Assembly: GCF_003096555.1 (NCBI RefSeq)
Contig: NZ_QEKM01000001.1
Location: 1,054,001 to 1,118,000 of the forward strand
DNA from: Simplicispira sp. 125
GTDB taxonomy: Bacteria; Pseudomonadota; Gammaproteobacteria; Burkholderiales; Burkholderiaceae_C
Direction: 5' to 3'
DNA length: 64,000 nucleotides
Shown: piece by piece, positions 1 to 64,000 of the stretch
Layout of the letters: each line of letters starts with the position of its first letter
How positions within the stretch are numbered: position 1 is the first letter of the stretch
Notes under the pieces: generated by a model
Seen by the model: only the letters and a program-made list of their open reading frames with translations
Databases searched by the model: none
What the model was told of the DNA's origin: nothing
Translations under genes and position numbers: made by a program

Positions 1-783
1 AACGATTGCGGTATTCCCATGGTCACGGGCGCTGCAACCAACCCCACCCTGACGAAGCCTGGCTACAAGACCACGTTCCGCATCATCTCCAATGACAACG
101 CCCTGGGCGCTGGACTGGCAGCTTATGCCCATGACGTGCTCAAGCTGAAGACGGTTGCCATCGTCGATGACCGTACCGCTTACGGCCAAGGCGTGGCCAA
201 TGTGTTCAAGAAAGTGGCTGCTGAATTGGGCATGAAGGTTGTCGATGAGCAATTCACCACCGACAAGGCCACCGACTTCATGGCGATTCTGACGGCCATC
301 AAGGCCAAGAATCCCGATGGCATCTTCTTCGGCGGCATGGACCCCCAGGCTGGCCCTATGCTGCGCCAGATGGAGCAGTTGGGCATGGCCAACACGAAGT
401 ATTTCGGTGGTGACGGTGTGTGCACTTCAGAAATCGCCAAGTTGGCTGCAGGCGCTAAAACCCTGACCAACGTGATTTGCGCTGAAGGCGGCGCATCGTT
501 GGCCAAGATGCCTGGCGGTGTAGAGTGGAAGAAGCGCTACGATGCCAAGTACCCAGGTCAGTTCCAGGTTTACAGCCCCTACACCTACGATGCCACCACG
601 CTGCTGGTTGACGCTATGAAACGCGCCGACTCTGTGGATCCCAAGGTTTACACGCCTGAACTTGCGAAGTCCAATTTTAAGGGCGTGACCGCCAATATTG
701 CCTTTGAATCCAATGGCGAAATGAAGAACCCTGCCATCACGCTGTACAAGTATGTTGACGGCAAGAAGACTGCATTGAACTGA
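1..783 (+). CDS. Branched-chain amino-acid ABC transporter substrate-binding protein (5' end missing)
   Basis: The reading frame is open from base 1, so the start and signal peptide lie outside the window; about 260 C-terminal residues are visible. The sequence has the type I periplasmic-binding fold of the LivJ/LivK family: a strand-turn 'VAIVDDRTAYGQG' about 55 residues in, then 'GIFFGGMDPQAGPMLRQM', then 'SPYTYDATTLLVDAM' near the C-terminus. Family members bind leucine, isoleucine, valine or related ligands in the periplasm and deliver them to a LivHMGF-type permease. No permease genes follow; the gene ends in a strong terminator, so it is monocistronic or last in its operon. Family assignment is secure, ligand is not. 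Confidence 0.9.
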   Translation, partial: NDCGIPMVTGAATNPTLTKPGYKTTFRIISNDNALGAGLAAYAHDVLKLKTVAIVDDRTAYGQGVANVFKKVAAELGMKVVDEQFTTDKATDFMAILTAIKAKNPDGIFFGGMDPQAGPMLRQMEQLGMANTKYFGGDGVCTSEIAKLAAGAKTLTNVICAEGGASLAKMPGGVEWKKRYDAKYPGQFQVYSPYTYDATTLLVDAMKRADSVDPKVYTPELAKSNFKGVTANIAFESNGEMKNPAITLYKYVDGKKTALN

Positions 784-822
784 TCCGTGGTCAGGTTTGC
801 GCTGGTTTAGGCCAGTGCACGC

Positions 823-853
823 AAAAAAGGCTTCCTTTGGGAAGCCTTTTTTA
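823..853 (+). terminator. Rho-independent terminator after the LivK-like gene
   Basis: Stem GGCTTCC / GGAAGCC with a short loop, preceded by an A-run and followed by a T-run. The flanking A/T runs mean it can also serve the convergent minus-strand dehydrogenase gene. Confidence 0.85.
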
Positions 854-855
854 TT

Positions 856-1863
856 TCAGCGCCTGACCTGTAGTGCGCCAGGGTTCACGATATTTGTGGG
901 TGTACCTTTAATGAAATTCACCACGTTATCGAAAGCTGCACCGAAATACAGCTCATAGCTCTCCTGCTCGACATACCCAATATGCGGTGTGCAGATGCAG
1001 TTCTCCAGGCGCAGCAAGGCATGGCCTTGCAAAATAGGCTCGCTCTCGAAAACATCGACCGCAGCCATACCGGGGCGCCCACGGTTGAGTGCGGCGATCA
1101 GGGCATCGGGTTCGATGAGTTCGGCGCGCGACGTATTGACCAGCAGGGACGTGGGCTTCATACACGAGAGGGTTTCCAGTGTAACGACTCCCCGGGTTTC
1201 ATCGGTCAGGCGCAAGTGCAATGAAATCACGTCGCATTGCGCAAAAAATTCGTGACAGGTGGAAGCGACCTGGTACCCATCCGTCAGTGCCTGGACGCGC
1301 GATCCATCGCTTCCCCAGATGCGCACATTCATACCAAAAGCCTTGCCGTAACTGGCGACGAGCTGGCCGATGCGGCCATATCCCCAGATGCCCAAAGTTT
1401 TGCCGCGCAATACGTTGCCAACACCGAAATTGGGTGGCATTCCTGCCGCCTTCAGGCCCGATTGCTGCCAGGCTCCATGTTTGAGGTTGGCTATGTACTG
1501 GGGAAGCCGCCGCATGGCCGCCATGGTGAGTGCCCAGGTCAGTTCAGCAGGCGCCACCGGGGAACCCACACCCTCGGCCACGGCAATGCCGCGTTCGGTG
1601 CAGGCGCCCACATCGATATGGCTGCCGACCTTGCCAGTCTGAGCGATCAGTTTCAGACGGGGGAGTTTCTCGATCAACTGTCGTGAAATATGCGTGCGCT
1701 CACGCACCAGCACGATCACGTCGGCATCTTTCAAGCGCACCGACAGCTGCCCCAAGCCTTTGACGGTATTGGTATAGACCTTGGCGGAATAAGCGTCCAA
1801 GCGTGTGGCGCAGTGGAGCTTGCGCACGGCATCCTGGTAATCATCGAGGATCACGATATTCAT
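856..1863 (-). CDS. D-2-hydroxyacid dehydrogenase family protein
   Basis: A 335-residue NAD-dependent dehydrogenase of the D-isomer-specific 2-hydroxyacid dehydrogenase superfamily (phosphoglycerate/glyoxylate/D-lactate dehydrogenase relatives). Visible are the Rossmann motif GYGRIG near residue 165 and the catalytic triad in family context: Arg in 'NTSRAEL', Glu in 'DVFESEP', His in 'CTPHIGY'. The start is placed at the ATG before 'NIVILDDYQ', because the eight residues upstream in the frame do not look like family sequence. There is no C-terminal ACT domain, so it is not a classical long SerA. The physiological substrate cannot be read from the sequence. It converges with the LivK-like gene across a shared terminator. 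Confidence 0.88.
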   Translation of the reverse strand: MNIVILDDYQDAVRKLHCATRLDAYSAKVYTNTVKGLGQLSVRLKDADVIVLVRERTHISRQLIEKLPRLKLIAQTGKVGSHIDVGACTERGIAVAEGVGSPVAPAELTWALTMAAMRRLPQYIANLKHGAWQQSGLKAAGMPPNFGVGNVLRGKTLGIWGYGRIGQLVASYGKAFGMNVRIWGSDGSRVQALTDGYQVASTCHEFFAQCDVISLHLRLTDETRGVVTLETLSCMKPTSLLVNTSRAELIEPDALIAALNRGRPGMAAVDVFESEPILQGHALLRLENCICTPHIGYVEQESYELYFGAAFDNVVNFIKGTPTNIVNPGALQVRR

Positions 1864-1957
1864 CCCGCCATTGTGCCTTGGCTCCATGGCGGTTCGCCGG
1901 CAACAACACGTAAGGCTGCTCCGGGGTCAAAGCACGCGGAGCAGGAATGGGCGGGCG

Positions 1958-2362
1958 TTAGTGCTGGTTCTCGCTGGCGGCCAGTCGGTCAAGTTCAGCG
2001 CATACATCGGCCATACGCCCGGAAATTGCCATGCGCCCGCAGGCGCTGGTGTGGCTGCGCAGCACGCGCAAGGGCGCATGGGCGTCGCTGGTGCGAGGCA
2101 GGGGGCGCAGAGGGCGTGCTGAGGGTTTGTGGGCCTTGCGCACTGCGATGGTGCTGTGGCGCAAAGACTCATTCAGGCCCTGATGTTGCAGTCTGACGGG
2201 GCTTGCGGAAGTGTGCGAAGGCAGCAGTGGGTGCAGCGGTTGCTGCGCATTACTGAGCGTGGGGTTTTGCAGGCCTGGCGTGTTGCGCCGGGTACTCCAC
2301 CAGCGGTGCAAGGCCGTCAAAGGATGGGTGAGGGTGGCCGCAGCCAGCAGGGCAATTCCCAT
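1958..2362 (-). CDS. Hypothetical protein downstream of lexA
   Basis: A possible 134-residue protein with a hydrophobic N-terminus (MGIALLAAATLTHPL) and a hydrophilic, Arg/Ser-rich remainder ending in 'MADVCAELDRLAASENQH'. I do not recognise a family. The ATG was chosen because GGAG lies about 7 bases upstream of it on the minus strand; the longer frame has no such support. It follows lexA on the same strand, 124 bases downstream, so could be co-transcribed and SOS-regulated. The unusual composition means it may instead be a non-coding spacer. Confidence 0.45.
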   Translation of the reverse strand: MGIALLAAATLTHPLTALHRWWSTRRNTPGLQNPTLSNAQQPLHPLLPSHTSASPVRLQHQGLNESLRHSTIAVRKAHKPSARPLRPLPRTSDAHAPLRVLRSHTSACGRMAISGRMADVCAELDRLAASENQH

Positions 2363-2486
2363 GTGAAAACTCCAGAGGTCAGAGGTTGAACACAGGCAGG
2401 ATTGCGAAAAATGCACCGCCAGCAGGGCTGGCAGGCATGAATGGAGGCCTGCCAAACGCCCGCCACCTGCGGCGGTGCGTACGCTG

Positions 2487-3161
2487 CTACATGAGCATGG
2501 TGTTGCGGATCAGGCCGACAGCGAGCCCTTCGATGGCAAAAGGCTCGCCGGGTTCGACGACGATGACTGGGTAATCGGGATTCTCTGGCAGCAATTCGAT
2601 GGCGTGGGCCGTACGCCGCAGGCGCTTGACCGTGACATCGTCGCCCAAGCGGGCCACGACGATCTGGCCGTTGCGCGCCTCATGTGCAATTTTCACGGCC
2701 AGCAAGTCCCCATCCATGATGCCAATGTCGCGCATCGACATGCCGCGTACTTTGAGCAGGTAGTCAGGCTTGTGCTGGAACAGGCTGTCTTCAACACAAT
2801 AGGTCTGTTCCACATGTTCCTGCGCGAGAATGGGCGAGCCAGCGGCTACCCGACCTACCAGGGGCAGCATGAGTTGTGACAGGCCGGGAATAGGCAGGCT
2901 GTATTGTGTGCCGCGAGCGGCATTGATGGAGCGCACCGTCTCGCCGCACAAGCGAATGCCGCGCGAAGTGCCGCTGACCAGTTCGATCACACCCTTGCGC
3001 GCCAAGGCCTGGAGGTGTTCTTCAGCGGCGTTGGCCGATTTGAAACCCAGTTCGGTGGCGATTTCGGCGCGTGTGGGGGGGGCGCCGGTGCGCGAAATGG
3101 CAGTTTGGATCAGATCCAGAATCTGCTGCTGGCGGGCCGTGAGTTTGGGGACGTTGAGCAT
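2487..3161 (-). CDS. lexA: LexA SOS repressor / autoprotease
   Basis: About 224 residues. The N-terminal winged HTH starts '[14 protein letters not shown]' and carries '[21 protein letters not shown]' as the recognition region. The self-cleavage site is the Ala-Gly in '[10 protein letters not shown]', and the catalytic dyad is Ser in 'RGMSMRDIG' and Lys in 'DDVTVKRLR'. LexA represses the SOS regulon and cleaves itself when RecA is activated by single-stranded DNA. The start is at ATG 3161, with GGAA 8 bases upstream; a GTG four codons earlier is in frame but poorly supported. Its promoter region has two tandem LexA boxes, as expected for autoregulation, shared with the divergent asparaginase gene. 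Confidence 0.96.
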
Positions 3162-3197
3162 GGCAGGTTCCACAAAGGACGAGAAAAAGGATTGAAA

Positions 3198-3232
3198 CTG
3201 TTTTTTAATCCAGTAGCTGTATTTTTAACCAG
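3198..3232. promoter_or_regulatory. Two tandem LexA boxes
   Basis: CTGTTTTTTAATCCAG (3198-3213) and CTGTATTTTTAACCAG (3217-3232) both fit CTGT-N8-(A/C)CAG, differing from the proteobacterial SOS consensus at one position each. They lie between the starts of lexA and the divergent asparaginase gene, 37-71 bases from lexA. Confidence 0.85.
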
Positions 3233-3243
3233 TTTTTCAGGGG

Positions 3244-4212
3244 ATGCAAGTGAGCGCAGGAAAAATCGTTGTTTTGGGCACAGGCGGAACCATCGCAGGC
3301 AAAGCGTCTGTAGCGGGTGACAACATTGGGTATGTGGCGGGACAGGTGGATGTGCAGGAACTGCTGGAGGCTGTGCCCGGACTGGTGCAGGCGGCCCAGG
3401 GGCCGCTGCAGGTGGAGCAGGTCGCGCAGATCGATAGCAAGGACATGGAGTTTTCGGTCTGGGCTGACCTCGCGATCCGGTGCCGCCGCTATCTGGCCGA
3501 CGAAACGGTGCGCGCCATCGTGATCACCCACGGCACGGATACCCTGGAAGAGACGGCTTGGTTTCTGCACTCGGTGCTGGATGCCGCTAAGCCGGTGGTG
3601 CTGACCTGTGCTATGCGCCCCGCCACCGCTATGGCTCCAGACGGGCCGCAAAACCTGCTGGATGCCATGGCCGTGGCCACGGCGCCGGGAGCCTGCGGCG
3701 TACTGGCCGTGTGCGCTGGGGTGGTACATGGTGCGCGACAGGTGCGAAAAGTCCATCCCTACCGGGTGGATGCGTTTGGTTCCGACGAAACAGGCCCTCT
3801 GGGCTGGATCGAGGAAGGGCATGTGCGATGGGCACAAAATAGGCCTGTAGCGCTTATGGGATGGGCGCAATCAGCTCTTGAAAAGATAGCTAACGGTGCG
3901 CCTTGGCCGCGTGTAGAGATCGTCATGAATTACGCTGGCGCCCGTGGTGCCACGGTGGACGCTCTGGTGGGCGACGGCGTGCAGGGCTTGGTAGTCGCCG
4001 CCACTGGAAATGGCAGCCTGCACCATAACTTGCAGGCCGCGCTGGAACATGCGCAGGCCGCGGGCGTAGCCGTGCGTGTGACAACGCGCTGTACCGAGGG
4101 TCAGGTGCTGCCGCGTGCCGGGGCTTCTTTGCCACTGGGCCATGGGCTCAGTCCGGTAAAGGCCCGCGTATCTCTGATGCTGGAACTGCTCGGCGGCGGC
4201 GTTCCGGCCTGA
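3244..4212 (+). CDS. L-asparaginase family protein
   Basis: A 322-residue asparaginase of the AnsA/AnsB superfamily, hydrolysing L-asparagine to aspartate and ammonia. The first catalytic threonine is in 'VVLGTGGTIAGK' and the second Thr-Asp pair in 'ITHGTDTLEETAWFLH'; 'AMRPATAMAPDGPQNL' follows as in the family. No convincing signal peptide is visible, so a cytoplasmic location is likely. The ATG at 3244 is given, but the GTG at 3250 has a better ribosome site (AGGGG, 6 bases upstream). It starts 12 bases past a LexA box, so SOS repression is possible. Around 3845-3894 the coding sequence resembles the dispersed palindromic element seen across the window. Confidence 0.92.
   Translation: MQVSAGKIVVLGTGGTIAGKASVAGDNIGYVAGQVDVQELLEAVPGLVQAAQGPLQVEQVAQIDSKDMEFSVWADLAIRCRRYLADETVRAIVITHGTDTLEETAWFLHSVLDAAKPVVLTCAMRPATAMAPDGPQNLLDAMAVATAPGACGVLAVCAGVVHGARQVRKVHPYRVDAFGSDETGPLGWIEEGHVRWAQNRPVALMGWAQSALEKIANGAPWPRVEIVMNYAGARGATVDALVGDGVQGLVVAATGNGSLHHNLQAALEHAQAAGVAVRVTTRCTEGQVLPRAGASLPLGHGLSPVKARVSLMLELLGGGVPA
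3845..3894. repeat. Element-like segment inside the asparaginase gene
   Basis: Contains GGCCTGTAGCGCTTATGG followed by AAAAGATAGC, the same blocks in the same relative arrangement as intergenic copies of the GATAGC/TAGCGCTT element (reverse orientation). It stays in frame and encodes part of 'RPVALMGWAQSALEKIANG'. Weaker than the xseA copies. Confidence 0.45.
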
Positions 4213-4241
4213 TTGCCGATGGGTTGAAGCCCAGAAACGCC

Positions 4242-4263
4242 AACGCCCCGCATGCGGGGCGTT
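4242..4263. terminator. Palindromic hairpin between convergent genes
   Basis: A perfect 22-base palindrome (AACGCCCCGC and its complement) between the convergent asparaginase and adk genes. It lacks a clear T-run, so it may be a bidirectional terminator or a transcript-stabilising hairpin. Confidence 0.6.
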
Positions 4264-4300
4264 GTGCTGGGGCTCGCGTGCGGGCCTACAGGAATGGCGC

Positions 4301-5008
<708 letters not shown>

Positions 5009-5116
5009 TTACGCCCGGCCCGGATGCGGTGTTTTTTTGGAGGGCAAGGATAGCATGCGCAACTTTCGCTCTGGCTTACACACGATGGAGCGGCTGCGCG
5101 CAGGCGGCGCATGTGC

Positions 5117-5917
5117 TCAGCCCAGCAGTGCGCGCACCCGTGCCAGGTCTTGTGGGGTATCCACGCCCGGGCCGGGTGCTGTTGCGGTGACGTGCACGGC
5201 AATGCGGTGGCCATGCCACAGGGCGCGCAGTTGCTCCAGCGCCTCGACGGCTTCGGTGGGTGCTTGCGACAGCGTGGGAAATTGGCGCAGAAAACCTGCG
5301 CGGTAGCTGTAAATGCCGATATGGCGTAGCGGAGCAAACCCTGCCAGAGCAGTCACGTTGGGGTGTGCCTGCACGGCAGCACCTTGCCACCAGGCGGTGT
5401 CGGCATGGTCGCGTGCATACGGGATGGGCGCGCGGCTGAAGTAATGGGCCAGCCCCTGAGCGTCCAGCACAACCTTCACTGCGTTGGGATTGGTCAGGTC
5501 GGTCAAGGTTTCGATGCGATGCGCTGCCGTGCCCATGCTGGCTTGCGGGTGGGCTGCGAGCAGTGCGGCGACCGCGTTGATGAGCTGTGGGTCGATCAGA
5601 GGCTCGTCGCCCTGCACGTTGACAACCACGTCGTCGCCCTGCAAGCCCAGCAACGCGCAGGCTTCGGCCAGACGGTCGCTGCCGCTGGGATGGTCGGCGC
5701 GGGTGGCCACCGCCTCAACACCATGGCGCTGGCAGGCGTCGAGGATGCGTGCATCGTCCGCCGCTACCACCGTGCGCAGGGCCGCGCTTTGCGCCGCGCG
5801 CCGGGCCACCTGCACCACCATGGGCAACCCGCCGATCTCGGCCAGGGGCTTGTCGGGCAGGCGGCTCGATGCCATGCGTGCCGGAATCAGTACGGTGAAG
5901 CCGGCTGCAGTGTTCAT
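5117..5917 (-). CDS. kdsB: 3-deoxy-manno-octulosonate cytidylyltransferase (CMP-KDO synthetase)
   Basis: 266 residues. It activates KDO with CTP for lipopolysaccharide inner-core synthesis in the cytoplasm. The nucleotide-binding N-terminus '[22 protein letters not shown]' and the metal/substrate segment '[13 protein letters not shown]' are diagnostic. Its ATG overlaps the stop codon of the upstream Trm112-like gene (ATGA), indicating translational coupling. It belongs to the exbB-exbD-lpxK-trm112-kdsB run of envelope genes, coupling lipid A and core synthesis. Confidence 0.97.
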
Positions 5918-6096
5918 TGTTCGAGTTCCTCGTCGCTCAACGTACGCGCCTCGGGTTCGAGCAGCACGGGGATGCCGTCGCGCACCGGGTAGGCCAGGCG
6001 TGCGCTGCGTGAAACCAGTTCCTGGCGTTCCCGGTCGTAGGTGAGGGGCCCCTTGGTGACGGGGCAGACCAGCAGTTCAAGTAATTTGGTGTCCAT
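5914..6096 (-). CDS. Trm112-like small protein (YcaR family)
   Basis: A 60-residue protein starting '[18 protein letters not shown]', the Trm112/YcaR signature with the CPxxKGPL block; only one of the zinc-site cysteine pairs is kept, as in most bacterial members. Family members sit between lpxK and kdsB in many proteobacteria; Trm112 proteins activate methyltransferases in eukaryotes, but the bacterial role is not settled. The start at 6096 gives the normal length, and the gene overlaps kdsB by 4 bases. Confidence 0.92.
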
Positions 6097-6121
6097 GGCG
6101 GCGCAATCGGAAGAAAGAAAA

Positions 6122-7165
6122 TCAGGAAGGTGATGATAGCGAGCGAGCCCTGGCACGGGCTAGCAGGGCATCGAGGGCGATAAAGAAGCCGTCATCGATG
6201 GCTGTACGCAGCGGTACCGCCAGCGCATCGGGGTGGTATTGCCATAATTTAACGGCGTCTTTTTCAGTGCAAATAAGCGTGTAAGGCTTATCCTTTGGGC
6301 GGTTCCAGCTATCAAAATTAGAGTGATCTGGCAGCCCCTGCATTTGCGCCAACGGCAACCCCAGAGATTGCAGCATGGTAAAAAAATCCTGGGGCCTGGC
6401 AATGCCTGCCACGGCCAGCAGCGGCTGTTGGTGCAGGTCGGCCAGGGGGACACGCTGTCCGTCGGCACGCAGCGCAAAGTCGGCCAGTGAGCGCTGCAGT
6501 GCAAACGCTGGCGCGCCACTGTCAGCCACGGCGGACCCGGCATGCACCACCAGATCGACCGGGCGAGGCCAGGATTCGCGCAGCGGGCCTGCGGGCAAAA
6601 GGAACCCGTTGCCCGTGCCCAGGTCGTTAAAAACACAAATTTCAATGTCTCGCGCCAGCGCCAAGTGCTGCAGCCCGTCATCGCAGACGATGACATCGGT
6701 GTCCGGGTGCTGCGCCAAGATCAGCTGCACCGCAGCAATGCGCTGCGCTGCCACGGCCACGGGCACAGCACATTGGCGGGCGATCAATGCTGGTTCGTCG
6801 CCGACCTCGCGGGCGGGACTGCTGGCATATGCCATGCGGCAATCTTGCGTGCTGCGCCCGTAGCCCCGTGAGACCACGCCCGGGTGCCAGCCCTGCGCCT
6901 GCAGGTGGCGCACCACGGCCATGACCACGGGCGTCTTGCCCGCGCCGCCTGCCACCACATTGCCCACCACCACCACGGGCACGCCCGGGTGCTCGGCCCG
7001 CAGTACGCGGGCCCGGTAGAGCATGCGGCGCAGCGCCACGGCCAGGCCCATCAGCAGCGACAGGGGCCACAGCAGCCATGCGAGCCATCCACGCTGGCGC
7101 CAGGCACGCTGCAGCACCGATCCAGGCGCCAGATTAGAAGAGGGAGAGAGTGGGGGCTGCGGCAT
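6122..7165 (-). CDS. lpxK: Tetraacyldisaccharide 4'-kinase
   Basis: 347 residues. It phosphorylates the lipid A precursor at the 4' position on the inner face of the cytoplasmic membrane. An N-terminal membrane-associated segment (residues about 27-45) precedes the Walker A motif GGAGKT at residues 73-78. '[19 protein letters not shown]' carries the conserved DDG(L/F)QH block, and '[10 protein letters not shown]' is near the C-terminus. It follows exbD by 18 bases and precedes the Trm112-like gene by 25 bases in one operon. The stretch near 6281-6325, encoding '[15 protein letters not shown]', is AT-richer than its surroundings and shares TTTTGATAGCTGG with the dispersed element. Confidence 0.97.
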
Positions 7166-7183
7166 GGCAGCAGCCGCGCTGCG

Positions 7184-7618
7184 TCAGGGCTTGCCAGCGC
7201 CCGCGCGGGCGGACGACTGGGTCGCGAAGGTGATTTGCGTCAGGCCCACGCGGCGTGCGGCCTCCATGACCGTCACCACGGACTGGTGGGGCGCGGTGGC
7301 GTCGGCACTGATGATGACGATGCTGCCGGGTCCGGCCTTGGCGGCGCCTTGCATGGCGCTGGCCAGCACATCCACGCTTTTGCCTTCAATGCCCGTCTTG
7401 TTAACGGCATAGCGGCCATCGGCGGCCACGGCCACGATCACCTCCTTGGGGTGGTCGCGCTGCTGGTCCGCGTCGGCCACGGGCAGGGTGAGTTGCAGTT
7501 CAGTGAACTTGCTGTACGTGGTCGTCAGCATCAGAAAGATGAGGATGACCAGCAGCACGTCGATGAACGGGATCAGATTGATCTCGGGTTCTTCCTTGGC
7601 GCGGGGACGAAAGTTCAT
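7184..7618 (-). CDS. exbD: ExbD/TolR-family biopolymer transport protein
   Basis: 144 residues. A short cytoplasmic N-terminus is followed by one membrane helix, 'INLIPFIDVLLVILIFLMLT' (residues about 14-33), with the functional Asp in 'PFIDVLL', then a periplasmic domain. With the adjacent ExbB-like protein it forms the proton-driven motor that energises TonB-dependent or Tol transport. The start is at ATG 7618; the longer frame overlaps the upstream gene with non-family sequence. It begins 19 bases after exbB. No tonB is present nearby. Confidence 0.94.
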   Translation of the reverse strand: MNFRPRAKEEPEINLIPFIDVLLVILIFLMLTTTYSKFTELQLTLPVADADQQRDHPKEVIVAVAADGRYAVNKTGIEGKSVDVLASAMQGAAKAGPGSIVIISADATAPHQSVVTVMEAARRVGLTQITFATQSSARAGAGKP

Positions 7619-7637
7619 GGGCGGTAGGCCTTGGGGG

Positions 7638-8270
7638 TCACTTTCTGAGGCGCAGCAGGTGCCGCACGAACTGCTCGGAGGCCAACTCCAGCGTGAGCAG
7701 GTAGGCATCGACCCGGCCCCGGAAGTAGCGCCAGAAAATCAGCGATGGAATGGCCACAATCAGGCCAAACGCCGTGTTGTAGAGCGCCACCGAGATGCCA
7801 TGCGCCAGCTGCGCCGGGTTGCCGCTGCCCATGCCGCCGCCTGCGCTGGCCTGGGAGCCGAAAATTTCGATCATGCCGACCACGGTGCCCAGCAGCCCCA
7901 GCAGGGGCGCAGCCGAGGCAATGGTGGCCAGGGCGCTGAGGTATTTCTCCAGGCGATGCGCAACCACCCGGCCCGAGCCTTCCATGGAGGCGCGCAGGTC
8001 CGATTCGCTGCAGCGGGGATTGCTGTTGAGGGTGCGCAGGCCGGTGGCCAACACCTCTCCGAGCGCAGAGTTTTGGGCCAGTTGGGCCACCACATCGGGT
8101 CCGGGCACGGCATGGACCGATACCGAAATGGCTTCATCCAGTAATTTTGGGGGGGCGATGCGGGCGGTTTTGAGTGATACGAAACGCTCAAAAATCAGCG
8201 CCATGGCCAGGACCGAGCAGGCAATCAAGGGCCAGATGGGCCAGCCTGCGGCTTGTATGATGGACAGCAA
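7638..8270 (-). CDS. exbB: MotA/TolQ/ExbB proton-channel family protein
   Basis: 210 residues with three membrane helices: one near the N-terminus ('GWPIWPLIACSVLAMALIF') and two in the C-terminal half ('LATIASAAPLLGLLGTVVGMI' and 'ALYNTAFGLIVAIPSLIFW'), typical of ExbB/TolQ. It is the stator subunit partnering the downstream ExbD. The start codon is TTG, supported by GGAGAG four bases upstream. It is the first gene of the exbB-exbD-lpxK-trm112-kdsB run. Confidence 0.94.
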   Translation of the reverse strand: MLSIIQAAGWPIWPLIACSVLAMALIFERFVSLKTARIAPPKLLDEAISVSVHAVPGPDVVAQLAQNSALGEVLATGLRTLNSNPRCSESDLRASMEGSGRVVAHRLEKYLSALATIASAAPLLGLLGTVVGMIEIFGSQASAGGGMGSGNPAQLAHGISVALYNTAFGLIVAIPSLIFWRYFRGRVDAYLLTLELASEQFVRHLLRLRK

Positions 8271-8621
8271 TTATCTCTCCGCACGGGGATGGGCAAAGGG
8301 CGATTATGGCCCAGCTTTCGGCCTTTTCCTGCGGCGATGACCACCCCACTCCCCGGAATCCAGCACCCGCCCCTGTCACCCACAGTTTCTGTGGATAACT
8401 TTGTGGAAAACAGCAGGGGGGTGCCCCGGAAAATGGCGCCAAACCGTCACCGAAACAGAATGCTGAAATTTTGCGCATCAAAAAACACAACAAAAACAAC
8501 GGGTTGCACGGAAACAAACGCTTTCCCCGGTGTTTTATAAGACAAAAAGTTACATTATTGCCTCCTGGCGCTCCTGTGGAGTACTGCACCGCAGCAACGC
8601 CGGAAACACGCCTGGAACCCC
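8271..8621. other. Divergent intergenic region exbB/xseA with DnaA-box-like sites
   Basis: A 351-base gap between divergent genes with no convincing ORF. TGTGGATAA at 8390-8398 is an exact DnaA box (TTATCCACA on the other strand), followed within 5 bases by TTGTGGAAAA, a weaker match. An A/C-rich stretch at 8470-8500 follows. It should contain the promoters for both genes, but I could not place a convincing -35/-10 pair. Confidence 0.5.
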
Positions 8622-9947
8622 ATGTTTGACCCCCAAAACAACGCCCTGGCGCCACGTATCTGGGAAGTTGGCGCGCTATGCCGCGCCGTGGCTGATGCTT
8701 TGCAGGCGCGCTTCAATCCGGTCGCGGTGCGCGGAGAGATCACCGGCTTTTCGCGCGCATCCAGCGGGCATTGCTACTTTTCCATCAAGGACACGCAGGG
8801 GCAGATCCGCTGCGCCATGTTCCGCAGCGCTGCCAGCCGCCTCGACTTTGTGCCGCGCGACGGTGAACTGGTCGAGTTGCGCGGGCGCCTGGGCGTGTAC
8901 GAGGCGCGTGGCGACCTGCAGCTCGTTGTAGAAAGCCTGCAGCGGGCCGGCCAAGGTGCTTTGTTTGAACAGTTTTTGCGCCTGAAGGCCCGGCTGGAGG
9001 CTGAAGGCCTGTTCGACACGGCCCGCAAACGCCCGCTGCCCCTGATGCCGCGCGGCATTGGCCTGGTCACCTCGCCCGGTGCCGCAGCCTTACACGACGT
9101 GGTGACGGCGTTGCGTCGGCGGGTTCCCCATCTGCCCGTGGTGCTGGTGCCAGCACTGGTGCAGGGCGAAGGCGCGGCACCATCCTTGTGCACAGCGCTA
9201 TCAAAACTGTATCTGATGGCGCAAGCTGGGCAAGCGCCAGGGGCCGATTTGGCTAAAAATCCTCCAATCGATGCGATCTTGCTGGTGCGTGGTGGTGGCT
9301 CCATCGAAGACTTGTGGGCCTTCAATGACGAGCAACTGGCCCGCACCATCGTGCAAAGCCCTGTGCCGGTGGTCAGTGGCGTGGGGCACGAAACCGACTT
9401 CACCGTGGCCGACTTCTGTGCCGATCTGCGGGCGCCCACCCCTACAGCCGCCGCCGAACTGGTGGCCCAGCCACGCGGCGTGTGGCTGGGTGCGCTGGAC
9501 CTGCTGGCAACGCGGCTGGGCGACGGCGTGCAGCGCCAGATCGAGCAGCGCAGCCAGCGCCTGGACCAAGTGGCCGCACGCTTGGGCCGTCCGTCGGGCC
9601 TGGTGGTGCGCGAACAGCAACGCAGCGCCCGCCTGGCCGAGCGCATGCGCCGTGCAGTGCTATTGAAAATGCAGCTTCTCGCGCACAACCAGCAAGCGCT
9701 AGAGGCTGATTTTTTAGTAAAGATGCAGCAAAACCTGGCCGATCATCGCCAGCGCCTGGAGCGCGCTGCCTTGCGCCTGCAGTTGCTCGATCCGTACCTG
9801 GTACTGCAGCGCGGCTACGCCCTGCTCAGCGATAGCCAGGGCCACGCGGTGACCAGCGTGCAGCAAACCCAGCCCGGCGCCGCCTTGCAGGCCACGCTGG
9901 CCGATGGCGCGCTCGACCTGGTAGTGCAGCCGCCCAAGCCACGGTAG
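8622..9947 (+). CDS. xseA: Exodeoxyribonuclease VII large subunit
   Basis: 441 residues. It degrades single-stranded DNA with the XseB subunit. The N-terminal OB fold is recognisable in '[23 protein letters not shown]' (residues about 33-57), the catalytic core in '[18 protein letters not shown]' and '[30 protein letters not shown]', and a coiled-coil C-terminus follows. Odd: between the core strands (about residues 192-213) there is an insert, '[18 protein letters not shown]' and following residues, encoded by a copy of the dispersed palindromic element, and a second element-like stretch lies around residues 347-366. xseB is not adjacent. Confidence 0.96.
9194..9260. repeat. Dispersed palindromic element, in-frame copy 1 in xseA
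   Basis: Contains AGCGCTATCAAAA at one end and AAGCGCCAGGGGCCGATTT at the other, the two conserved half-elements of the intergenic repeat. It encodes an insert at a loop between conserved exonuclease VII blocks without breaking the frame. Confidence 0.7.
9659..9718. repeat. Dispersed palindromic element, in-frame copy 2 in xseA
   Basis: Contains GCTATTGAAAATGCAGCTTC and CAAGCGCTAGAGGCTGATTT; the second block is nearly identical to the right half of intergenic copies such as 41706-41757. It encodes part of the helical C-terminal region. Confidence 0.65.
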
Positions 9948-10084
9948 AGCAGGGCGGCCCTGCGGGGCATACGCACAGGACTGCAAGGGTTGGTGCTTCT
10001 TCCTACAATGGTCGGGTGACATCCCGCCGTCCGCGCATCGCGCGCATGGTGCCCTACAACAAAACCACCATAAGGAACACCCCC

Positions 10085-10666
10085 ATGGAACATACCCTGC
10101 CCGCGCTGCCCTACGCCATTGATGCCCTGGCCCCGAACTACAGCCAGGAAACGCTGGAGTACCACCATGGCAAGCACCACAACGCCTATGTGGTGAACCT
10201 CAACAACCTGCAAAAGGGCACCGAATTCGAATCGATGACCCTGGAAGAAATCATCAAGAAATCCAGCGGTGGCATCTACAACAACGCAGCCCAGATCTGG
10301 AACCACACCTTCTTCTGGAACTGCATGGCTCCGAGCGGTGGCGGCGAGCCCAGCGGAGCGCTGGCTGCAGCCATCAACGCAAAATTTGGCTCCTATGCCG
10401 CTTTCAAGGAAGCCTTTGTCAAGAGCGCCGTGGGCAACTTCGGCTCCGGCTGGACCTGGCTGGTGAAGAAGGCGGACGGTAGCGTGGACATCGTCAACAC
10501 CGGCGCTGCCGGCACGCCGCTGACCACTGCCGACAAGGCACTGCTGACCGTAGACGTGTGGGAACACGCTTACTACATCGACTACCGCAACGCCCGCCCT
10601 AAGTTTGTCGAGACTTTCCTCGACAAGCTGGTCAACTGGAAGTTTGCCGAAGCCAACTTCGCCTGA
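10085..10666 (+). CDS. sodB: Superoxide dismutase (Fe-type)
   Basis: 193 residues. It converts superoxide to oxygen and hydrogen peroxide. The metal ligands are visible in family context: His in 'LEYHHGKHH', His in '[10 protein letters not shown]', and Asp/His in '[19 protein letters not shown]'. The N-terminus '[17 protein letters not shown]' and the short length favour the iron (SodB) type, but metal choice is not certain from sequence. The start at ATG 10085 gives the standard N-terminus. A strong terminator follows, so it is a single-gene unit. The preceding 137 bases hold the promoter; I see no Fur box. Confidence 0.96.
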
Positions 10667-10702
10667 GCGAACAGGCGCTGCGGTGGCAGCGCTTCAAACC
10701 CG

Positions 10703-10740
10703 AAAAAAAGGGCCCGAAGAGCGATCCTCGGGCCCTTTCT
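10703..10740 (+). terminator. Rho-independent terminator after sodB
   Basis: Stem AGGGCCCGA / TCGGGCCCT with a 10-base loop, flanked by an A-run and TTTCT. Confidence 0.85.
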
Positions 10741-10767
10741 CATGGGCGCGCGAAGATGAAATTTTGT

Positions 10768-10785
10768 AAGTCTTATAGAAGACTT
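10768..10785. promoter_or_regulatory. Inverted repeat upstream of monomeric icd
   Basis: AAGTCTT-ATAG-AAGACTT, two 7-base arms around 4 bases, in the AT-rich leader 171 bases upstream of the isocitrate dehydrogenase start. It has the form of a GntR-type or similar dimer operator; the regulator is not known from this window. Confidence 0.5.
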
Positions 10786-10955
10786 CAAAAAAAAGTCGAT
10801 TCATCGTTAGAATATTTCGTATTGTGATATTTGATTGCAAAATCGTCCCCCTTGAAATTTCGCCTCAAGCACAATCCTCTGGCGTCTGACCATGCGACGC
10901 GCGCTGGGCTGCAGCCCGGCTGTGCGACCCCTGTTTTTGTTCACTGAGAGAAAAG

Positions 10956-13193
10956 ATGAGCATCCAGCAACCCACCATCCTCTATACCTTGACCGACGAA
11001 GCACCGCGCCTGGCCACGGCGTCGTTCTTGCCCATCGTGCGCAGCTTTACCGCGCCCGCTGGCATCCATGTGGAGGAAACCGATATTTCGGTGGCAGCCC
11101 GCGTTTTGGCTTCTTTCCCTGAGCGTTTGACGGACGCTCAAAGGGTGCCCAACACCCTGGCCGAACTGGGCCAGAAAACCCTGCAGCCCGATGCCAACAT
11201 CATCAAGCTGCCCAACATCAGCGCTTCGGTGGGCCAGTTGATTGCCTGCATCAAAGAGCTGCAGGGCAAGGGCTATGCCATTCCCGACTATCCTGAAGAC
11301 CCCAAGAGCGACGAAGAAAAAGAGGTGCGTGCGCGCTATGCCAAGTGCATTGGCAGCGCCGTGAACCCGGTGCTGCGCGAGGGCAATTCGGACCGCCGTG
11401 CACCCCGTGCCGTCAAGGAATACGCACGCAAAAATCCGCATTCAATGGCCGACTGGAGCCAGGCATCGCGCTCGCATGTCTCGCACATGCACCACGGTGA
11501 CTTCTATGCCGGCGAGAAATCGATGACGCTGGATGCCGCCTGCGACGTGAAGATGGAGCTCACGACCAAAAGCGGTCAGACCATTGTGCTCAAGCCCAAG
11601 GTGTCGCTCAAGGCGGGCGAAGTCATCGACAGCATGTTCATGAGCAAAAAAGCGCTGGTCGAGTTTTACGAAAACGAGATTCAAGACGCCTTCAAGACGG
11701 GCGTGATGTTCTCGCTGCACGTCAAGGCCACGATGATGAAGGTCTCGCACCCCATCGTCTTCGGCCACTGCGTGAAAATTTTCTACAAAGACGCCTTTGC
11801 CAAGCACGGCAAGCTGTTCGAAGAATTGGGTGTTAACGTCAATAACGGCATGGCAAACCTGTACGAAAAGGTCGCCACGCTGCCCACCGCCCAGCGCGAA
11901 GAGGTCCTCAAGGACCTGCACGCCTGCCACGAAGGCCGCCCCGAGCTGGCCATGGTCGATTCGGCCAAGGGCATCACCAACTTCCACTCGCCCAACGACA
12001 TCATCGTGGACGCCTCCATGCCCGCCATGATCCGCAATGGCGGCAAGATGTGGGGCGCAGACGGCCGCCTGAAAGACGTCAAGGCCGTGATGCCTGAATC
12101 AACGTTTGCCCGCATTTACCAGGAGATGATCAACTTCTGCAAATGGCACGGCAACTTCGACCCGCGCACCATGGGCACTGTGCCCAACGTTGGTTTGATG
12201 GCGCAGCAGGCCGAGGAATATGGCTCGCACGACAAGACCTTCGAGATCCAGGAGGACGGCGTCGCCAACATCATCGATCTGGCCACGGGCAAAGTGCTGC
12301 TTTCGCAGAACGTGGAACAGGGCGATATCTGGCGCATGTGCCAGGTCAAGGACGCACCGATCCGCGACTGGGTCAAGCTGGCCGTTACGCGCGCGCGCAA
12401 CTCGGGCATGCCGGCGGTGTTCTGGCTCGATCCGTACCGCCCGCACGAGGCCGAATTGATCAAGAAGGTCGAGGCCTATCTGAAAGACCACGACACCACG
12501 GGCCTGGACATCCAGATCATGAGCCAGGTGCGCGCCATGCGTTACACGCTCGAGCGCGTGATCCGCGGCCTGGACACCATCTCGGTGACCGGCAACATCC
12601 TGCGCGACTACCTGACCGACCTGTTTCCCATCATGGAGCTGGGCACCAGCGCCAAGATGCTGTCTATCGTGCCGTTGATGGCGGGCGGCGGCATGTACGA
12701 GACCGGTGCGGGCGGCTCGGCGCCCAAGCATGTGCAGCAGTTGGTCGAAGAAAACCACCTGCGCTGGGATTCGCTGGGCGAGTTTCTGGCGCTGGCCGTA
12801 TCGCTCGAAGACCTCGGCCTCAAGACCGGCAACGCACAGGCCAAAATCCTGGCGCAGACGCTTGATGCCGCCACCGGCAAGCTGCTGGAAAACAACAAAA
12901 ACCCGTCTCCCAAGACCGGGCAGCTCGACAACCGTGGCAGCCAGTTTTATCTGGCCCTGTACTGGGCGCAAGCCTTGGCGGAACAAACCGACGACGCTGC
13001 ATTGGCCGCCAAGTTTGCCCCGCTGGCTGCCAAGCTGGCCGCAGGCGAGCAGGCCATCGTGGCTGAGCTCGCCGCAGTGCAGGGCAAGGCCGTGGATATT
13101 GGCGGTTACTACCAGCCTGACCTGGACAAGCTCAACGCCATCATGCGCCCGAGCGCAACGCTCAACGCAGCCCTGGCCACCATGCAAAGCTGA
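10956..13193 (+). CDS. icd: Isocitrate dehydrogenase, NADP-dependent, monomeric type
   Basis: 745 residues, the full length of the monomeric 80-kDa IDH family. It oxidatively decarboxylates isocitrate to 2-oxoglutarate with NADP. Family blocks include '[22 protein letters not shown]', '[19 protein letters not shown]'-type sequence and '[24 protein letters not shown]'. It is unrelated in length and architecture to the dimeric IDH encoded 1.1 kb downstream. The start follows a purine-rich leader (GAGAGAAAAG). Upstream is a 215-base AT-rich region with the AAGTCTT inverted repeat; a terminator follows. Confidence 0.96.
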
Positions 13194-13258
13194 TCTCTGC
13201 GGCTGCATTTTTGCCAGATCGGGGCCTGCGCCCCCGGGTTGGGCAACAAGCGCAGCGC

Positions 13259-13299
13259 AAAAGGCCGGTCCACCCACGCGGGTAGACCGGCCTTTTTTG
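13259..13299 (+). terminator. Rho-independent terminator after monomeric icd
   Basis: Stem AAGGCCGGTC / GACCGGCCTT with a T-run. The A-run on the left allows it to serve the convergent minus-strand DUF192 gene as well. Confidence 0.85.
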
Positions 13300-13327
13300 T
13301 GAGAGCGATCAGATGGGCAGGGCGCGG

Positions 13328-13798
13328 TCAGCGGTTCGCAGAGAAAGGCGTGCCGACCAGTTTGCTACCCGCCTTGATCGACTTCTTGGCAAACCAGCCC
13401 TGGTTCATCTCCAGCACAAAGCGAACGGGCTTGTCGGAGCAATGCGAATCGGTGGTTTCGGGTTTCATGTCGGCCAGGTTCACGATGGTGCCGTCATCGG
13501 CCACAAAAGCCGCTGTCAGCGCAAGCAAGGTGTTTTTCATCCAGAAGCACTGAATGCCCGGTTGATTGAACACAAACAACATGCCCTCATGCTGCGGCAT
13601 CTCCCTGCGATGCATCAGGCCGATCTGGCGCTCCTGGGGGCTGAGGGCCAGCTGCGCATCGATGCGGTGCATACCCGCGGTGAGCTGCACGCGCTGCAGG
13701 TTCAACTGTGGCTCTTGCGCCTGGGCCAGCGCGCCTGTCAACGCCAGCGCCCCCGTGCACACCAGCGCAGCAAAACGGGACAGGGAAATGGTTGTCAT
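13328..13798 (-). CDS. DUF192 family exported protein
   Basis: 156 residues. A signal peptide ('LSRFAALVCTGALALTGALAQAQ', cleavage near residue 27) is followed by a DUF192 domain recognisable from 'SPQERQIGLMHRREMPQHEGMLFVF' and 'CFWMKNTLLALTAAFVADDG'. DUF192 proteins are small periplasmic or membrane-anchored beta proteins without an established biochemical role. The ATG at 13798 was chosen because it opens the signal peptide. It is transcribed apart from the next minus-strand gene, which ends in a terminator just upstream of this start. Confidence 0.9.
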   Translation of the reverse strand: MTTISLSRFAALVCTGALALTGALAQAQEPQLNLQRVQLTAGMHRIDAQLALSPQERQIGLMHRREMPQHEGMLFVFNQPGIQCFWMKNTLLALTAAFVADDGTIVNLADMKPETTDSHCSDKPVRFVLEMNQGWFAKKSIKAGSKLVGTPFSANR

Positions 13799-13837
13799 GG
13801 GAGGTCTACCTTCAACAGAAAAAGTCCATCGCAGGCA

Positions 13838-13866
13838 CAAAAAAGCCCGCGGATGCGGGCAATTTT
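13838..13866 (-). terminator. Terminator of the small Ala/Lys-rich gene
   Basis: Stem GCCCGC-GGAT-GCGGGC with a T-run on the minus strand, just after the stop codon of the gene ending at 13913. Confidence 0.8.
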
Positions 13867-13912
13867 GTCGCAAATGGGAAGAAGGCACAGGGCCTGCTCC
13901 CACTTTGCTGCG

Positions 13913-14125
13913 TCAGACAGCCTTGGCAGCCGACTTGTGGGCCTTTTTCTTTGCCACTTTTTTGTGGGCTTTCTTGGCGGTCATCTTGGTTGCTGCAGGT
14001 GCTGGTGCAGCTGCCGCCGCTGCTTCGGGAGCTGCAGCAGGGGCTGCGGTGGCAGCGGGAGCCTGCTGTGCAAACGCACCTGCGGCAAACAGACCGGCGA
14101 TCAGGGCAGTGAGAAGCTTGTTCAT
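13913..14125 (-). CDS. Small exported Ala/Pro/Lys-rich protein
   Basis: 70 residues. The first 20 (MNKLLTALIAGLFAAGAFAQ) are a clear signal peptide with an AFA cleavage motif. The mature part is an Ala/Pro-rich linker followed by a strongly basic tail with repeated AKKAHKK-type units, like the tail of histone H1-like proteins but exported. No enzymatic domain. Such proteins are common in Comamonadaceae; a role in binding polyanions (LPS, nucleic acid) in the periplasm is only inference. The start is chosen by the signal peptide. It is divergent from the dimeric icd gene. Confidence 0.8.
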   Translation of the reverse strand: MNKLLTALIAGLFAAGAFAQQAPAATAAPAAAPEAAAAAAPAPAATKMTAKKAHKKVAKKKAHKSAAKAV

Positions 14126-14314
14126 AGAAACCTTTGACGTGCAAATGAAGAGTTTGATGCGTCGCAAAAAGACTGCGAAGCTTATTCACAACGCCCGCCA
14201 AACCGTGGCGTTGACAGGGTTTACCGGTTTTTTTGTCGATAGAATCAACCGGTTTAGAGAGTTTTGCCTAACCCGCTGAAGACCCTTCAGCATTCCATCG
14301 GAGACCTCACGTCC

Positions 14315-15574
14315 ATGACCAGCTACCAGCACATCAAGGTGCCTGCCGAAGGCACGAAAATCACCGTCAATGCCGACATGTCGCTGAATGTGCCGGACCA
14401 GCCGATCATTCCCTTCATCGAAGGCGACGGCACGGGCGGCGACATCACCCCGGTGATGCTCAAGGTGGTGGATGCAGCCGTGGCCAAGGCCTACGGCGGC
14501 AAAAAGAAGATCCACTGGATGGAGGTCTACGCCGGCGAGAAATCGACCAAGGTCTACGGCCCCGACGTCTGGCTGCCCGAGGAAACGCTCGCCGCCGTCA
14601 AGGACTACGTCGTCTCCATCAAGGGCCCGCTCACCACGCCCGTGGGCGGGGGCATCCGCTCGCTGAACGTGGCCCTGCGCCAGGAGCTCGACCTCTACGT
14701 CTGCCTGCGCCCCATCCAGTACTTCGACGGCGTGCCCTCGCCCGTGAAAGAGCCGCACAAGACCAACATGGTCATCTTCCGCGAGAACTCGGAAGACATC
14801 TACGCCGGCATCGAGTTCGAAGCCGAATCGGACAAAGCCAAGAAGCTCATCAAGATCCTGCAGGACGAATTCGGCGTCAAGAAGATCCGCTTCCCCAATA
14901 CTTCTGGCATCGGCATCAAACCCGTCTCGCGCGAAGGCACCGAGCGCCTGGTGCGCAAGGCCATCCAGTACGCCATCGACAACGACAAGCCCAGCGTGAC
15001 CATCGTGCACAAGGGCAACATCATGAAGTTCACCGAAGGGGGCTTCCGCGACTGGGCCTACGGCCTGGCGGCCAAGGAATTCGGCGCCGAGCTGATCGAC
15101 GGCGGCCCCTGGATGAAGTTCAAGAACCCCAAGACGGGCAAGGAAATCACCATCAAGGACAGCATTGCCGACGCCTTCCTGCAGCAAATTTTGCTGCGCC
15201 CGGCCGAATACAGCGTGATCGCCACGCTCAACCTGAACGGCGACTACGTTTCCGACGCGCTGGCTGCACAAGTGGGCGGCATCGGCATTGCCCCCGGCGC
15301 CAACCTGTCGGATACCATCGCCATGTTCGAAGCCACGCACGGCACGGCGCCCAAGTACGCCGGCAAGGACTACGTGAACCCCGGCTCCGAGATCCTCTCG
15401 GCCGAAATGATGCTGCGCCACATGGGCTGGACGGAAGCGGCCGACCTCATCATCAGCTCGATGAAGAAGTCGATTGCCAGCAAGAAGGTCACCTACGATT
15501 TCGCCCGCCTGATGGACGGCGCCACGCAGGTGAGCTGCTCGGGCTTTGGCCAGGTCATGATCGACCACATGTAA
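14315..15574 (+). CDS. icd: Isocitrate dehydrogenase, NADP-dependent, dimeric type
   Basis: 419 residues, close to the 416 of the E. coli enzyme. The substrate-binding and phosphorylatable serine block is intact ('[23 protein letters not shown]'), with '[10 protein letters not shown]' near the N-terminus, '[16 protein letters not shown]' around the metal-binding aspartates, and the NADP-preferring '[20 protein letters not shown]'. It catalyses the same TCA-cycle step as the monomeric enzyme 1.1 kb upstream. The start at ATG 14315 has GGAGA upstream; the longer TTG-initiated frame is not family sequence. A terminator follows. The intact serine site means control by an AceK-type kinase is possible. 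Confidence 0.97.
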
Positions 15575-15613
15575 GCGCGTCTCAGGGCCTCACCGGAGCG
15601 CCTTGAAACCTGT

Positions 15614-15648
15614 CCCCGCACCCATGGAGCATGGCGCGGGTTTTTTTT
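15614..15648 (+). terminator. Rho-independent terminator after dimeric icd
   Basis: CCCGC ... GCGGG stem containing an inner CCATG/CATGG, followed by eight T residues. Confidence 0.85.
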
Positions 15649-15720
15649 GGGCCGCCATCGTCCGGGGGGACATATCTTCCGATATCAGATGACCTTGCAA
15701 CGGGTGAAGGGCTGGCTTTG

Positions 15721-15765
15721 AAAAAGGAATGGGCGCCGTCACGGCATGTTACGGCGCCCATTCCT
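15721..15765 (-). terminator. Terminator of the mmsB gene
   Basis: A perfect 15-base inverted repeat (AGGAATGGGCGCCGT, loop of 11, complement) with a T-run on the minus strand, just past the mmsB stop codon. Confidence 0.85.
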
Positions 15766-15792
15766 ATCAAAGAAGGGCCGCAGCCCCGCAGA

Positions 15793-16689
15793 TCAACCCT
15801 TCTTTTGCAGCATCTTGATCACGCTGGAAAAATCTTCTCCGCCGTGCCCTGCCAGGCTGTGCGCGGCATAAATGGCGCGCGCCATGCCGCCCAGGGGGGT
15901 GCTGGCTTTCACGGCCATGGCGTTTTCTTGCGACAGGCCCAGGTCCTTGAGCATCAGGTCGGTGCCAAAGCCGCCGGTGTAGCCACGGGTGGCGGCGCTG
16001 GCTTCTTGCACGCCGGGGTAGGGGTTGTAGACCTCCAGCGCCCAGTTGCCACCCGAGCTGCGGCGCATGATTTCAGACAGCACCTTGGGGTCCAGGCCAT
16101 TGGCCACGCCCAGGGCGATGGCTTCGCTGGTGCCCACCATGAGGATGCCGAGCAGCATGTTGTTGCAGATCTTGGCGGTCTGGCCGGCGCCCACGGCCCC
16201 GGCGTGGAAGATGTTCTTACCCATTTTTTCAAGCAGGGGCCGGGCGCGCTCCAGCGCCGCTGCGTCGCCGCCGACCATGAAGGTCAGCGTGCCGGCAATG
16301 GCGCCGCCGGTGCCGCCCGACACCGGCGCGTCGATGAACTGCACGCCCTGCGCCTCGGCGGCCTTGGCCACCTTTTGCGAAGTCGCGGCGGCGATGGTCG
16401 ACGAATCGATCACCAGCGTGCCCTTGGCAATGTGCGCCAGCAGGCCCGGCTGGCCGTTGGCACCGAAGAACAGGCCGTCGACATGGTGGCTCGCGGGCAG
16501 CATGGTGATGACCGCTTCAGCGCCTTGCACGGCGGCGAAAGCGTCTGTCGCAATCGGCACGCCACTGGCCGCGAGCTGCTCGCAGGCGGCTTTGGACAGG
16601 TCGAACGCGCGCACTTCGTGGCCCGCCTTGTGCAGGTTCAGGGCCATAGGGCCGCCCATGTGGCCCAGGCCGATGAATGCGATTTTCAT
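15793..16689 (-). CDS. mmsB: 3-hydroxyisobutyrate dehydrogenase
   Basis: 298 residues of the beta-hydroxyacid dehydrogenase family. The N-terminal NAD site is 'IAFIGLGHMGGPMALNLHKAGH', the substrate-binding block 'DAPVSGGTGGAIAGTLTFMVGG', and the catalytic lysine in 'GAGQTAKICNNMLLG' (near residue 170). It oxidises 3-hydroxyisobutyrate to methylmalonate semialdehyde in valine breakdown; the next step, MmsA, is encoded in the same cluster, which supports the assignment over other family activities. A long terminator hairpin follows. Confidence 0.93.
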   Translation of the reverse strand: MKIAFIGLGHMGGPMALNLHKAGHEVRAFDLSKAACEQLAASGVPIATDAFAAVQGAEAVITMLPASHHVDGLFFGANGQPGLLAHIAKGTLVIDSSTIAAATSQKVAKAAEAQGVQFIDAPVSGGTGGAIAGTLTFMVGGDAAALERARPLLEKMGKNIFHAGAVGAGQTAKICNNMLLGILMVGTSEAIALGVANGLDPKVLSEIMRRSSGGNWALEVYNPYPGVQEASAATRGYTGGFGTDLMLKDLGLSQENAMAVKASTPLGGMARAIYAAHSLAGHGGEDFSSVIKMLQKKG

Positions 16690-16727
16690 GGTGTTGTCTC
16701 CGGTGGTGGTGAGTGAAATGGTATGGA

Positions 16728-16783
16728 TTTGATAGCTGCCAGCGCTTTACAGCTAAGCGCTAGAGGCCAAAATGGCTTGAATT
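16728..16783. repeat. Dispersed palindromic element
   Basis: TTGATAGCTGCCAGCGCTTTA at the left (20 of these bases conserved elsewhere) and AAGCGCTAGAGGCC at the right, ending exactly at the stop codon of the DUF488 gene. Confidence 0.85.
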
Positions 16784-17173
16784 TCAGGGGGCAACGTCCG
16801 CGCCGCGCGCCAGCAGCTCGGCGCGCAGCACCGAGCGGTGGCAGCGCGCCTCCTCTTCGCAGTAGCAGCCGACTGACATGGCGCTGTGGTGCGACAGCGC
16901 GGCCAGCAGGTCGAGCGTGCGGCTGGCCTCGGGCTGGGCCAGCTCCTTGCGGAACTGTTTGATGAACTGCTCCCATTCCTTGTCGGTCTGCGCCTGCTGG
17001 CCCTGGGCCATGAGTTCGGCGCTGGGCGAGAGCAGCGGGTACCACACGTCGTAGTAGTCGCGGCTGGCGAACTCGGCTTTGGGCACGCCGCGTGGCGGGC
17101 GGCGCACGGTGCCGATGCGCGTGCCTTCCCCTGCTGCGCGCGGGGTGCCGAGGCGGACGATGCGAAGGGGCAT
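16784..17173 (-). CDS. DUF488 family protein
   Basis: 129 residues beginning 'MPLRIVRLGTPRAAGEGTRIGTVRRPPRG', with 'DVWYPLLSPSAELM' and a C-terminal 'CYCEEEARCHRSVLRAEL', which matches the DUF488 conserved Cys/His block. The function of DUF488 is unknown. The ATG at 17173 was chosen on family grounds and follows a GGAGG-type site. It lies inside the valine-catabolic cluster with no obvious metabolic link; 26 bases separate it from the TfoX-like gene upstream. The stop codon abuts a dispersed repeat element. Confidence 0.85.
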   Translation of the reverse strand: MPLRIVRLGTPRAAGEGTRIGTVRRPPRGVPKAEFASRDYYDVWYPLLSPSAELMAQGQQAQTDKEWEQFIKQFRKELAQPEASRTLDLLAALSHHSAMSVGCYCEEEARCHRSVLRAELLARGADVAP

Positions 17174-17199
17174 GGTGGTTTCCTCCGGGTCAATGGATA

Positions 17200-17637
17200 T
17201 CAGTCTTCGGCGTCGAAGATGCTGTGTCTTCTGCGGGCCGGCTGGGCGCTGGTTTTCTTCTTTGTGCCTGCGCCGGGCGCTTTCTTGCGCGGCGGCGTGG
17301 CCTTGGCCTGGGGGTTGTAAGCCAGGGCTTCTTCCAGCCAGAAGATCCACTGCGCGCGCGTGGCGTAGCCGTTGGGTTCGACCCAGAAGTAGCCCTGCAT
17401 GCCGCCACCAGGCGAGAGTTCGCGCGTGTTCTGCATCTCCTGGAACTCGCCATGCCGCTCGGGCGGTAGGCGCAGCAGCAACTCATCGCCCTTGACGCCG
17501 ATGCACAGCTTGCCGTCCACGAAGAAGCAGTAGCTGCCGAACAGGGTGCGCTCGTCCACATCGTCGCGCCGCGCCAGAAAAGCGCGCACGGCGTTGATCA
17601 GGTGCAGCGTTGCGTCGGCAATGGGGCGGGCGGGCAT
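17200..17637 (-). CDS. TfoX/Sxy N-terminal-domain protein
   Basis: 145 residues. Residues about 10-105 fit the TfoX N-terminal domain ('DERTLFGSYCFFVDGKLCIGVKGDELLLRLPPE'), followed by a basic, Pro/Lys-rich tail (TPPRKKAPGAGTKKK). Full TfoX/Sxy proteins activate competence genes with CRP; single-domain relatives such as this one are of unknown function. It lies 60 bases downstream of the acyl-CoA dehydrogenase and probably shares its transcript. Confidence 0.82.
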   Translation of the reverse strand: MPARPIADATLHLINAVRAFLARRDDVDERTLFGSYCFFVDGKLCIGVKGDELLLRLPPERHGEFQEMQNTRELSPGGGMQGYFWVEPNGYATRAQWIFWLEEALAYNPQAKATPPRKKAPGAGTKKKTSAQPARRRHSIFDAED

Positions 17638-17697
17638 GGGTGTGGATGAAATAGGCCGCTAACGCTGATGCATCAATCGCCAGAAGCTATGAAAAAC

Positions 17698-18864
17698 CTA
17701 GCGAATCGCATCGGGCGCGTCGCTCTCGAGCATGCGCCGGGCGATGATGACGCGCATGATTTCGTTCGTGCCCTCCAGGATCTGGTGCACGCGCGCGTCG
17801 CGCAGCAAGCGCTCCAGCGGGTATTCGCGGATGTAGCCGTAGCCGCCGTGCAGCTGCAGCGCCTCGTTGCACACGGTAAAGCCCGCATCGGTGGCAAAGC
17901 GCTTGGCCATGGCGCAGTAGGTCGATGCATCCGGGTCGCCGGCGTCGAGTTTGCTGGCGGCCAGGCGCACCATCTGGCGGGCGGCAACCAGTTCGGTGGC
18001 CATGTCGGCCAGCTTGAACTGAAGGGCCTGAAAGCTCGCCAGGCTTTTGCCAAACTGTTTGCGCTCCTGCATGTAGGCCTGCGCTTGCGCCAGCGCGCCT
18101 TGCGCCGCGCCCACCGAGCAGGTGGCGATGTTGATGCGGCCGCCGTCCAGGCCCTTCATGGCGATCTTGAAGCCTTCACCTTCGCTGCCCAGCAGGTGGT
18201 CGACGGGGATGCGTACGTTGTCAAAGCTGATGGTGCGCGTGGGCTGGCTGTTCCAGCCCATCTTGTGTTCTTTTTTGCCGTAGCTGATGCCGGGGGTGTT
18301 GGCGGGCACGGCAAACGCGCTGATGCCGTGCGCGCCCGACTGCGCATCGCCCGTGCGGGCCATGAGCACCAGCACATCGGTGGCGCCGGCGCCCGAGATA
18401 AAAGCTTTGGAGCCGTTGATGACGTATTCATCGCCCACCCGATCGGCCCGTGTCTTGAGCGATGCCGCGTCCGAGCCCGCGCCAGGTTCGGTCAGGCAGT
18501 AGGACGCGAGTTTTTCGCCCGTGGTCAGCAGCGGGCCCCAGTGGTCGCGCACCGCTGGGGTGGCCCAGGTGCCCAGCATCCAGGTGGCCATGTTGTGGAT
18601 GGTGATGAAGGCGGTGGTGCTGGGGTCGATGGCGGCCATTTCCTCAAACACCAGCGTGGCGTCGAGGCGGGGCAGGGCGAGGCCACCGGCGTTCTCAGGG
18701 GCATAGAGCCCGCAAAAGCCCAGTTCGCCCGCCTTGGCAATCGCGTCTTTGGGGAAGATGGCTTCGGCGTCCCATTGTGCGGCGTGGGGCGCGAGTTCGG
18801 CCTGGGCAAATTGGCGCGCCGTGTCGGCAAAGGCACGCTGGTCTTCGGTCAGTTCAAAGTCCAT
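17698..18864 (-). CDS. Acyl-CoA dehydrogenase, probably isobutyryl-CoA dehydrogenase
   Basis: 388 residues with the full acyl-CoA dehydrogenase fold. The FAD/substrate motif is 'YCLTEPGAGSDAASLKT', the second signature 'GYGYIREYPLERLLRDARV', and the catalytic Glu is in 'LEGTNEIMRVIIARRML' near the C-terminus. It uses FAD and passes electrons to ETF. Placement between mmsA and mmsB points to isobutyryl-CoA (valine pathway) as substrate; that is inference from context. It is 232 bases downstream of mmsA, and that gap holds two repeat elements. Confidence 0.9.
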   Translation of the reverse strand: MDFELTEDQRAFADTARQFAQAELAPHAAQWDAEAIFPKDAIAKAGELGFCGLYAPENAGGLALPRLDATLVFEEMAAIDPSTTAFITIHNMATWMLGTWATPAVRDHWGPLLTTGEKLASYCLTEPGAGSDAASLKTRADRVGDEYVINGSKAFISGAGATDVLVLMARTGDAQSGAHGISAFAVPANTPGISYGKKEHKMGWNSQPTRTISFDNVRIPVDHLLGSEGEGFKIAMKGLDGGRINIATCSVGAAQGALAQAQAYMQERKQFGKSLASFQALQFKLADMATELVAARQMVRLAASKLDAGDPDASTYCAMAKRFATDAGFTVCNEALQLHGGYGYIREYPLERLLRDARVHQILEGTNEIMRVIIARRMLESDAPDAIR

Positions 18865-18894
18865 CGGCGGGTCTCCTGGTGTGTTTTGCTTTTG

Positions 18895-18952
18895 TTTTGA
18901 TAGCTGCTTGCGCTTACAGAATAAGTACTGGAGCCTGATTTGACTTCAATTT
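18895..18952. repeat. Dispersed palindromic element
   Basis: TTGATAGCTGCTTGCGCTTAC ... ACTGGAGCCTGATTTGA (first block shares 17 or more bases with other copies). It lies just upstream of the acyl-CoA dehydrogenase start. Confidence 0.75.
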
Positions 18953-18981
18953 CCTGGCCATCACCGTTGGCAGGTGTTTAA

Positions 18982-19096
18982 ACCTGGGCGCGACCCCATA
19001 CCAGTGCCTCCGCGCAAGAGCCGCCCTGCCGCGCTGGTGGCGTCCCCCTTTCGCATCGCGCAGCAAAAGGGGGAAGACGCGAAGCGGCTCAGGGGG
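18982..19096 (-). repeat. GC-rich dispersed repeat, copy C (reverse orientation)
   Basis: On the minus strand it reads CCCCCTGAGCCGCTTCGCGT..., then GGGGGACGCCACCAGCGC, then GGCTCTTGCGCGGAGGC. The same blocks in the same order occur at 54964-55145 and 56285-56457. It directly follows the mmsA stop codon. Confidence 0.8.
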
Positions 19097-20620
19097 TTAC
19101 TTCAAGCTAATGGTTGTGTTCACACCATGCGAAGTGGTGCTGTCGTCAAACCAGCGGGCCGTGACGGTCTTGGTCTGGGTGTAGAACATTACCACTTGCT
19201 TGCCGTAAGGGCCCAGGTCGCCCAGCTTGGAGGCGCGCGAACCGGTGAACGAGAACAGCGGCACCGGCACGGGGATTGGCACGTTGATGCCGACCTGGCC
19301 GACGTCGATTTCTTCCTGGAACTTGCGCGCTGCGGCGCCCGACTGCGTGAAGATGGCGGTGCCGTTGCCGTTGGGGTTTTCGTTGATGAACTCGATGGCC
19401 TGGTCGATGTCGTCGGCGGCTACCAGGGCCAGCACGGGGCCAAAGATTTCCTGGTCGTAAATGGCCATGCCGGGCTTGACGCCCGAGAAGATCGTCGGGC
19501 CGACAAAGTTGCCCTTCTCAAAGCCTGCCACCTGGGGCTTGCGGCCGTCGAGTTCCAGCTTGGCACCCTCAAGCACGCCGCGTTCGATCAGGCCTTCCAC
19601 ACGCGAGAGGGCGGCGCAGGAGATGACGGGCCCCACATCGGTGCCCTTTTCGGTACCGGCGTTGACCTTGAGCGTTTGGGCCTTGGCGACCAGCTCGGGA
19701 ATCCACTTTTGCGACTCGCCCACCAGCACCACCACGGGCAGGGCCATGCAGCGCTGGCCGGCGGCGCCAAACGCAGCACCAGCGATGGCATTGAGGGTTT
19801 GTTCCTTGTTCGCATCGGGCAGGACGATGGCGTGGTTCTTCGCACCCATCATGCATTGCGCACGCTTGCCGGCCAGGGTGGCGCGGTTGTACACATGGGT
19901 GCCCACCTTGGTGGAACCGACAAACGACACCGCCTTGATGTCCTTGTGGTCGCAGATCGCGTTGACGGCCATTTCGCCGCCGTGGATCACGTTCAGCACG
20001 CCGGGAGGGATGCCCGCTTCGAGTGCCAGCTCGCACAGGCGCATGGTGACCATGGGGTCTTGCTCGGAGGGCTTGAGCACGAAGGTGTTGCCCGTGGCAA
20101 TGGCCATGGGGAACATCCACAGCGGAATCATGGCGGGGAAGTTGAACGGGGTGATGCCTGCGCACACGCCCAGGGGCTGGAGCAGGGTGTAGGTGTCCAC
20201 GCCGCCGGCCACGTTGTTGGCCAGCTCGCCCAGCTGCAGGTTGCCAATGCTGGCGGCATGTTCAACCACTTCCAGGCCACGGAACACGTCGCCTTCGGCA
20301 TCGGGCAGTGTCTTGCCCTGTTCGGCCGTCAGGATGGCGGCCAGCTCGCCCATGTTTTCACGGATGAGCTGCTGGAGCTTGAGGAAGATGCGGGCGCGCG
20401 CGCCGATGGGGGTTTTCTTCCAGGTCTTGAAGGCTTCCTTGGCCGAGGCCACGGCGGCGTTGATTTCGTCCTGCGTGGCAAAGGGCACACGGGCCAGCAC
20501 CTGCTGCGTGGCGGGGTTGACCACGTCGCGCCACTCGGTGGTTTTGGATTCGACGAACTGGCCGCCGATCAGCAGCTTGACGGTGGGGGCCAGTGCGGCC
20601 ACGTTGGTAGGTGCGTTCAT
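19097..20620 (-). CDS. mmsA: Methylmalonate-semialdehyde dehydrogenase (CoA-acylating)
   Basis: 507 residues, typical MmsA length. Family marks are '[24 protein letters not shown]', '[15 protein letters not shown]' and the catalytic cysteine in '[17 protein letters not shown]'; the general-base Glu position of ordinary aldehyde dehydrogenases is not conserved, as expected for the CoA-acylating subfamily. It converts methylmalonate semialdehyde to propionyl-CoA, which feeds the methylcitrate genes further along the window. It is the first gene of the minus-strand cluster and is divergent from a LysR gene that probably controls it. Confidence 0.95.
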
Positions 20621-20789
20621 GCAGTTGTCTCCTGAAAGGATGGGCTTGATTGCCCGAAACCCCCTGATGGTATATGTGCATAATTGTCAGCACAAGAGAT
20701 AAAAGCGCGCACAGTATCTGCATTTATGCACACTATTTCGCAAGGCGCGCGTAAGAACCGGGTCAAACAAGCCTGTAGCGGGAGATACG

Positions 20790-21677
20790 ATGGACTGGGA
20801 CAACCTGCGCTTTTTTCTGGAACTGGCCCGCACCGGCACGCTGGCGGGCGCAGCGCGGCGCCTGGGCGTGGAGCACACCACCGTGTCGCGCCGCATCCAG
20901 GCGCTGGAAAAGCAAATGGGCGCCACCTTGTTCGCTCGCGAGGCGGGGGGCCATCGCCTGGCCGAGGCGGGGCGTCACCTGCTGCCCTCTGTCGAGGCCA
21001 TGGAGGCAGCGGTGCTGGGGGTGGAGCGTGCGGCCCCCACGCCGGGCGGCGGCCCCTCGGGCCTGGTGCGCGTGGGCGCCACCGAAGGTTTTGGCACCCA
21101 GATACTGGCGCCGCACCTGGCGCGCTTGACGCAAAAGCACCCGCAGCTGTCCATTGACCTGCTGGCACTGCCGCGCATGCTGCACCTGAGCCGGCGCGAG
21201 GCCGACATCGTCATCTCGCTCGAACGCCCCACGCGCGGCTCGGTCATCGTCGCCCGGCTGACCGACTATGTGCTGCACCTGTATGGTCAGCGCGACTACC
21301 TGGCCCAAACGTTTCCCGTGACCCAGCGCGAAGACCTGTGCCACCATGCCTTCATCAGCTATGTGGACGACCTGCTGTTCACCAAGGAGCTGCAGTTTCT
21401 CGATGCCCTGCACCAGCCCGAGCGCTTCGCGTTTCGCAGCACCAGCATTACCGCGCAATACGAAGCCGTGCGCGCCGGTGCCGGTTTGGCGGTGCTGCCG
21501 GCCTTTCTTGCCGACCGCGACCCCCTCCTCGCGCGCGTGCTGCCGCACGAGGCGCGCTTCACACGCACCTTCTGGATGAGCATGCCGGCCGAGGGCAAGC
21601 ATTTGGCGCGCATGCAGGCGGTGTGGGGTTTTTTGAAAGAGACGGTGCAGGAAGAGGGAGCAAGATTGGTGCCGTAG
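20790..21677 (+). CDS. LysR-family transcriptional regulator
   Basis: 295 residues. The N-terminal winged HTH is 'MDWDNLRFFLELARTGTLAGAARRLGVEHTTVSRRIQALE' followed by a substrate-binding domain of the type found in short LysR activators. It is divergent from mmsA with a 169-base intergenic region, so control of valine/isobutyrate catabolism and itself is the natural inference; an effector cannot be named. The intergenic region contains TGCATAATTG and TTTATGCACA, which might form the LysR site, but I could not define it firmly. Codon use is like the surrounding chromosome. Confidence 0.9.
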   Translation: MDWDNLRFFLELARTGTLAGAARRLGVEHTTVSRRIQALEKQMGATLFAREAGGHRLAEAGRHLLPSVEAMEAAVLGVERAAPTPGGGPSGLVRVGATEGFGTQILAPHLARLTQKHPQLSIDLLALPRMLHLSRREADIVISLERPTRGSVIVARLTDYVLHLYGQRDYLAQTFPVTQREDLCHHAFISYVDDLLFTKELQFLDALHQPERFAFRSTSITAQYEAVRAGAGLAVLPAFLADRDPLLARVLPHEARFTRTFWMSMPAEGKHLARMQAVWGFLKETVQEEGARLVP

Positions 21678-21749
21678 GGGGCGAGGTGAGGTGGGCGATG
21701 CGCGCAGCGCGCAGTAAGCCGGATATGGGTATCAGGGGTGTAATAGAAA

Positions 21750-21778
21750 GTTTTATGCATGCTGTGCATGCACAAAAC
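21750..21778. repeat. Hairpin between the LysR gene and the cassette
   Basis: GTTTTATGCATGC and GCATGCACAAAAC form 13-base arms with one mismatch and a 3-base loop. It could be a terminator for the LysR gene or an operator; no T-run typical of a strong terminator beyond the stem itself. Confidence 0.5.
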
Positions 21779-21812
21779 ACTGAGCCCAAGCATCCGCGAA
21801 TTTTTTAGGTTT

Positions 21813-21931
21813 GCCTAAACCAGAGTTTTGAGGCTTGTCAGTAGTGTTTTTTGGCGGTTTGCTGGTTATGGTATCTAAATATTTTTCGCAGCCGACCGCC
21901 TACGGCGGCGGCTGAACTCAGGCTGTTAGGC
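21813..21931 (+). other. attC-like site 1 (integron gene-cassette recombination site)
   Basis: The right end reads GGCTGAACTCAGG (21910-21922) then GTTAGGC (21925-21931), a canonical L'/R' core (GTTRRRY). The left end GCCTAAA (21813-21819) mirrors it except at the last base, with GAGTT nearby. Between them CAGCCG-A-CCGCC / GGCGGCGGCTG forms a long stem with a single bulged base, as attC bottom strands do. Length about 119 bases, within the attC range. Confidence 0.75.
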
Positions 21932-21967
21932 CGCTCACGTCATTTTTCCCCCTTCTGAAAATTCTCA

Positions 21968-22384
21968 ATGCAGGTTGAACACCGAATCGCAATCACTGCG
22001 CCCCCCGAAAAAATCTTCCGGATTTACGAGGATGTCCAAAACTGGCACACGTGGGACCCGGACACAAAGCAGGCTTTTCTTGAAGGTCCATTTCGCGTTG
22101 GTAGCCGCGGCCGTATCACGCCTCCTAAGGGCATGACAGTTCCTATGCTTCTTACTCAAGTTGAGCCCGGCAAGTACTTCACGGTCGAATCGAATATTCC
22201 CTTGTTTCGCATGCTATTCGAGCATGAGCTCGTTCCCGTGGAAGGAGCGACAGAGGTCATCCACAGGGTTACATTCTCAGGTTTTCTGTCCTTTGTTCTA
22301 GGTCCTATGCTATCTAAGCAACTGAACTCAGGCCTTCCGGTCACACTGCGCAAGCTAAAGGCTCTCGCAGAGGGCGCGGGTTAG
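21968..22384 (+). CDS. SRPBCC-superfamily protein (cassette gene)
   Basis: 138 residues. The start 'MQVEHRIAITAPPEKIFRIYEDVQNWHTWDPDT' is the classic opening of the SRPBCC/START-like fold (polyketide cyclase, CoxG-like proteins), a hydrophobic ligand-binding pocket domain; 'SFVLGPMLSKQLNSGLPVTLRKLKALAE' is the usual C-terminal helix. The ligand is unknown. Base composition is more AT-rich than the neighbours. It starts 36 bases after an attC-like site and has no clear promoter of its own, as is usual for integron cassette genes. Confidence 0.85.
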   Translation: MQVEHRIAITAPPEKIFRIYEDVQNWHTWDPDTKQAFLEGPFRVGSRGRITPPKGMTVPMLLTQVEPGKYFTVESNIPLFRMLFEHELVPVEGATEVIHRVTFSGFLSFVLGPMLSKQLNSGLPVTLRKLKALAEGAG

Positions 22385-22403
22385 GTATTTTAAAAAAATT
22401 GCC

Positions 22404-22652
22404 ATGCCATTTCCTCCATCTGAAAGAAAAGCGCTTCTTGCTGTAAAAGGTGTTGGCCCTACAGTAGTAGCTCGCCTTGAACAAATGGGATATGAGTCTT
22501 TGGCGCATTTAAGCAAATCCAATGCTCTTGATATTGTTTCAAAAGCGTCCGTCATTGTCGGGTCAACGTGCTGGAAAAATAGTCCACAAGCACGTGCAGC
22601 CATTCAGTCAGCTATTGCGTTGGCGCAGTCCCATCATGCAAAACCGACCTAA
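22404..22652 (+). CDS. Helix-hairpin-helix small protein (cassette gene)
   Basis: 82 residues with an HhH motif, 'LLAVKGVGPTVVARLEQMGYESLAHL', of the kind in Cdd1/pathogenicity-locus proteins and DNA-repair subunits, followed by 'SKASVIVGSTCWKNSPQARAAIQSAI', also Cdd1-like. DNA or nucleoprotein binding is plausible; no enzyme motif is visible. It starts 19 bases after the SRPBCC gene and its stop codon lies within the left end of the second attC-like site. AT-richer than the chromosome. Confidence 0.8.
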   Translation: MPFPPSERKALLAVKGVGPTVVARLEQMGYESLAHLSKSNALDIVSKASVIVGSTCWKNSPQARAAIQSAIALAQSHHAKPT

Positions 22653-22705
22653 TTGTTTGTCGCGACCGACCGCCTAGGGCAGCGGCTGAACTCAGGGCGT
22701 TCGTT
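22647..22705 (+). other. attC-like site 2
   Basis: ACCTAAT (22647-22653) at the left, an imperfect CCGACCGCC/GGGCAGCGG stem, then GGCTGAACTCAGG (22684-22696), identical to site 1, and GTTCGTT at the recombination end. Length 59 bases, the classic '59-base element' size. The degenerate right core is expected where the last cassette joins non-integron DNA. Confidence 0.65.
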
Positions 22706-22722
22706 GCATGAATCCCGGCAGA

Positions 22723-23367
22723 TCAATCAGCAGCTTTTTCAGCCCCCGCTGCACCCAACATGCGCTGCACCCAGTCCGGCATGGCATCCACCAGCGCCGT
22801 GGTGGCCGTGGCCGTGCGAATGGCCACCAGGCGCGGGCCACCTTCGGTTACTTCCATGGCGTCATACAGATAAGCCACATCGGCCAGGCGAACGGCCTGT
22901 GCGAGGTTCGCCAGGGTGCGCGGGTAGCGCGCCAGGATGCGCTCGGGCGGCACGGGGTGGCCGCCTTCGCGCACGCGCTGGGCCACGCGGTCGAGCAAGC
23001 GGGCCGGGTCGTCCAGTGCCACGATGTGCAGCGCAACGGTGAAGCCGTGGCGTTGTGCCTCCTTGATGAGCACGAGCTTGGAGGGGTGGGAGAACACGGT
23101 TTCGCTGGCGAATGGCGTGTGCGCCGCGATCAAGGCCGTGCGGCGCGCCTCGGCCCAGGCGCGGGCGGCTTCGGAGCGTTCTTGGGCGTTGGCGATGTGC
23201 TGCAGGTGCGCGCGCTCGTGCAGGTCGGCGTTCACGAATTCGAGCGGCGGCCCCAGGATGCCTTCGCGCACCAGGGCGCGGTAGAGCGTGGATTTGCCCG
23301 CGCCGTTGGGGCCGGCGAGCAGGTGGAACCAGAGTGGCGAGGGCGTTGCCGCGCGGGGCGCTGGCAT
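22723..23367 (-). CDS. Zeta-toxin family protein
   Basis: 214 residues. The P-loop 'LLAGPNGAGKSTLYRAL' is at residues about 17-33, followed by 'FVNADLHERAHLQ' and 'FASETVFSHPSKLVLIKEAQRHGF', the arrangement of zeta toxins, which phosphorylate UDP-N-acetylglucosamine and block cell-wall synthesis. It begins 4 bases after the antitoxin gene on the same strand, forming a two-gene toxin-antitoxin operon. The stop codon lies only 18 bases from attC-like site 2. Confidence 0.85.
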   Translation of the reverse strand: MPAPRAATPSPLWFHLLAGPNGAGKSTLYRALVREGILGPPLEFVNADLHERAHLQHIANAQERSEAARAWAEARRTALIAAHTPFASETVFSHPSKLVLIKEAQRHGFTVALHIVALDDPARLLDRVAQRVREGGHPVPPERILARYPRTLANLAQAVRLADVAYLYDAMEVTEGGPRLVAIRTATATTALVDAMPDWVQRMLGAAGAEKAAD

Positions 23368-23371
23368 GGGC

Positions 23372-23701
23372 TCAGACGGCGTGGGCCTGGTTCTCGCGCA
23401 CCACTTCGCGCACGCGCTGGGCCAGCGAGCCGCTGGTTTGCGCGGCCAGCAGGCGGGCGCTCAGCGCGTCCACCGAGGCGGCGGCCGTGGCGGGGGTGTG
23501 CGGGGTCGAGGTGGCTTCGTACTGCTCGATGGCGAGGCGCGCTTCTTGCACGCTCAGGCCCGTGTGTTCCACGATCTGGCCCAGCGTGGCCCAGTATTCA
23601 ATCTGGCTGGCGACCGAGCGACGCATGGGCTGCGCGGCCTGGCGTGCCTGCTCGACAAGGGCGCTGGGAAGTTTGACGGATGCAAAGGGGGTGGCGGCCA
23701 T
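23372..23701 (-). CDS. Antitoxin of the zeta-toxin module (ParD-like)
   Basis: 109 residues. The N-terminus 'MAATPFASVKLPSALVEQARQAAQPMRRSVASQIEYWATLG' has ribbon-helix-helix character, as in ParD-like antitoxins that accompany zeta/Fic-type toxins; the C-terminal half is probably the toxin-neutralising part. It precedes the toxin gene by 4 bases. An 11-base-arm inverted repeat lies 10 bases upstream of its start and is the likely site of autorepression. Confidence 0.75.
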   Translation of the reverse strand: MAATPFASVKLPSALVEQARQAAQPMRRSVASQIEYWATLGQIVEHTGLSVQEARLAIEQYEATSTPHTPATAAASVDALSARLLAAQTSGSLAQRVREVVRENQAHAV

Positions 23702-23710
23702 GATTTTCTC

Positions 23711-23737
23711 CTGATTGGCGCATTTTGCGCCAATCAG
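23711..23737. promoter_or_regulatory. Candidate operator of the toxin-antitoxin operon
   Basis: CTGATTGGCGC-ATTTT-GCGCCAATCAG, perfect 11-base arms, starting 10 bases upstream of the antitoxin ATG and overlapping its ribosome site. It could also attenuate the divergent or upstream transcript. Confidence 0.65.
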
Positions 23738-23765
23738 GCATTAAACGCAAAGCTGCAGTGCCCGC

Positions 23766-23924
23766 CTAGATCCGCCCCATCAGCAGCAAGACCACCAAAA
23801 TCAGAACCACCAGGCCGATGCCGCCGCTGGGGCCGTACCCCCAGGAGCGGCTGTGGCCCCAGGTGGGCAGGGCGCCGACGAGGATCAGGATCAGCACGAT
23901 GAGAAGGATCAGGGAGATCGACAT
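23766..23924 (-). CDS. DUF3309 small membrane protein
   Basis: 52 residues, MSISLILLIVLILILVGALP then a 'TWGHSRSWGYGPSGG' turn and a second hydrophobic helix ending 'LLLMGRI'. This two-helix layout with the W-S-YGPSGG turn is the DUF3309 family, widespread in proteobacteria and of unknown function. The TAG stop is at 23766-23768. It lies alone between the TA operon and metE. Confidence 0.85.
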   Translation of the reverse strand: MSISLILLIVLILILVGALPTWGHSRSWGYGPSGGIGLVVLILVVLLLMGRI

Positions 23925-24059
23925 GGCAGTTCTTTCTGGTGTTTGTGGGAAGTCTCTGCATGGTGCGGCGCGCCCGCGTGCAGCCCGGCAGGCGCAGGGC
24001 GATCCTGGCTGTCGGGTTTCTTCGGGTGAGTCTGTCAGACAGCGCGTATTCAGCTATTT

Positions 24060-24108
24060 GTTTGATAGCTTCTTGCGCTTTATGGGAAAGCCCTGAAGGC
24101 CGATTTAG
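24060..24108. repeat. Dispersed palindromic element
   Basis: TTTGATAGCTTCTTGCGCTT at the left and CTGAAGGCCGATTTAG at the right; the right end abuts the metE stop codon. Confidence 0.8.
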
Positions 24109-26484
24109 TTACAGACTCATTTCTTCTTCCAGCCGCGCCCGCACCGCGTGCGCGGCCTGCACCATGTGGGCCAGCGCGGCTTCGGTTTCGGGCCAGCTGC
24201 GGGTTTTGAGGCCGCAGTCGGGGTTGACCCACAGGTTGCCTACGGGCACCACTTCGGCGGCTTTTTCGAGCAGCGCGGTCATCTCGCCCACGCCGGGCAC
24301 GCGCGGCGAGTGGATGTCGTACACGCCGGGGCCGATTTCGTTGGGGTATTGGAACTGGCCAAAGCCGTGCAGCAGTTCCATGTCCGAGCGGCTGGTTTCG
24401 ATGGTGATGACGTCGGCATCCATGGAGGCGATGGCCGGCAGGATGTCGTTGAACTCGCTGTAGCACATGTGGGTGTGGATTTGCGTGTCGTCGCGCACGC
24501 CGCTGGCCGCGATGCGAAAGGCGCGCGTGGCCCAGGCCAGGTAGGGTTGACCACCGGCTTTGCGCAGGGGCAGGCCTTCGCGAATGGCGGGCTCGTCGAT
24601 CTGGATCACGGCAATGCCGGCGGCTTCCAGGTCGCTCACTTCGTCGCGGATAGCCCAGGCGATCTGTTCGGCGGTCTGGCTGCGCGGCTGGTCGTCGCGT
24701 ACGAAGCTCCACTGCAGGATGGTGATGGGGCCGGTCAGCATGCCCTTCATGGGCTTGTCGGTCAGGCTTTGGGCGTAGCGCGTCCAGGCCACCGTCATGG
24801 GCGCGGGGCGGGCCACGTCGCCATAAATGATGGGCGGCTTGACGCAGCGCGAGCCGTAGCTTTGCACCCAGCCGTTCTGTGTAAAGGCAAAGCCGTCGAG
24901 CTGCTCGCCAAAGTATTCGACCATGTCGTTGCGCTCGGCTTCGCCGTGCACCAGCACGTCCAGGCCCAGGGCTTCCTGCTTGCGCACGGCCAGGGCGATT
25001 TCTGCTTCCATGCTGCGCTGGTAGTGCGCGGCGCTCAGCGTGCCGCGCTTGAAGCTGGCGCGGGCCGCGCGGATTTCGGTGGTCTGCGGAAACGAGCCGA
25101 TGGTGGTGGTGGGCAGCAGGGGCAGTTGCAGGCGCGCGCGCTGCGCCTGCTGGCGCACGGCAAAGCGGCTGCTGCGCTGGTCGGCGCCAGGGGCGGCAGC
25201 GGCCAGGCGGGCCGCCACCGTGGCGCGGTGCGCGCGCGGGCTGGCGTGGCGGGCGGCCAGGGCCGCGCGCGCGGCGGCCAGTTCGGGGCCGACGGCCGCT
25301 TCGCCCTGGGTGAGGGCGCTGGCCAGCAGGCGCAGTTCGCCCAGCTTTTCAACGGCAAAGGCCAGCCAGGAGCGGACTTCGGGGTCGAGCGCGGTTTCGG
25401 CCGCCAGGCTGAACGGCACATGCAGCAGCGAGCACGAGGGCGCCAGCCACAGCGCGCCCTGGTGTTTTTGCAGCACCGGCGCCAGGCGCGCCAGGGCGGC
25501 ATCGAGGTCGGTGCGCCAGATGTTGCGGCCATCGACCACGCCCACCGACAGCACCTTGTGCGAGGGCAGCCAGTCGGCCACGCCGACCAGCTCTTCGGGG
25601 GCGCGCACGGCGTCCACGTGCAGGCCGGCCACCGGCAGCTGGCAGGCCAGGCGCAGGTTCTCCGACAGCGGCGAGAAGTACGTCGCCAGCAGCAGTTGGG
25701 GCGCGCTGCGGGCCAGTTGCCAGTAGGCGGGCTCAAAAGCGTGGCGCCAGGCTGCGGGCAAGTCCAGGCCCAGGATGGGCTCGTCGATCTGCACCCATTG
25801 CACGCCCTGCGCCTTCAGGCGCGCCAGCACGGCTTCGTACACCGACAGCAATGGCTCCAGCAGCGTGAAGCGGTCAAAACCGGCCTCTTTGGATTTGCCC
25901 AGCCACAAAAAGCTCAGCGGCCCCAGCAGCACGGCCTTGACCGGGTGGCCCAGCGCCTGCGCTTCTTGCACTTCATCAAACAGGCGCTCGCTGGCCACGC
26001 GGAACGTGGTGGTCGCGCTGAACTCGGGCACCAGGTAGTGGTAGTTGGTGTCAAACCACTTGGTCATCTCCAGCGCGGGCTGGCCGTCGGTAGCGTGCGC
26101 TGCGGTGCAGCCGGGGCTGCAGCCTTCGTGGGCGGTGGCACCGGCCGACACACCGCGCGCCATGGCGAAGTAGCGGTCCAGTTCAGGCGTGTCGGCGCCC
26201 AACGCAAAACGTGCGGGCTCGCAGCCCAGCAGTTGGATGTGGTTGGCCACATGGTCGTACAGGGCGAAGTCGCCCACGGTGACAAAACCCAGGCCCGCGT
26301 CGGCCTGCGCTTGCCAGTGCTTCTGGCGCAGCTGGGTAGCGGTGGTCTGCAGGTCGGCGGCGGTGCGGTCGCCGCGCCAGTGCGATTCGAGCGCAAATTT
26401 CAGTTCGCGCTGTGCGCCCATGCGTGGGAAGCCCAAGGTGTGGGTGAGCACGGGGCGGGAGGGCGAGAGCGCGGCTTGCGACAT
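24109..26484 (-). CDS. metE: Cobalamin-independent methionine synthase
   Basis: 791 residues. It transfers a methyl group from methyltetrahydropteroyl-triglutamate to homocysteine in the cytoplasm. The zinc ligands are in '[11 protein letters not shown]' and '[13 protein letters not shown]'; '[14 protein letters not shown]' starts the C-terminal barrel. It is about 40 residues longer than the E. coli enzyme, partly through an insert near residues 128-145 ('[19 protein letters not shown]') between conserved 'YFAMARG' and '[12 protein letters not shown]'. It is divergent from metR (107-base gap), the classic MetR-activated arrangement. Confidence 0.97.
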
Positions 26485-26591
26485 GGTTGTGTTCCTTCGG
26501 AGGGTGTGCAGTGCAATGAAGGTTGCAATGGTCGCGCGGACTCATTTATTATTCAAACGAAAGTTTTATCTGCTCAACTTGAATTAATCTA

Positions 26592-27518
26592 ATGATGCAA
26601 TCGATTTTGGAGCTGCGCCACCTGCGCACCCTGCAGGCGCTGCGCGACAGCGGCAGCCTGGTGCGGGCGGCGCAACTGCTCAACCTCACGCAGTCGGCGC
26701 TGTCGCACCAGGTCAAGCTGCTCGAAGACCGCTACGCTGCGCCGCTGTTCGAGCGCAAATCGGTACCGCCGCAGTTCAGTGCCACAGGCAGCCGCCTGCT
26801 GGCGCTGGCCGACGCGGTGCTGCCGCAGGTCGAAGCGGCCGAGCGCGACGTGGCGCGGCTGCTGACCGGGCGCGGCGGCCAGTTGCGCATTGCGGTCGAA
26901 TGCCACACCTGCTTTGACTGGCTGATGCCGGCCATGGACGCCTTTCGCAGCCGCTGGCCCGAGGTCGAGCTGGACATCGTCTCGGGCTTTCAGGCCGACC
27001 CGGTGGGCCTGCTGCACCAGGACCGTGCCGACGTGGCCATCGTCTCGGAGGTGGATGCTGACGACCCGGTGGTGCAGTTCCACCCGCTGTTTGGTTTTGA
27101 AATCCAGGCGCTGCTGGCCAATGGCCACCCGCTGGTGGCGCGCAGCCACCTGGCGGCGCAGGATTTTGCCGACCAGACCCTCATCACCTACCCGGTGCCC
27201 GACGACATGCTCGACCTGGTGCGCCAGGTGCTGGAGCCCGCCGGCGTGCGCCCGCCGCGCCGCACCACCGAACTGACGGTCGCCATGCTGCAGCTGGTGG
27301 CTAGCGGGCGCGGCGTGGCGGCGCTGCCGGTGTGGGCAGTGCAAAGCTATGTGGAGCGCGGCTACGTCACCGCCCGGCCGATTGGCCCGCACGGCCTGAC
27401 CGGCCGCCTGTACGCCGCGTGCATGCAGCGCACGGCCGAGCGGCCCTGGCTGGCCGATTTCGTCACGGTGACGCGGGAGAGCAGTTTTTTAAGCCTGAAG
27501 GGGGTGGCGCTGCTCTGA
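26592..27518 (+). CDS. metR: LysR-family regulator MetR
   Basis: 308 residues. The N-terminal 'LELRHLRTLQALRDSGSLVRAAQLLNLTQSALSHQVKLLE' matches the MetR-type HTH, with a full substrate-binding domain after it. MetR activates metE with homocysteine as co-inducer. Divergence from metE makes the assignment firm. In the shared region TCAACTTGA and TTATTCAAACGAAAG are candidate half-sites but no perfect MetR palindrome is evident. Confidence 0.93.
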   Translation: MMQSILELRHLRTLQALRDSGSLVRAAQLLNLTQSALSHQVKLLEDRYAAPLFERKSVPPQFSATGSRLLALADAVLPQVEAAERDVARLLTGRGGQLRIAVECHTCFDWLMPAMDAFRSRWPEVELDIVSGFQADPVGLLHQDRADVAIVSEVDADDPVVQFHPLFGFEIQALLANGHPLVARSHLAAQDFADQTLITYPVPDDMLDLVRQVLEPAGVRPPRRTTELTVAMLQLVASGRGVAALPVWAVQSYVERGYVTARPIGPHGLTGRLYAACMQRTAERPWLADFVTVTRESSFLSLKGVALL

Positions 27519-27638
27519 GGAGGCTGTCATCCTTTTTCGCTTGTTGGTGCTGCGGGCTTGGGTTTGGCCTGAATTCTGTAGATACTGGTTTACAAGCTTT
27601 TGATCCACTTTTCTCTTGCGCCAAAGGAGTGACACGCC

Positions 27639-27884
27639 ATGGACAGCAGCATCCACCGCTTTACAGACCTTTTTGCCCAACTGGGCCTGCCGACCGACAA
27701 CGCCGAGATCGGACAGTTTTTGCGCCAGCATTCGCCCCTGGCGGATGACATCACCCTGCCCAATGCCCCGTTCTGGACCACCGCGCAGGCCGCATTTCTG
27801 CGCGACGGGTGGCGCGAAGATGCCGACTGGGCTGAACTGGTTGATCAGCTCAACCTTGCGCTGCGGGCACCGGTACTGGGTTGA
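27639..27884 (+). CDS. DUF2789 family protein
   Basis: 81 residues, 'MDSSIHRFTDLFAQLGLPTDNAEIGQFLRQHSPL' then 'PNAPFWTTAQAAFLRDGWREDADWAELVDQLNLAL', matching DUF2789, small soluble proteins of unknown function found in many gamma- and beta-proteobacteria. AAAGGAG precedes the start. A strong terminator-like copy of the dispersed element follows. Confidence 0.9.
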   Translation: MDSSIHRFTDLFAQLGLPTDNAEIGQFLRQHSPLADDITLPNAPFWTTAQAAFLRDGWREDADWAELVDQLNLALRAPVLG

Positions 27885-27909
27885 TCGCCTGGCTTATCCT
27901 TATGGTTGC

Positions 27910-27965
27910 TATTAAAAAAATAGCTTCTAGCGCTTGTGTATAGGGCGCTAGAAGCTATTTTTGTT
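27910..27965. repeat. Dispersed palindromic element forming a terminator
   Basis: AAAAATAGCTTCTAGCGC (27916-27933) and its perfect complement (27945-27962) around an 11-base loop: an 18-base stem ending in T residues on both strands. It lies between the convergent DUF2789 and MFS genes and should work as a bidirectional terminator. Confidence 0.85.
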
Positions 27966-27995
27966 AGTTTTTTAACAATGCAAAAAATCAAACCC

Positions 27996-29615
27996 TCAAT
28001 GCGCCCCGCCGGCATCCACCGCTGCGCCTGCTGACGCGGGCCGGTGGGTCAGCCAGATGGTGGCGATCAAGGTCAGGAACAGAAATGCGGACGCCAGAAA
28101 GATGTCGTCCACGGCGCGTGTATAGGCCTGCTGGTCGATCAGGCGGTTGACCTGTGCCAGTGCCTGCGGCATGGTCAGCCCCGAAGCGGTCAGGCCGTTG
28201 AGCGTTTGGGCAAAGACACCTTGTCCTTGCACCAGCGTTTCGGTCAGGTGGGCGTGGTGCATGGCGGCGCGGCTTTCCCACAGGGTGGTCGTAATCGATA
28301 CACCCATGGCACCCGCGGTGATGCGTACAAAGTTGCTCAGCCCGGCCGCCGCCGGAATGCGCTCGGGCGGCAGTCCCGAGAGCGTGATGGTGGTCAGCGG
28401 AATGAAAAAGAACGCCATGGCCGCGCCCTGGATCACGGTGGGGATCAGCACCGTCACAAAATCGGTTTCGGTATTGAAACGCGAGCGCATCCACAACACC
28501 AGGGCAAACACAATGAACGCCCCGGTGGCCATGCGGCGGGGGTCCCACTGGCCCACCTTGCGCCCGACGATGGGCGTCAGCAAGATGGCCAGCACCCCCA
28601 CAGGCGCCAGCGCCATACCGGCGGCCGTAGCGGTGTAGCCCATGAACTGCTGCAGCCACAACGGCAGCAGCACCACATTGCCAAAGAACAGGGCATAGGC
28701 CACGGACAGCGACAGCGCGCCAAAAGTGAAGTTGCGGCCCTTGAACAGGCGCAGGTCCACCACCGGGTGCTCGTCGGTCAGCTCCCACACCACGAACACC
28801 GCAAACGCCACCGCTGCAACGATGGCCATGGCCGTGATTTCGCCCGAGGCAAACCAGTCCAACTCTTTGCCCTTGTCGAGCATGAGCTGCAGCGAGCCCA
28901 CCCACAACACCAGCAGGCCCAAACCAACGCTGTCGATGGGCAGCTTGCGTGTGGGGGTTTCGCGTTGCTTGTAGATGGCCCAGGTGAACGCAGCGGCCAG
29001 CAGACCCACGGGAACGTTGATGTAGAAGATCCACGGCCAGGAAATGTTGTCGGTGATCCAGCCGCCCAACAGCGGCCCTACCACCGGGGCGACCAGCGTG
29101 GTCATGCCCCACAGGGCCAGCGCGGTGCCCGCCAGTGCGCGCGGAAAACTCGACAGCAGCAGGGTTTGCGACAGCGGAATCATCGGCCCGGCCACCAGGC
29201 CTTGCAGCACGCGGAAGAACACCAACATCTCCAGCGACGTGGCAAAGCCGCACAGCCAGGAGGTGATGACAAACAGCAGCACGCTCATGCTGAACAGACG
29301 CACGGCGCCAAAACGCTGCGTGAGCCATCCGGTCAGCGGCACCGAGATGGCATTGGCCACGCCAAAGCTGGTGATGACCCAGGTGCCCTGGCCGGGGCTC
29401 ACGCCCAGGTCGCCGGCAATGGCGGGAATGGACACGTTGGCAATCGACGAATCGAGCACGTTCATGAACGTGGCCAGCGACAGCGCCAGCGTGCCCAGCA
29501 GCAGCGTGGAGCCGGTCAGCGGCGGGTGCTGTGCGGGAGGTGTTACAGGCGTTGCGCTGGCAGGCGCCGGGGCACCTGTGGACGCTTGGGGCGCAGCGGG
29601 ACTGGCGGCAGTCAT
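27996..29615 (-). CDS. DHA2-family MFS drug efflux transporter (EmrB type)
   Basis: 539 residues with about 14 membrane helices. The helix-1 segment 'LATFMNVLDSSIANVSIPAIAGDLG' is the DHA2/EmrB signature; 'GWLTQRFGAVRLF' is motif A, and 'PVVGPLLGGWITDNISWPWIFYINVPVG' the helix-5 motif C region. A Pro/Ala-rich cytoplasmic N-terminus of about 33 residues precedes helix 1. It exports hydrophobic drugs by proton antiport through the adjacent membrane-fusion and outer-membrane proteins. It is the last gene of the marR-oprM-emrA-emrB operon, 12 bases after the fusion protein. Confidence 0.94.
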   Translation of the reverse strand: MTAASPAAPQASTGAPAPASATPVTPPAQHPPLTGSTLLLGTLALSLATFMNVLDSSIANVSIPAIAGDLGVSPGQGTWVITSFGVANAISVPLTGWLTQRFGAVRLFSMSVLLFVITSWLCGFATSLEMLVFFRVLQGLVAGPMIPLSQTLLLSSFPRALAGTALALWGMTTLVAPVVGPLLGGWITDNISWPWIFYINVPVGLLAAAFTWAIYKQRETPTRKLPIDSVGLGLLVLWVGSLQLMLDKGKELDWFASGEITAMAIVAAVAFAVFVVWELTDEHPVVDLRLFKGRNFTFGALSLSVAYALFFGNVVLLPLWLQQFMGYTATAAGMALAPVGVLAILLTPIVGRKVGQWDPRRMATGAFIVFALVLWMRSRFNTETDFVTVLIPTVIQGAAMAFFFIPLTTITLSGLPPERIPAAAGLSNFVRITAGAMGVSITTTLWESRAAMHHAHLTETLVQGQGVFAQTLNGLTASGLTMPQALAQVNRLIDQQAYTRAVDDIFLASAFLFLTLIATIWLTHRPASAGAAVDAGGAH

Positions 29616-29627
29616 GCAAATCCTGGC

Positions 29628-30923
29628 TTAACGCACCACGGGCGCGTGCACTGGCGCGGCCGCATGGGCCGTTCCGTGGGCGCGCGCCGTGCGGGCTGCG
29701 CCGGGCGAGGCCATGGCCGCCTTGCGGCCGCCCAGGTTGGCCGCAATGATGTTCGCTACCTCGGCGTCTGCCGCCTGGAGCTGGGCGTCAAACACGGTGG
29801 TGGATGCCACAGGCGCGGTGCGCGGCGTGTCGGAGAGGGTCTTGCCGCTTTGGTCGGCAATGTCCACCTTGACGACCATCGACAGGCCCACGCGCAGCGG
29901 GTGCTCGGCCAGTTCTTTGGGGTCGAGCGCCACGCGCACGGGAACGCGCTGCACCACCTTGATCCAGTTGCCGGTGGCGTTTTGCGCGGGTAGCAGGGCA
30001 AAGGCCGCGCCGGTTCCGGCGCCCAGGCCGGCAATGCGGCCGTGGTAAATCACCTTGTCGCCGTACACATCGGCCTCCAGATCGGCGCTTTGGCCGATGC
30101 GCAGGTTTTGCAGCTGGCTTTCCTTGAAATTGGCGTCCACCCACAAGTCGTTCAGTGCCACCAGCGTCATCATCGGGGCACCGGCTTGCACACGCTGGCC
30201 CACCTGCACGCCGCGCTTGGCGACATAGCCGTCGAGCGGGGCCACCAGTTGGGCGCGCTGCACGGCCAGGTAGGCTTCGCGCACGCGGGCCGAGGCACGC
30301 TGCACGTTCGGGTGCTGCTCGATCGATACGCCCTCGGTCTGCGTCTGGCTGGCGGCCAGTTGTTCTTGCGCGGCCAGCACGGCCGATTGGGCGGCCGCCA
30401 CGCTGCTGCGGGCGGCGGTCAGCTGGGCGTTGGCGTGCTGGAACTCTTCCTTGCCCACGGCGCCGCTGGCCATCAAGGGGGCGCGGCGGTTCACGTCGTC
30501 TTGCAGCCGGGCTGCGTCGGCCTGGGCACGGGCCAGGTCGGCTTTGCGCAGGCTGACCTGCGCTTGCAGGGTGGAGTTGTTGGCAAACAGGGTGCGCACC
30601 TCGCGCACGGTTTGCGCCAGTTGTGCCTCTGCCTGGTCCAGCGCTACACGGGCGTCGGCCGGGTCCAGCGATACCAGCATCTGGCCGGCGTGCACAAAGT
30701 CGGTGTCGTCGGCACCAATGGACACCACGGTGCCGCCCATTTGCGGAGTGATCTGCACCACGTTGCCCGCGACGTAGGCGTTGTCGGTCGATTCAAAGTG
30801 GCGGCCGTTGAACCAGTGCCAGCCGCCCCAGGCGGCGCCAGCCAAGGCTACGGCCACGGCGATCAGGGTCAGGCCACGGCGGCGGGCGGTGTTGGCTTCG
30901 GTGGCGGTCAGGGGTGCGCTCAT
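29628..30923 (-). CDS. HlyD/EmrA-family periplasmic adaptor
   Basis: 431 residues. One N-terminal membrane helix ('GLTLIAVAVALAGAAWGGWHWF', about residues 14-35) anchors a periplasmic part with a split lipoyl domain ('YVAGNVVQITPQMGGTVVSI' and 'QLVAPLDGYVAKRGVQVGQRV') around a long alpha-helical hairpin. It links the EmrB-like pump to the outer-membrane channel. The Ala/His-rich C-terminal tail (residues about 400-431) is dispensable-looking and specific to this protein. Confidence 0.94.
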   Translation of the reverse strand: MSAPLTATEANTARRRGLTLIAVAVALAGAAWGGWHWFNGRHFESTDNAYVAGNVVQITPQMGGTVVSIGADDTDFVHAGQMLVSLDPADARVALDQAEAQLAQTVREVRTLFANNSTLQAQVSLRKADLARAQADAARLQDDVNRRAPLMASGAVGKEEFQHANAQLTAARSSVAAAQSAVLAAQEQLAASQTQTEGVSIEQHPNVQRASARVREAYLAVQRAQLVAPLDGYVAKRGVQVGQRVQAGAPMMTLVALNDLWVDANFKESQLQNLRIGQSADLEADVYGDKVIYHGRIAGLGAGTGAAFALLPAQNATGNWIKVVQRVPVRVALDPKELAEHPLRVGLSMVVKVDIADQSGKTLSDTPRTAPVASTTVFDAQLQAADAEVANIIAANLGGRKAAMASPGAARTARAHGTAHAAAPVHAPVVR

Positions 30924-30977
30924 GGCGGGGTCTTTCGGGGGTTCGGTCTGTGCGGGGTGTTGGGTAGCGCGGCGGTG

Positions 30978-32444
30978 TCAGTGCGCTGCAGTGTGCAAGG
31001 TGGCCGTGTCGTCGGTCCAGCCGCCGCCCAGCGCTTTCATCAACTGCAATTGCGTGTCGATCTGGCGGGCACGCAGGTCCACGGCCAGGCGGCGTTGGGC
31101 CAGGACCTGGCTTTCGGTGCTCAGCACCAACAGGTAGCTGCCCAGGCCTGCGCGGTAGCGTTCCTGGGCAAAGCCGTAGGCTTTTTCGGCGCTGGCGGCG
31201 GTTTCGCGCTGCAGGGCCTGCTGGCGGGTGAGCGACTGCACCGAGGCCAGCGCGTCGCCCGCTTCTTTGACGGCTTCAAGCACGGCGCTGTTGTATTGCG
31301 CAATGGCGGCGTCCTGTTCGGCCTGGCGTCCGCCCAGTTGCGCGCGCAGGCGGCCGCCGTCAAAAAGGGGCAGGCGCAGGGCAGGGCTCACACCCATCTG
31401 ACGCGAGCCAGCGTTGAACAGACTGTCGAGCCCCAGCGCGTTCAAGCCAATAAAGGCGCCGATGTTGATGTTGGGGTAGAACTCGCTGCGCGCGCTGTGC
31501 ACGCCTTGGGTGGCGGCTTCCACGCGCCAGCGGGCGGCCACGACATCAGGGCGGCGGCCCAGCAGGTCGGCGCCCAGCGTGTCGGGCACGGTGAGGGGCT
31601 GCAGTGCGGCCAGCCGGGGCGCCAGCGTGGCCAGCGCATCGGGCGCCTGGGCACTGAGCACGGCCAGTTGGCGGCGTGCGAGGGTGATTTGTTCTTCCAA
31701 TGCCTCGATCTGGGTGCGCGCATCGGGCACGGCCGCCTGGGCCTGGGTCAGTTCGACCTGGCTGTCCAGCCCGGCGGAAACGCGCTCGTGCGTCAGCTTT
31801 TGCTGTTCTTCCCGCTGCGCCAGGGCACGCTGGGCCACGTCGCGCTGCGCTACCAGCCGGGCCAGCGCCACATAGCTGCGCGCTACCTGGGTGGCCAGCA
31901 GGTTGGCAGCGGCGGCCGCATCGGCCTGGGCGGCGCGGGCCTGGCCCAGGGCGGCTTGCAATTCGGCGGCGTGCTGGCCAAAGAAGTCGGGCGCCCACGA
32001 CAACGATGCCTGCAGGTTGCCGCTGTTGTAGGTGTTGCCCGCGACCGGAGCGGGAACCAGCCCATGGGCGGTGTAGCGCTGGCGCGTGGCATCCAGCCCC
32101 AGCGTGGCCTGCGGCCCATTGGCCGCTTCGCGCACCTGGCTCAGTGCCACGGCCTGCTCTAGCCGGGCGCGGCTGATGGCCAGGCTGGGGCTGCCTTGCA
32201 GGGCCTGCGCGACCAGTGCGTCGAGTCGGGTGTCCCCCAGCACCGACCACCACTGCGCTGGCGCTGCGGGTGTGTCGGCTGCGGCGTTCAGCCCTACGGC
32301 TTCGGGCGTGGTTTGGGCCAGGGGTGCATGGCTGGGGCCGGGGCTGGCGCAGCCGCTGGCAAACAGGGCGGCGGCCAAAGCGCTGGCCAGCAGGCTGCTG
32401 CGCAGCGGTGCGGGGCTGCACTGGGGTAATGTGGTGAACGGCAT
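30978..32444 (-). CDS. Outer-membrane efflux lipoprotein (NodT/OprM family)
   Basis: 488 residues. The lipoprotein signal is 'SLLASALAAALFASGCASPGP' with the lipobox cysteine near residue 32. The two repeats of the TolC-like fold are visible ('LVAQALQGSPSLAISRARLEQA' and 'ARWRVEAATQGVHSARSEFYPNI'). It forms the outer-membrane duct of the tripartite pump. The start was placed at ATG 32444 because it opens the signal peptide; the longer frame overlaps marR. Confidence 0.93.
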   Translation of the reverse strand: MPFTTLPQCSPAPLRSSLLASALAAALFASGCASPGPSHAPLAQTTPEAVGLNAAADTPAAPAQWWSVLGDTRLDALVAQALQGSPSLAISRARLEQAVALSQVREAANGPQATLGLDATRQRYTAHGLVPAPVAGNTYNSGNLQASLSWAPDFFGQHAAELQAALGQARAAQADAAAAANLLATQVARSYVALARLVAQRDVAQRALAQREEQQKLTHERVSAGLDSQVELTQAQAAVPDARTQIEALEEQITLARRQLAVLSAQAPDALATLAPRLAALQPLTVPDTLGADLLGRRPDVVAARWRVEAATQGVHSARSEFYPNINIGAFIGLNALGLDSLFNAGSRQMGVSPALRLPLFDGGRLRAQLGGRQAEQDAAIAQYNSAVLEAVKEAGDALASVQSLTRQQALQRETAASAEKAYGFAQERYRAGLGSYLLVLSTESQVLAQRRLAVDLRARQIDTQLQLMKALGGGWTDDTATLHTAAH

Positions 32445-32464
32445 GGGGGAGGAGAGGGGGTGAA

Positions 32465-32965
32465 TCAGGGTTGGCGGTCTGCACTTTGGCGCAGCGCTTC
32501 GCCGTTGGATTGCATGCGGCGCAGCAGGCCCAGCAGTGTTTGCCATTCGTCGCGGGTGAAATCGCTGAGGTGGCCGTTGAGCACATCCGACAGCACGGCC
32601 GGCACCTGCGCAGCCACCTTCTGTCCTTCGGCGGTGAGCGCAAGCTGCACCACGCGACGGTCGGTGGTGGAGCGCTCGCGCACGACCAGGCCCTTGGTTT
32701 CCAGGCGGTCCAGGGCACGGGTCATGGCGGCGGGGTCGTTTTCCAGGTCGCGGGCCAGGCTGGCCACCGTGGTGTCTTTGCAGCGCGAAATCTTGTACAG
32801 CGGGAGCCACTGCGCATAAGTCAGGTCGTGCGTGGCCAGTTGCCCGTCGGCCTGGGTGCGGATCGACGACAGCACCTTGCGCATGAGATAGCCCACGCTG
32901 TCTTCGGGAGACAGATCGGTGGGGTTATAGAACGGGGCGCGCGCGCAAACGGGAGCAGAAGGCAT
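32465..32965 (-). CDS. MarR-family transcriptional regulator
   Basis: 166 residues with a central winged HTH: 'TVASLARDLENDPAAMTRALDRLETKGLVVRERSTTDRRVVQLALTAEG' is the MarR signature including the DRR wing. It is the first gene of the efflux operon, 20 bases before the outer-membrane lipoprotein gene, and should repress the operon until bound by a phenolic or drug ligand. A near-palindromic site 15 bases upstream is its likely operator. Confidence 0.92.
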   Translation of the reverse strand: MPSAPVCARAPFYNPTDLSPEDSVGYLMRKVLSSIRTQADGQLATHDLTYAQWLPLYKISRCKDTTVASLARDLENDPAAMTRALDRLETKGLVVRERSTTDRRVVQLALTAEGQKVAAQVPAVLSDVLNGHLSDFTRDEWQTLLGLLRRMQSNGEALRQSADRQP

Positions 32966-32979
32966 ACCCGCGAATATAG

Positions 32980-32991
32980 TTGACTAGACAA
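32980..32991. promoter_or_regulatory. Candidate MarR operator
   Basis: TTGACTAGACAA, palindromic at 10 of 12 positions, within an AT-rich stretch 15-26 bases upstream of the marR start. Size and AT-rich symmetry fit MarR-family operators. Confidence 0.55.
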
Positions 32992-33202
32992 TTATTGGCG
33001 CGACAAACATCTCAAAAACATCTGGGAAAAGAGGGCTATTGGGGCCCGAAGGCCCGTCCAGTGAAGAGTTGGTGTGGCAGAGCGATTCGAACGCTGCGCG
33101 CAAAGGTCTTGGCGGCTTGCGTTGGTGATTTGGCCGTGGCTGCAGCCAAGTCGAGCCGTAACGAAATCAGGTGCGGTTCCGTGGATCGGCGAAACCTGTG
33201 GA

Positions 33203-33670
33203 TCAGACCAGCAGCACGGTAGCCGCGATGACCGCGAAACCCAGCACGAGGTTGACGGTCACTCCGGTGCGAATGGCCGCCATGGCCTGGCCGCCTGCCG
33301 CCCAGTTTTCTGCAGCAACAGCGCGCTGCAGGCGCTTGAAGAGCGCAAAACGGATATGGCCGAAGATGCCTATCATCACCAGCCCCAGCGTGGCCATGAT
33401 GGTCCACGATATCGGCATGGTGAAGGGGCCACCGATCTGCGATGCCTCGCGCGCTACACGGCCGATCATCCACAGCCCGGTGCCCAGCGTCAGCACCACG
33501 GCGACCAGCACGGCGGCAAAAAAGCGCTGCAGCACGCTGCACATCAGCGCAAGGCGAACGGGGGGCTCCAGCGCCTGGGCCGCAGGGCGCAAAAAGAAAT
33601 GGGCAAATACCATGCCGCCGATCCACACGACGATGGACAGCAGGTGAATCAGTTTGAGGGTGGCGTACAT
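33203..33670 (-). CDS. CopD-like small membrane protein
   Basis: 155 residues with four predicted membrane helices; 'TLKLIHLLSIVVWIGGMVFAHFFLRP' at the N-terminus is typical of the CopD/DUF2269-like membrane family, with the conserved His-Leu-Leu...W-x-GG pattern. Copper handling has been suggested for some relatives; nothing here proves it. It stands alone downstream of the diguanylate cyclase gene. The 213-base gap to marR has no further gene. Confidence 0.8.
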   Translation of the reverse strand: MYATLKLIHLLSIVVWIGGMVFAHFFLRPAAQALEPPVRLALMCSVLQRFFAAVLVAVVLTLGTGLWMIGRVAREASQIGGPFTMPISWTIMATLGLVMIGIFGHIRFALFKRLQRAVAAENWAAGGQAMAAIRTGVTVNLVLGFAVIAATVLLV

Positions 33671-33725
33671 CAGGCAACAGGCGGTTGGGGCAGGTAAAAA
33701 AAGTTCGGCTCTGCGAGAACGCAGG

Positions 33726-35174
33726 TCAGGCGCTGAAACGGGACGCTATGCCAGGGGCTGTTTCCGTCTGGACCTGGTTGCCGCCATTGTGCTTGGAGCG
33801 GTACATGGTGCGGTCGGCATGGTTCAACAGTTCAGCGACGTCCGTGCCGTGCTCGGGGTACACGGCCACGCCAATGCTGGTTTGCATGTGCAGTGACTCG
33901 TCCTTCAAGGAAAAAGGCTGCTGGAAGGCTTCCAGGATTTTGCTCGCCACCTTCGCTGCATGGCGGGACGTGCGGCCGTTTTCGAGCAGCACGACAAACT
34001 CGTCTCCGCCCAAGCGCGCCACGGTGTCTGCGGCGCGTACGCAGGCTTGCAGGCGCTGTGCCACCTGTTGCAGCAGCCGGTCGCCCATGGCGTGGCCCAG
34101 GCTGTCGTTCACGCGCTTGAAGCGGTCGAGATCCACAAACAACAGCGACACCATCGTGCCATCGCGCCGCGCACGGGCCAACGCGGTGTGCAGGCGGTCG
34201 AGCAGCAGGGCGCGGTTGGGCAGATGGGTGAGCATGTCGTGCTGCGCCATGTGCAGCAGGCGTTCGTGCATCTGCTTGCGCTCGATGGCTGCCGCCACCT
34301 GGGTGGAGATGAACTGCAGCAGCTCCTTTTCCTTCTCGGTGTACGAGCCGTTTTCGGTATAGCTTTCCAGTACCAGAATCCCAAGGGTCCCACTGTCGGT
34401 GCGCAAGGGCACGCCCAGCCAGTAAAGGGCATCACTCTGCGGTGCAGGCAAGGTGTGGCGGTTGGCGGGGGTGAGCAAAACAGTGCGGCCTGTGCGCACC
34501 ACCTCGGCACACAATGCGTCGTCTTTCAATGCAATGGTGCCCGGCGCGGCCAGCTGCGTATTGGCATGGTAGGCGTAGCACAGCGTGTTGCTGGCCTGGT
34601 CGTACAGCACCACCGAGAAGTGGGCGGCGCTCAGCAATTGCCCGATGGCCTGGTGGATGCCTTCGTACAGCGACTCCAGACTTTTCGCTGTGTGCGCAAT
34701 CTCCGAGATGGCGTAGATCGCTGCCTGCTTGGATTCGCTTAATTTGCGCTCGGTGATGTCATGCGCCACGGCCAGCCGCAGTTGCCGGTCGGGGAGCCAG
34801 CGCGCCGTCCAGCTGATGTGTGCGATGGAGCCATCCTTGCGCACATAGCGGTTCTCGAACTGCAATTGCAGGTCGCCTTCCATGATGTTTTGCGCCTGGC
34901 TCTGGGTGACGGCCCGGTCATCCGGATGCACCAGGTCGAGCATGCGGCGCCCCACCACTTCGGCCGGTGCGTAGCCAAAGATGCGCTCGAATGCGGGGCT
35001 GACAAACACGATGCGGCTGTCGGCCTGCACCATGCACACGGCGTCCAGCAGCAAGTTGACAACATTCAGCGAAGAAATACTGTGCATGGAGTGAAGTGGG
35101 CGGTCGGAGCTTGCAGTAGGCATGGATGCAAACCATTGTGCCGTGATGGCTCCATCCATGCTTTCCAAGGCCAA
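33726..35174 (-). CDS. Diguanylate cyclase with PAS and GAF domains
   Basis: 482 residues. PAS domain at about 35-145 ('MVQADSRIVFVSPAFERIFGYAPAEVVGRRM'), GAF domain at about 165-310, and GGDEF domain at about 320-475. The catalytic motif is intact ('ARLGGDEFVVLLEN', GGDEF at 389-393) and an RxxD product-inhibition site (RAAD) lies five residues before it, so active, feedback-inhibited cyclic-di-GMP synthesis is expected. No EAL domain and no membrane helix: a cytoplasmic sensor. The exact start is uncertain; a second ATG 17 codons in is possible. Confidence 0.92.
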   Translation of the reverse strand: MALESMDGAITAQWFASMPTASSDRPLHSMHSISSLNVVNLLLDAVCMVQADSRIVFVSPAFERIFGYAPAEVVGRRMLDLVHPDDRAVTQSQAQNIMEGDLQLQFENRYVRKDGSIAHISWTARWLPDRQLRLAVAHDITERKLSESKQAAIYAISEIAHTAKSLESLYEGIHQAIGQLLSAAHFSVVLYDQASNTLCYAYHANTQLAAPGTIALKDDALCAEVVRTGRTVLLTPANRHTLPAPQSDALYWLGVPLRTDSGTLGILVLESYTENGSYTEKEKELLQFISTQVAAAIERKQMHERLLHMAQHDMLTHLPNRALLLDRLHTALARARRDGTMVSLLFVDLDRFKRVNDSLGHAMGDRLLQQVAQRLQACVRAADTVARLGGDEFVVLLENGRTSRHAAKVASKILEAFQQPFSLKDESLHMQTSIGVAVYPEHGTDVAELLNHADRTMYRSKHNGGNQVQTETAPGIASRFSA

Positions 35175-35244
35175 AAGCCCTGGCCATGCGCCCTACAGAA
35201 CCAAGGGCACGCCGCGCGCAGCAACGAAGCATGCACACACGAAT

Positions 35245-35296
35245 ACTATTTAATTAATAGCATATAGCGCTTCACTGGTGGGCTTTTAAGGCTGTT
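35245..35296. repeat. Dispersed palindromic element, diverged copy
   Basis: TAATTAATAGCATATAGCGCTTC ending in TTTTAAGGCTGTTTT (blocks of under 20 bases shared with 47971-48040). It abuts the stop codon of the lyase gene. Confidence 0.6.
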
Positions 35297-36160
35297 TTAC
35301 CGGTATTTTTCTTCTAGCGCATCCCACCCAGGTTTGCCCACCAGGCGCTGGCGTTCGGCAAACGGCGTGACCAGGGCGGGGTCTTCACGCAGGCTGTGGG
35401 TGTCGCGCAGCACCGTCAGCGCTTTTTGCATGCCGGCCACAGCGGCTTGCAGGGCGGCGTTGGCGTACAACACCAGGCCATAGCCCAGGCCGCCCAGCTC
35501 GTCAGCGCCGAAGAGGGGTGTTTTGCCGCCGATCACCATATTCATCAGCTGGGGCTTGTCCAGGCGCTGGGGCAGGGCGCGGATTTCGCTCTCGGTGGTG
35601 ACGGCTTCCACGAACAGAATGTCGGCGCCGGCTTCGCTGTAGCGCTGGGCGCGCTCCACCGCAGCCTCGAAACCATGCATGGCGCAGGCATCGGTGCGGG
35701 CCATGATGAGGGTGTCGCCATTGCGCCGGGCATCGGTAGCCGCCTTGATTTTGCCGACCATCTCGGCGGCCGATAGGACTTCCTTGCCGTTGAAATGCCC
35801 GCAGCGCTTCGGTGAAACCTGGTCTTCGAGCTGGATGCAATCGGCCCCGGCGCGCTCAAGCGTGCGCACGGCGTGGTAGGTGTTGAGCGCGTTGCCAAAG
35901 CCGGTGTCGGCGTCCACGATCAGCGGCAGCTCCACGGCGTCGTGGATGCGGGCGGTGTGGTCGGCAATGTCCGTGAGGCCCATGAACGCCTGGTCGGGCA
36001 GGCCGAACCACATGTTGGTCACCCCGGCGCCAGTGACGTAGATCGCCTCATACCCCAGGTCGGCCACCACGCGGGCAGAAAGGGCGTTGAACGCGCCGGG
36101 CACGATGACGCCACGGCGCGCGTTGGCCAGGGCCTTGAGTTGTTGTTGGGTGCTGGTCAT
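35297..36160 (-). CDS. Isocitrate lyase/PEP mutase superfamily protein, PrpB-like
   Basis: 287 residues. A TIM-barrel lyase: 'PGAFNALSARVVADLGYEAIYVTGAGV' at the N-terminus, the Mg-site block 'LPLIVDADTGFG' and the active-site loop 'QLEDQVSPKRCGHFNGKEV' with the catalytic Cys of the KRCGH motif. Family members include 2-methylisocitrate lyase (PrpB), oxaloacetate decarboxylase and carboxy-PEP mutase. Position next to prpR, under an apparent sigma-54 promoter, favours a methylisocitrate-lyase role, but the sequence is not a textbook PrpB. Start at ATG 36160; the longer frame is not family-like. Confidence 0.85.
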   Translation of the reverse strand: MTSTQQQLKALANARRGVIVPGAFNALSARVVADLGYEAIYVTGAGVTNMWFGLPDQAFMGLTDIADHTARIHDAVELPLIVDADTGFGNALNTYHAVRTLERAGADCIQLEDQVSPKRCGHFNGKEVLSAAEMVGKIKAATDARRNGDTLIMARTDACAMHGFEAAVERAQRYSEAGADILFVEAVTTESEIRALPQRLDKPQLMNMVIGGKTPLFGADELGGLGYGLVLYANAALQAAVAGMQKALTVLRDTHSLREDPALVTPFAERQRLVGKPGWDALEEKYR

Positions 36161-36217
36161 GCAATGTCCTTGTCTCAATTGGTGTGAAGGCCTGTGGCAC
36201 AGGCGCGTACGAACTAT

Positions 36218-36233
36218 TGCAATCCTTGTGCCA
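36218..36233 (-). promoter_or_regulatory. Sigma-54 promoter of the PrpB-like gene
   Basis: On the minus strand TGGCACAAGGATTGCA: the -24 GG and -12 GC are exactly 10 bases apart, matching TGGCAC-N5-TTGCA. It sits about 58 bases upstream of the lyase start codon and next to the gene for a sigma-54 activator. Confidence 0.85.
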
Positions 36234-36272
36234 AGCACCTCCCGTTAGCGTTGCGATGCGCAAGTGCTTATG

Positions 36273-36306
36273 AAGCAAAGGTTTTTGGCACCTGAGTACT
36301 TTGCTT
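36273..36306. promoter_or_regulatory. Inverted repeat, candidate PrpR upstream activating site
   Basis: AAGCAAAG (36273-36280) and CTTTGCTT (36299-36306), 8-base arms with an 18-base spacer, 40-73 bases upstream of the sigma-54 promoter. Confidence 0.45.
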
Positions 36307-36329
36307 TTCTCAATTTTCTTTTCGCGGTG

Positions 36330-36343
36330 TTTCAAAATTGAAA
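36330..36343. promoter_or_regulatory. Palindrome at the prpR start, candidate autoregulatory site
   Basis: TTTCAA-AA-TTGAAA, perfect 6-base arms, ending 2 bases before the proposed prpR start codon. Confidence 0.5.
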
Positions 36344-36345
36344 TA

Positions 36346-38328
36346 ATGCATTGCATGATTGAAGCGACCGCGCATTCCTCCGCCCTTGCCTTGCCCCGCA
36401 TCGTTACCGTCGGCCGCCACCGCATCGGCCGGGTGCTGGAGCGCGTGGCCGAGCTCTTCGCCGGCCAGGCGCATATCGAACACATCAGCGCCTCGTTCGA
36501 CACCGCCGTGGACGCCGTGCGGGCCCTGCACGCACGCGCGCCCATCGATACGCTGGTCGTGGCCGGGGCCAGCGGCGCCTGGATGCGCGAGCGCGTGGAC
36601 ATTCCCGTCGCCATGGTCGAGGTGCGCGGCTTTGATCTGCTGGGGGCGCTGGCGCGTGCCCGTGCGCTGTCGCCGCGCGTGGCGCTGGTCACGTTTGGCG
36701 CGCCGTCCGAGCAGCTGGCCCAGTTCGACGCCCAGTTTGGCGCCGGCATTGCCCAGTTCAGCTACCACGGGCCCGAAGACGCCGCCGCCTGCGTGCAGGC
36801 CATGCAAGCCGCCGGCATCGGCGCCGTGGTGGCGCCGGGGCTGGTGGCCGACCTGGCCGAAGAGGCCGGCATGGCCAGCGTGCTGCTCTATTCAGACGCC
36901 GCCGTTCAGCAGGCGCTGCAAGAGGGCGTGCTGCTGGCGCGCCAGCGCCTGGCCGAGCGCGCGCGCCACCAGCGGCTGCAGACCATCCTGGGCCAGCTGC
37001 AAGACGGCGTGGTGGCCGTGGACTGCGCGCAGCGCATCCAGGCGCTGAACCCGGCCATGGCGGCCCTGCTGGGCACGCCGGCCGAGCAGTTGCACGGCCG
37101 CACGCTGGGCGCCGTGGCCCCGCAGCTGGACATGGCCGGCACCCTGCGCCACCAACAAAGCAGCGAAGACGTGGTGCAACTGGCCACGCGCACCCAGGTC
37201 GTGCGCCGCGCCCCCATCGTGGAAAACGGCGTGCTCACCGGCGCGCTGCTGGTCTGCCGCGACCCGCAGGTCATCCAGAACGCCGACCGCCACCTGCGCG
37301 CCAACCAGCGCCAGCGCAGCGCGGGCGTGCGCTGGCGCATAGCCGACTGCGTGGGCGACAGCCCCGCCATGCAGCGCCTGCGCGCGCTGGCGCACCAGTG
37401 CGCGGGGAGCGACGCCACCGTGCTTATCCTGGGCGAGAGCGGCACCGGCAAAGAGCTGGTGGCCCAGGGCATCCATCGTGCCAGCCGCCGCGCCTTGCAG
37501 CCCTTTCTGGCCGTCAACTGCGCCGCTTTAGGCGAAAGCCTGCTGGAGAGCGAACTGTTCGGCTACGAAGAAGGCGCCTTCACCGGCGCGCGCCGGGGTG
37601 GCAAGACCGGGCTGATCGAAGCGGCGCACACCGGCACCCTGTTCCTGGACGAAATCGGCGACATGCCGCTGGCCCTGCAATCGCGCCTGCTGCGCGTGCT
37701 GCAAGAGCGCGAAGTGCTGCGCGTGGGCGCGACCACGCCCGTGCCGGTCGATGTGCGCGTGATCGCCGCCACCCACGCCGACCTGGGCGCGCAGGTCGAA
37801 AAAAGCCTGTTTCGCCGCGACCTGTATTACCGCCTGGCCGTGCTGCGCCTGGCCACGCCCGCCCTGCGCGAGCGCAGCCCGCAAGACGTCGCCCACCTGG
37901 CCCAGGCCCTGCTGCAGCGGCGCCTGAATGCCGCTGCGGATGCGCCCACCGATGCGCCGCCGCCTGCCGCTGCCATCCACACGCTGCTGGCCGCCGTGCT
38001 ACAGCGCGCCCAGGGCCACACCTGGCCCGGCAACGTGCGCGAACTGGAAAACTGGGTAGAGCGGGTGCTGGCCTGCCAGGGCTATGTGTGCGGTGCGCAA
38101 GGCGCGGTGGATGCGGCGCGGCTGTTGGAAGTTTTTCCGGAATGCGCCGAGCCGTTGCCTGTGGCCGCGCCCGCCGCCGCCCGCCCAATGCCATTGAAAG
38201 AAACCCGCCGCCGCGCCGAACAGCAGCGGGTGCAAGAGGTGCTGGAGTCCGTCAACGGCGACCAGCGGCAGGCTTGCGAGGTTTTGGGGATCAGCCGGGC
38301 TACGTTGTGGCGGAGGATGAAGGGGTAG
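36346..38328 (+). CDS. prpR: PrpR-type sigma-54-dependent propionate regulator
   Basis: About 660 residues in four parts: a PrpR_N sensor domain (about 20-185, 'PRIVTVGRHRIGRVLERVAELFAGQA'), a PAS-like segment (about 200-310), an AAA+ sigma-54 interaction domain with Walker A 'GESGTGKELVAQ', the sigma-54 contact loop 'EEGAFTGARRGG' and Walker B 'GTLFLDEIGDMP', and a C-terminal Fis-type HTH ('QACEVLGISRATLWRRMKG'). PrpR senses 2-methylcitrate and activates propionate catabolism. The start is ATG 36346 or 36355; ribosome sites are weak for both. It is divergent from the PrpB-like gene. Confidence 0.93.
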   Translation: MHCMIEATAHSSALALPRIVTVGRHRIGRVLERVAELFAGQAHIEHISASFDTAVDAVRALHARAPIDTLVVAGASGAWMRERVDIPVAMVEVRGFDLLGALARARALSPRVALVTFGAPSEQLAQFDAQFGAGIAQFSYHGPEDAAACVQAMQAAGIGAVVAPGLVADLAEEAGMASVLLYSDAAVQQALQEGVLLARQRLAERARHQRLQTILGQLQDGVVAVDCAQRIQALNPAMAALLGTPAEQLHGRTLGAVAPQLDMAGTLRHQQSSEDVVQLATRTQVVRRAPIVENGVLTGALLVCRDPQVIQNADRHLRANQRQRSAGVRWRIADCVGDSPAMQRLRALAHQCAGSDATVLILGESGTGKELVAQGIHRASRRALQPFLAVNCAALGESLLESELFGYEEGAFTGARRGGKTGLIEAAHTGTLFLDEIGDMPLALQSRLLRVLQEREVLRVGATTPVPVDVRVIAATHADLGAQVEKSLFRRDLYYRLAVLRLATPALRERSPQDVAHLAQALLQRRLNAAADAPTDAPPPAAAIHTLLAAVLQRAQGHTWPGNVRELENWVERVLACQGYVCGAQGAVDAARLLEVFPECAEPLPVAAPAAARPMPLKETRRRAEQQRVQEVLESVNGDQRQACEVLGISRATLWRRMKG

Positions 38329-38329
38329 G

Positions 38330-38873
38330 AGAATGAGGCTGCTCGCTGAAGTGGTTGTGCACTGTATGTGCGTTGTGGATGAGGGCCTTCGACCCAGAGC
38401 CGCCATTCAGATAAAAGCCGCAAAGCTGTCATTAAGCAAGACACCAAGAATCTCTGGGCTGGAGGCATCCTCGATGCCACTTGGTTGTGCGTGCCAGCGG
38501 CTACCCATCGCTCATTGGGCTGCATGGCCAGAAAACCCTCGACCTCCTACCATCCTATGTCTCGCGGATGCCACAAACCAGCCATTTCATAACACTCGCA
38601 CCCAGTACACATAGGTCTGCTCGGTGCGCAAGCTATAGTGTTTGTAATAAATTAACTCACGGACTCTAATCGGTGACTGTGTGGCGTCTAACCCAGGATG
38701 AAAGGCGGTTTTCAAGGTTGAATTTATTACTATATTTGCATATAGCATGCTTGCCGCAGATCTAGGCTATAAGCCATTTTTAAGTCTTCGTACCGCCAAT
38801 TTAGACCGCAGGCGTCAGAGATGGCCTGCGCGTTTATGCGGTCTATATTAAGTTATGCCCTGGAGTTTCTTCT
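38330..38873. other. AT-rich intergenic region between prpR and the SIR2 gene
   Basis: About 540 bases with no convincing gene. The G+C content falls from about 38.6 kb. Near the SIR2 start there is a hairpin, TAGACC (38802-38807) with GGTCTA (38840-38845), enclosing GCAGGC (38808-38813) with GCCTGC (38824-38829). Confidence 0.6.
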
Positions 38874-40178
38874 GTGAGTGAATATTTTGAAATCGCCTAT
38901 GCGACAGTATCCGGGAAGCTTTGCCTTTTCACTGGAACGGGATTCTCAAAGGCGGTGACCGACAATGAGGCCCCAAGTTGGCAAGGACTACTGGAGTCAA
39001 TCTGTGATCTGACGCCAGAGCCTGCAAGCCTCAAAGCTGCGCTTTTCCCTCCAGGTGAAAAAAATGTCCTCAGTCTTGAGGAAGCGGCCCAAGTAATTGC
39101 CATCGAGCTATCTAAGGTCGATAAGAATATTCACGAAGAGATTGCCGCCAGAATTCGTGCACTCACCCTTAAAGGTGATAACTCTGCCGTTCAGGATTTC
39201 CTGTCAAAAAGAACGTTTAAGGTCGCCACTACAAACTATGACAAGCTTATCGAAGACCTTTCAGGTGAAGCCGACTGCCACTCGCTGACGCCGGGGCTAC
39301 CCATCCCTCGATCACAATCCAGAGTGAAGATCTACCATGTTCACGGGTCGATTGACTCATACGAAAACATGGTCGTGACATCCGACGATTACTTCCGCTT
39401 CATAAATAGCGAATCGTATTTTTCGAGAAAATTGAGTACCGTTCTCCACGAGAACACCGTCGTTATTATTGGGTATTCCCTTGGGGATAATAACTTAAAA
39501 GCGATTATCAGCGACTACAAGGGATTCTCGAGAAGTCATGTAATTGGGTCGAATATTTTTCTAATATCTCGATCTAAGGTTGACCAGCATATCAAGGACT
39601 ATTACGCTCACTGTTACGGCATTCGGGTTCTCGACAGAATAGAAGTGCATGACTTCTTTAAGTCGCTCAACGCTGCCCTGCCAGAGGCTGAAAAACGTTT
39701 CGCTAAGTCTATCGATAACATTCGGAAGGTGGTTTTTGAAAATCTTAGCTTCAAAAAAGACTACCTAAAAATTGAGAACTCTTTCTTTGAAATCGTATCG
39801 TCTCTTGCTGCGATCGGCGTTAGCATAAATGACTCCCGTGTAGTGAAAGCGCTTGGAGACATAATAAGATCAAAGACAGAGCTTACTCAAGAAAGTGGGG
39901 CCTGGGTTCAATACGAGCATCTGGCTAGATGGCTGGCCTATTTATCTAGCATTCTTGAATTGAAGGGCACATCAATAGAGCAGATTTATTTGGAGGCTGC
40001 GTGTCGTTCCATGAAGAGTATGAGAAAGGAACTCTACATTGGTTACTCATGGCATGCATACAAGTCGTGGAGCAGCCGCTGGCCCGGAATAATTGCGTCT
40101 AATAGGGCGCTCATTCGAAAGCATATAGAAGCGAATACGACTTGGCCAGATGCGTTGGCTGTAGTGAGAAGTGCTTAG
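38874..40178 (+). CDS. SIR2-family protein, candidate stand-alone defence NADase
   Basis: 434 residues. The N-terminal half is a SIR2-like NAD-binding domain: 'LFTGTGFSKA' (GTGFSKA at 21-27), 'ATTNYDKLI' with the conserved Asn-Tyr-Asp (121-123), 'VKIYHVHGSID' with the catalytic-type His (157), and 'GYSLGDNNLKAI' (200-211). Zinc-binding cysteines of protein deacylases are absent, as in NAD-hydrolysing defence SIR2 proteins. Residues about 230-434 are helical and match no family I recognise. The GTG start has GGAG 8 bases upstream. Composition is much more AT-rich than neighbours and no partner gene lies beside it. Confidence 0.85.
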   Translation: MSEYFEIAYATVSGKLCLFTGTGFSKAVTDNEAPSWQGLLESICDLTPEPASLKAALFPPGEKNVLSLEEAAQVIAIELSKVDKNIHEEIAARIRALTLKGDNSAVQDFLSKRTFKVATTNYDKLIEDLSGEADCHSLTPGLPIPRSQSRVKIYHVHGSIDSYENMVVTSDDYFRFINSESYFSRKLSTVLHENTVVIIGYSLGDNNLKAIISDYKGFSRSHVIGSNIFLISRSKVDQHIKDYYAHCYGIRVLDRIEVHDFFKSLNAALPEAEKRFAKSIDNIRKVVFENLSFKKDYLKIENSFFEIVSSLAAIGVSINDSRVVKALGDIIRSKTELTQESGAWVQYEHLARWLAYLSSILELKGTSIEQIYLEAACRSMKSMRKELYIGYSWHAYKSWSSRWPGIIASNRALIRKHIEANTTWPDALAVVRSA

Positions 40179-40328
40179 GCATAACCCATCACTCCACCGG
40201 ACCTACCACGGCAGGCCTAGGAATTCAGACGCTGAGTACCCGCTTCTTTTTACCTCTAGCGGCGACTCCTGGCCGCGAGCAGAAGCTCAGTCAGGCTCTG
40301 GGCCTCAGATAAATTCGTTGCGTAGCTA

Positions 40329-40359
40329 AAGGCGCTGGAATAAAAAATTCCAGCGCCTT
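40329..40359 (+). terminator. Terminator downstream of the SIR2 gene
   Basis: AAGGCGCTGGAAT / ATTCCAGCGCCTT, 13-base perfect stem with an AAAAA loop, followed by CTGCTTTTT. It lies between convergent genes. Confidence 0.75.
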
Positions 40360-40381
40360 CTGCTTTTTGTGCACATCATTT

Positions 40382-40432
40382 TTGATAGCTGCTAGCGCAC
40401 GTCTATCAAGCGTTTCAGGGGTATTTCATATA
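40382..40432. repeat. Dispersed palindromic element
   Basis: TTTGATAGCTGCTAGCGCA ... TCAAGCGTTTCAGGGG, between the SIR2 gene and the end of prpF. Confidence 0.75.
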
Positions 40433-40473
40433 AAAATACTCAACGCCTGCCGCAGCCGCACAACGGCACCGCG

Positions 40474-41679
40474 TCACCCGCTCACCCCCTCCAAAACCTC
40501 CCCCGGCACCCGCACCCACCCTTCCATCAAAACCCGCGCGCTGCGGCCCATCAGGGCTTTGGTGACTTGCCACTGGCCGTTGACCTGCTCTGCCTCGGCG
40601 CCCACGCGCAGCGTCCCCGAGGGGTGGCCAAAACGCACGGCGGTGCGGGTGCCACCCCCAGCCGCCTGGTTCACCAGCGTTCCCGGAATGGCGGCAGCGG
40701 CGCCGATGGCGACGGCGGCGGTGCCCATCATGGCGTGGTGCAGTTGGCCCATGGACAGGGCGCGCACCAGCAAATCCACATCAGCGGCGCGCACGGTTTT
40801 GCCGCTGGACGCGGCGTAATTGGCCGGCGGCGCCACGAACGCCACCTTGGGCGTGTGCTGGAGGGCGGCGGCGTGGCCGGTGTGCGCTATGAGCCCCATG
40901 CGCACGGCGCCGTGGGCGCGGATGGCCTCGAAGCGGGCGAGGGCCTGCGGGTCGCCGTTGATGGCGCCTTGCAGCTCGGTGCCGGTGTAGCCCAGGTCGG
41001 CGGCGTTGACGAAGATGGTCGGGATGCCGGCGTTAACCATCGTCACCTGCAGCGCGCCGCCCGGCACCACGGACGCGGGCACTTCGAGCGTGTCCACCAC
41101 GTTGCCGGTCGGGAACAGAGCGCCTTCGGCGGCGGGGTGGATGAATTCGAGCTGCACCTCGGCGGCGGCAAAGGCCACGCCGTCGAGTTCAAAGTCGCCC
41201 GTTTCCTGCACCTGGCCGTCGGTGATGGGCACGTGGGCGACGATGGTTTTGCCGATGTTGGCCTGCCAGATGCGCACGGTTGCCATGCCGCTCTGCGGGA
41301 TGCGCGCGGCGTCGATCAGGCCCATGTGGATGGCGCAGGGGCCGACTGCTGCTGAGAGGTTGCCGCAGTTGCCGCTCCAGTCCACCAAAGGCCGGTCGAT
41401 GCTGACTTGGCCAAACAGGTAGTCCACGTCGTGGCCGGGGCGGGTGCTTTGGCTCAGGATCACGGCCTTGCTGGTGCTGGACGAGGCGTTGCCCAGGCCG
41501 TCGATCTGCTTGCCATAGGGGTCGGGGCTGCCGAGCACGCGCAGCAGGAGGGCATCGCGCACGGCGCCGGGCTGGCGGGCGGCTTCTGGCAGGTCTTGCA
41601 GGCGGAAGAACACGCCCTTGCTGGTGCCGCCGCGCATATAGGTGGCGGGGATTTTGATTTGGGGGGCGAAGCGGGTCAT
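40474..41679 (-). CDS. prpF: 2-methylaconitate cis-trans isomerase PrpF
   Basis: 401 residues of the PrpF family (diaminopimelate-epimerase fold). 'IPATYMRGGTSKGVFFRLQDLP' is the signature N-terminus, and 'YLFGQVSIDRPLVDWSGNCGNLSAAVGPCAIHMGL' holds the conserved catalytic region. PrpF works together with AcnD to convert 2-methylcitrate to 2-methylisocitrate in propionate degradation. It is downstream of acnD on the same strand but separated from it by 400 bases containing repeat elements and a REP-like hairpin, so co-transcription is possible but not assured. Confidence 0.95.
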   Translation of the reverse strand: MTRFAPQIKIPATYMRGGTSKGVFFRLQDLPEAARQPGAVRDALLLRVLGSPDPYGKQIDGLGNASSSTSKAVILSQSTRPGHDVDYLFGQVSIDRPLVDWSGNCGNLSAAVGPCAIHMGLIDAARIPQSGMATVRIWQANIGKTIVAHVPITDGQVQETGDFELDGVAFAAAEVQLEFIHPAAEGALFPTGNVVDTLEVPASVVPGGALQVTMVNAGIPTIFVNAADLGYTGTELQGAINGDPQALARFEAIRAHGAVRMGLIAHTGHAAALQHTPKVAFVAPPANYAASSGKTVRAADVDLLVRALSMGQLHHAMMGTAAVAIGAAAAIPGTLVNQAAGGGTRTAVRFGHPSGTLRVGAEAEQVNGQWQVTKALMGRSARVLMEGWVRVPGEVLEGVSG

Positions 41680-41705
41680 GGGGTGGCGGGGATTGGGTTT
41701 TTCGA

Positions 41706-41757
41706 ATTTGATAGCTGCTAGCGCTTGTGGGTATTGGGCTAGAGGCTAATTTTGTTG
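41706..41757. repeat. Dispersed palindromic element
   Basis: TTTGATAGCTGCTAGCGCTT at the left and GGGCTAGAGGCTAATTTTG at the right, one of the best-preserved copies, upstream of prpF. Confidence 0.85.
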
Positions 41758-41857
41758 TGAATGTGCTGTTTTTGATTGCCGTTCGATCTGATCCTGTTGA
41801 GAACAACTGGGGTCAAGCAGTCAACATATTCACCGCCGTGCCCTGCGTTCCGGCATC

Positions 41858-41903
41858 GGGGTCAGAGCACGAGTTTCGCTTTGCGAAATCGTGATCCGAC
41901 CCC
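41858..41903. repeat. REP-like hairpin
   Basis: GGGGTC ... CACGA-GTTTCGC, TTT loop, GCGAAA-TCGTG ... GACCCC: a 46-base imperfect palindrome of the kind mobilised by REP-associated transposases. A half copy, CACGAAACCGTGGTCTGACC, follows at 41956-41975. No transposase gene is nearby. Confidence 0.75.
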
Positions 41904-42064
41904 ACTGCCTGCGTCGCTCGCGTGCGCTGTCTGAGGCAGGAACCTGATTACGCTGCACGAAACCGTGGTCTGACCCGCATGCCTGCGCCCGACCTTAATG
42001 CCTGCGTTGCTCGTGTGCGCGCTGTGGGAGCGGGAGCAACACGGGGGCGGCAGTTGGCATGCGG

Positions 42065-42119
42065 ATTTGATAGCTGCCAGCGCTTGTCACGCCTGGGTTA
42101 GAGCCTTATTTGGCTCATT
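42065..42119. repeat. Dispersed palindromic element overlapping the 3' end of acnD
   Basis: TTTGATAGCTGCCAGCGCTT at the left; the right half encodes the last ten residues of AcnD (NEPNKALTQA) and its stop codon. Confidence 0.8.
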
Positions 42120-44735
42120 ATTCTCTTGTCCGTTCTGCGCCAGAAAGTCTTGCGCAAAGCGCTGCAGCACGCCGCCAGCGGCGTAGATCGACACTTCTTC
42201 GGCGGTGTCGAGGCGGCAGGTCACCGGCACCTCGACCTGTTCACCATTCTTGCGCGCGATGACCAGCGCCAGCGTGGCGCCGGGGGTGCGCTGGCCGCGC
42301 ACGTCAAACACTTCACTGCCGTCGATCTGCAGCGTGTGGCGCGTGGTGCCGGGTTGGAATTGCAGCGGCAGCACGCCCATGCCGACCAGGTTGGTGCGGT
42401 GGATGCGCTCAAAGCCCTCGGCGGCGATGGCTTCGACGCCCGCCAGGCGCACGCCTTTGGCGGCCCAGTCGCGCGAGCTGCCCTGGCCGTAGTCGGCGCC
42501 GGCAATGATGATGAGCGGCTGGCGGCGCTGCATATAGGTCTCGATCGCCTCCCACATGCGCACCACCTGGCCCTCGGGTTCGATGCGGGTGAGCGAGCCT
42601 TTTTGCACCTGGCCATCGACCACGGCCATCTCGTTGATGAGCTGCGGGTTGGCAAAGGTGGCGCGCTGGGCCGTCAGGTGGTCGCCCCGGTGCGTGGCAT
42701 ACGAGTTGAAGTCTTCCTCGGGCAGGCCCATTTTGTGCAGGTATTCGCCCGCTGCGCTGTCCAACAAAATGGCGTTCGACGGCGAAAGGTGGTCGGTGGT
42801 GATGTTGTCGGGCAGCACGGCCAGCGGGCGCAGGCCCTGCAGCGTGCGCTCTCCCGCCAGCGCGCCTTCCCAATAGGGCGGGCGGCGGATGTAGGTGCTT
42901 TGCGGGCGCCAGTCGTAGAGCGGGTCGATGTGGTTGCCGGTCACAACGCCGAGCTTGAACATCGGCTCGTACACCTGGCGAAAATGCGCCGGCTTGACGC
43001 TGTGCGCCACCACGGCGTCGATCTCTGCGTCGCTGGGCCAGAGGTCTTTGAGCGTGACCGGCTGGCCGCTCTGGTCCATGCTGAGCACGTCTTTTTCAAT
43101 GTCAAAGCGGATGGTGCCGGCAATGGCGTAGGCCACCACCAGCGGCGGCGAGGCCAAGAATGCCTGCTGGGCGTACGGGTGGATGCGCCCGTCGAAGTTG
43201 CGGTTGCCCGACAGCACGGCGGTGGCGTAGAGGCCCCGGTCAATGATTTCTTGCTGGATGGCGGGGTCGAGCGCGCCGCTCATGCCGTTGCAGGTGGTGC
43301 AGGCAAAGCCGACGATGCCAAAGCCCAGCTGCTCCAGCTCTTTCAGCAAACCGGCGTCTTGCAAATACAGCTCGACCGCTTTCGAGCCGGGTGCCAGCGA
43401 GGTTTTGACCCAGGGCTTGCGCGCCAAGCCCCGTGCATTGGCGTTGCGCGCCAGCAGAGCCGCTGCGATGACGTTGCGCGGGTTGCTGGTGTTGGTGCAG
43501 CTGGTGATGGCGGCAATGATGACGGCGCCGTCGGGCATCAGGCCCTCGGCCTCTTGGTCGCGGGCCATTTGCAGCTTGACCGGGCCGGCAATGCCGCGTG
43601 CGGTCAGGTCAGCGGTAGGCAGGCGTTTGTGCGGGTTGGACGGCCCGGCCATGTTGCGCACCACGCTGGACAAATCAAAGCGCAGCACGCGCTCGTATTC
43701 GGCGGTCGCCAGCGCGTCGGCCCACAGGCCGGTGCGCTTGGCATAGGTTTCGACCAGCCTGACCTGCGCGTCGTCGCGGCCGGTCAGGCGCAGGTAGTCG
43801 ATGGTTTGCTGGTCGATGTAGAACATCGCCGCCGTGGCGCCAAACTCGGGCGTCATGTTGGAGATGGTGGCGCGGTCGCCCAGCGTCAGGGCGCTGGCGC
43901 CGGCGCCGAAAAATTCGAGGTAGGCGCCCACCACCTTTTGTTGGCGCAGGTATTCGGTCAGCGCCAGCACCACGTCGGTGGCGGTGATACCGGGCTGGGG
44001 CTGGCCGGTCAGCTCGACGCCGACGATGTCGGGCAAGCGCATCCACGAGGCGCGCCCCAGCATCACGCTCTCGGCCTCCAGACCGCCTACGCCAATGGCA
44101 ATCACGCCCAGCGCATCGACATGCGGCGTGTGGCTGTCGGTGCCGACCAGCGTGTCGGGGAAGGCCACGCCATCGCGCGAATGCACCACCGGAGACATTC
44201 TTTCGAGGTTGATCTGGTGCATGATCCCGTTCCCCGGCGGGATCACCTCGACGTTTTTGAAGGCGGTTTTGCACCACTCGATGAAGTGGAAGCGGTCTTC
44301 GTTGCGGCGGTCTTCCACGGCGCGGTTCTTGGCGAAAGCGTCAGGGTCGAAGCCGGCAAATTCCACCGCCAGCGAATGGTCCACGATGAGCTGCGTGGGC
44401 ACCACCGGGTTGACCTGCGCCGGGTCGCCGCCGCGCTCGGCAATGGCGTCGCGCAGGCCGGCCAGATCGACCAGCGCCGTCTGCCCCAGGATGTCGTGGC
44501 ACACCACGCGCGCCGGAAACCACGGAAAGTCCAGATCCCTCTTGCGCTCTATCAGTTGCTGGAGCGAGGCGGTGAGCGTGGCCGGGTCGCAGCGGCGCAC
44601 CAGGTTTTCTGCATGGACGCGCGCCGTGTAGGGCAGCTTGGCGTAGGCGCCGGGGGCGATGGCCTCGACGGCGTCGCGGGCGTCGAAGTAGTCCAGCGCG
44701 GTGCCGGGCAGGGGTTTGCGGTGTTGGGTGTTCAT
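42087..44735 (-). CDS. acnD: Fe/S-dependent 2-methylcitrate dehydratase AcnD
   Basis: About 882 residues of the aconitase superfamily. The N-terminus 'KPLPGTALDYFDARDAVEAIAPG' is the AcnD form. Iron-sulfur cysteines are in 'AAITSCTNTSNP' and 'FACTTCNGMSG', and the swivel domain has 'GADYGQGSSRDWAAKG'. It dehydrates 2-methylcitrate to 2-methylaconitate, with PrpF as isomerase partner. The start is ATG 44735 (or the adjacent ATG at 44738), 29 bases after prpC. The C-terminal tail is encoded by a dispersed repeat element. Confidence 0.95.
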   Translation of the reverse strand: MNTQHRKPLPGTALDYFDARDAVEAIAPGAYAKLPYTARVHAENLVRRCDPATLTASLQQLIERKRDLDFPWFPARVVCHDILGQTALVDLAGLRDAIAERGGDPAQVNPVVPTQLIVDHSLAVEFAGFDPDAFAKNRAVEDRRNEDRFHFIEWCKTAFKNVEVIPPGNGIMHQINLERMSPVVHSRDGVAFPDTLVGTDSHTPHVDALGVIAIGVGGLEAESVMLGRASWMRLPDIVGVELTGQPQPGITATDVVLALTEYLRQQKVVGAYLEFFGAGASALTLGDRATISNMTPEFGATAAMFYIDQQTIDYLRLTGRDDAQVRLVETYAKRTGLWADALATAEYERVLRFDLSSVVRNMAGPSNPHKRLPTADLTARGIAGPVKLQMARDQEAEGLMPDGAVIIAAITSCTNTSNPRNVIAAALLARNANARGLARKPWVKTSLAPGSKAVELYLQDAGLLKELEQLGFGIVGFACTTCNGMSGALDPAIQQEIIDRGLYATAVLSGNRNFDGRIHPYAQQAFLASPPLVVAYAIAGTIRFDIEKDVLSMDQSGQPVTLKDLWPSDAEIDAVVAHSVKPAHFRQVYEPMFKLGVVTGNHIDPLYDWRPQSTYIRRPPYWEGALAGERTLQGLRPLAVLPDNITTDHLSPSNAILLDSAAGEYLHKMGLPEEDFNSYATHRGDHLTAQRATFANPQLINEMAVVDGQVQKGSLTRIEPEGQVVRMWEAIETYMQRRQPLIIIAGADYGQGSSRDWAAKGVRLAGVEAIAAEGFERIHRTNLVGMGVLPLQFQPGTTRHTLQIDGSEVFDVRGQRTPGATLALVIARKNGEQVEVPVTCRLDTAEEVSIYAAGGVLQRFAQDFLAQNGQENNEPNKALTQA

Positions 44736-44767
44736 CATGGGGCGGCTGGGGGCAAGCGGATGGATTG

Positions 44768-45922
44768 TTACTGGCGCTCGCTCAAAGGCACGAACACCTT
44801 GTCGTCGGGGCCGGTGTAGTTTGCGCTGGGGCGGATGATTTTGTTGTCGATGCGCTGCTCGATGGCGTGTGCCGCCCAGCCGCTGGTGCGGGCCACCACA
44901 AACAGCGGCGTGAACATGGCGGTCGGCACACCCATCAGGTGGTAGCTGACGGCGCTGAACCAGTCCAGGTTGGGGAACATCTGCTTGGCGTCCCACATCA
45001 CGGCCTCCAGCCGCTCGGCAATGTCGTACATCTTGGTGTTGCTGGCGCTGCCCGAGAGCTGGCGCGCCACACGCTTGATGACCTCGTTGCGCGGGTCGCT
45101 TACGGTGTAGACCGGGTGGCCAAAGCCAATCACCACCTCTTTGGCCTCGACGCGGCGACGGATGTCGGCTTCGGCTTCGCAGGGGCTGTCGTAGCGCTTC
45201 TGGATTTCGAACGCCACCTCGTTGGCGCCGCCGTGCTTGGGGCCGCGCAGCGCGCCAATGCCGCCGGTGATGCACGAATACAGGTCCGAGCCGGTGCCGG
45301 CAATCACGCGGCAGGCAAAGGTGCTGGCGTTGAATTCGTGCTCGGCGTACAGGTTGAGCGAGGTGTGCATGGCGCGCTCCCATTCGGGCGGCGGCGCCTT
45401 GCCGTGCAGCAGGTGCAGAAAGTGCGCGCCAATCGAGTCGTCGTCGGTCTCGACCGCGATGCGCTTGCCCTGCGTGCTCCAGTGGTACCAATACAGCAGC
45501 ATCGAACCCAGCGATGCCAGCAGGCGGTCGGCAATGTCGCGCGCGCCAGGGGTGTTGTGGTCGTCTTTTTCGGGCAGCACGCAGCCCAGGGTCGATACGC
45601 CGGTGCGCACCACGTCCATCGGGTGGCTGCTGGCGGGCAGGTGCTCCAGCGCTTCTTTCACGCTGGCGGGCAGGCCGCGCAGGGCCTTGAGCTTGGCTTT
45701 GTAGGCGCGCAGCTCGGCGGGCGTGGGCAGCTTGCCGTGTACCAGCAGGTGCGCGATTTCTTCAAACTCGCACACATCGGCCATGTCCAGGATGTCGTAA
45801 CCCCGGTAATGCAGGTCGTTGCCGGTCTTGCCGACGGTGCACAGGGCGGTGTTGCCCGCAGTCACGCCGGACAGGGCGACGGATTTTTTCGGTTTGAAGG
45901 TGGGGCTCAGTGTTTCGCTCAT
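44768..45922 (-). CDS. prpC: 2-methylcitrate synthase
   Basis: 384 residues, the short type II-like citrate synthase length typical of PrpC. '[26 protein letters not shown]' is the PrpC N-terminus; the catalytic residues are in '[12 protein letters not shown]', 'GPKHGGANE' and '[12 protein letters not shown]'. It condenses propionyl-CoA with oxaloacetate. With AcnD and PrpF it forms the methylcitrate pathway, fed by MmsA-derived propionyl-CoA from valine. Confidence 0.95.
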
Positions 45923-45954
45923 GGTGTCTCCTGGATAGAAATGAAGGAAGGAAA

Positions 45955-46353
45955 TCAGTGCGCAAGCGGCTGCGGGCGGCCTTGTGCATCGACGCAGACC
46001 ATCTCGAACATGCCGCGCAGCACCTCGACCGGCTCTGTGTGCGGTCGTTGCGGCGGCATCAGGCCGATGACCTGCACGCTCATCGAGCTGCGCCCGCTGC
46101 GCACCACCTGGCTTGATAGCTCCAGCGCGCGTCCTTGGGGCACGGGGGCCAAAAAATCAACCTGGCTGCAGCGCGCCATCACCACGTCGTGCCCGGCGTG
46201 GCGGCTGGCCGTTACAAAAGCGGCCTTGCTCATCAGCGCCAGGGCTTGGCCCGCAAACAGCGTGCCGTAGTGGTTGGACAGTGGCGGCAGCACCATTTCG
46301 GTGAAGTGCAAAACCGGCGCAAGCACCGGCGAAGGAGGGGTGGTTTGGTGCAT
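45955..46353 (-). CDS. Acyl-CoA thioesterase (hotdog fold)
   Basis: 132 residues. '[36 protein letters not shown]' followed by '[30 protein letters not shown]' is the acyl-CoA thioesterase (YciA-like) pattern. It probably hydrolyses short acyl-CoAs, perhaps relieving propionyl-CoA build-up, and precedes prpC by 32 bases in the same operon. The start at 46353 is immediately preceded by an operator-like repeat. The longer frame is not hotdog sequence. Confidence 0.88.
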
Positions 46354-46354
46354 G

Positions 46355-46372
46355 ATTCGCAATGTACGCAAA
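46355..46372. promoter_or_regulatory. Operator-like direct repeat 1 (TGCG motif)
   Basis: On the minus strand TTTGCGTACATTGCGAAT: two TTGCG units about one helical turn apart, directly upstream of the thioesterase start. Confidence 0.6.
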
Positions 46373-46397
46373 CCATCTGCACTGCAGAAGGACTGAA

Positions 46398-46416
46398 TTG
46401 GCGAATGAATGCGAAG
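46398..46416. promoter_or_regulatory. Operator-like direct repeat 2
   Basis: TTGGCGAATGAATGCGAAG: two (T/G)GCGAA units 10 bases apart, in the middle of the divergent promoter. Confidence 0.55.
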
Positions 46417-46429
46417 TTTTGTGGCGTTA

Positions 46430-46447
46430 TTTGCGAATGTTGCGAAT
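46430..46447. promoter_or_regulatory. Operator-like direct repeat 3
   Basis: TTTGCGAATGTTGCGAAT: two TTGCGAAT units 10 bases apart, 19 bases upstream of the regulator start. Confidence 0.65.
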
Positions 46448-46465
46448 TTCAAGACGAGAAAAACA

Positions 46466-47953
46466 ATGCGAAAAACTTTCATGGGCGTGCAGTTGCGCCG
46501 CCTGCGCGAAGAGCGCGGAATGACCCAGGTGGCTCTGGCGCGTGCGCTGGGGCTTTCGGCCAGCTACCTGAACCAGATCGAGCAGAACCAGCGGCCCATG
46601 ACGGTGCCGGTGCTGCTCAAGATCAACGCCGAACTGGGTGTGGACGTGCAGCGCTTCTCGGACGACGAAGAGGCCCGCCTGGTGGCTGGCTTGTGCGATG
46701 TGCTGGCCGACCAGCCGCCCAGCACTGCACCCGTGGGTGCGGGGGGGATTGCGGGCACGGCCACCCAGGTGTCGATGGCTGAAATCCGCGAGCTGGCGGC
46801 CAGCATGCCCGCCGTGGCACGCACGCTGATGGGCTTGCACACCCGCCACCGGCAGGCGCTCGAGCGCATCGAGGCCTTGTCCGAGCGCCTGGGCGATGAG
46901 CGCGGCACGCAGGGCGGGGCGGCGCTGCCGCCCATGGCCTATGAAGAGGTACGCGACTACTTTTTTGCCCACCACAACCACATGGCCGAGCTGGACGATG
47001 CGGCCGAGCGCTGCGCTGCGCAGTGGCAGCTGGAGCCGCGCCGTGCCGAAGCGGCCCTGGTGCAGCGGCTAGCGCAGGCACACAGCGTACGTGTCGTCAC
47101 GTCGGGCCCCGATGCGCCCGTACTGGCCGGGGGCGCCCAGCGCCTGTACGACCCGGCGGTCGGCGTGCTCTATCTGGCCAGCCTGCTGGAGCCGGGCCAA
47201 CGCAATTTTCAGCTGGCAACGCAGCTGGCGTTTCTGGAAATGGAGCCCGTTCTGCAGCGCCTGGCCCAGGACGCTCGCCTGTCGAGCCCGCAGGCGCGCC
47301 AGCTGGCGCGCATTGGCCTGGCAAATTACTTTGCGGGTGCGCTGCTCATGCCTTACACCGCCTTCCTGCAGGCCGCTGAGGCCGAGCGCTACGACATCGA
47401 GCGGCTGGGGCAGCGCTTTGGCGTCGGTTTCGAGGCGGTGTGCCACCGCTTGTCGATGTTGCAGCGGCCCCAGGCGCGCGGCGTGCCGTTCATCTTTATT
47501 CGGGTGGACCGGGCGGGCAACATCTCCAAACGCCAGTCGGCCACGCATTTCCACTTCTCGCGCGTGGGTGGCACGTGCCCTTTGTGGAATGTGTACGAGG
47601 CCTTTGCCCAGCCCGGGCGCATCGTCACGCAACTGGCGCGCATGCCCGACGGGCGCACCTATCTGTGGGTGGCGCGCACCGTGCAGCACAGCGGCGGTGC
47701 CTGGGGCGCACCGGGCAAGCTGCACGCGGTGGCACTGGGCTGCGACATCCAGCACGCGCCGCGCTGGGTGTATGCCCAGGGGCTGAACCTGACCGACCCG
47801 GCCGCCGCCGTGCCCATCGGCATGGGCTGCAAGGTGTGTGAGCGCACCGACTGCCCGCAACGCGCCTTCCCGCCCATGGGCCGCGAGGTGGCCGTTGACG
47901 AGCGTCGCAGCACGCTGGCACCGTACCCGGTGGTGCAGGCGCGGGCCGGGTAG
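46466..47953 (+). CDS. XRE-family short-chain fatty-acyl regulator (ScfR/RamB/PrpR-like)
   Basis: 495 residues. The HTH_3 domain is at about 5-60 ('GVQLRRLREERGMTQVALARALGLSASYLNQIEQNQRP'). A central IrrE/ImmA-like segment ('LARIGLANYFAGALLMPYTAFLQAAE') lacks an obvious zinc HExxH. The C-terminal domain ends with the cysteine cluster 'GMGCKVCERTDCPQRAFPP', the DUF2083 form of regulators that sense short-chain acyl-CoA or Fe-S status. It is divergent from the thioesterase-prpC-acnD operon and likely controls it through the three TGCGAA repeats. It is unrelated to the sigma-54 PrpR also in this window. Confidence 0.9.
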   Translation: MRKTFMGVQLRRLREERGMTQVALARALGLSASYLNQIEQNQRPMTVPVLLKINAELGVDVQRFSDDEEARLVAGLCDVLADQPPSTAPVGAGGIAGTATQVSMAEIRELAASMPAVARTLMGLHTRHRQALERIEALSERLGDERGTQGGAALPPMAYEEVRDYFFAHHNHMAELDDAAERCAAQWQLEPRRAEAALVQRLAQAHSVRVVTSGPDAPVLAGGAQRLYDPAVGVLYLASLLEPGQRNFQLATQLAFLEMEPVLQRLAQDARLSSPQARQLARIGLANYFAGALLMPYTAFLQAAEAERYDIERLGQRFGVGFEAVCHRLSMLQRPQARGVPFIFIRVDRAGNISKRQSATHFHFSRVGGTCPLWNVYEAFAQPGRIVTQLARMPDGRTYLWVARTVQHSGGAWGAPGKLHAVALGCDIQHAPRWVYAQGLNLTDPAAAVPIGMGCKVCERTDCPQRAFPPMGREVAVDERRSTLAPYPVVQARAG

Positions 47954-47970
47954 GGCCTGTTTTTTGTACC

Positions 47971-48040
47971 ATTGAAAAGCTATAAAAATAATAGCTATTA
48001 GCGCTTTACCATAAAGCGTTTTAAGCTGTTTTTGCTTAAA
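47971..48040. repeat. Dispersed palindromic element
   Basis: AATAATAGCTATTAGCGCTT then CATAAAGCGTTTTAAGCTG, between the convergent regulator and DUF1501 genes, ending within 10 bases of the DUF1501 stop codon. It probably acts as a terminator hairpin. Confidence 0.75.
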
Positions 48041-48046
48041 AATTTG

Positions 48047-49456
48047 TCATGCCACCATGAAGCCCAGGTCCTTTTCAGTGAACTGGCTCAATCGGGGCAG
48101 CACCAGGGGCAGATCGGATGCGGACACACCAAACCAGCGTGCCAGCGTTCCGGCATATTGCTCAACCGCCAGGGCGGGCAGGAGGCGCCCCTGGCCCACA
48201 TCGTCGGGGCCGTTGTTGGCGGGCAGGGGCGCAGGCCCCACAAAACGGCCTCCTTGCACCGCGCCGCCCAGCACAAACTGCGCCGCACCCCAACCATGGT
48301 CAGATCCGTCGTTGTTGCTGACCAGCGTGCGGCCAAAGTCGGATGCCGTGAAGGCGGTGACCTGCGAGGCGATGCCCAGCACTTCGGTAGCGCGGTAGAA
48401 CGCGGCCAGTGCGTTGCCTACCTGGCCCAGCAGGCCCGGGTGAACGCCCAACTGGTTGTCGTGCGTGTCGAACCCACCAATCGAAACAAAAAACACCTGC
48501 CGTTTGGCGCCCAATTGTTGGCGTGCAGCGATCATGCGAGCCACCAGCGCCAACTGGTCGGCCAGCCGGTTGCCCGTGGGGAAGGGCGTGGGCACGGGCG
48601 TGCCAGCCAGTGCACTGGTGAGTAATTCGCCCGACTGGATGCTGCGCTGTGCAATCCGGGCATGCTCGTTGGCCAGCCAGTGCGGTGACGATGCCGTCAT
48701 GAGTTGGCGCAGCGCCTGGGATGCCGCGCTGGAGCCAAAAAGCGGACTCTTGATGCCGGTGACAGGCACGGGTCCGCTGGTCGTTACTTGGTAGGGAATG
48801 GCCGTGTCGCCCGACAGAAACACCGCATTGCCGGAGACGTTAATGCACGTGAAGGTGGAGATGCCATTGCTGGCGACGGCCAGGTCACCCAGCCGCCCGC
48901 CCCAGCCCCGCACGGCGCCCTCGGCCGAGGACGCCTGCCAGTACGACTGCTGGTCGTTGTGCGAAAAAAGCTTGGGGGGCAGCGGCACCGAGCGCGCCAT
49001 GTACTGCGCCTTGGTGGTGGGCTGGGCCAGCGTGCCCACGTTGTGCAGCACCGCCAGATGGCCTTGGTTGAACAAGGGCAGCAGCCCCGCTGACAGCGTA
49101 GGCGCCAGGGCAAACTGGCGGCCATCGGTGGCAGCGGTTGTGGGTTGCAGAACGCAGGGCGCCAGGGCATCGCGGCTGTAGGCGATGTTGCTGCGCAACC
49201 CCTGGTAGAGCGCGTGGTGCGTGGTGTCGTAGGGCACCAGCGTGTTCCAGTGGTCGTTGCCCCCTTGCAGAAAAACGCAGACCAGCGCCTTGTAGTCGGG
49301 GGCGCTTTGGGCCGCCGCGTCGCTGATGGCGGAAAGGGTCAACGCCCAGGGCGCGGCGCTGGCCGCCAGAGACAAGGCGCCGCCACGGCGCAGAAAGGCC
49401 CGGCGCGATGCACTGTCGGGGTCAAACGGGTGGGGTGCGTGCATGGGCGGTCTCAT
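48047..49456 (-). CDS. DUF1501 domain-containing exported protein
   Basis: 469 residues. The N-terminus has a twin-arginine-type signal ('SRRAFLRRGGALSLAASAAPWAL', residues about 17-39). The body has the DUF1501 pattern ('ALVCVFLQGGNDHWNTLVPYD', 'VSIGGFDTHDNQ', 'FGRTLVSNNDGSDHGWG'), which resembles the alkaline-phosphatase/sulfatase fold. Its ATG overlaps the stop codon of the upstream DUF1800 gene, and these two families almost always occur together; their joint function is unknown. Confidence 0.92.
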   Translation of the reverse strand: MRPPMHAPHPFDPDSASRRAFLRRGGALSLAASAAPWALTLSAISDAAAQSAPDYKALVCVFLQGGNDHWNTLVPYDTTHHALYQGLRSNIAYSRDALAPCVLQPTTAATDGRQFALAPTLSAGLLPLFNQGHLAVLHNVGTLAQPTTKAQYMARSVPLPPKLFSHNDQQSYWQASSAEGAVRGWGGRLGDLAVASNGISTFTCINVSGNAVFLSGDTAIPYQVTTSGPVPVTGIKSPLFGSSAASQALRQLMTASSPHWLANEHARIAQRSIQSGELLTSALAGTPVPTPFPTGNRLADQLALVARMIAARQQLGAKRQVFFVSIGGFDTHDNQLGVHPGLLGQVGNALAAFYRATEVLGIASQVTAFTASDFGRTLVSNNDGSDHGWGAAQFVLGGAVQGGRFVGPAPLPANNGPDDVGQGRLLPALAVEQYAGTLARWFGVSASDLPLVLPRLSQFTEKDLGFMVA

Positions 49457-51192
49457 TTCTGAACGATGTAGTCGGGCGCTGCCAGCACCAGGGTCAGCGC
49501 GGCGTACACGCGGTTTTGCAGGTCGGCGCCGACCTTGGTGGGCATGGCATTGACGGCGGCCACCACCGTGGCCACCGTGGCGGCCGAAAGCTGGCCGCCG
49601 GCCAGGACCACTTGCAGCTCGGCCACCAATGCGGCGCCGTCAGGCGCCAGGCCCAACAAACTGCCGTATTCCAGGCGCAAGTCGCCCACGTTTTTGCTCG
49701 CTACGGCACGTTGCATGAAGTTCACATAGCCCGCCACGGTGGACTCGTTGGTGATCTGGAATTCCGGCGCTACCAGTCCCTGGGATGACAGGGCCGTATT
49801 GGGCGGCACATAACCCGGCCGGAAAAAATTGAACACCGAGGACGACCGCAGCGGGCTCTGGCCCAAGCGTGAACCAGGATCAGACAAGTCGCCCACGTCC
49901 CAGGCCTGGGCGGACGAAGTGGCACCAAAAGCCCGCGCCCAGTGCACAAAGCGGTGCACGGGTTCGCGCAGCTTGCCCCACGATGGGTCTTGTAGGCGGG
50001 TTGCGCTGCGAGCCGTTGGGTCCAACAAGATCGCCCGCACGACGGCGCGCAAGTCGCCCCGCACGCCCTGTCCGTTGTTGGCAAACACGGCCGCTACCCG
50101 GCGCACATAGGCGCCGCTGGGGTTGCTGGTAACGAGCCGCTGGATGAGCTGGCGGCTCACAAAGGGGGGTACGTTGGGGTGGGCAAACAGCGTGTCGAGT
50201 GCCGTGCGCAACGCGGCGCGGGCCTCGGTGCCATCCGCAATGTTGGCGCCTAGGAACTGTTTGGCACCGGTTTCGTAGCGCGAAGGCACTTGTGCCATGG
50301 GCCGGACCATCAGCTCCGGAGAGTAGGGCTTGGACAAGCCGGTGCTATCAAGGTCCCACCCGGTGAAGACACGTGCCAGGCCGCTCACATCTTCGCCGCG
50401 GTAGGTTTCCACAGGGTTGCCGCCGCGAACGACGGGGGTACCGTCGTCCTGCAACTGCACCAAGCCAATGGTGAAAAGCTGCATCAACTCGCGGGCGTAG
50501 TTTTCGTCGGGCTGGCTGCCTGTTTTGGGGTTGGCCTTGGCGTTGCCGCGGTAGGTGAGGTAGTAACCCATTGCGGGGCTCAACGTCAGAGCCTCCAGCA
50601 ATTGGCGGTAATTGCCAAAAGCGTGGGTTTGCAAAATGTCGAGATAGTTGCCCAGCGCAAACTGGCGCCAGGCGCTGTCCACCCCCAAAACAGAAACCAC
50701 ACAGATTTCCGACAAGGCCAGCACCACCCGCTGGCGCAAGGCGTCAGCGCCCCCGATAAAGGCCCGCCAGACCGTGTTGTCCATACCGCGCTGGCTGTAC
50801 CGGAACTCTTCGGCGTCGTAGCCGTTGGCATAGAGCCAGGCCACATGGCTGGACGTAGGCGGTAGCGCGAATTGTTCGGTCAGCCAGTCGTTCAGGGGGC
50901 GGCGCGCAAGCGCCTGGATTTCGGCCCGCCCGGCACCCAGCGTGGCCTGGCCCAGAAAGAGTGCTGTTTCTTCCAGGCTGCGGGTGTCAGGCAAAGACGG
51001 CCCTGCGCCATCTGGCTCCGGAACGCCGGTGTCCGGGTTGGCCTCTCCATCGCTTCCCCCGCCGCAGGCAGCGAGCGCCAGCGTGCTGGCAGCGACTATG
51101 GCAGGGGTTGCTATGAGGTGCCGTGGGGCTGTGACAGGACGGGTTTCAGAGACCGGTTCGGCGTCCAGGGAAAGTGAGGGGGGTGCTGTCAC
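49453..51192 (-). CDS. DUF1800 domain-containing lipoprotein-like protein
   Basis: 579 residues. An N-terminal hydrophobic segment ending 'ASTLALAACGGGSDGE' is a probable lipobox (Cys near residue 43). The DUF1800 domain follows ('FLGQATLGAGRAEIQALARRPLNDWLTEQF', 'NYARELMQLFTIGLVQL', 'VYRGEDVSGLARVFTGWDL'-type blocks). The start is GTG at 51192; the signal is preceded by about 26 residues, so a later start is possible. It forms a translationally coupled pair with the DUF1501 gene. Confidence 0.9.
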   Translation of the reverse strand: MTAPPSLSLDAEPVSETRPVTAPRHLIATPAIVAASTLALAACGGGSDGEANPDTGVPEPDGAGPSLPDTRSLEETALFLGQATLGAGRAEIQALARRPLNDWLTEQFALPPTSSHVAWLYANGYDAEEFRYSQRGMDNTVWRAFIGGADALRQRVVLALSEICVVSVLGVDSAWRQFALGNYLDILQTHAFGNYRQLLEALTLSPAMGYYLTYRGNAKANPKTGSQPDENYARELMQLFTIGLVQLQDDGTPVVRGGNPVETYRGEDVSGLARVFTGWDLDSTGLSKPYSPELMVRPMAQVPSRYETGAKQFLGANIADGTEARAALRTALDTLFAHPNVPPFVSRQLIQRLVTSNPSGAYVRRVAAVFANNGQGVRGDLRAVVRAILLDPTARSATRLQDPSWGKLREPVHRFVHWARAFGATSSAQAWDVGDLSDPGSRLGQSPLRSSSVFNFFRPGYVPPNTALSSQGLVAPEFQITNESTVAGYVNFMQRAVASKNVGDLRLEYGSLLGLAPDGAALVAELQVVLAGGQLSAATVATVVAAVNAMPTKVGADLQNRVYAALTLVLAAPDYIVQK

Positions 51193-51435
51193 AGTGATTT
51201 CCTGCAGAGTCGTTCGTCTAGTCTGGCATGCCTAATGGCCGCCCTGGTGGCCTGCAACAACCGTGCACTGGTTGTTTCCAAGTTTTACAAGCACGCACAT
51301 GGGGTGCGCACAGCTAGTTGCGGTGCAGCGCTCGGGTAACATTGGCGGCTTGTCGGTTGGCTGCCACAGGGCTGTTGGCCGCGCCGTGACTGGCGCTGGC
51401 TTTGTGCCCGCGGCGCTGGCCTTACTGGGTGATCC

Positions 51436-54400
51436 GTGCGTCTCAACTCCATCAAACTCTCCGGCTTCAAGTCGTTTGCTGAACCGACCAACTTCCTGCT
51501 GCCTGGCCAACTGGTGGGCGTGGTGGGGCCCAACGGTTGCGGCAAGTCCAACATCATGGATGCGGTGCGCTGGGTGCTGGGCGAGTCCAAGGCGAGCGAG
51601 CTGCGCGGCGAGTCGATGCAGGACGTGATCTTTAACGGCACCAACACCCGCAAGCCTGCCAGCCGCTCCAGTGTGGAGCTGATTTTTGACAACGCCGACC
51701 ACCGCGCCGGAGGCCAGTGGAACCAGTATGGCGAGATCGCCGTCAAGCGCGTGCTGACGCGCGACGGCAGCAGCAGCTACTACATCAACAACCAGCCGGT
51801 GCGTCGGCGCGACGTGCAGGACGTTTTTCTGGGCACGGGCCTGGGGCCGCGCGCCTACGCCATCATTGGCCAGGGCACCATCAGCCGCATCATCGAGTCG
51901 CGCCCCGAAGAACTGCGCCTGTTCCTCGAAGAGGCGGCCGGCGTCTCCAAATACAAAGAGCGCAGGCGCGAGACCGAAAACCGCCTGCACGACACGCGCG
52001 AAAACCTCACGCGGGTGGAAGACATTCTGCGCGAGCTGAACGCCAACCTCGACAAGCTCGAAAAGCAGGCCGAGGTGGCCGCGCGCTACAACGCGCTGCA
52101 GGCGGACGTCACCCTCAAGCAGCAGCAGCAGTGGTTCTTGAAGCGCGCCGACGCCGAGGCCGAGCAGGACAAGGTGCGCATGGACGGCCTGCAGGCCGTG
52201 AACGACCTGGAAGCGCGTATGGCCGACCTGCGCCATGTCGAGTCCGAGCTGGAGACCATCCGCCAGGCGCATTACGCCGCGGGTGACCAGGTCAACCAGG
52301 CGCAAGGCAAACTTTACGAAGCCACGGCCGAAGTGGGCCGCCTGGAGGCCGAGATCCGTTACGTGGTGGAAGGGCGCCAGCGCGTGGAGCAGCGCCTGGT
52401 CCAGCTGGCCGAGCAAATTGCGCAATGGCAGGCCCGCCGCGAGGAGGCCGATGCCGAGCTGGAACGACTGGCCGGTGCCGGGGTGGACGCCGAAGAAAAG
52501 GCCGAACTGCTCGCCGCGCAGGTGGAAGAGCAAGCCATGCGCCTGCCCGATCTGGAAGAGGCCCTGCGTCAAAGCCAGAACCACGCCAATGAGCAGCGCA
52601 GCGCCGTGGTGCAGGTGCAGCAGCAAATCCAGGTGCTGGCGGCCGAGCAGCGCAACATCGACGAACAAAGCCGCCAGTTTGAAACCCGTTTCGAGCGCCT
52701 GCGCGCCGACCGCAACGCCCTGGCCGCCCCAGACGAGGCCCGCCTGGCCAACCTGCGCAGCCAGCTCGACGAAGCCCAGGAAGCGCAGGAACTGACCGCC
52801 GCCCGGCTGGAAGAACTGCAGGAAACCGTGCCCCGGCTCGACGAAGAGCGGCGCGAGCGCCAGCAGGCCGTGAACCAGGAAACAGCGCGCCAGACCGACC
52901 TGTCCGCGCGCATGGAGGCCCTCAAGGCGCTGCAGGAAAAGGTCAAAACCGACGGCAAGCTGCGCCCCTGGCTGGCCAAGCATGGGCTAGACGGCCTGCA
53001 GGGCCTGTGGAGCCGCATCCACATCGAGCCCGGCTGGGAAAATGCCCTGGAAGCCGCCCTGCGCGAGCGTTTGAGCGCACTGGAAGTCGGGCGCCTGGAC
53101 ATGGTGCGCGGCTTTGTCGGCGCCGCCGGTGCCGACGCCCCCCCAGCGCGGCTGGCGTTTTTTACCCCACCGGCCGCTGCCGTGCCTGCCCCGGCAGGCA
53201 GCCTGCCGCGCCTGGCCGACCTGCTGCGCCTGGAAGATGCAGGCCTGCGCGCCGTGCTGACCGACTGGCTGCAAGGCTGCTACACCGCCCAGACCCTGGA
53301 CGAAGCCCTGAACCGGCGCGGCCAGCTGCAGGCCGGTGAAGCCATTTTTGTGCCCGGCGGCCATGCGGTGACGGCGCACAGCGTGGGCTTTTATGCCCAG
53401 GATTCCGAACAATCGGGCCTGCTGGCCCGCGCCCAGGAAATCGAGCATCTCGAAAAAGAGCTGCGCGCCCAGGCCCTGATCAGTGAAGAAGCGCGCACCG
53501 CGCTGGTGCGCGCCGAATCGGGCTACGCCGACGCGGCGCAGCGCCTGACCACGGTGCGCCGCGAAGCCAGCGAGGCCCAGGGCCGCACGCACGAGCTACA
53601 GGTCGAGCACCTGCGCCTGTCACAACTGGTGGAGCAGACGCGCGCGCGCAGCGAGCAGATTGGCGCCGATCTGGCCGAGGTCGAGGCGCAGCTGGCCGAC
53701 CTGCAGGAGCGCCGCGTGACCGCCGAGGCACGCTTTGAAGAACTCGACATGCAACTGGCCGACAACCAGGAGCGCCACGCCCAACTGGGCGACCGCGTGA
53801 TCGAGGCCGAGCGCAAGCTGGCCGAGAGCCGCGAACAGCAGCGCAGCCTGGAGCGCCAGGCACAAGAGGCCACGTTCTCGCAGCGCAGCCTGGAAGCCCG
53901 CCGCGCCGAGCTGGCGCGCACGCTGGACACGGCCGACACCCAGGCCCGGGCCCTGCAGGATGAACGCCAGCGCGCCCAGGGCGAACTCGAACGACTGTCC
54001 GACGCCGCTGCGCAAGGCGGCCTGCAAGACGTGCTGGCGCTCAAGATGGAGCGCGAAAAGCAACTGGCCGCGCAGCGCAACCAGTACGACGACCTGACCG
54101 CCCGGTTGCGGGCCAGCGATGAGCGGCGCATGCAGCTCGAACGCGCCATGGACCCGCTGCGCGCGCGCATCACCGAACTGCAGCTCAAGGAACAGGCGGC
54201 GCGCCTGGGGCTGGAGCAATACACCACGCTGTTGCAGGACGCCCAGGCCGACCTGGAGGCCGTGGCCCAATCGGTGGCCGATGGCAAGGTGCGCCTGTCC
54301 GGCTTGCAGTCGGACATCGACCGCCTGCACCGCGAGATTGCTGCGCTGGGCGCGGTAAACCTGGCCGCGCTGGAAGAACTGGCCATCGCCAGCGAGCGCA

Positions 54401-54963
54401 AGACCTTCCTGGATGCGCAGACCGCCGACCTGACGGAAGCGATGAATACGCTGGAGAACGCCATCCGCAAGATCGACGCCGAAACGCGCGACATGCTGTC
54501 AAGCACGTTCGACGCCGTCAACCAGCATTTCGGGCGCATGTTCCCCGAGCTGTTTGGCGGCGGGCAGGCGCGGCTCATCATCACCGGCGACGAAATTCTG
54601 GATTCGGGCGTGCAGGTCATGGCCCAGCCGCCGGGCAAAAAGAACCAGACCATCCACCTGCTCTCGGGCGGCGAAAAAGCCCTCACCGCCATTGCGCTGG
54701 TGTTCGCCATCTTCCAGCTCAACCCGGCGCCGTTCTGCCTGCTCGACGAGGTGGACGCGCCGCTGGACGACGCCAACACCGAACGCTACGCCAAGCTGGT
54801 GACCAGCATGAGCAAGCAGGGCACCCAGTTCCTGTTCATCAGCCACAACAAGATCGCCATGGAAATGGCCGAGCAACTGATCGGCGTGACCATGCAGGAG
54901 CAGGGCGTCTCGCGCATCGTGGCGGTAGACATGGAATCCGCCCTGTCCATGGCCGATACATGA
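51436..54963 (+). CDS. smc: Chromosome segregation protein SMC
   Basis: 1175 residues. The N-terminal head has 'MRLNSIKLSGFKSFAEPTNF' and Walker A 'VVGPNGCGKSNIMDAVRWVLGE' (residues about 31-52). Long coiled coils (about 165-505 and 665-1015) flank a hinge near 510-660. The C-terminal head has the signature 'HLLSGGEKALTAIAL' and Walker B 'PFCLLDEVDAPLDDANT'. SMC dimers with ScpA/ScpB organise and segregate the chromosome. The GTG start follows directly on the canonical N-terminus. zipA and ligA follow, a usual beta-proteobacterial order. Confidence 0.98.
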   Translation: MRLNSIKLSGFKSFAEPTNFLLPGQLVGVVGPNGCGKSNIMDAVRWVLGESKASELRGESMQDVIFNGTNTRKPASRSSVELIFDNADHRAGGQWNQYGEIAVKRVLTRDGSSSYYINNQPVRRRDVQDVFLGTGLGPRAYAIIGQGTISRIIESRPEELRLFLEEAAGVSKYKERRRETENRLHDTRENLTRVEDILRELNANLDKLEKQAEVAARYNALQADVTLKQQQQWFLKRADAEAEQDKVRMDGLQAVNDLEARMADLRHVESELETIRQAHYAAGDQVNQAQGKLYEATAEVGRLEAEIRYVVEGRQRVEQRLVQLAEQIAQWQARREEADAELERLAGAGVDAEEKAELLAAQVEEQAMRLPDLEEALRQSQNHANEQRSAVVQVQQQIQVLAAEQRNIDEQSRQFETRFERLRADRNALAAPDEARLANLRSQLDEAQEAQELTAARLEELQETVPRLDEERRERQQAVNQETARQTDLSARMEALKALQEKVKTDGKLRPWLAKHGLDGLQGLWSRIHIEPGWENALEAALRERLSALEVGRLDMVRGFVGAAGADAPPARLAFFTPPAAAVPAPAGSLPRLADLLRLEDAGLRAVLTDWLQGCYTAQTLDEALNRRGQLQAGEAIFVPGGHAVTAHSVGFYAQDSEQSGLLARAQEIEHLEKELRAQALISEEARTALVRAESGYADAAQRLTTVRREASEAQGRTHELQVEHLRLSQLVEQTRARSEQIGADLAEVEAQLADLQERRVTAEARFEELDMQLADNQERHAQLGDRVIEAERKLAESREQQRSLERQAQEATFSQRSLEARRAELARTLDTADTQARALQDERQRAQGELERLSDAAAQGGLQDVLALKMEREKQLAAQRNQYDDLTARLRASDERRMQLERAMDPLRARITELQLKEQAARLGLEQYTTLLQDAQADLEAVAQSVADGKVRLSGLQSDIDRLHREIAALGAVNLAALEELAIASERKTFLDAQTADLTEAMNTLENAIRKIDAETRDMLSSTFDAVNQHFGRMFPELFGGGQARLIITGDEILDSGVQVMAQPPGKKNQTIHLLSGGEKALTAIALVFAIFQLNPAPFCLLDEVDAPLDDANTERYAKLVTSMSKQGTQFLFISHNKIAMEMAEQLIGVTMQEQGVSRIVAVDMESALSMADT

Positions 54964-55145
54964 AATGCAACACCCTCCTGAGTCGCTTCGCGCCTTCCCC
55001 CTGCTCTCGCCTCGCTGCGCGATGCGGGCAGAGGGACGCCCCCAGCGCCCGGATATCGGCATGTGGGCGGCCCTTGCGCGGGGGCCGCTGGTCTGGGCAG
55101 CGCCCGTTTCATGCGTCGCGGGTGGCGAGACGCTCCCCGCGATAC
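54964..55145 (+). repeat. GC-rich dispersed repeat, copy A
   Basis: Reads CCTGAGTCGCTTCGCGCCTT, then GGGACGCCCCCAGCGCCCGG, GCGGCCCTTGCGCGGGGGCC and GCCCGTTTCATGCG in order. Copy B (56285-56457) has the same blocks. It fills the smc-zipA gap. Confidence 0.85.
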
Positions 55146-55168
55146 TGATACCCTAAATATTTCGACCC

Positions 55169-59570
<4,402 letters not shown>

Positions 59571-59828
59571 ACGGTTGGGCGGTCTATCGATTTGGATGTG
59601 CGATTTCCCGGAAGTATGCGTTGAGGGCTGCAATCGGAAGTTGTTGATCAGCAACTTCTCTAATAGCAGCTATTCGTCTCATATTCATAAATATTGAAAT
59701 GACTGCCTTGACTATTTTTGGTCAGGGTCGTGACTAGATTGAATAAATCTGCGTAAGATAATCTTGAATTGGCTAAATATGGTTTTTCCGAATAACCAAG
59801 CTGTGCACAGTCAAGAAAGGGGGATTTA

Positions 59829-60650
59829 ATGGCCGCGTACATGCCGTCCTATCCGCTTTATAAACAAGCAGAAGAGAAGTTTCTGTCTCGTGGCTACACG
59901 CGCGAGGAGGCCAGAGGAAGCTACTATCTTTGGCATCTTTCCCCGACGTTCCCTTTCTATGCGAAGGGAAATACATCGGTTTATATCGATGCGATATATG
60001 CGGACTTGGCAAAGCTGCTGGCTAGAATTGAAGGTATCGAGCCCTCAAAGAAAGGCGCTAGGCCGAATGACCGATTTGAGGCGTTTAAGTTTAAATCCGT
60101 TCAGCAAAAAACTGGTAGGGTTGTTTACGAATCGTGGAAGTTTGATTTTTCATCTGAACAAGGCTGTAATGCCTTCATGGATATATGCGAAGCGTATGAC
60201 AAGGGTGGCGTGGAATATGCCAGCGTAGCGCTTGCAGCCGTTGTAGCTAAGGCAGATCCAAAAACCCAACGCACGCAGGTGACAAAGGCCAGAGTTGGTC
60301 AACTCGATTTTAGGAAGAATCTAGTACAGCTGTGGAAAACCTGTGCCGTGACTGGCTGCGCTGTTCAGAAGATGCTGAAGGCATCACACATGAAACCATG
60401 GGCGGATTCGAATCCTGTAGAAAAACTAGATCCATTTAATGGTCTACTGCTGACCCCGAATCTTGATGCTTTGTTCGATGCTGGTCTGATTTCATTTGAC
60501 GAAGATGGGAGGATTATTTTTTCGTCAAAGCTATCGGCAGCCGATTTTCTATCACTTGGAGTCATGCCAGATATGAAGCTGCGCAAGATGAATGCTGCAC
60601 ATACACCATACTTAGATATCATCGCACGAATGTATTCCATCCATGATTGA
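59829..60650 (+). CDS. HNH endonuclease
   Basis: 273 residues. The C-terminal third is an HNH_2-type nuclease: 'CAVTGC' (Cys172, Cys177), 'KASHMKPWADS' (His187), 'DPFNGLLLTPNLDALFDAGLISFDEDG' (Asn204). This form is typical of restriction-like HNH proteins. The N-terminal about 150 residues ('YLWHLSPTFPFYAKGNTSVYID') match no domain I recognise and may be the recognition part. AGGGGGATTTA precedes the ATG. Strongly AT-rich against the preceding patatin gene, so probably acquired. It is followed 114 bases later by a RES-domain gene on the same strand. Confidence 0.88.
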   Translation: MAAYMPSYPLYKQAEEKFLSRGYTREEARGSYYLWHLSPTFPFYAKGNTSVYIDAIYADLAKLLARIEGIEPSKKGARPNDRFEAFKFKSVQQKTGRVVYESWKFDFSSEQGCNAFMDICEAYDKGGVEYASVALAAVVAKADPKTQRTQVTKARVGQLDFRKNLVQLWKTCAVTGCAVQKMLKASHMKPWADSNPVEKLDPFNGLLLTPNLDALFDAGLISFDEDGRIIFSSKLSAADFLSLGVMPDMKLRKMNAAHTPYLDIIARMYSIHD

Positions 60651-60764
60651 ATGATCGAGTGAAAAGGGTGGTTTCGGGGTGAGGCGATGACTCATTGTTT
60701 TGCAAAAGCGTTTTGTGTATAGCGGGATTTTTATTAATCATTCATATATATTGAAAGATTTAAA

Positions 60765-61538
60765 GTGGAGCTTAATGATTTGAAATTTCGATTCTACCAA
60801 TCTCCTGTAGAAAAGATTTTTGCTAAAATTCGATCGTCCGCTTTTCCGCGTATAGAAACTTCCGATGAAATTGCCAAAGAACTCAAGCGCTACCTTGATT
60901 TGGCTGGAAAATATTGTGATTTTTCATGGGATTTGGATAGACCTGCTTTATATCGTGCAAGAAAAAATGATTACGATCAATTCAAAGAATTTCCTCCCTC
61001 GGAAATGGGGGCGCCAGATGCAAATCTCGCATCTGATGGTAGAGCTCAGTCGACAGGAGTTTCATTGCTTTATGTTGCAGATACTGTGCCGACCGCTATC
61101 GCTGAAGTAAGGCCGGAAATTGGTGAGTACGTCACAATTGGTGAATTCAGAATTAAAAGTGGATATAGGTTGAAAGTCTTGGATCTCACGAGATTTCATG
61201 CGCCGAACAATTGTGATAACGATATATTTTGTCTGATTGATCTTTCGAGACGTGCATTTTCTGGGTCAGTCCACCCAAAGGATCCAAAAAAATATTATGC
61301 GCATCAATATTTTGTGCAAATGGTGCGCGACCTCTCCTATGATGGCATTGGTTATGAAAGCGCAGTTAATAAGGGTGGTCGATGCTTTGCATTTTTTGAT
61401 GCCAAAGGGTTTGAGTGCGAGAAAACATTACTTTATCAGGTTAATTCGGTTTCCGTAATTTCTACGAAGGTTGAATTTTCTTCGATGGAAAAGGAATACA
61501 TCGCCCAGCAAGATGCAGAGATACAGAGGAACAAATAG
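60765..61538 (+). CDS. RES-domain protein (putative NAD phosphorylase toxin)
   Basis: 257 residues from a GTG; a TTG at 60780 with GGAG 9 bases upstream is an alternative start. The RES domain spans about 60-225: Arg64/Arg66 in 'LYRARKNDY', 'EFPPSEMGAPDANLASDGRA', Glu114 in 'TAIAEVRPEIGEYVTIGEF', and the late Ser in 'GIGYESAVNKGG'. RES toxins degrade NAD by phosphorolysis and are usually paired with an Xre/DUF2384 antitoxin; none is visible here. Low G+C matches the adjacent HNH gene, suggesting they entered together. Confidence 0.85.
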   Translation: MELNDLKFRFYQSPVEKIFAKIRSSAFPRIETSDEIAKELKRYLDLAGKYCDFSWDLDRPALYRARKNDYDQFKEFPPSEMGAPDANLASDGRAQSTGVSLLYVADTVPTAIAEVRPEIGEYVTIGEFRIKSGYRLKVLDLTRFHAPNNCDNDIFCLIDLSRRAFSGSVHPKDPKKYYAHQYFVQMVRDLSYDGIGYESAVNKGGRCFAFFDAKGFECEKTLLYQVNSVSVISTKVEFSSMEKEYIAQQDAEIQRNK

Positions 61539-61818
61539 TGCGGCTCACCGTGAGTTGTAAGTGCAAGGCCGTAATGCTGAGTCCGCGCACTTTGTCGCGA
61601 AAGGAGAGTGCTTGCCGTTACTGCTTGAGTCGTATATCGCCGACCATTCGCGACGAGTTGCAAGCCAACACTAGCGCAATTCCAGGCAATCATCTCGAAG
61701 CCGCCTCGGCCGCTACAACCCCAAACCGCAATTCCCGCCGATTGGCGGTATAACTGCGCACCTCCCGCCCTCCATGCGGAGGGGCCTGCAAGCCATCCAT
61801 CCCGCCTGCAAACTCCCA
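61539..61818. other. Intergenic region after the RES gene
   Basis: About 280 bases with no convincing gene. Composition returns to chromosomal G+C near 61.65 kb, marking the likely right edge of the HNH/RES island. Confidence 0.5.
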
Positions 61819-61870
61819 ATTTGATAGCTGCTAGCGCTTACCCATCAAGCGCTTGAGCCACTTTTGACTC
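61819..61870. repeat. Dispersed palindromic element (start of the duplicated unit)
   Basis: TTTGATAGCTGCTAGCGCTT then ATCAAGCGCTTGAGCCACTT, just before the PBP fragment. A shortened partner copy precedes the intact gene at 63018-63056. Confidence 0.85.
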
Positions 61871-61878
61871 CAAACCTC

Positions 61879-62310
61879 ATGTTTTTCCCTGCTTTCCTGC
61901 GCACGCGCTGGGCCGCGTTGCGGCTGGCGTTCGCGCGTGCCTTGCAGCGGCCCGAAAAGCTGCTGTCGCTGCACAGCCTGCTCTGGGCGCTGATGGCCGC
62001 AGGGCTGACGCTGCTGCTGTATGTGCTGGTGCTGATTCCGTTCACGCCGGGCATCCGCGACATTCGCAAGGCCAAGACGGAGCAGCCGGCGCAGTTGGTG
62101 GCGGCGGCTGGCAAGCTGCTGGCCGAATACCGCTGGGTGAACCGCGCGTGGGTGCCGCTCAGCGAGATTGCCTCGCCGGTGGTGGACGCGCTGATTGCCA
62201 CCGCGGACCACCGCTTCTATGGCAACTGGGGCCTGGACTGGCGGCGCACGGCGTCGGCGCTGGTGCGTACGCTGGGGGGCGACAAGCAGGGCGGCTCCAC
62301 CATTACGTAG
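61879..62310 (+). pseudogene. Truncated 5' copy of the penicillin-binding protein gene
   Basis: 143 codons aligning with the start of the intact PBP gene at 63064: 'FPAFLRTRWAALR', the membrane helix, 'IPFTPGIRDIRKAKTEQPAQLV' and on to 'GGDKQGGSTIT', where CAG of the intact gene is TAG here and similarity stops. The glycosyltransferase catalytic motif is damaged: 'EDHRFYSHWG' in the intact gene is 'ADHRFYGNWG' here, losing the catalytic Glu. Clearly non-functional as a transglycosylase. Confidence 0.9.
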
Positions 62311-62329
62311 CAAGGGCTTGAATGCAGGT

Positions 62330-63004
62330 TCAGATATCTTTTTTCCGGAGCGCTTCATTCGCTCGTTGTTTATCAGCTTTCTTTTTTTCTTCAGCAGCAC
62401 GTGATTCCGCGCTCAGCACAGTTCCTTCTAAAGTGAGAGAGGTAATTACTGTCGGCACGCGGGGGAGGCCTGCATATTTCTCGGTGGGTTGAGTTTTTGA
62501 TTCTTCAATTATCAAACTATCAGACTGGCCCTTGATTTCACATGTTCTAGTGCTGATTTCAGCACTGCTGTCCGGTTTAATGCTTTTTGTGGTGCATTTA
62601 AATCTTACGGTTGTGCCATTTTCAGAGGTGAGTTTTTCCTCGAGAGCGGTTTTAAGTTCATCCAGAGAGCCATTGAAGGTCGTTTTGTATTTGTAGATTT
62701 CGCCCTTGTCATTCGTATTGGCTACGAAACTCCTTTTTTCTCCGAAGTAATCGTAATCGAACATGTATGCATTCGCGGAGAAATTTTTCGCATTCTTTAA
62801 TTTTTTGACATTTTTGCCGATGGCAAGATCTTTGAGGGAAATCGCCTTTTGGACTTTGGCTTGATCTGGTGCGGCGGGTGTGGCGGGTGTGGCGGGTGTG
62901 ATTTGTTCTTGTTTTTTATTTGGTTGAGTGGCTTCGTCTGAACATGCTGTCAAAAAATAAAGACTGCATGCGAAAAGAATTGAAGGTCTGATAAATTCTT
63001 GCAT
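62330..63004 (-). CDS. Lipoprotein of unknown function
   Basis: 224 residues. The signal peptide 'FIRPSILFACSLYFLTACSDE' ends in a lipobox with Cys near residue 20. A Pro/Ala/Thr repeat linker (TPATPATPAAP) follows, then a charged, Lys-rich soluble domain I do not recognise and a basic helical C-terminus. It is AT-rich, on the opposite strand to the PBP copies that flank it, and looks recently inserted. Start at ATG 63004, which opens the signal peptide. Confidence 0.82.
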   Translation of the reverse strand: MQEFIRPSILFACSLYFLTACSDEATQPNKKQEQITPATPATPAAPDQAKVQKAISLKDLAIGKNVKKLKNAKNFSANAYMFDYDYFGEKRSFVANTNDKGEIYKYKTTFNGSLDELKTALEEKLTSENGTTVRFKCTTKSIKPDSSAEISTRTCEIKGQSDSLIIEESKTQPTEKYAGLPRVPTVITSLTLEGTVLSAESRAAEEKKKADKQRANEALRKKDI

Positions 63005-63017
63005 AGTGGATTCCGTT

Positions 63018-63056
63018 GACGCTTGCCCATCAAACGCTTGAGCCAATTTTGACCCA
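63018..63056. repeat. Dispersed palindromic element, partial copy
   Basis: ACGCTTGCCCATCAAACGCT then TGAGCCAATTTTGA, matching the right part of the copy at 61819-61870; the GATAGCTGCTA left end is missing, cut at the junction with the lipoprotein gene. Confidence 0.75.
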
Positions 63057-63063
63057 AATTCCC

Positions 63064-64000
63064 ATGTCTTTCCCTGCTTTCCTGCGCACGCGCTGGGCCG
63101 CGCTGCGGCCGGTGTGGGCGCGCCTGCTGCAGCGGCCCGAAAAGCTGCTGTCGCTGCACAGCCTGCTCTGGGCGCTCATCGCCGCCGGGCTGGCGATGGT
63201 GATGTATGTGCTGGTGCTGATCCCGTTCACGCCGGGCATCCGCGATATCCGCAAGGCCAAGACGGAGCAGCCGGCGCAGTTGGTGGCGTTTGACGGCAAG
63301 CTGCTGGCCGAATACCGCTGGGTGAACCGCGCCTGGGTGCCGCTCAGCGAGATCGCCCCGCCGGTGGTGGATGCGCTGATCGCCACCGAGGACCATCGGT
63401 TTTATAGCCACTGGGGCCTGGACTGGCGCCGCACCGCGTCGGCGGTGGTGCACACGCTGGGGGGCGACAAGCAGGGCGGCTCCACCATTACGCAGCAGCT
63501 GGCGCGCAACCTGTACCCGGAGGACATTGGCCGCGCGCCCACGCTCACGCGCAAGATCAAGGAGGCGATCACGGCGCTGAAGATCGAGGCGCTGTACTCC
63601 AAGGACGAGATCCTGGAGACCTACCTGAACACCGTGCCCTTCCTCTACAACGCTTACGGCATCGAGATGGCGGCGCGCACGTATTTCGACAAGTCGGCCG
63701 ACGAGCTCAACGTGCTGGAGAGCGCCACGCTCATCGGCATGCTCAAGGGCACGGCCTACTACAACCCGGTGCTCAACCCCGAGCGCGCCCAGGCCCGGCG
63801 CAACACCGTGCTGGCGCAGATGAAGAAGCGCGGCAAGCTGGCCGAGGCGGAGTACGCCGCGCTCAGCAAGCGCCCGCTGCGCATCCGCTTCGAGCGCCAG
63901 GTGGAGGCGGCCGGCCCCGCGCCGCACCTGGCGCAGCAACTGCGCAAGCAGCTCATCGACTGGGCCGACCGCAACGGCTACAGCCTGTATGCCGATGGGC
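63064..64000 (+). CDS. Penicillin-binding protein 1A/1C-like transglycosylase (3' end beyond window)
   Basis: 312 N-terminal residues visible. A membrane helix at about 38-58 ('SLLWALIAAGLAMVMYVLVL') is followed by a GT51 peptidoglycan glycosyltransferase domain: catalytic 'ATEDHRFYSHWGLD', 'GGSTITQQLARNLY', 'RKIKEAITALKIEALYSKDEILETYLN' and 'YGIEMAARTYFDKSADELNVLESATLIGMLKG'. A transpeptidase domain is expected downstream but not seen. It polymerises glycan strands from lipid II in the periplasm. A broken duplicate of its 5' end lies 1.2 kb upstream. Confidence 0.93.
   Translation, partial: MSFPAFLRTRWAALRPVWARLLQRPEKLLSLHSLLWALIAAGLAMVMYVLVLIPFTPGIRDIRKAKTEQPAQLVAFDGKLLAEYRWVNRAWVPLSEIAPPVVDALIATEDHRFYSHWGLDWRRTASAVVHTLGGDKQGGSTITQQLARNLYPEDIGRAPTLTRKIKEAITALKIEALYSKDEILETYLNTVPFLYNAYGIEMAARTYFDKSADELNVLESATLIGMLKGTAYYNPVLNPERAQARRNTVLAQMKKRGKLAEAEYAALSKRPLRIRFERQVEAAGPAPHLAQQLRKQLIDWADRNGYSLYADG

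Follow-up and report, generated by a model that had tools for sequence, protein, structure and literature searches.

DNA uptake sequences of Neisseria (DUS) and the Pasteurellaceae (USS) are short motifs of about 9-12 nt that are enriched in genome-maintenance genes, and REP elements are often found at the 3' ends of genes. In passages of PMC2397512, neisserial uptake sequences are described as highly conserved, as residing in the core genome at permissive sites and, in many cases, as deriving from recombination. Most of the REPs shown in part of PMC2817692 start with a GTAG or GTGG tag, and a portion of PMC2229807 gives the palindromic elements of Rickettsia as 105-146 bp long and describes them as inserts. 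Here, we analyzed a dispersed two-arm element in a 64-kb window (positions 1,054,001-1,118,000 of a single 3,966,897-bp contig) of a Comamonadaceae chromosome; the closest named XseA that we found is that of Acidovorax soli (79%). In its behavior, the element resembles a DNA address label for a putative binding protein more than an inserted selfish element. We found no description of the family in the open literature on Comamonadaceae, Acidovorax, betaproteobacterial or Polaromonas/Rhodoferax repeats, and papers that matched strings of the element were, by title and abstract, about other subjects. Excerpts of PMC3733652, PMC2817692 and PMC2755013 make no mention of such repeats in Acidovorax, and the "palindromic repeats" in the excerpt of PMC2755013 are CRISPR.

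Form and copy number of the element

We scanned the window with a 50-position profile that was seeded with ten intergenic window copies and then iterated, and 17 places exceeded the threshold of 14 bits. Intergenic cores lie on the plus strand at 16728..16777 (55.7 bits), 18896..18945 (51.5 bits), 24061..24110 (52.7 bits), 40381..40430 (48.3 bits), 41707..41756 (53.8 bits) and 47987..48036 (57.1 bits), as does the window's most symmetric copy at 27916..27965 (53.3 bits). On the minus strand, an intergenic core directly follows a stop codon (17645..17694, 46.2 bits). Two plus-strand cores sit at gene edges (42066..42115, 48.1 bits; 61820..61869, 59.9 bits) and one is either intergenic or at a gene edge (35253..35302, plus strand, 35.1 bits). 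A degenerate plus-strand copy at 63005..63054 (19.3 bits; 14.3 bits with the intergenic-only profile introduced below) lies at the end of a local duplication of ~300 nt. The duplicated units, 61835-62134 and 63020-63319, are direct repeats 89% identical to each other; one is accompanied by a good element copy, the other by the degenerate copy. The remaining cores lie inside genes and are treated below.

We sampled 1.264 of the 3.967 Mb, namely the window and 60 stretches of 20 kb each; 217 matches in this sample exceeded 14 bits, compared to none in a reversed-sequence control. Extrapolation from this sample gives ~680 copies per chromosome. As placed by our own crude gene caller rather than by annotation, 140 copies are intergenic, 46 lie wholly inside genes (44, plus 2 that come within 30 nt of a gene end) and 31 partly overlap a gene.

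The conserved stretch exceeds the 50-nt profile and runs from about position -11 to +58, or ~70 bp. Its two arms, ATAGCTGCTAGCGCTT on the left and AAGCGCTAGAGGC on the right, are separated by 7 variable bases, and each has an A-tract on its outer side; beyond the tracts lie a CTAT box on the left and an AT-rich box on the right. The profile has an information content of ~50 bits. Conservation along the element is uneven and position-specific; in the left arm, AGC and CGC are 96-100% conserved and the bases in between 52-64%. Among the 140 intergenic copies, the highest pairwise identity is 78% and the median 51%, and near-identical copies are absent. A BLAST search with one copy as query returned no phages and two partial plasmid matches, a weak test given that copies are only ~51% alike. 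One of the two plasmid matches, on a Diaphorobacter plasmid (L240, 301-348), is element-like and lies at the 3' end of cobN.

Arms, orientation and genomic placement

The two arms belong together as one unit: of 188 strong left halves, 178 are accompanied by a right half in register, and on this count we rejected a single half-site as the unit. The arms do not covary. Pairing between them was 69.8%, compared to 69.1% after shuffling (58 copies), and arm-arm covariation showed no consistent excess in 140 copies, the best pair reaching a z of 2.0. Rfam gave sub-threshold matches but none at gathering score in the window. An RNA element was rejected on these two grounds, the Rfam result and the missing covariation.

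The A-tracts follow a rule of their own. The right tract of the 140 copies is TTTT in 54, ATTT in 39 and AAAA in 33, and TpA steps occur there twice where 69 are expected from the columns. The state of the left tract is associated with that of the right (p 0.002), and the states change as blocks, with AA, TT or GG at positions 28-29 and an A- or a T-tract. Descent of subfamilies could account for such block states and would likewise reduce TpA. Neither GC-skew half favors an orientation (55:54 and 52:49). An early plus-strand majority had suggested a replichore-oriented element, yet the matches of the sampled profile are balanced in the skew halves and we dropped the idea. Based on the absence of covariation, the paired halves, the avoidance of TpA and the balanced orientation, a protein reading duplex DNA fits better than a hairpin.

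Copies are enriched at gene 3' ends. Intergenic copies number 43 in 85 convergent gaps, 79 in 372 tandem gaps and 11 in 125 divergent gaps. Their spacing is slightly regular (cv 0.79 versus 0.87, sd 0.05, for random placement), a weak trend. The number of copies per 20 kb rises with GC content (rho 0.71). Six stretches have zero copies, three with GC 0.59-0.60 and three with GC 0.62-0.63; the remaining stretches average 0.63. Stretches L127, L129 and L144 of G000, element-free and with GC 0.59-0.60, are perhaps acquired islands.

Copies inside genes

To judge the coding matches more strictly, we trained a profile solely on the 140 intergenic copies and resampled the genes with synonymous codons in three rounds. 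Of 1039 called genes, 41 exceeded 20 bits with this intergenic-only profile, whereas the same genes after resampling yielded a mean of 1.3 genes above 14 bits. The coding matches are far beyond chance.

The original prediction had placed pairs of half-elements twice in xseA with the reading frame open, and both copies hold up: copy 1 in the variable loop before RGGGS (9205..9254, plus strand) scores 31.0 bits (26.8 intergenic-only) and copy 2 in the coiled-coil region (9667..9716, plus strand) 37.9 bits (35.4 intergenic-only), when resampled genes never exceed 17.1 bits. Further copies had been called probable in ansA and ligA and conceivable in lpxK, and all three are borne out by the intergenic-only profile. 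They lie on the minus strand, in ansA antisense to the gene (3833..3882, 45.2 bits; 43.5 intergenic-only), in ligA near the N-terminus (56486..56535, 40.5 bits; 37.8 intergenic-only) and in lpxK in sense orientation (6267..6316, 34.8 bits; 33.6 intergenic-only). The predicted coordinates were off the 50-nt core by up to ~27 nt. It had also been proposed that the similarity would be due to chance if orthologues lacking the element family carried the same residues. Similar residues without a DNA element do occur (L040 at XseA copy 2; L044 at LpxK, 9.3 bits), but the match at the DNA level exceeds chance, as the resampled genes with their ceiling of 17.1 bits show. Next to ligA, a 138-nt direct repeat with 79% identity (54999-55136 and 56320-56457) flanks the ORF that precedes the gene.

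Reading frames of the 46 internal copies are concentrated in two of the six possible frames (22 and 15 copies), and 20 copies are sense and 26 antisense. The carriers are largely core genes, including xseA, ligA, uvrD, a rarA-like gene, priA, mutS, dnaX and a UvrA-like gene, as well as the genes for IleRS, MetRS, LeuRS, rRNA and tRNA modifying enzymes, HemD, LpxK and AnsA; names beyond the matched families are our own reading. Replication and repair genes make up 8 of 43 carriers and 1 of 50 length-weighted controls (p 0.008), an excess that is not separated from a general core-gene bias and that rests on our own, unblinded classification. Omitting the 5988-nt UvrA-like gene, which is longer than the 500-3600 nt to which control genes were restricted, leaves 7 of 42 carriers versus 1 of 50 controls (p 0.016). 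Among the 43 carriers, L156:17573-19048 was left unclassified and L138:16159-16845 has no family; two control genes have no family at the stricter cut-off used for controls. One gene, L148 12441-18428, encodes a 1996-aa UvrA-like protein and contains three element copies. The mutS match in G011 (L260) contains one TGA.

Protein length at element sites

The element spans 17-23 residues, and its copies in genes had been predicted to be insertions. Protein lengths argue otherwise, being equal or a few residues apart at LpxK, HemD, MutS, IleRS and XseA copy 2. At XseA copy 2, 34 proteins (33 of the 80 loci and the window) align without a gap whether or not they carry the element. All LpxK carriers but one (14 of 15) have 18 residues between DH and TEKD, the exception, L092, having 22; the distance is likewise 18 in 11 of 21 non-carriers and 16-20 in the other ten. 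In all, 25 of 36 anchored loci have 18 residues, 21 of 57 loci being without an anchor. The distance is 16-17 in six outgroup loci, of which four bear the label Sphaerotilaceae. The lpxK of L092, a MAG, combines its 22 residues in place of 18 with a 24.5-bit element match and is possibly a real insertion.

HemD, MutS and IleRS gave similar results when carriers were set against the element-poor genomes. The HemD segment is 38 residues long in 21 of 22 genomes and 42 in G026; of the 22, 20 carry the element and 2 lack it. The MutS segment measures 38 residues in 12 of 12 (9 with and 3 without the element). For IleRS, the 11 of 12 sequences that cover the site all have 38 residues, of which eight exceed 14 bits, one scores 12.8 and two are negative. 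The ECH segment varies from 35 to 42 residues, and all 18 genomes in which it was found are carriers, hence it offers no comparison with non-carriers. Compared to solved structures, the net excess is ~3 residues in AnsA, 2 in LpxK, ~5 in HemD and 1-10 in ECH.

XseA copy 1 is the case that may be most like added sequence, in a loop of variable length. The loop has 40-50 residues in 6 carriers and 26-30 in eight outgroup loci; relatives scoring at or below 0 bits have 26-43 and four just below threshold 40-50 (17 of 61 anchored rows were mis-anchored and excluded). This copy had been predicted to add about 22 residues; the net difference from E. coli XseA is 14 more. Because gains in length stay under 17-23 residues at most sites, the peptide would usually be written over an existing loop or helix. 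In these alignments, the coding copies mostly appear not to be in-frame insertions.

Constraint at the DNA level and positional stability

Between species, we compared codon identity given the same amino acid inside the element and elsewhere in the gene. It was higher inside for HemD (0.854 versus 0.605) and ECH (0.789 versus 0.624), whose carriers were not selected by score. Carriers at XseA, LpxK and AnsA were so selected, which favors a synonymous excess; here the values were 0.736 versus 0.570 for XseA copy 2, 0.667 versus 0.547 for AnsA, 0.671 versus 0.530 for LpxK and, a slight excess, 0.623 versus 0.565 for XseA copy 1. The fourfold codons of LpxK go in the reverse direction (0.399 inside the element, 0.476 outside). 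GC3 is 0.31-0.59 inside the element and 0.74-0.81 outside. Synonymous recoding with each locus's own codon use lowered the score of XseA copy 2 carriers (z 3.1-6.2) and of LpxK carriers above 14 bits (z 1.6-4.1). LpxK in loci without a match gave z values of -1.1 to 1.7, the top values belonging to Delftia and a Variovorax, which is what one would expect of decayed copies. Judged by these codon comparisons, the element appears to be kept at the DNA level inside genes.

The HemD site is carried by 20 of the 22 genomes in which the gene was located and is missing in the element-poor G002 and G004, and the ECH site is carried by 18 of 18. Over wider sets of anchored loci, matches above 14 bits occur at the same place in 19 of 44 for lpxK, the window counted, and in 9 of 42 for xseA copy 2.

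Among intergenic sites, that at 18896 retains its position and orientation in 14 of 18 relatives and is absent in G002, G004, G009 and G024. Identity between its orthologues is 0.83 in the left arm and 0.70 in the right arm, and 0.36 in both the loop and the downstream flank. The site at 17645 is occupied in 9 of 11 relatives with a located gap, with identities of 0.82 and 0.68 in the arms and 0.55 in the loop; in G003 and G021, the element is lacking and the gap measures 16-17 bp. No target duplication was recognised at the single empty site seen. The copy at 16728 is kept in G024, and those at 24061 and 27916 in G030, in each case the sole relative with the gap located. From these orthologues, element sites look positionally stable across the genus.

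Distribution among relatives and candidate factors

Of the 26 genus genomes, 23 yielded at least 112 matches each, and G002, G004 and G007 are element-poor (0, 4-5 and 1). Across the family, represented by one genome per genus, 36 of 120 genomes have a match at E 1e-4 under stricter filters and 84 have none. In 36 of 40 loci, the state of the LpxK site matches that of the remaining element sites there. The XseA tree requires at least 8 changes, of which the starred branches force 3; an independent-pairs test had only 3 pairs on starred branches and no power. Six outgroup loci had no element match. The simplest story would be an element that is ancestral in the Comamonadaceae and has been lost repeatedly as a whole family, although some lineages may have gained it by transfer.

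We searched 13 genus genomes for both Y1_Tnp and element copies. G000 has one Y1_Tnp match, an open frame of 235 aa that scores 75.2 bits against NCBIfam REP_Tyr_transpos, below the cut-off of 80. This REP-associated-transposase-like gene lies on the minus strand at L181 5397-6104 (G000 2,199,396-2,200,103), and a 27.3-bit element copy adjoins its stop codon. However, G003 (99% complete) and G010 (67%) have no Y1_Tnp match, yet at least 149 elements each, and matches are present in the element-poor G002, G004 and G007 (the last 84% complete). A REP-associated tyrosine transposase (RAYT) as the motor was rejected, since Y1_Tnp presence fails to follow copy number across the 13 genomes.

ComEC was found in 23 of 26 genus genomes and in 15 of 15 near-complete ones, the element-poor G002 and G004 included; the genomes without a match, G007, G008 and G026, are 61-84% complete. 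Loss of ComEC as the cause of element loss is unsupported, given its presence in G002 and G004. No protein that binds the element was found.

Discussion

We propose, with a probability of roughly 60%, that the element serves genome-wide as a two-arm recognition signal in double-stranded DNA, is ancient and is kept at the DNA level. A protein or complex would recognize both arms and both A-tracts in the duplex, and selection or a recombination-linked drive would maintain the copies. New coding copies would arise by local replacement of existing sequence rather than by insertion, and loss of the reading factor would let all copies decay together. Several observations count against this proposal. 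The ~50-bit profile exceeds what ~680 sites need, indicating copying from a common ancestor. XseA copy 1 has little codon excess and the fourfold codons of LpxK are reversed; three of the six zero-copy stretches have ordinary GC (0.62-0.63); and ComEC is present in the element-poor G002 and G004.

The alternatives differ in how the copies arose and what keeps them. A small mobile palindrome of the Rickettsia and Wolbachia kind, which enters protein genes in frame and adds a peptide, is unlikely: the element is indeed palindromic, lies between and within genes, is open in two preferred frames and accompanies a longer loop at XseA copy 1, with AnsA, LpxK, HemD and ECH exceeding solved structures by ~3, 2, ~5 and 1-10 residues, yet the length difference between carriers and non-carriers is nil or small at LpxK, MutS, IleRS, HemD and XseA copy 2, near-identical copies are absent and synonymous sites are constrained. 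The copies may instead be remnants of a REP-type element that was dispersed long ago by a REP-associated tyrosine transposase, has decayed and was later co-opted here and there. The Y1_Tnp match of G000 with its 27.3-bit neighbor, the enrichment at gene 3' ends and the ~50 bits of common sequence speak for such an origin, but the arms lack covariation, conservation is very uneven, G003 and G010 are rich without a Y1_Tnp match and G002, G004 and G007 are poor with matches; on balance we consider it doubtful.

Other readings concern function in place. The A-tract rule, the preference for convergent gaps and the slightly regular spacing are what one might see at a site of chromosome structure or topology lying mostly after genes, for example a nucleoid-protein or gyrase site comparable to enterobacterial BIMEs. 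We regard this as rather improbable, as universal proteins such as gyrase leave unexplained both the 84 of 120 family genomes without a match and the genus members with 0, 4-5 and 1 copies. Very improbable is an intrinsic transcription terminator repeated many times over: an inverted repeat with an AT-tract at gene 3' ends has the right appearance, but compensatory pairing is not in excess among 140 copies, AAAA makes up about a quarter of the right tracts, and copies inside core genes occur in both orientations (20 sense, 26 antisense).

In its behavior, the closest match to the proposed recognition signal is a DNA uptake or recombination signal, by analogy with known systems. We tentatively entertain an undescribed uptake or recombination signal of the Comamonadaceae that would enter core and genome-maintenance genes by homologous replacement, reshape protein sequence there while leaving protein length unchanged, and be lost as a whole with its receptor.

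If the recognition-signal reading is right, a demand at the DNA level, unrelated to the proteins, shapes short stretches of many core enzymes such as DNA ligase, MutS, UvrD, exonuclease VII, LpxK and aminoacyl-tRNA synthetases across a large family of environmental bacteria. This would caution against taking such segments for protein adaptation, would provide a ready test set for the balance of overlapping DNA and protein constraints and would call for a protein that reads the site. The genus has near relatives with and without the family, and the factor could therefore be sought by gene-content comparison.

Among known systems, Correia/NEMIS elements of Neisseria and other MITEs are likewise small palindromic repeats, some of them fused in frame (part of PMC2229807), but near-identical copies are absent here and no target duplication was recognised at the single empty site. 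REP elements, too, are high-copy palindromes and are reported inside coding regions in part of PMC3733652; unlike REPs, the majority consensus here has no GTAG or GTGG tag, and the transposase does not follow copy number in the genus. The Rickettsia palindromic elements and their Wolbachia counterparts share palindromy, many copies and an open frame in conserved protein genes, as set out in part of PMC2229807. Their equivalent in a beta-proteobacterium, as the original prediction had it, describes our element well in being palindromic, dispersed and open in frame inside genes, but not in general in-frame insertion; here most of the sites compared show little or no change in protein length, and synonymous positions are under constraint. 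Uptake sequences, both the DUS of Neisseria and the USS of the Pasteurellaceae, resemble the element in their many copies in intergenic and coding DNA and in favoring one orientation within reading frames (PMC2346458). They differ in that ComEC presence here fails to follow element copies and in that the element is ~70 bp long with two arms occurring together. This two-arm 70-bp form is unlike any uptake signal known to us.
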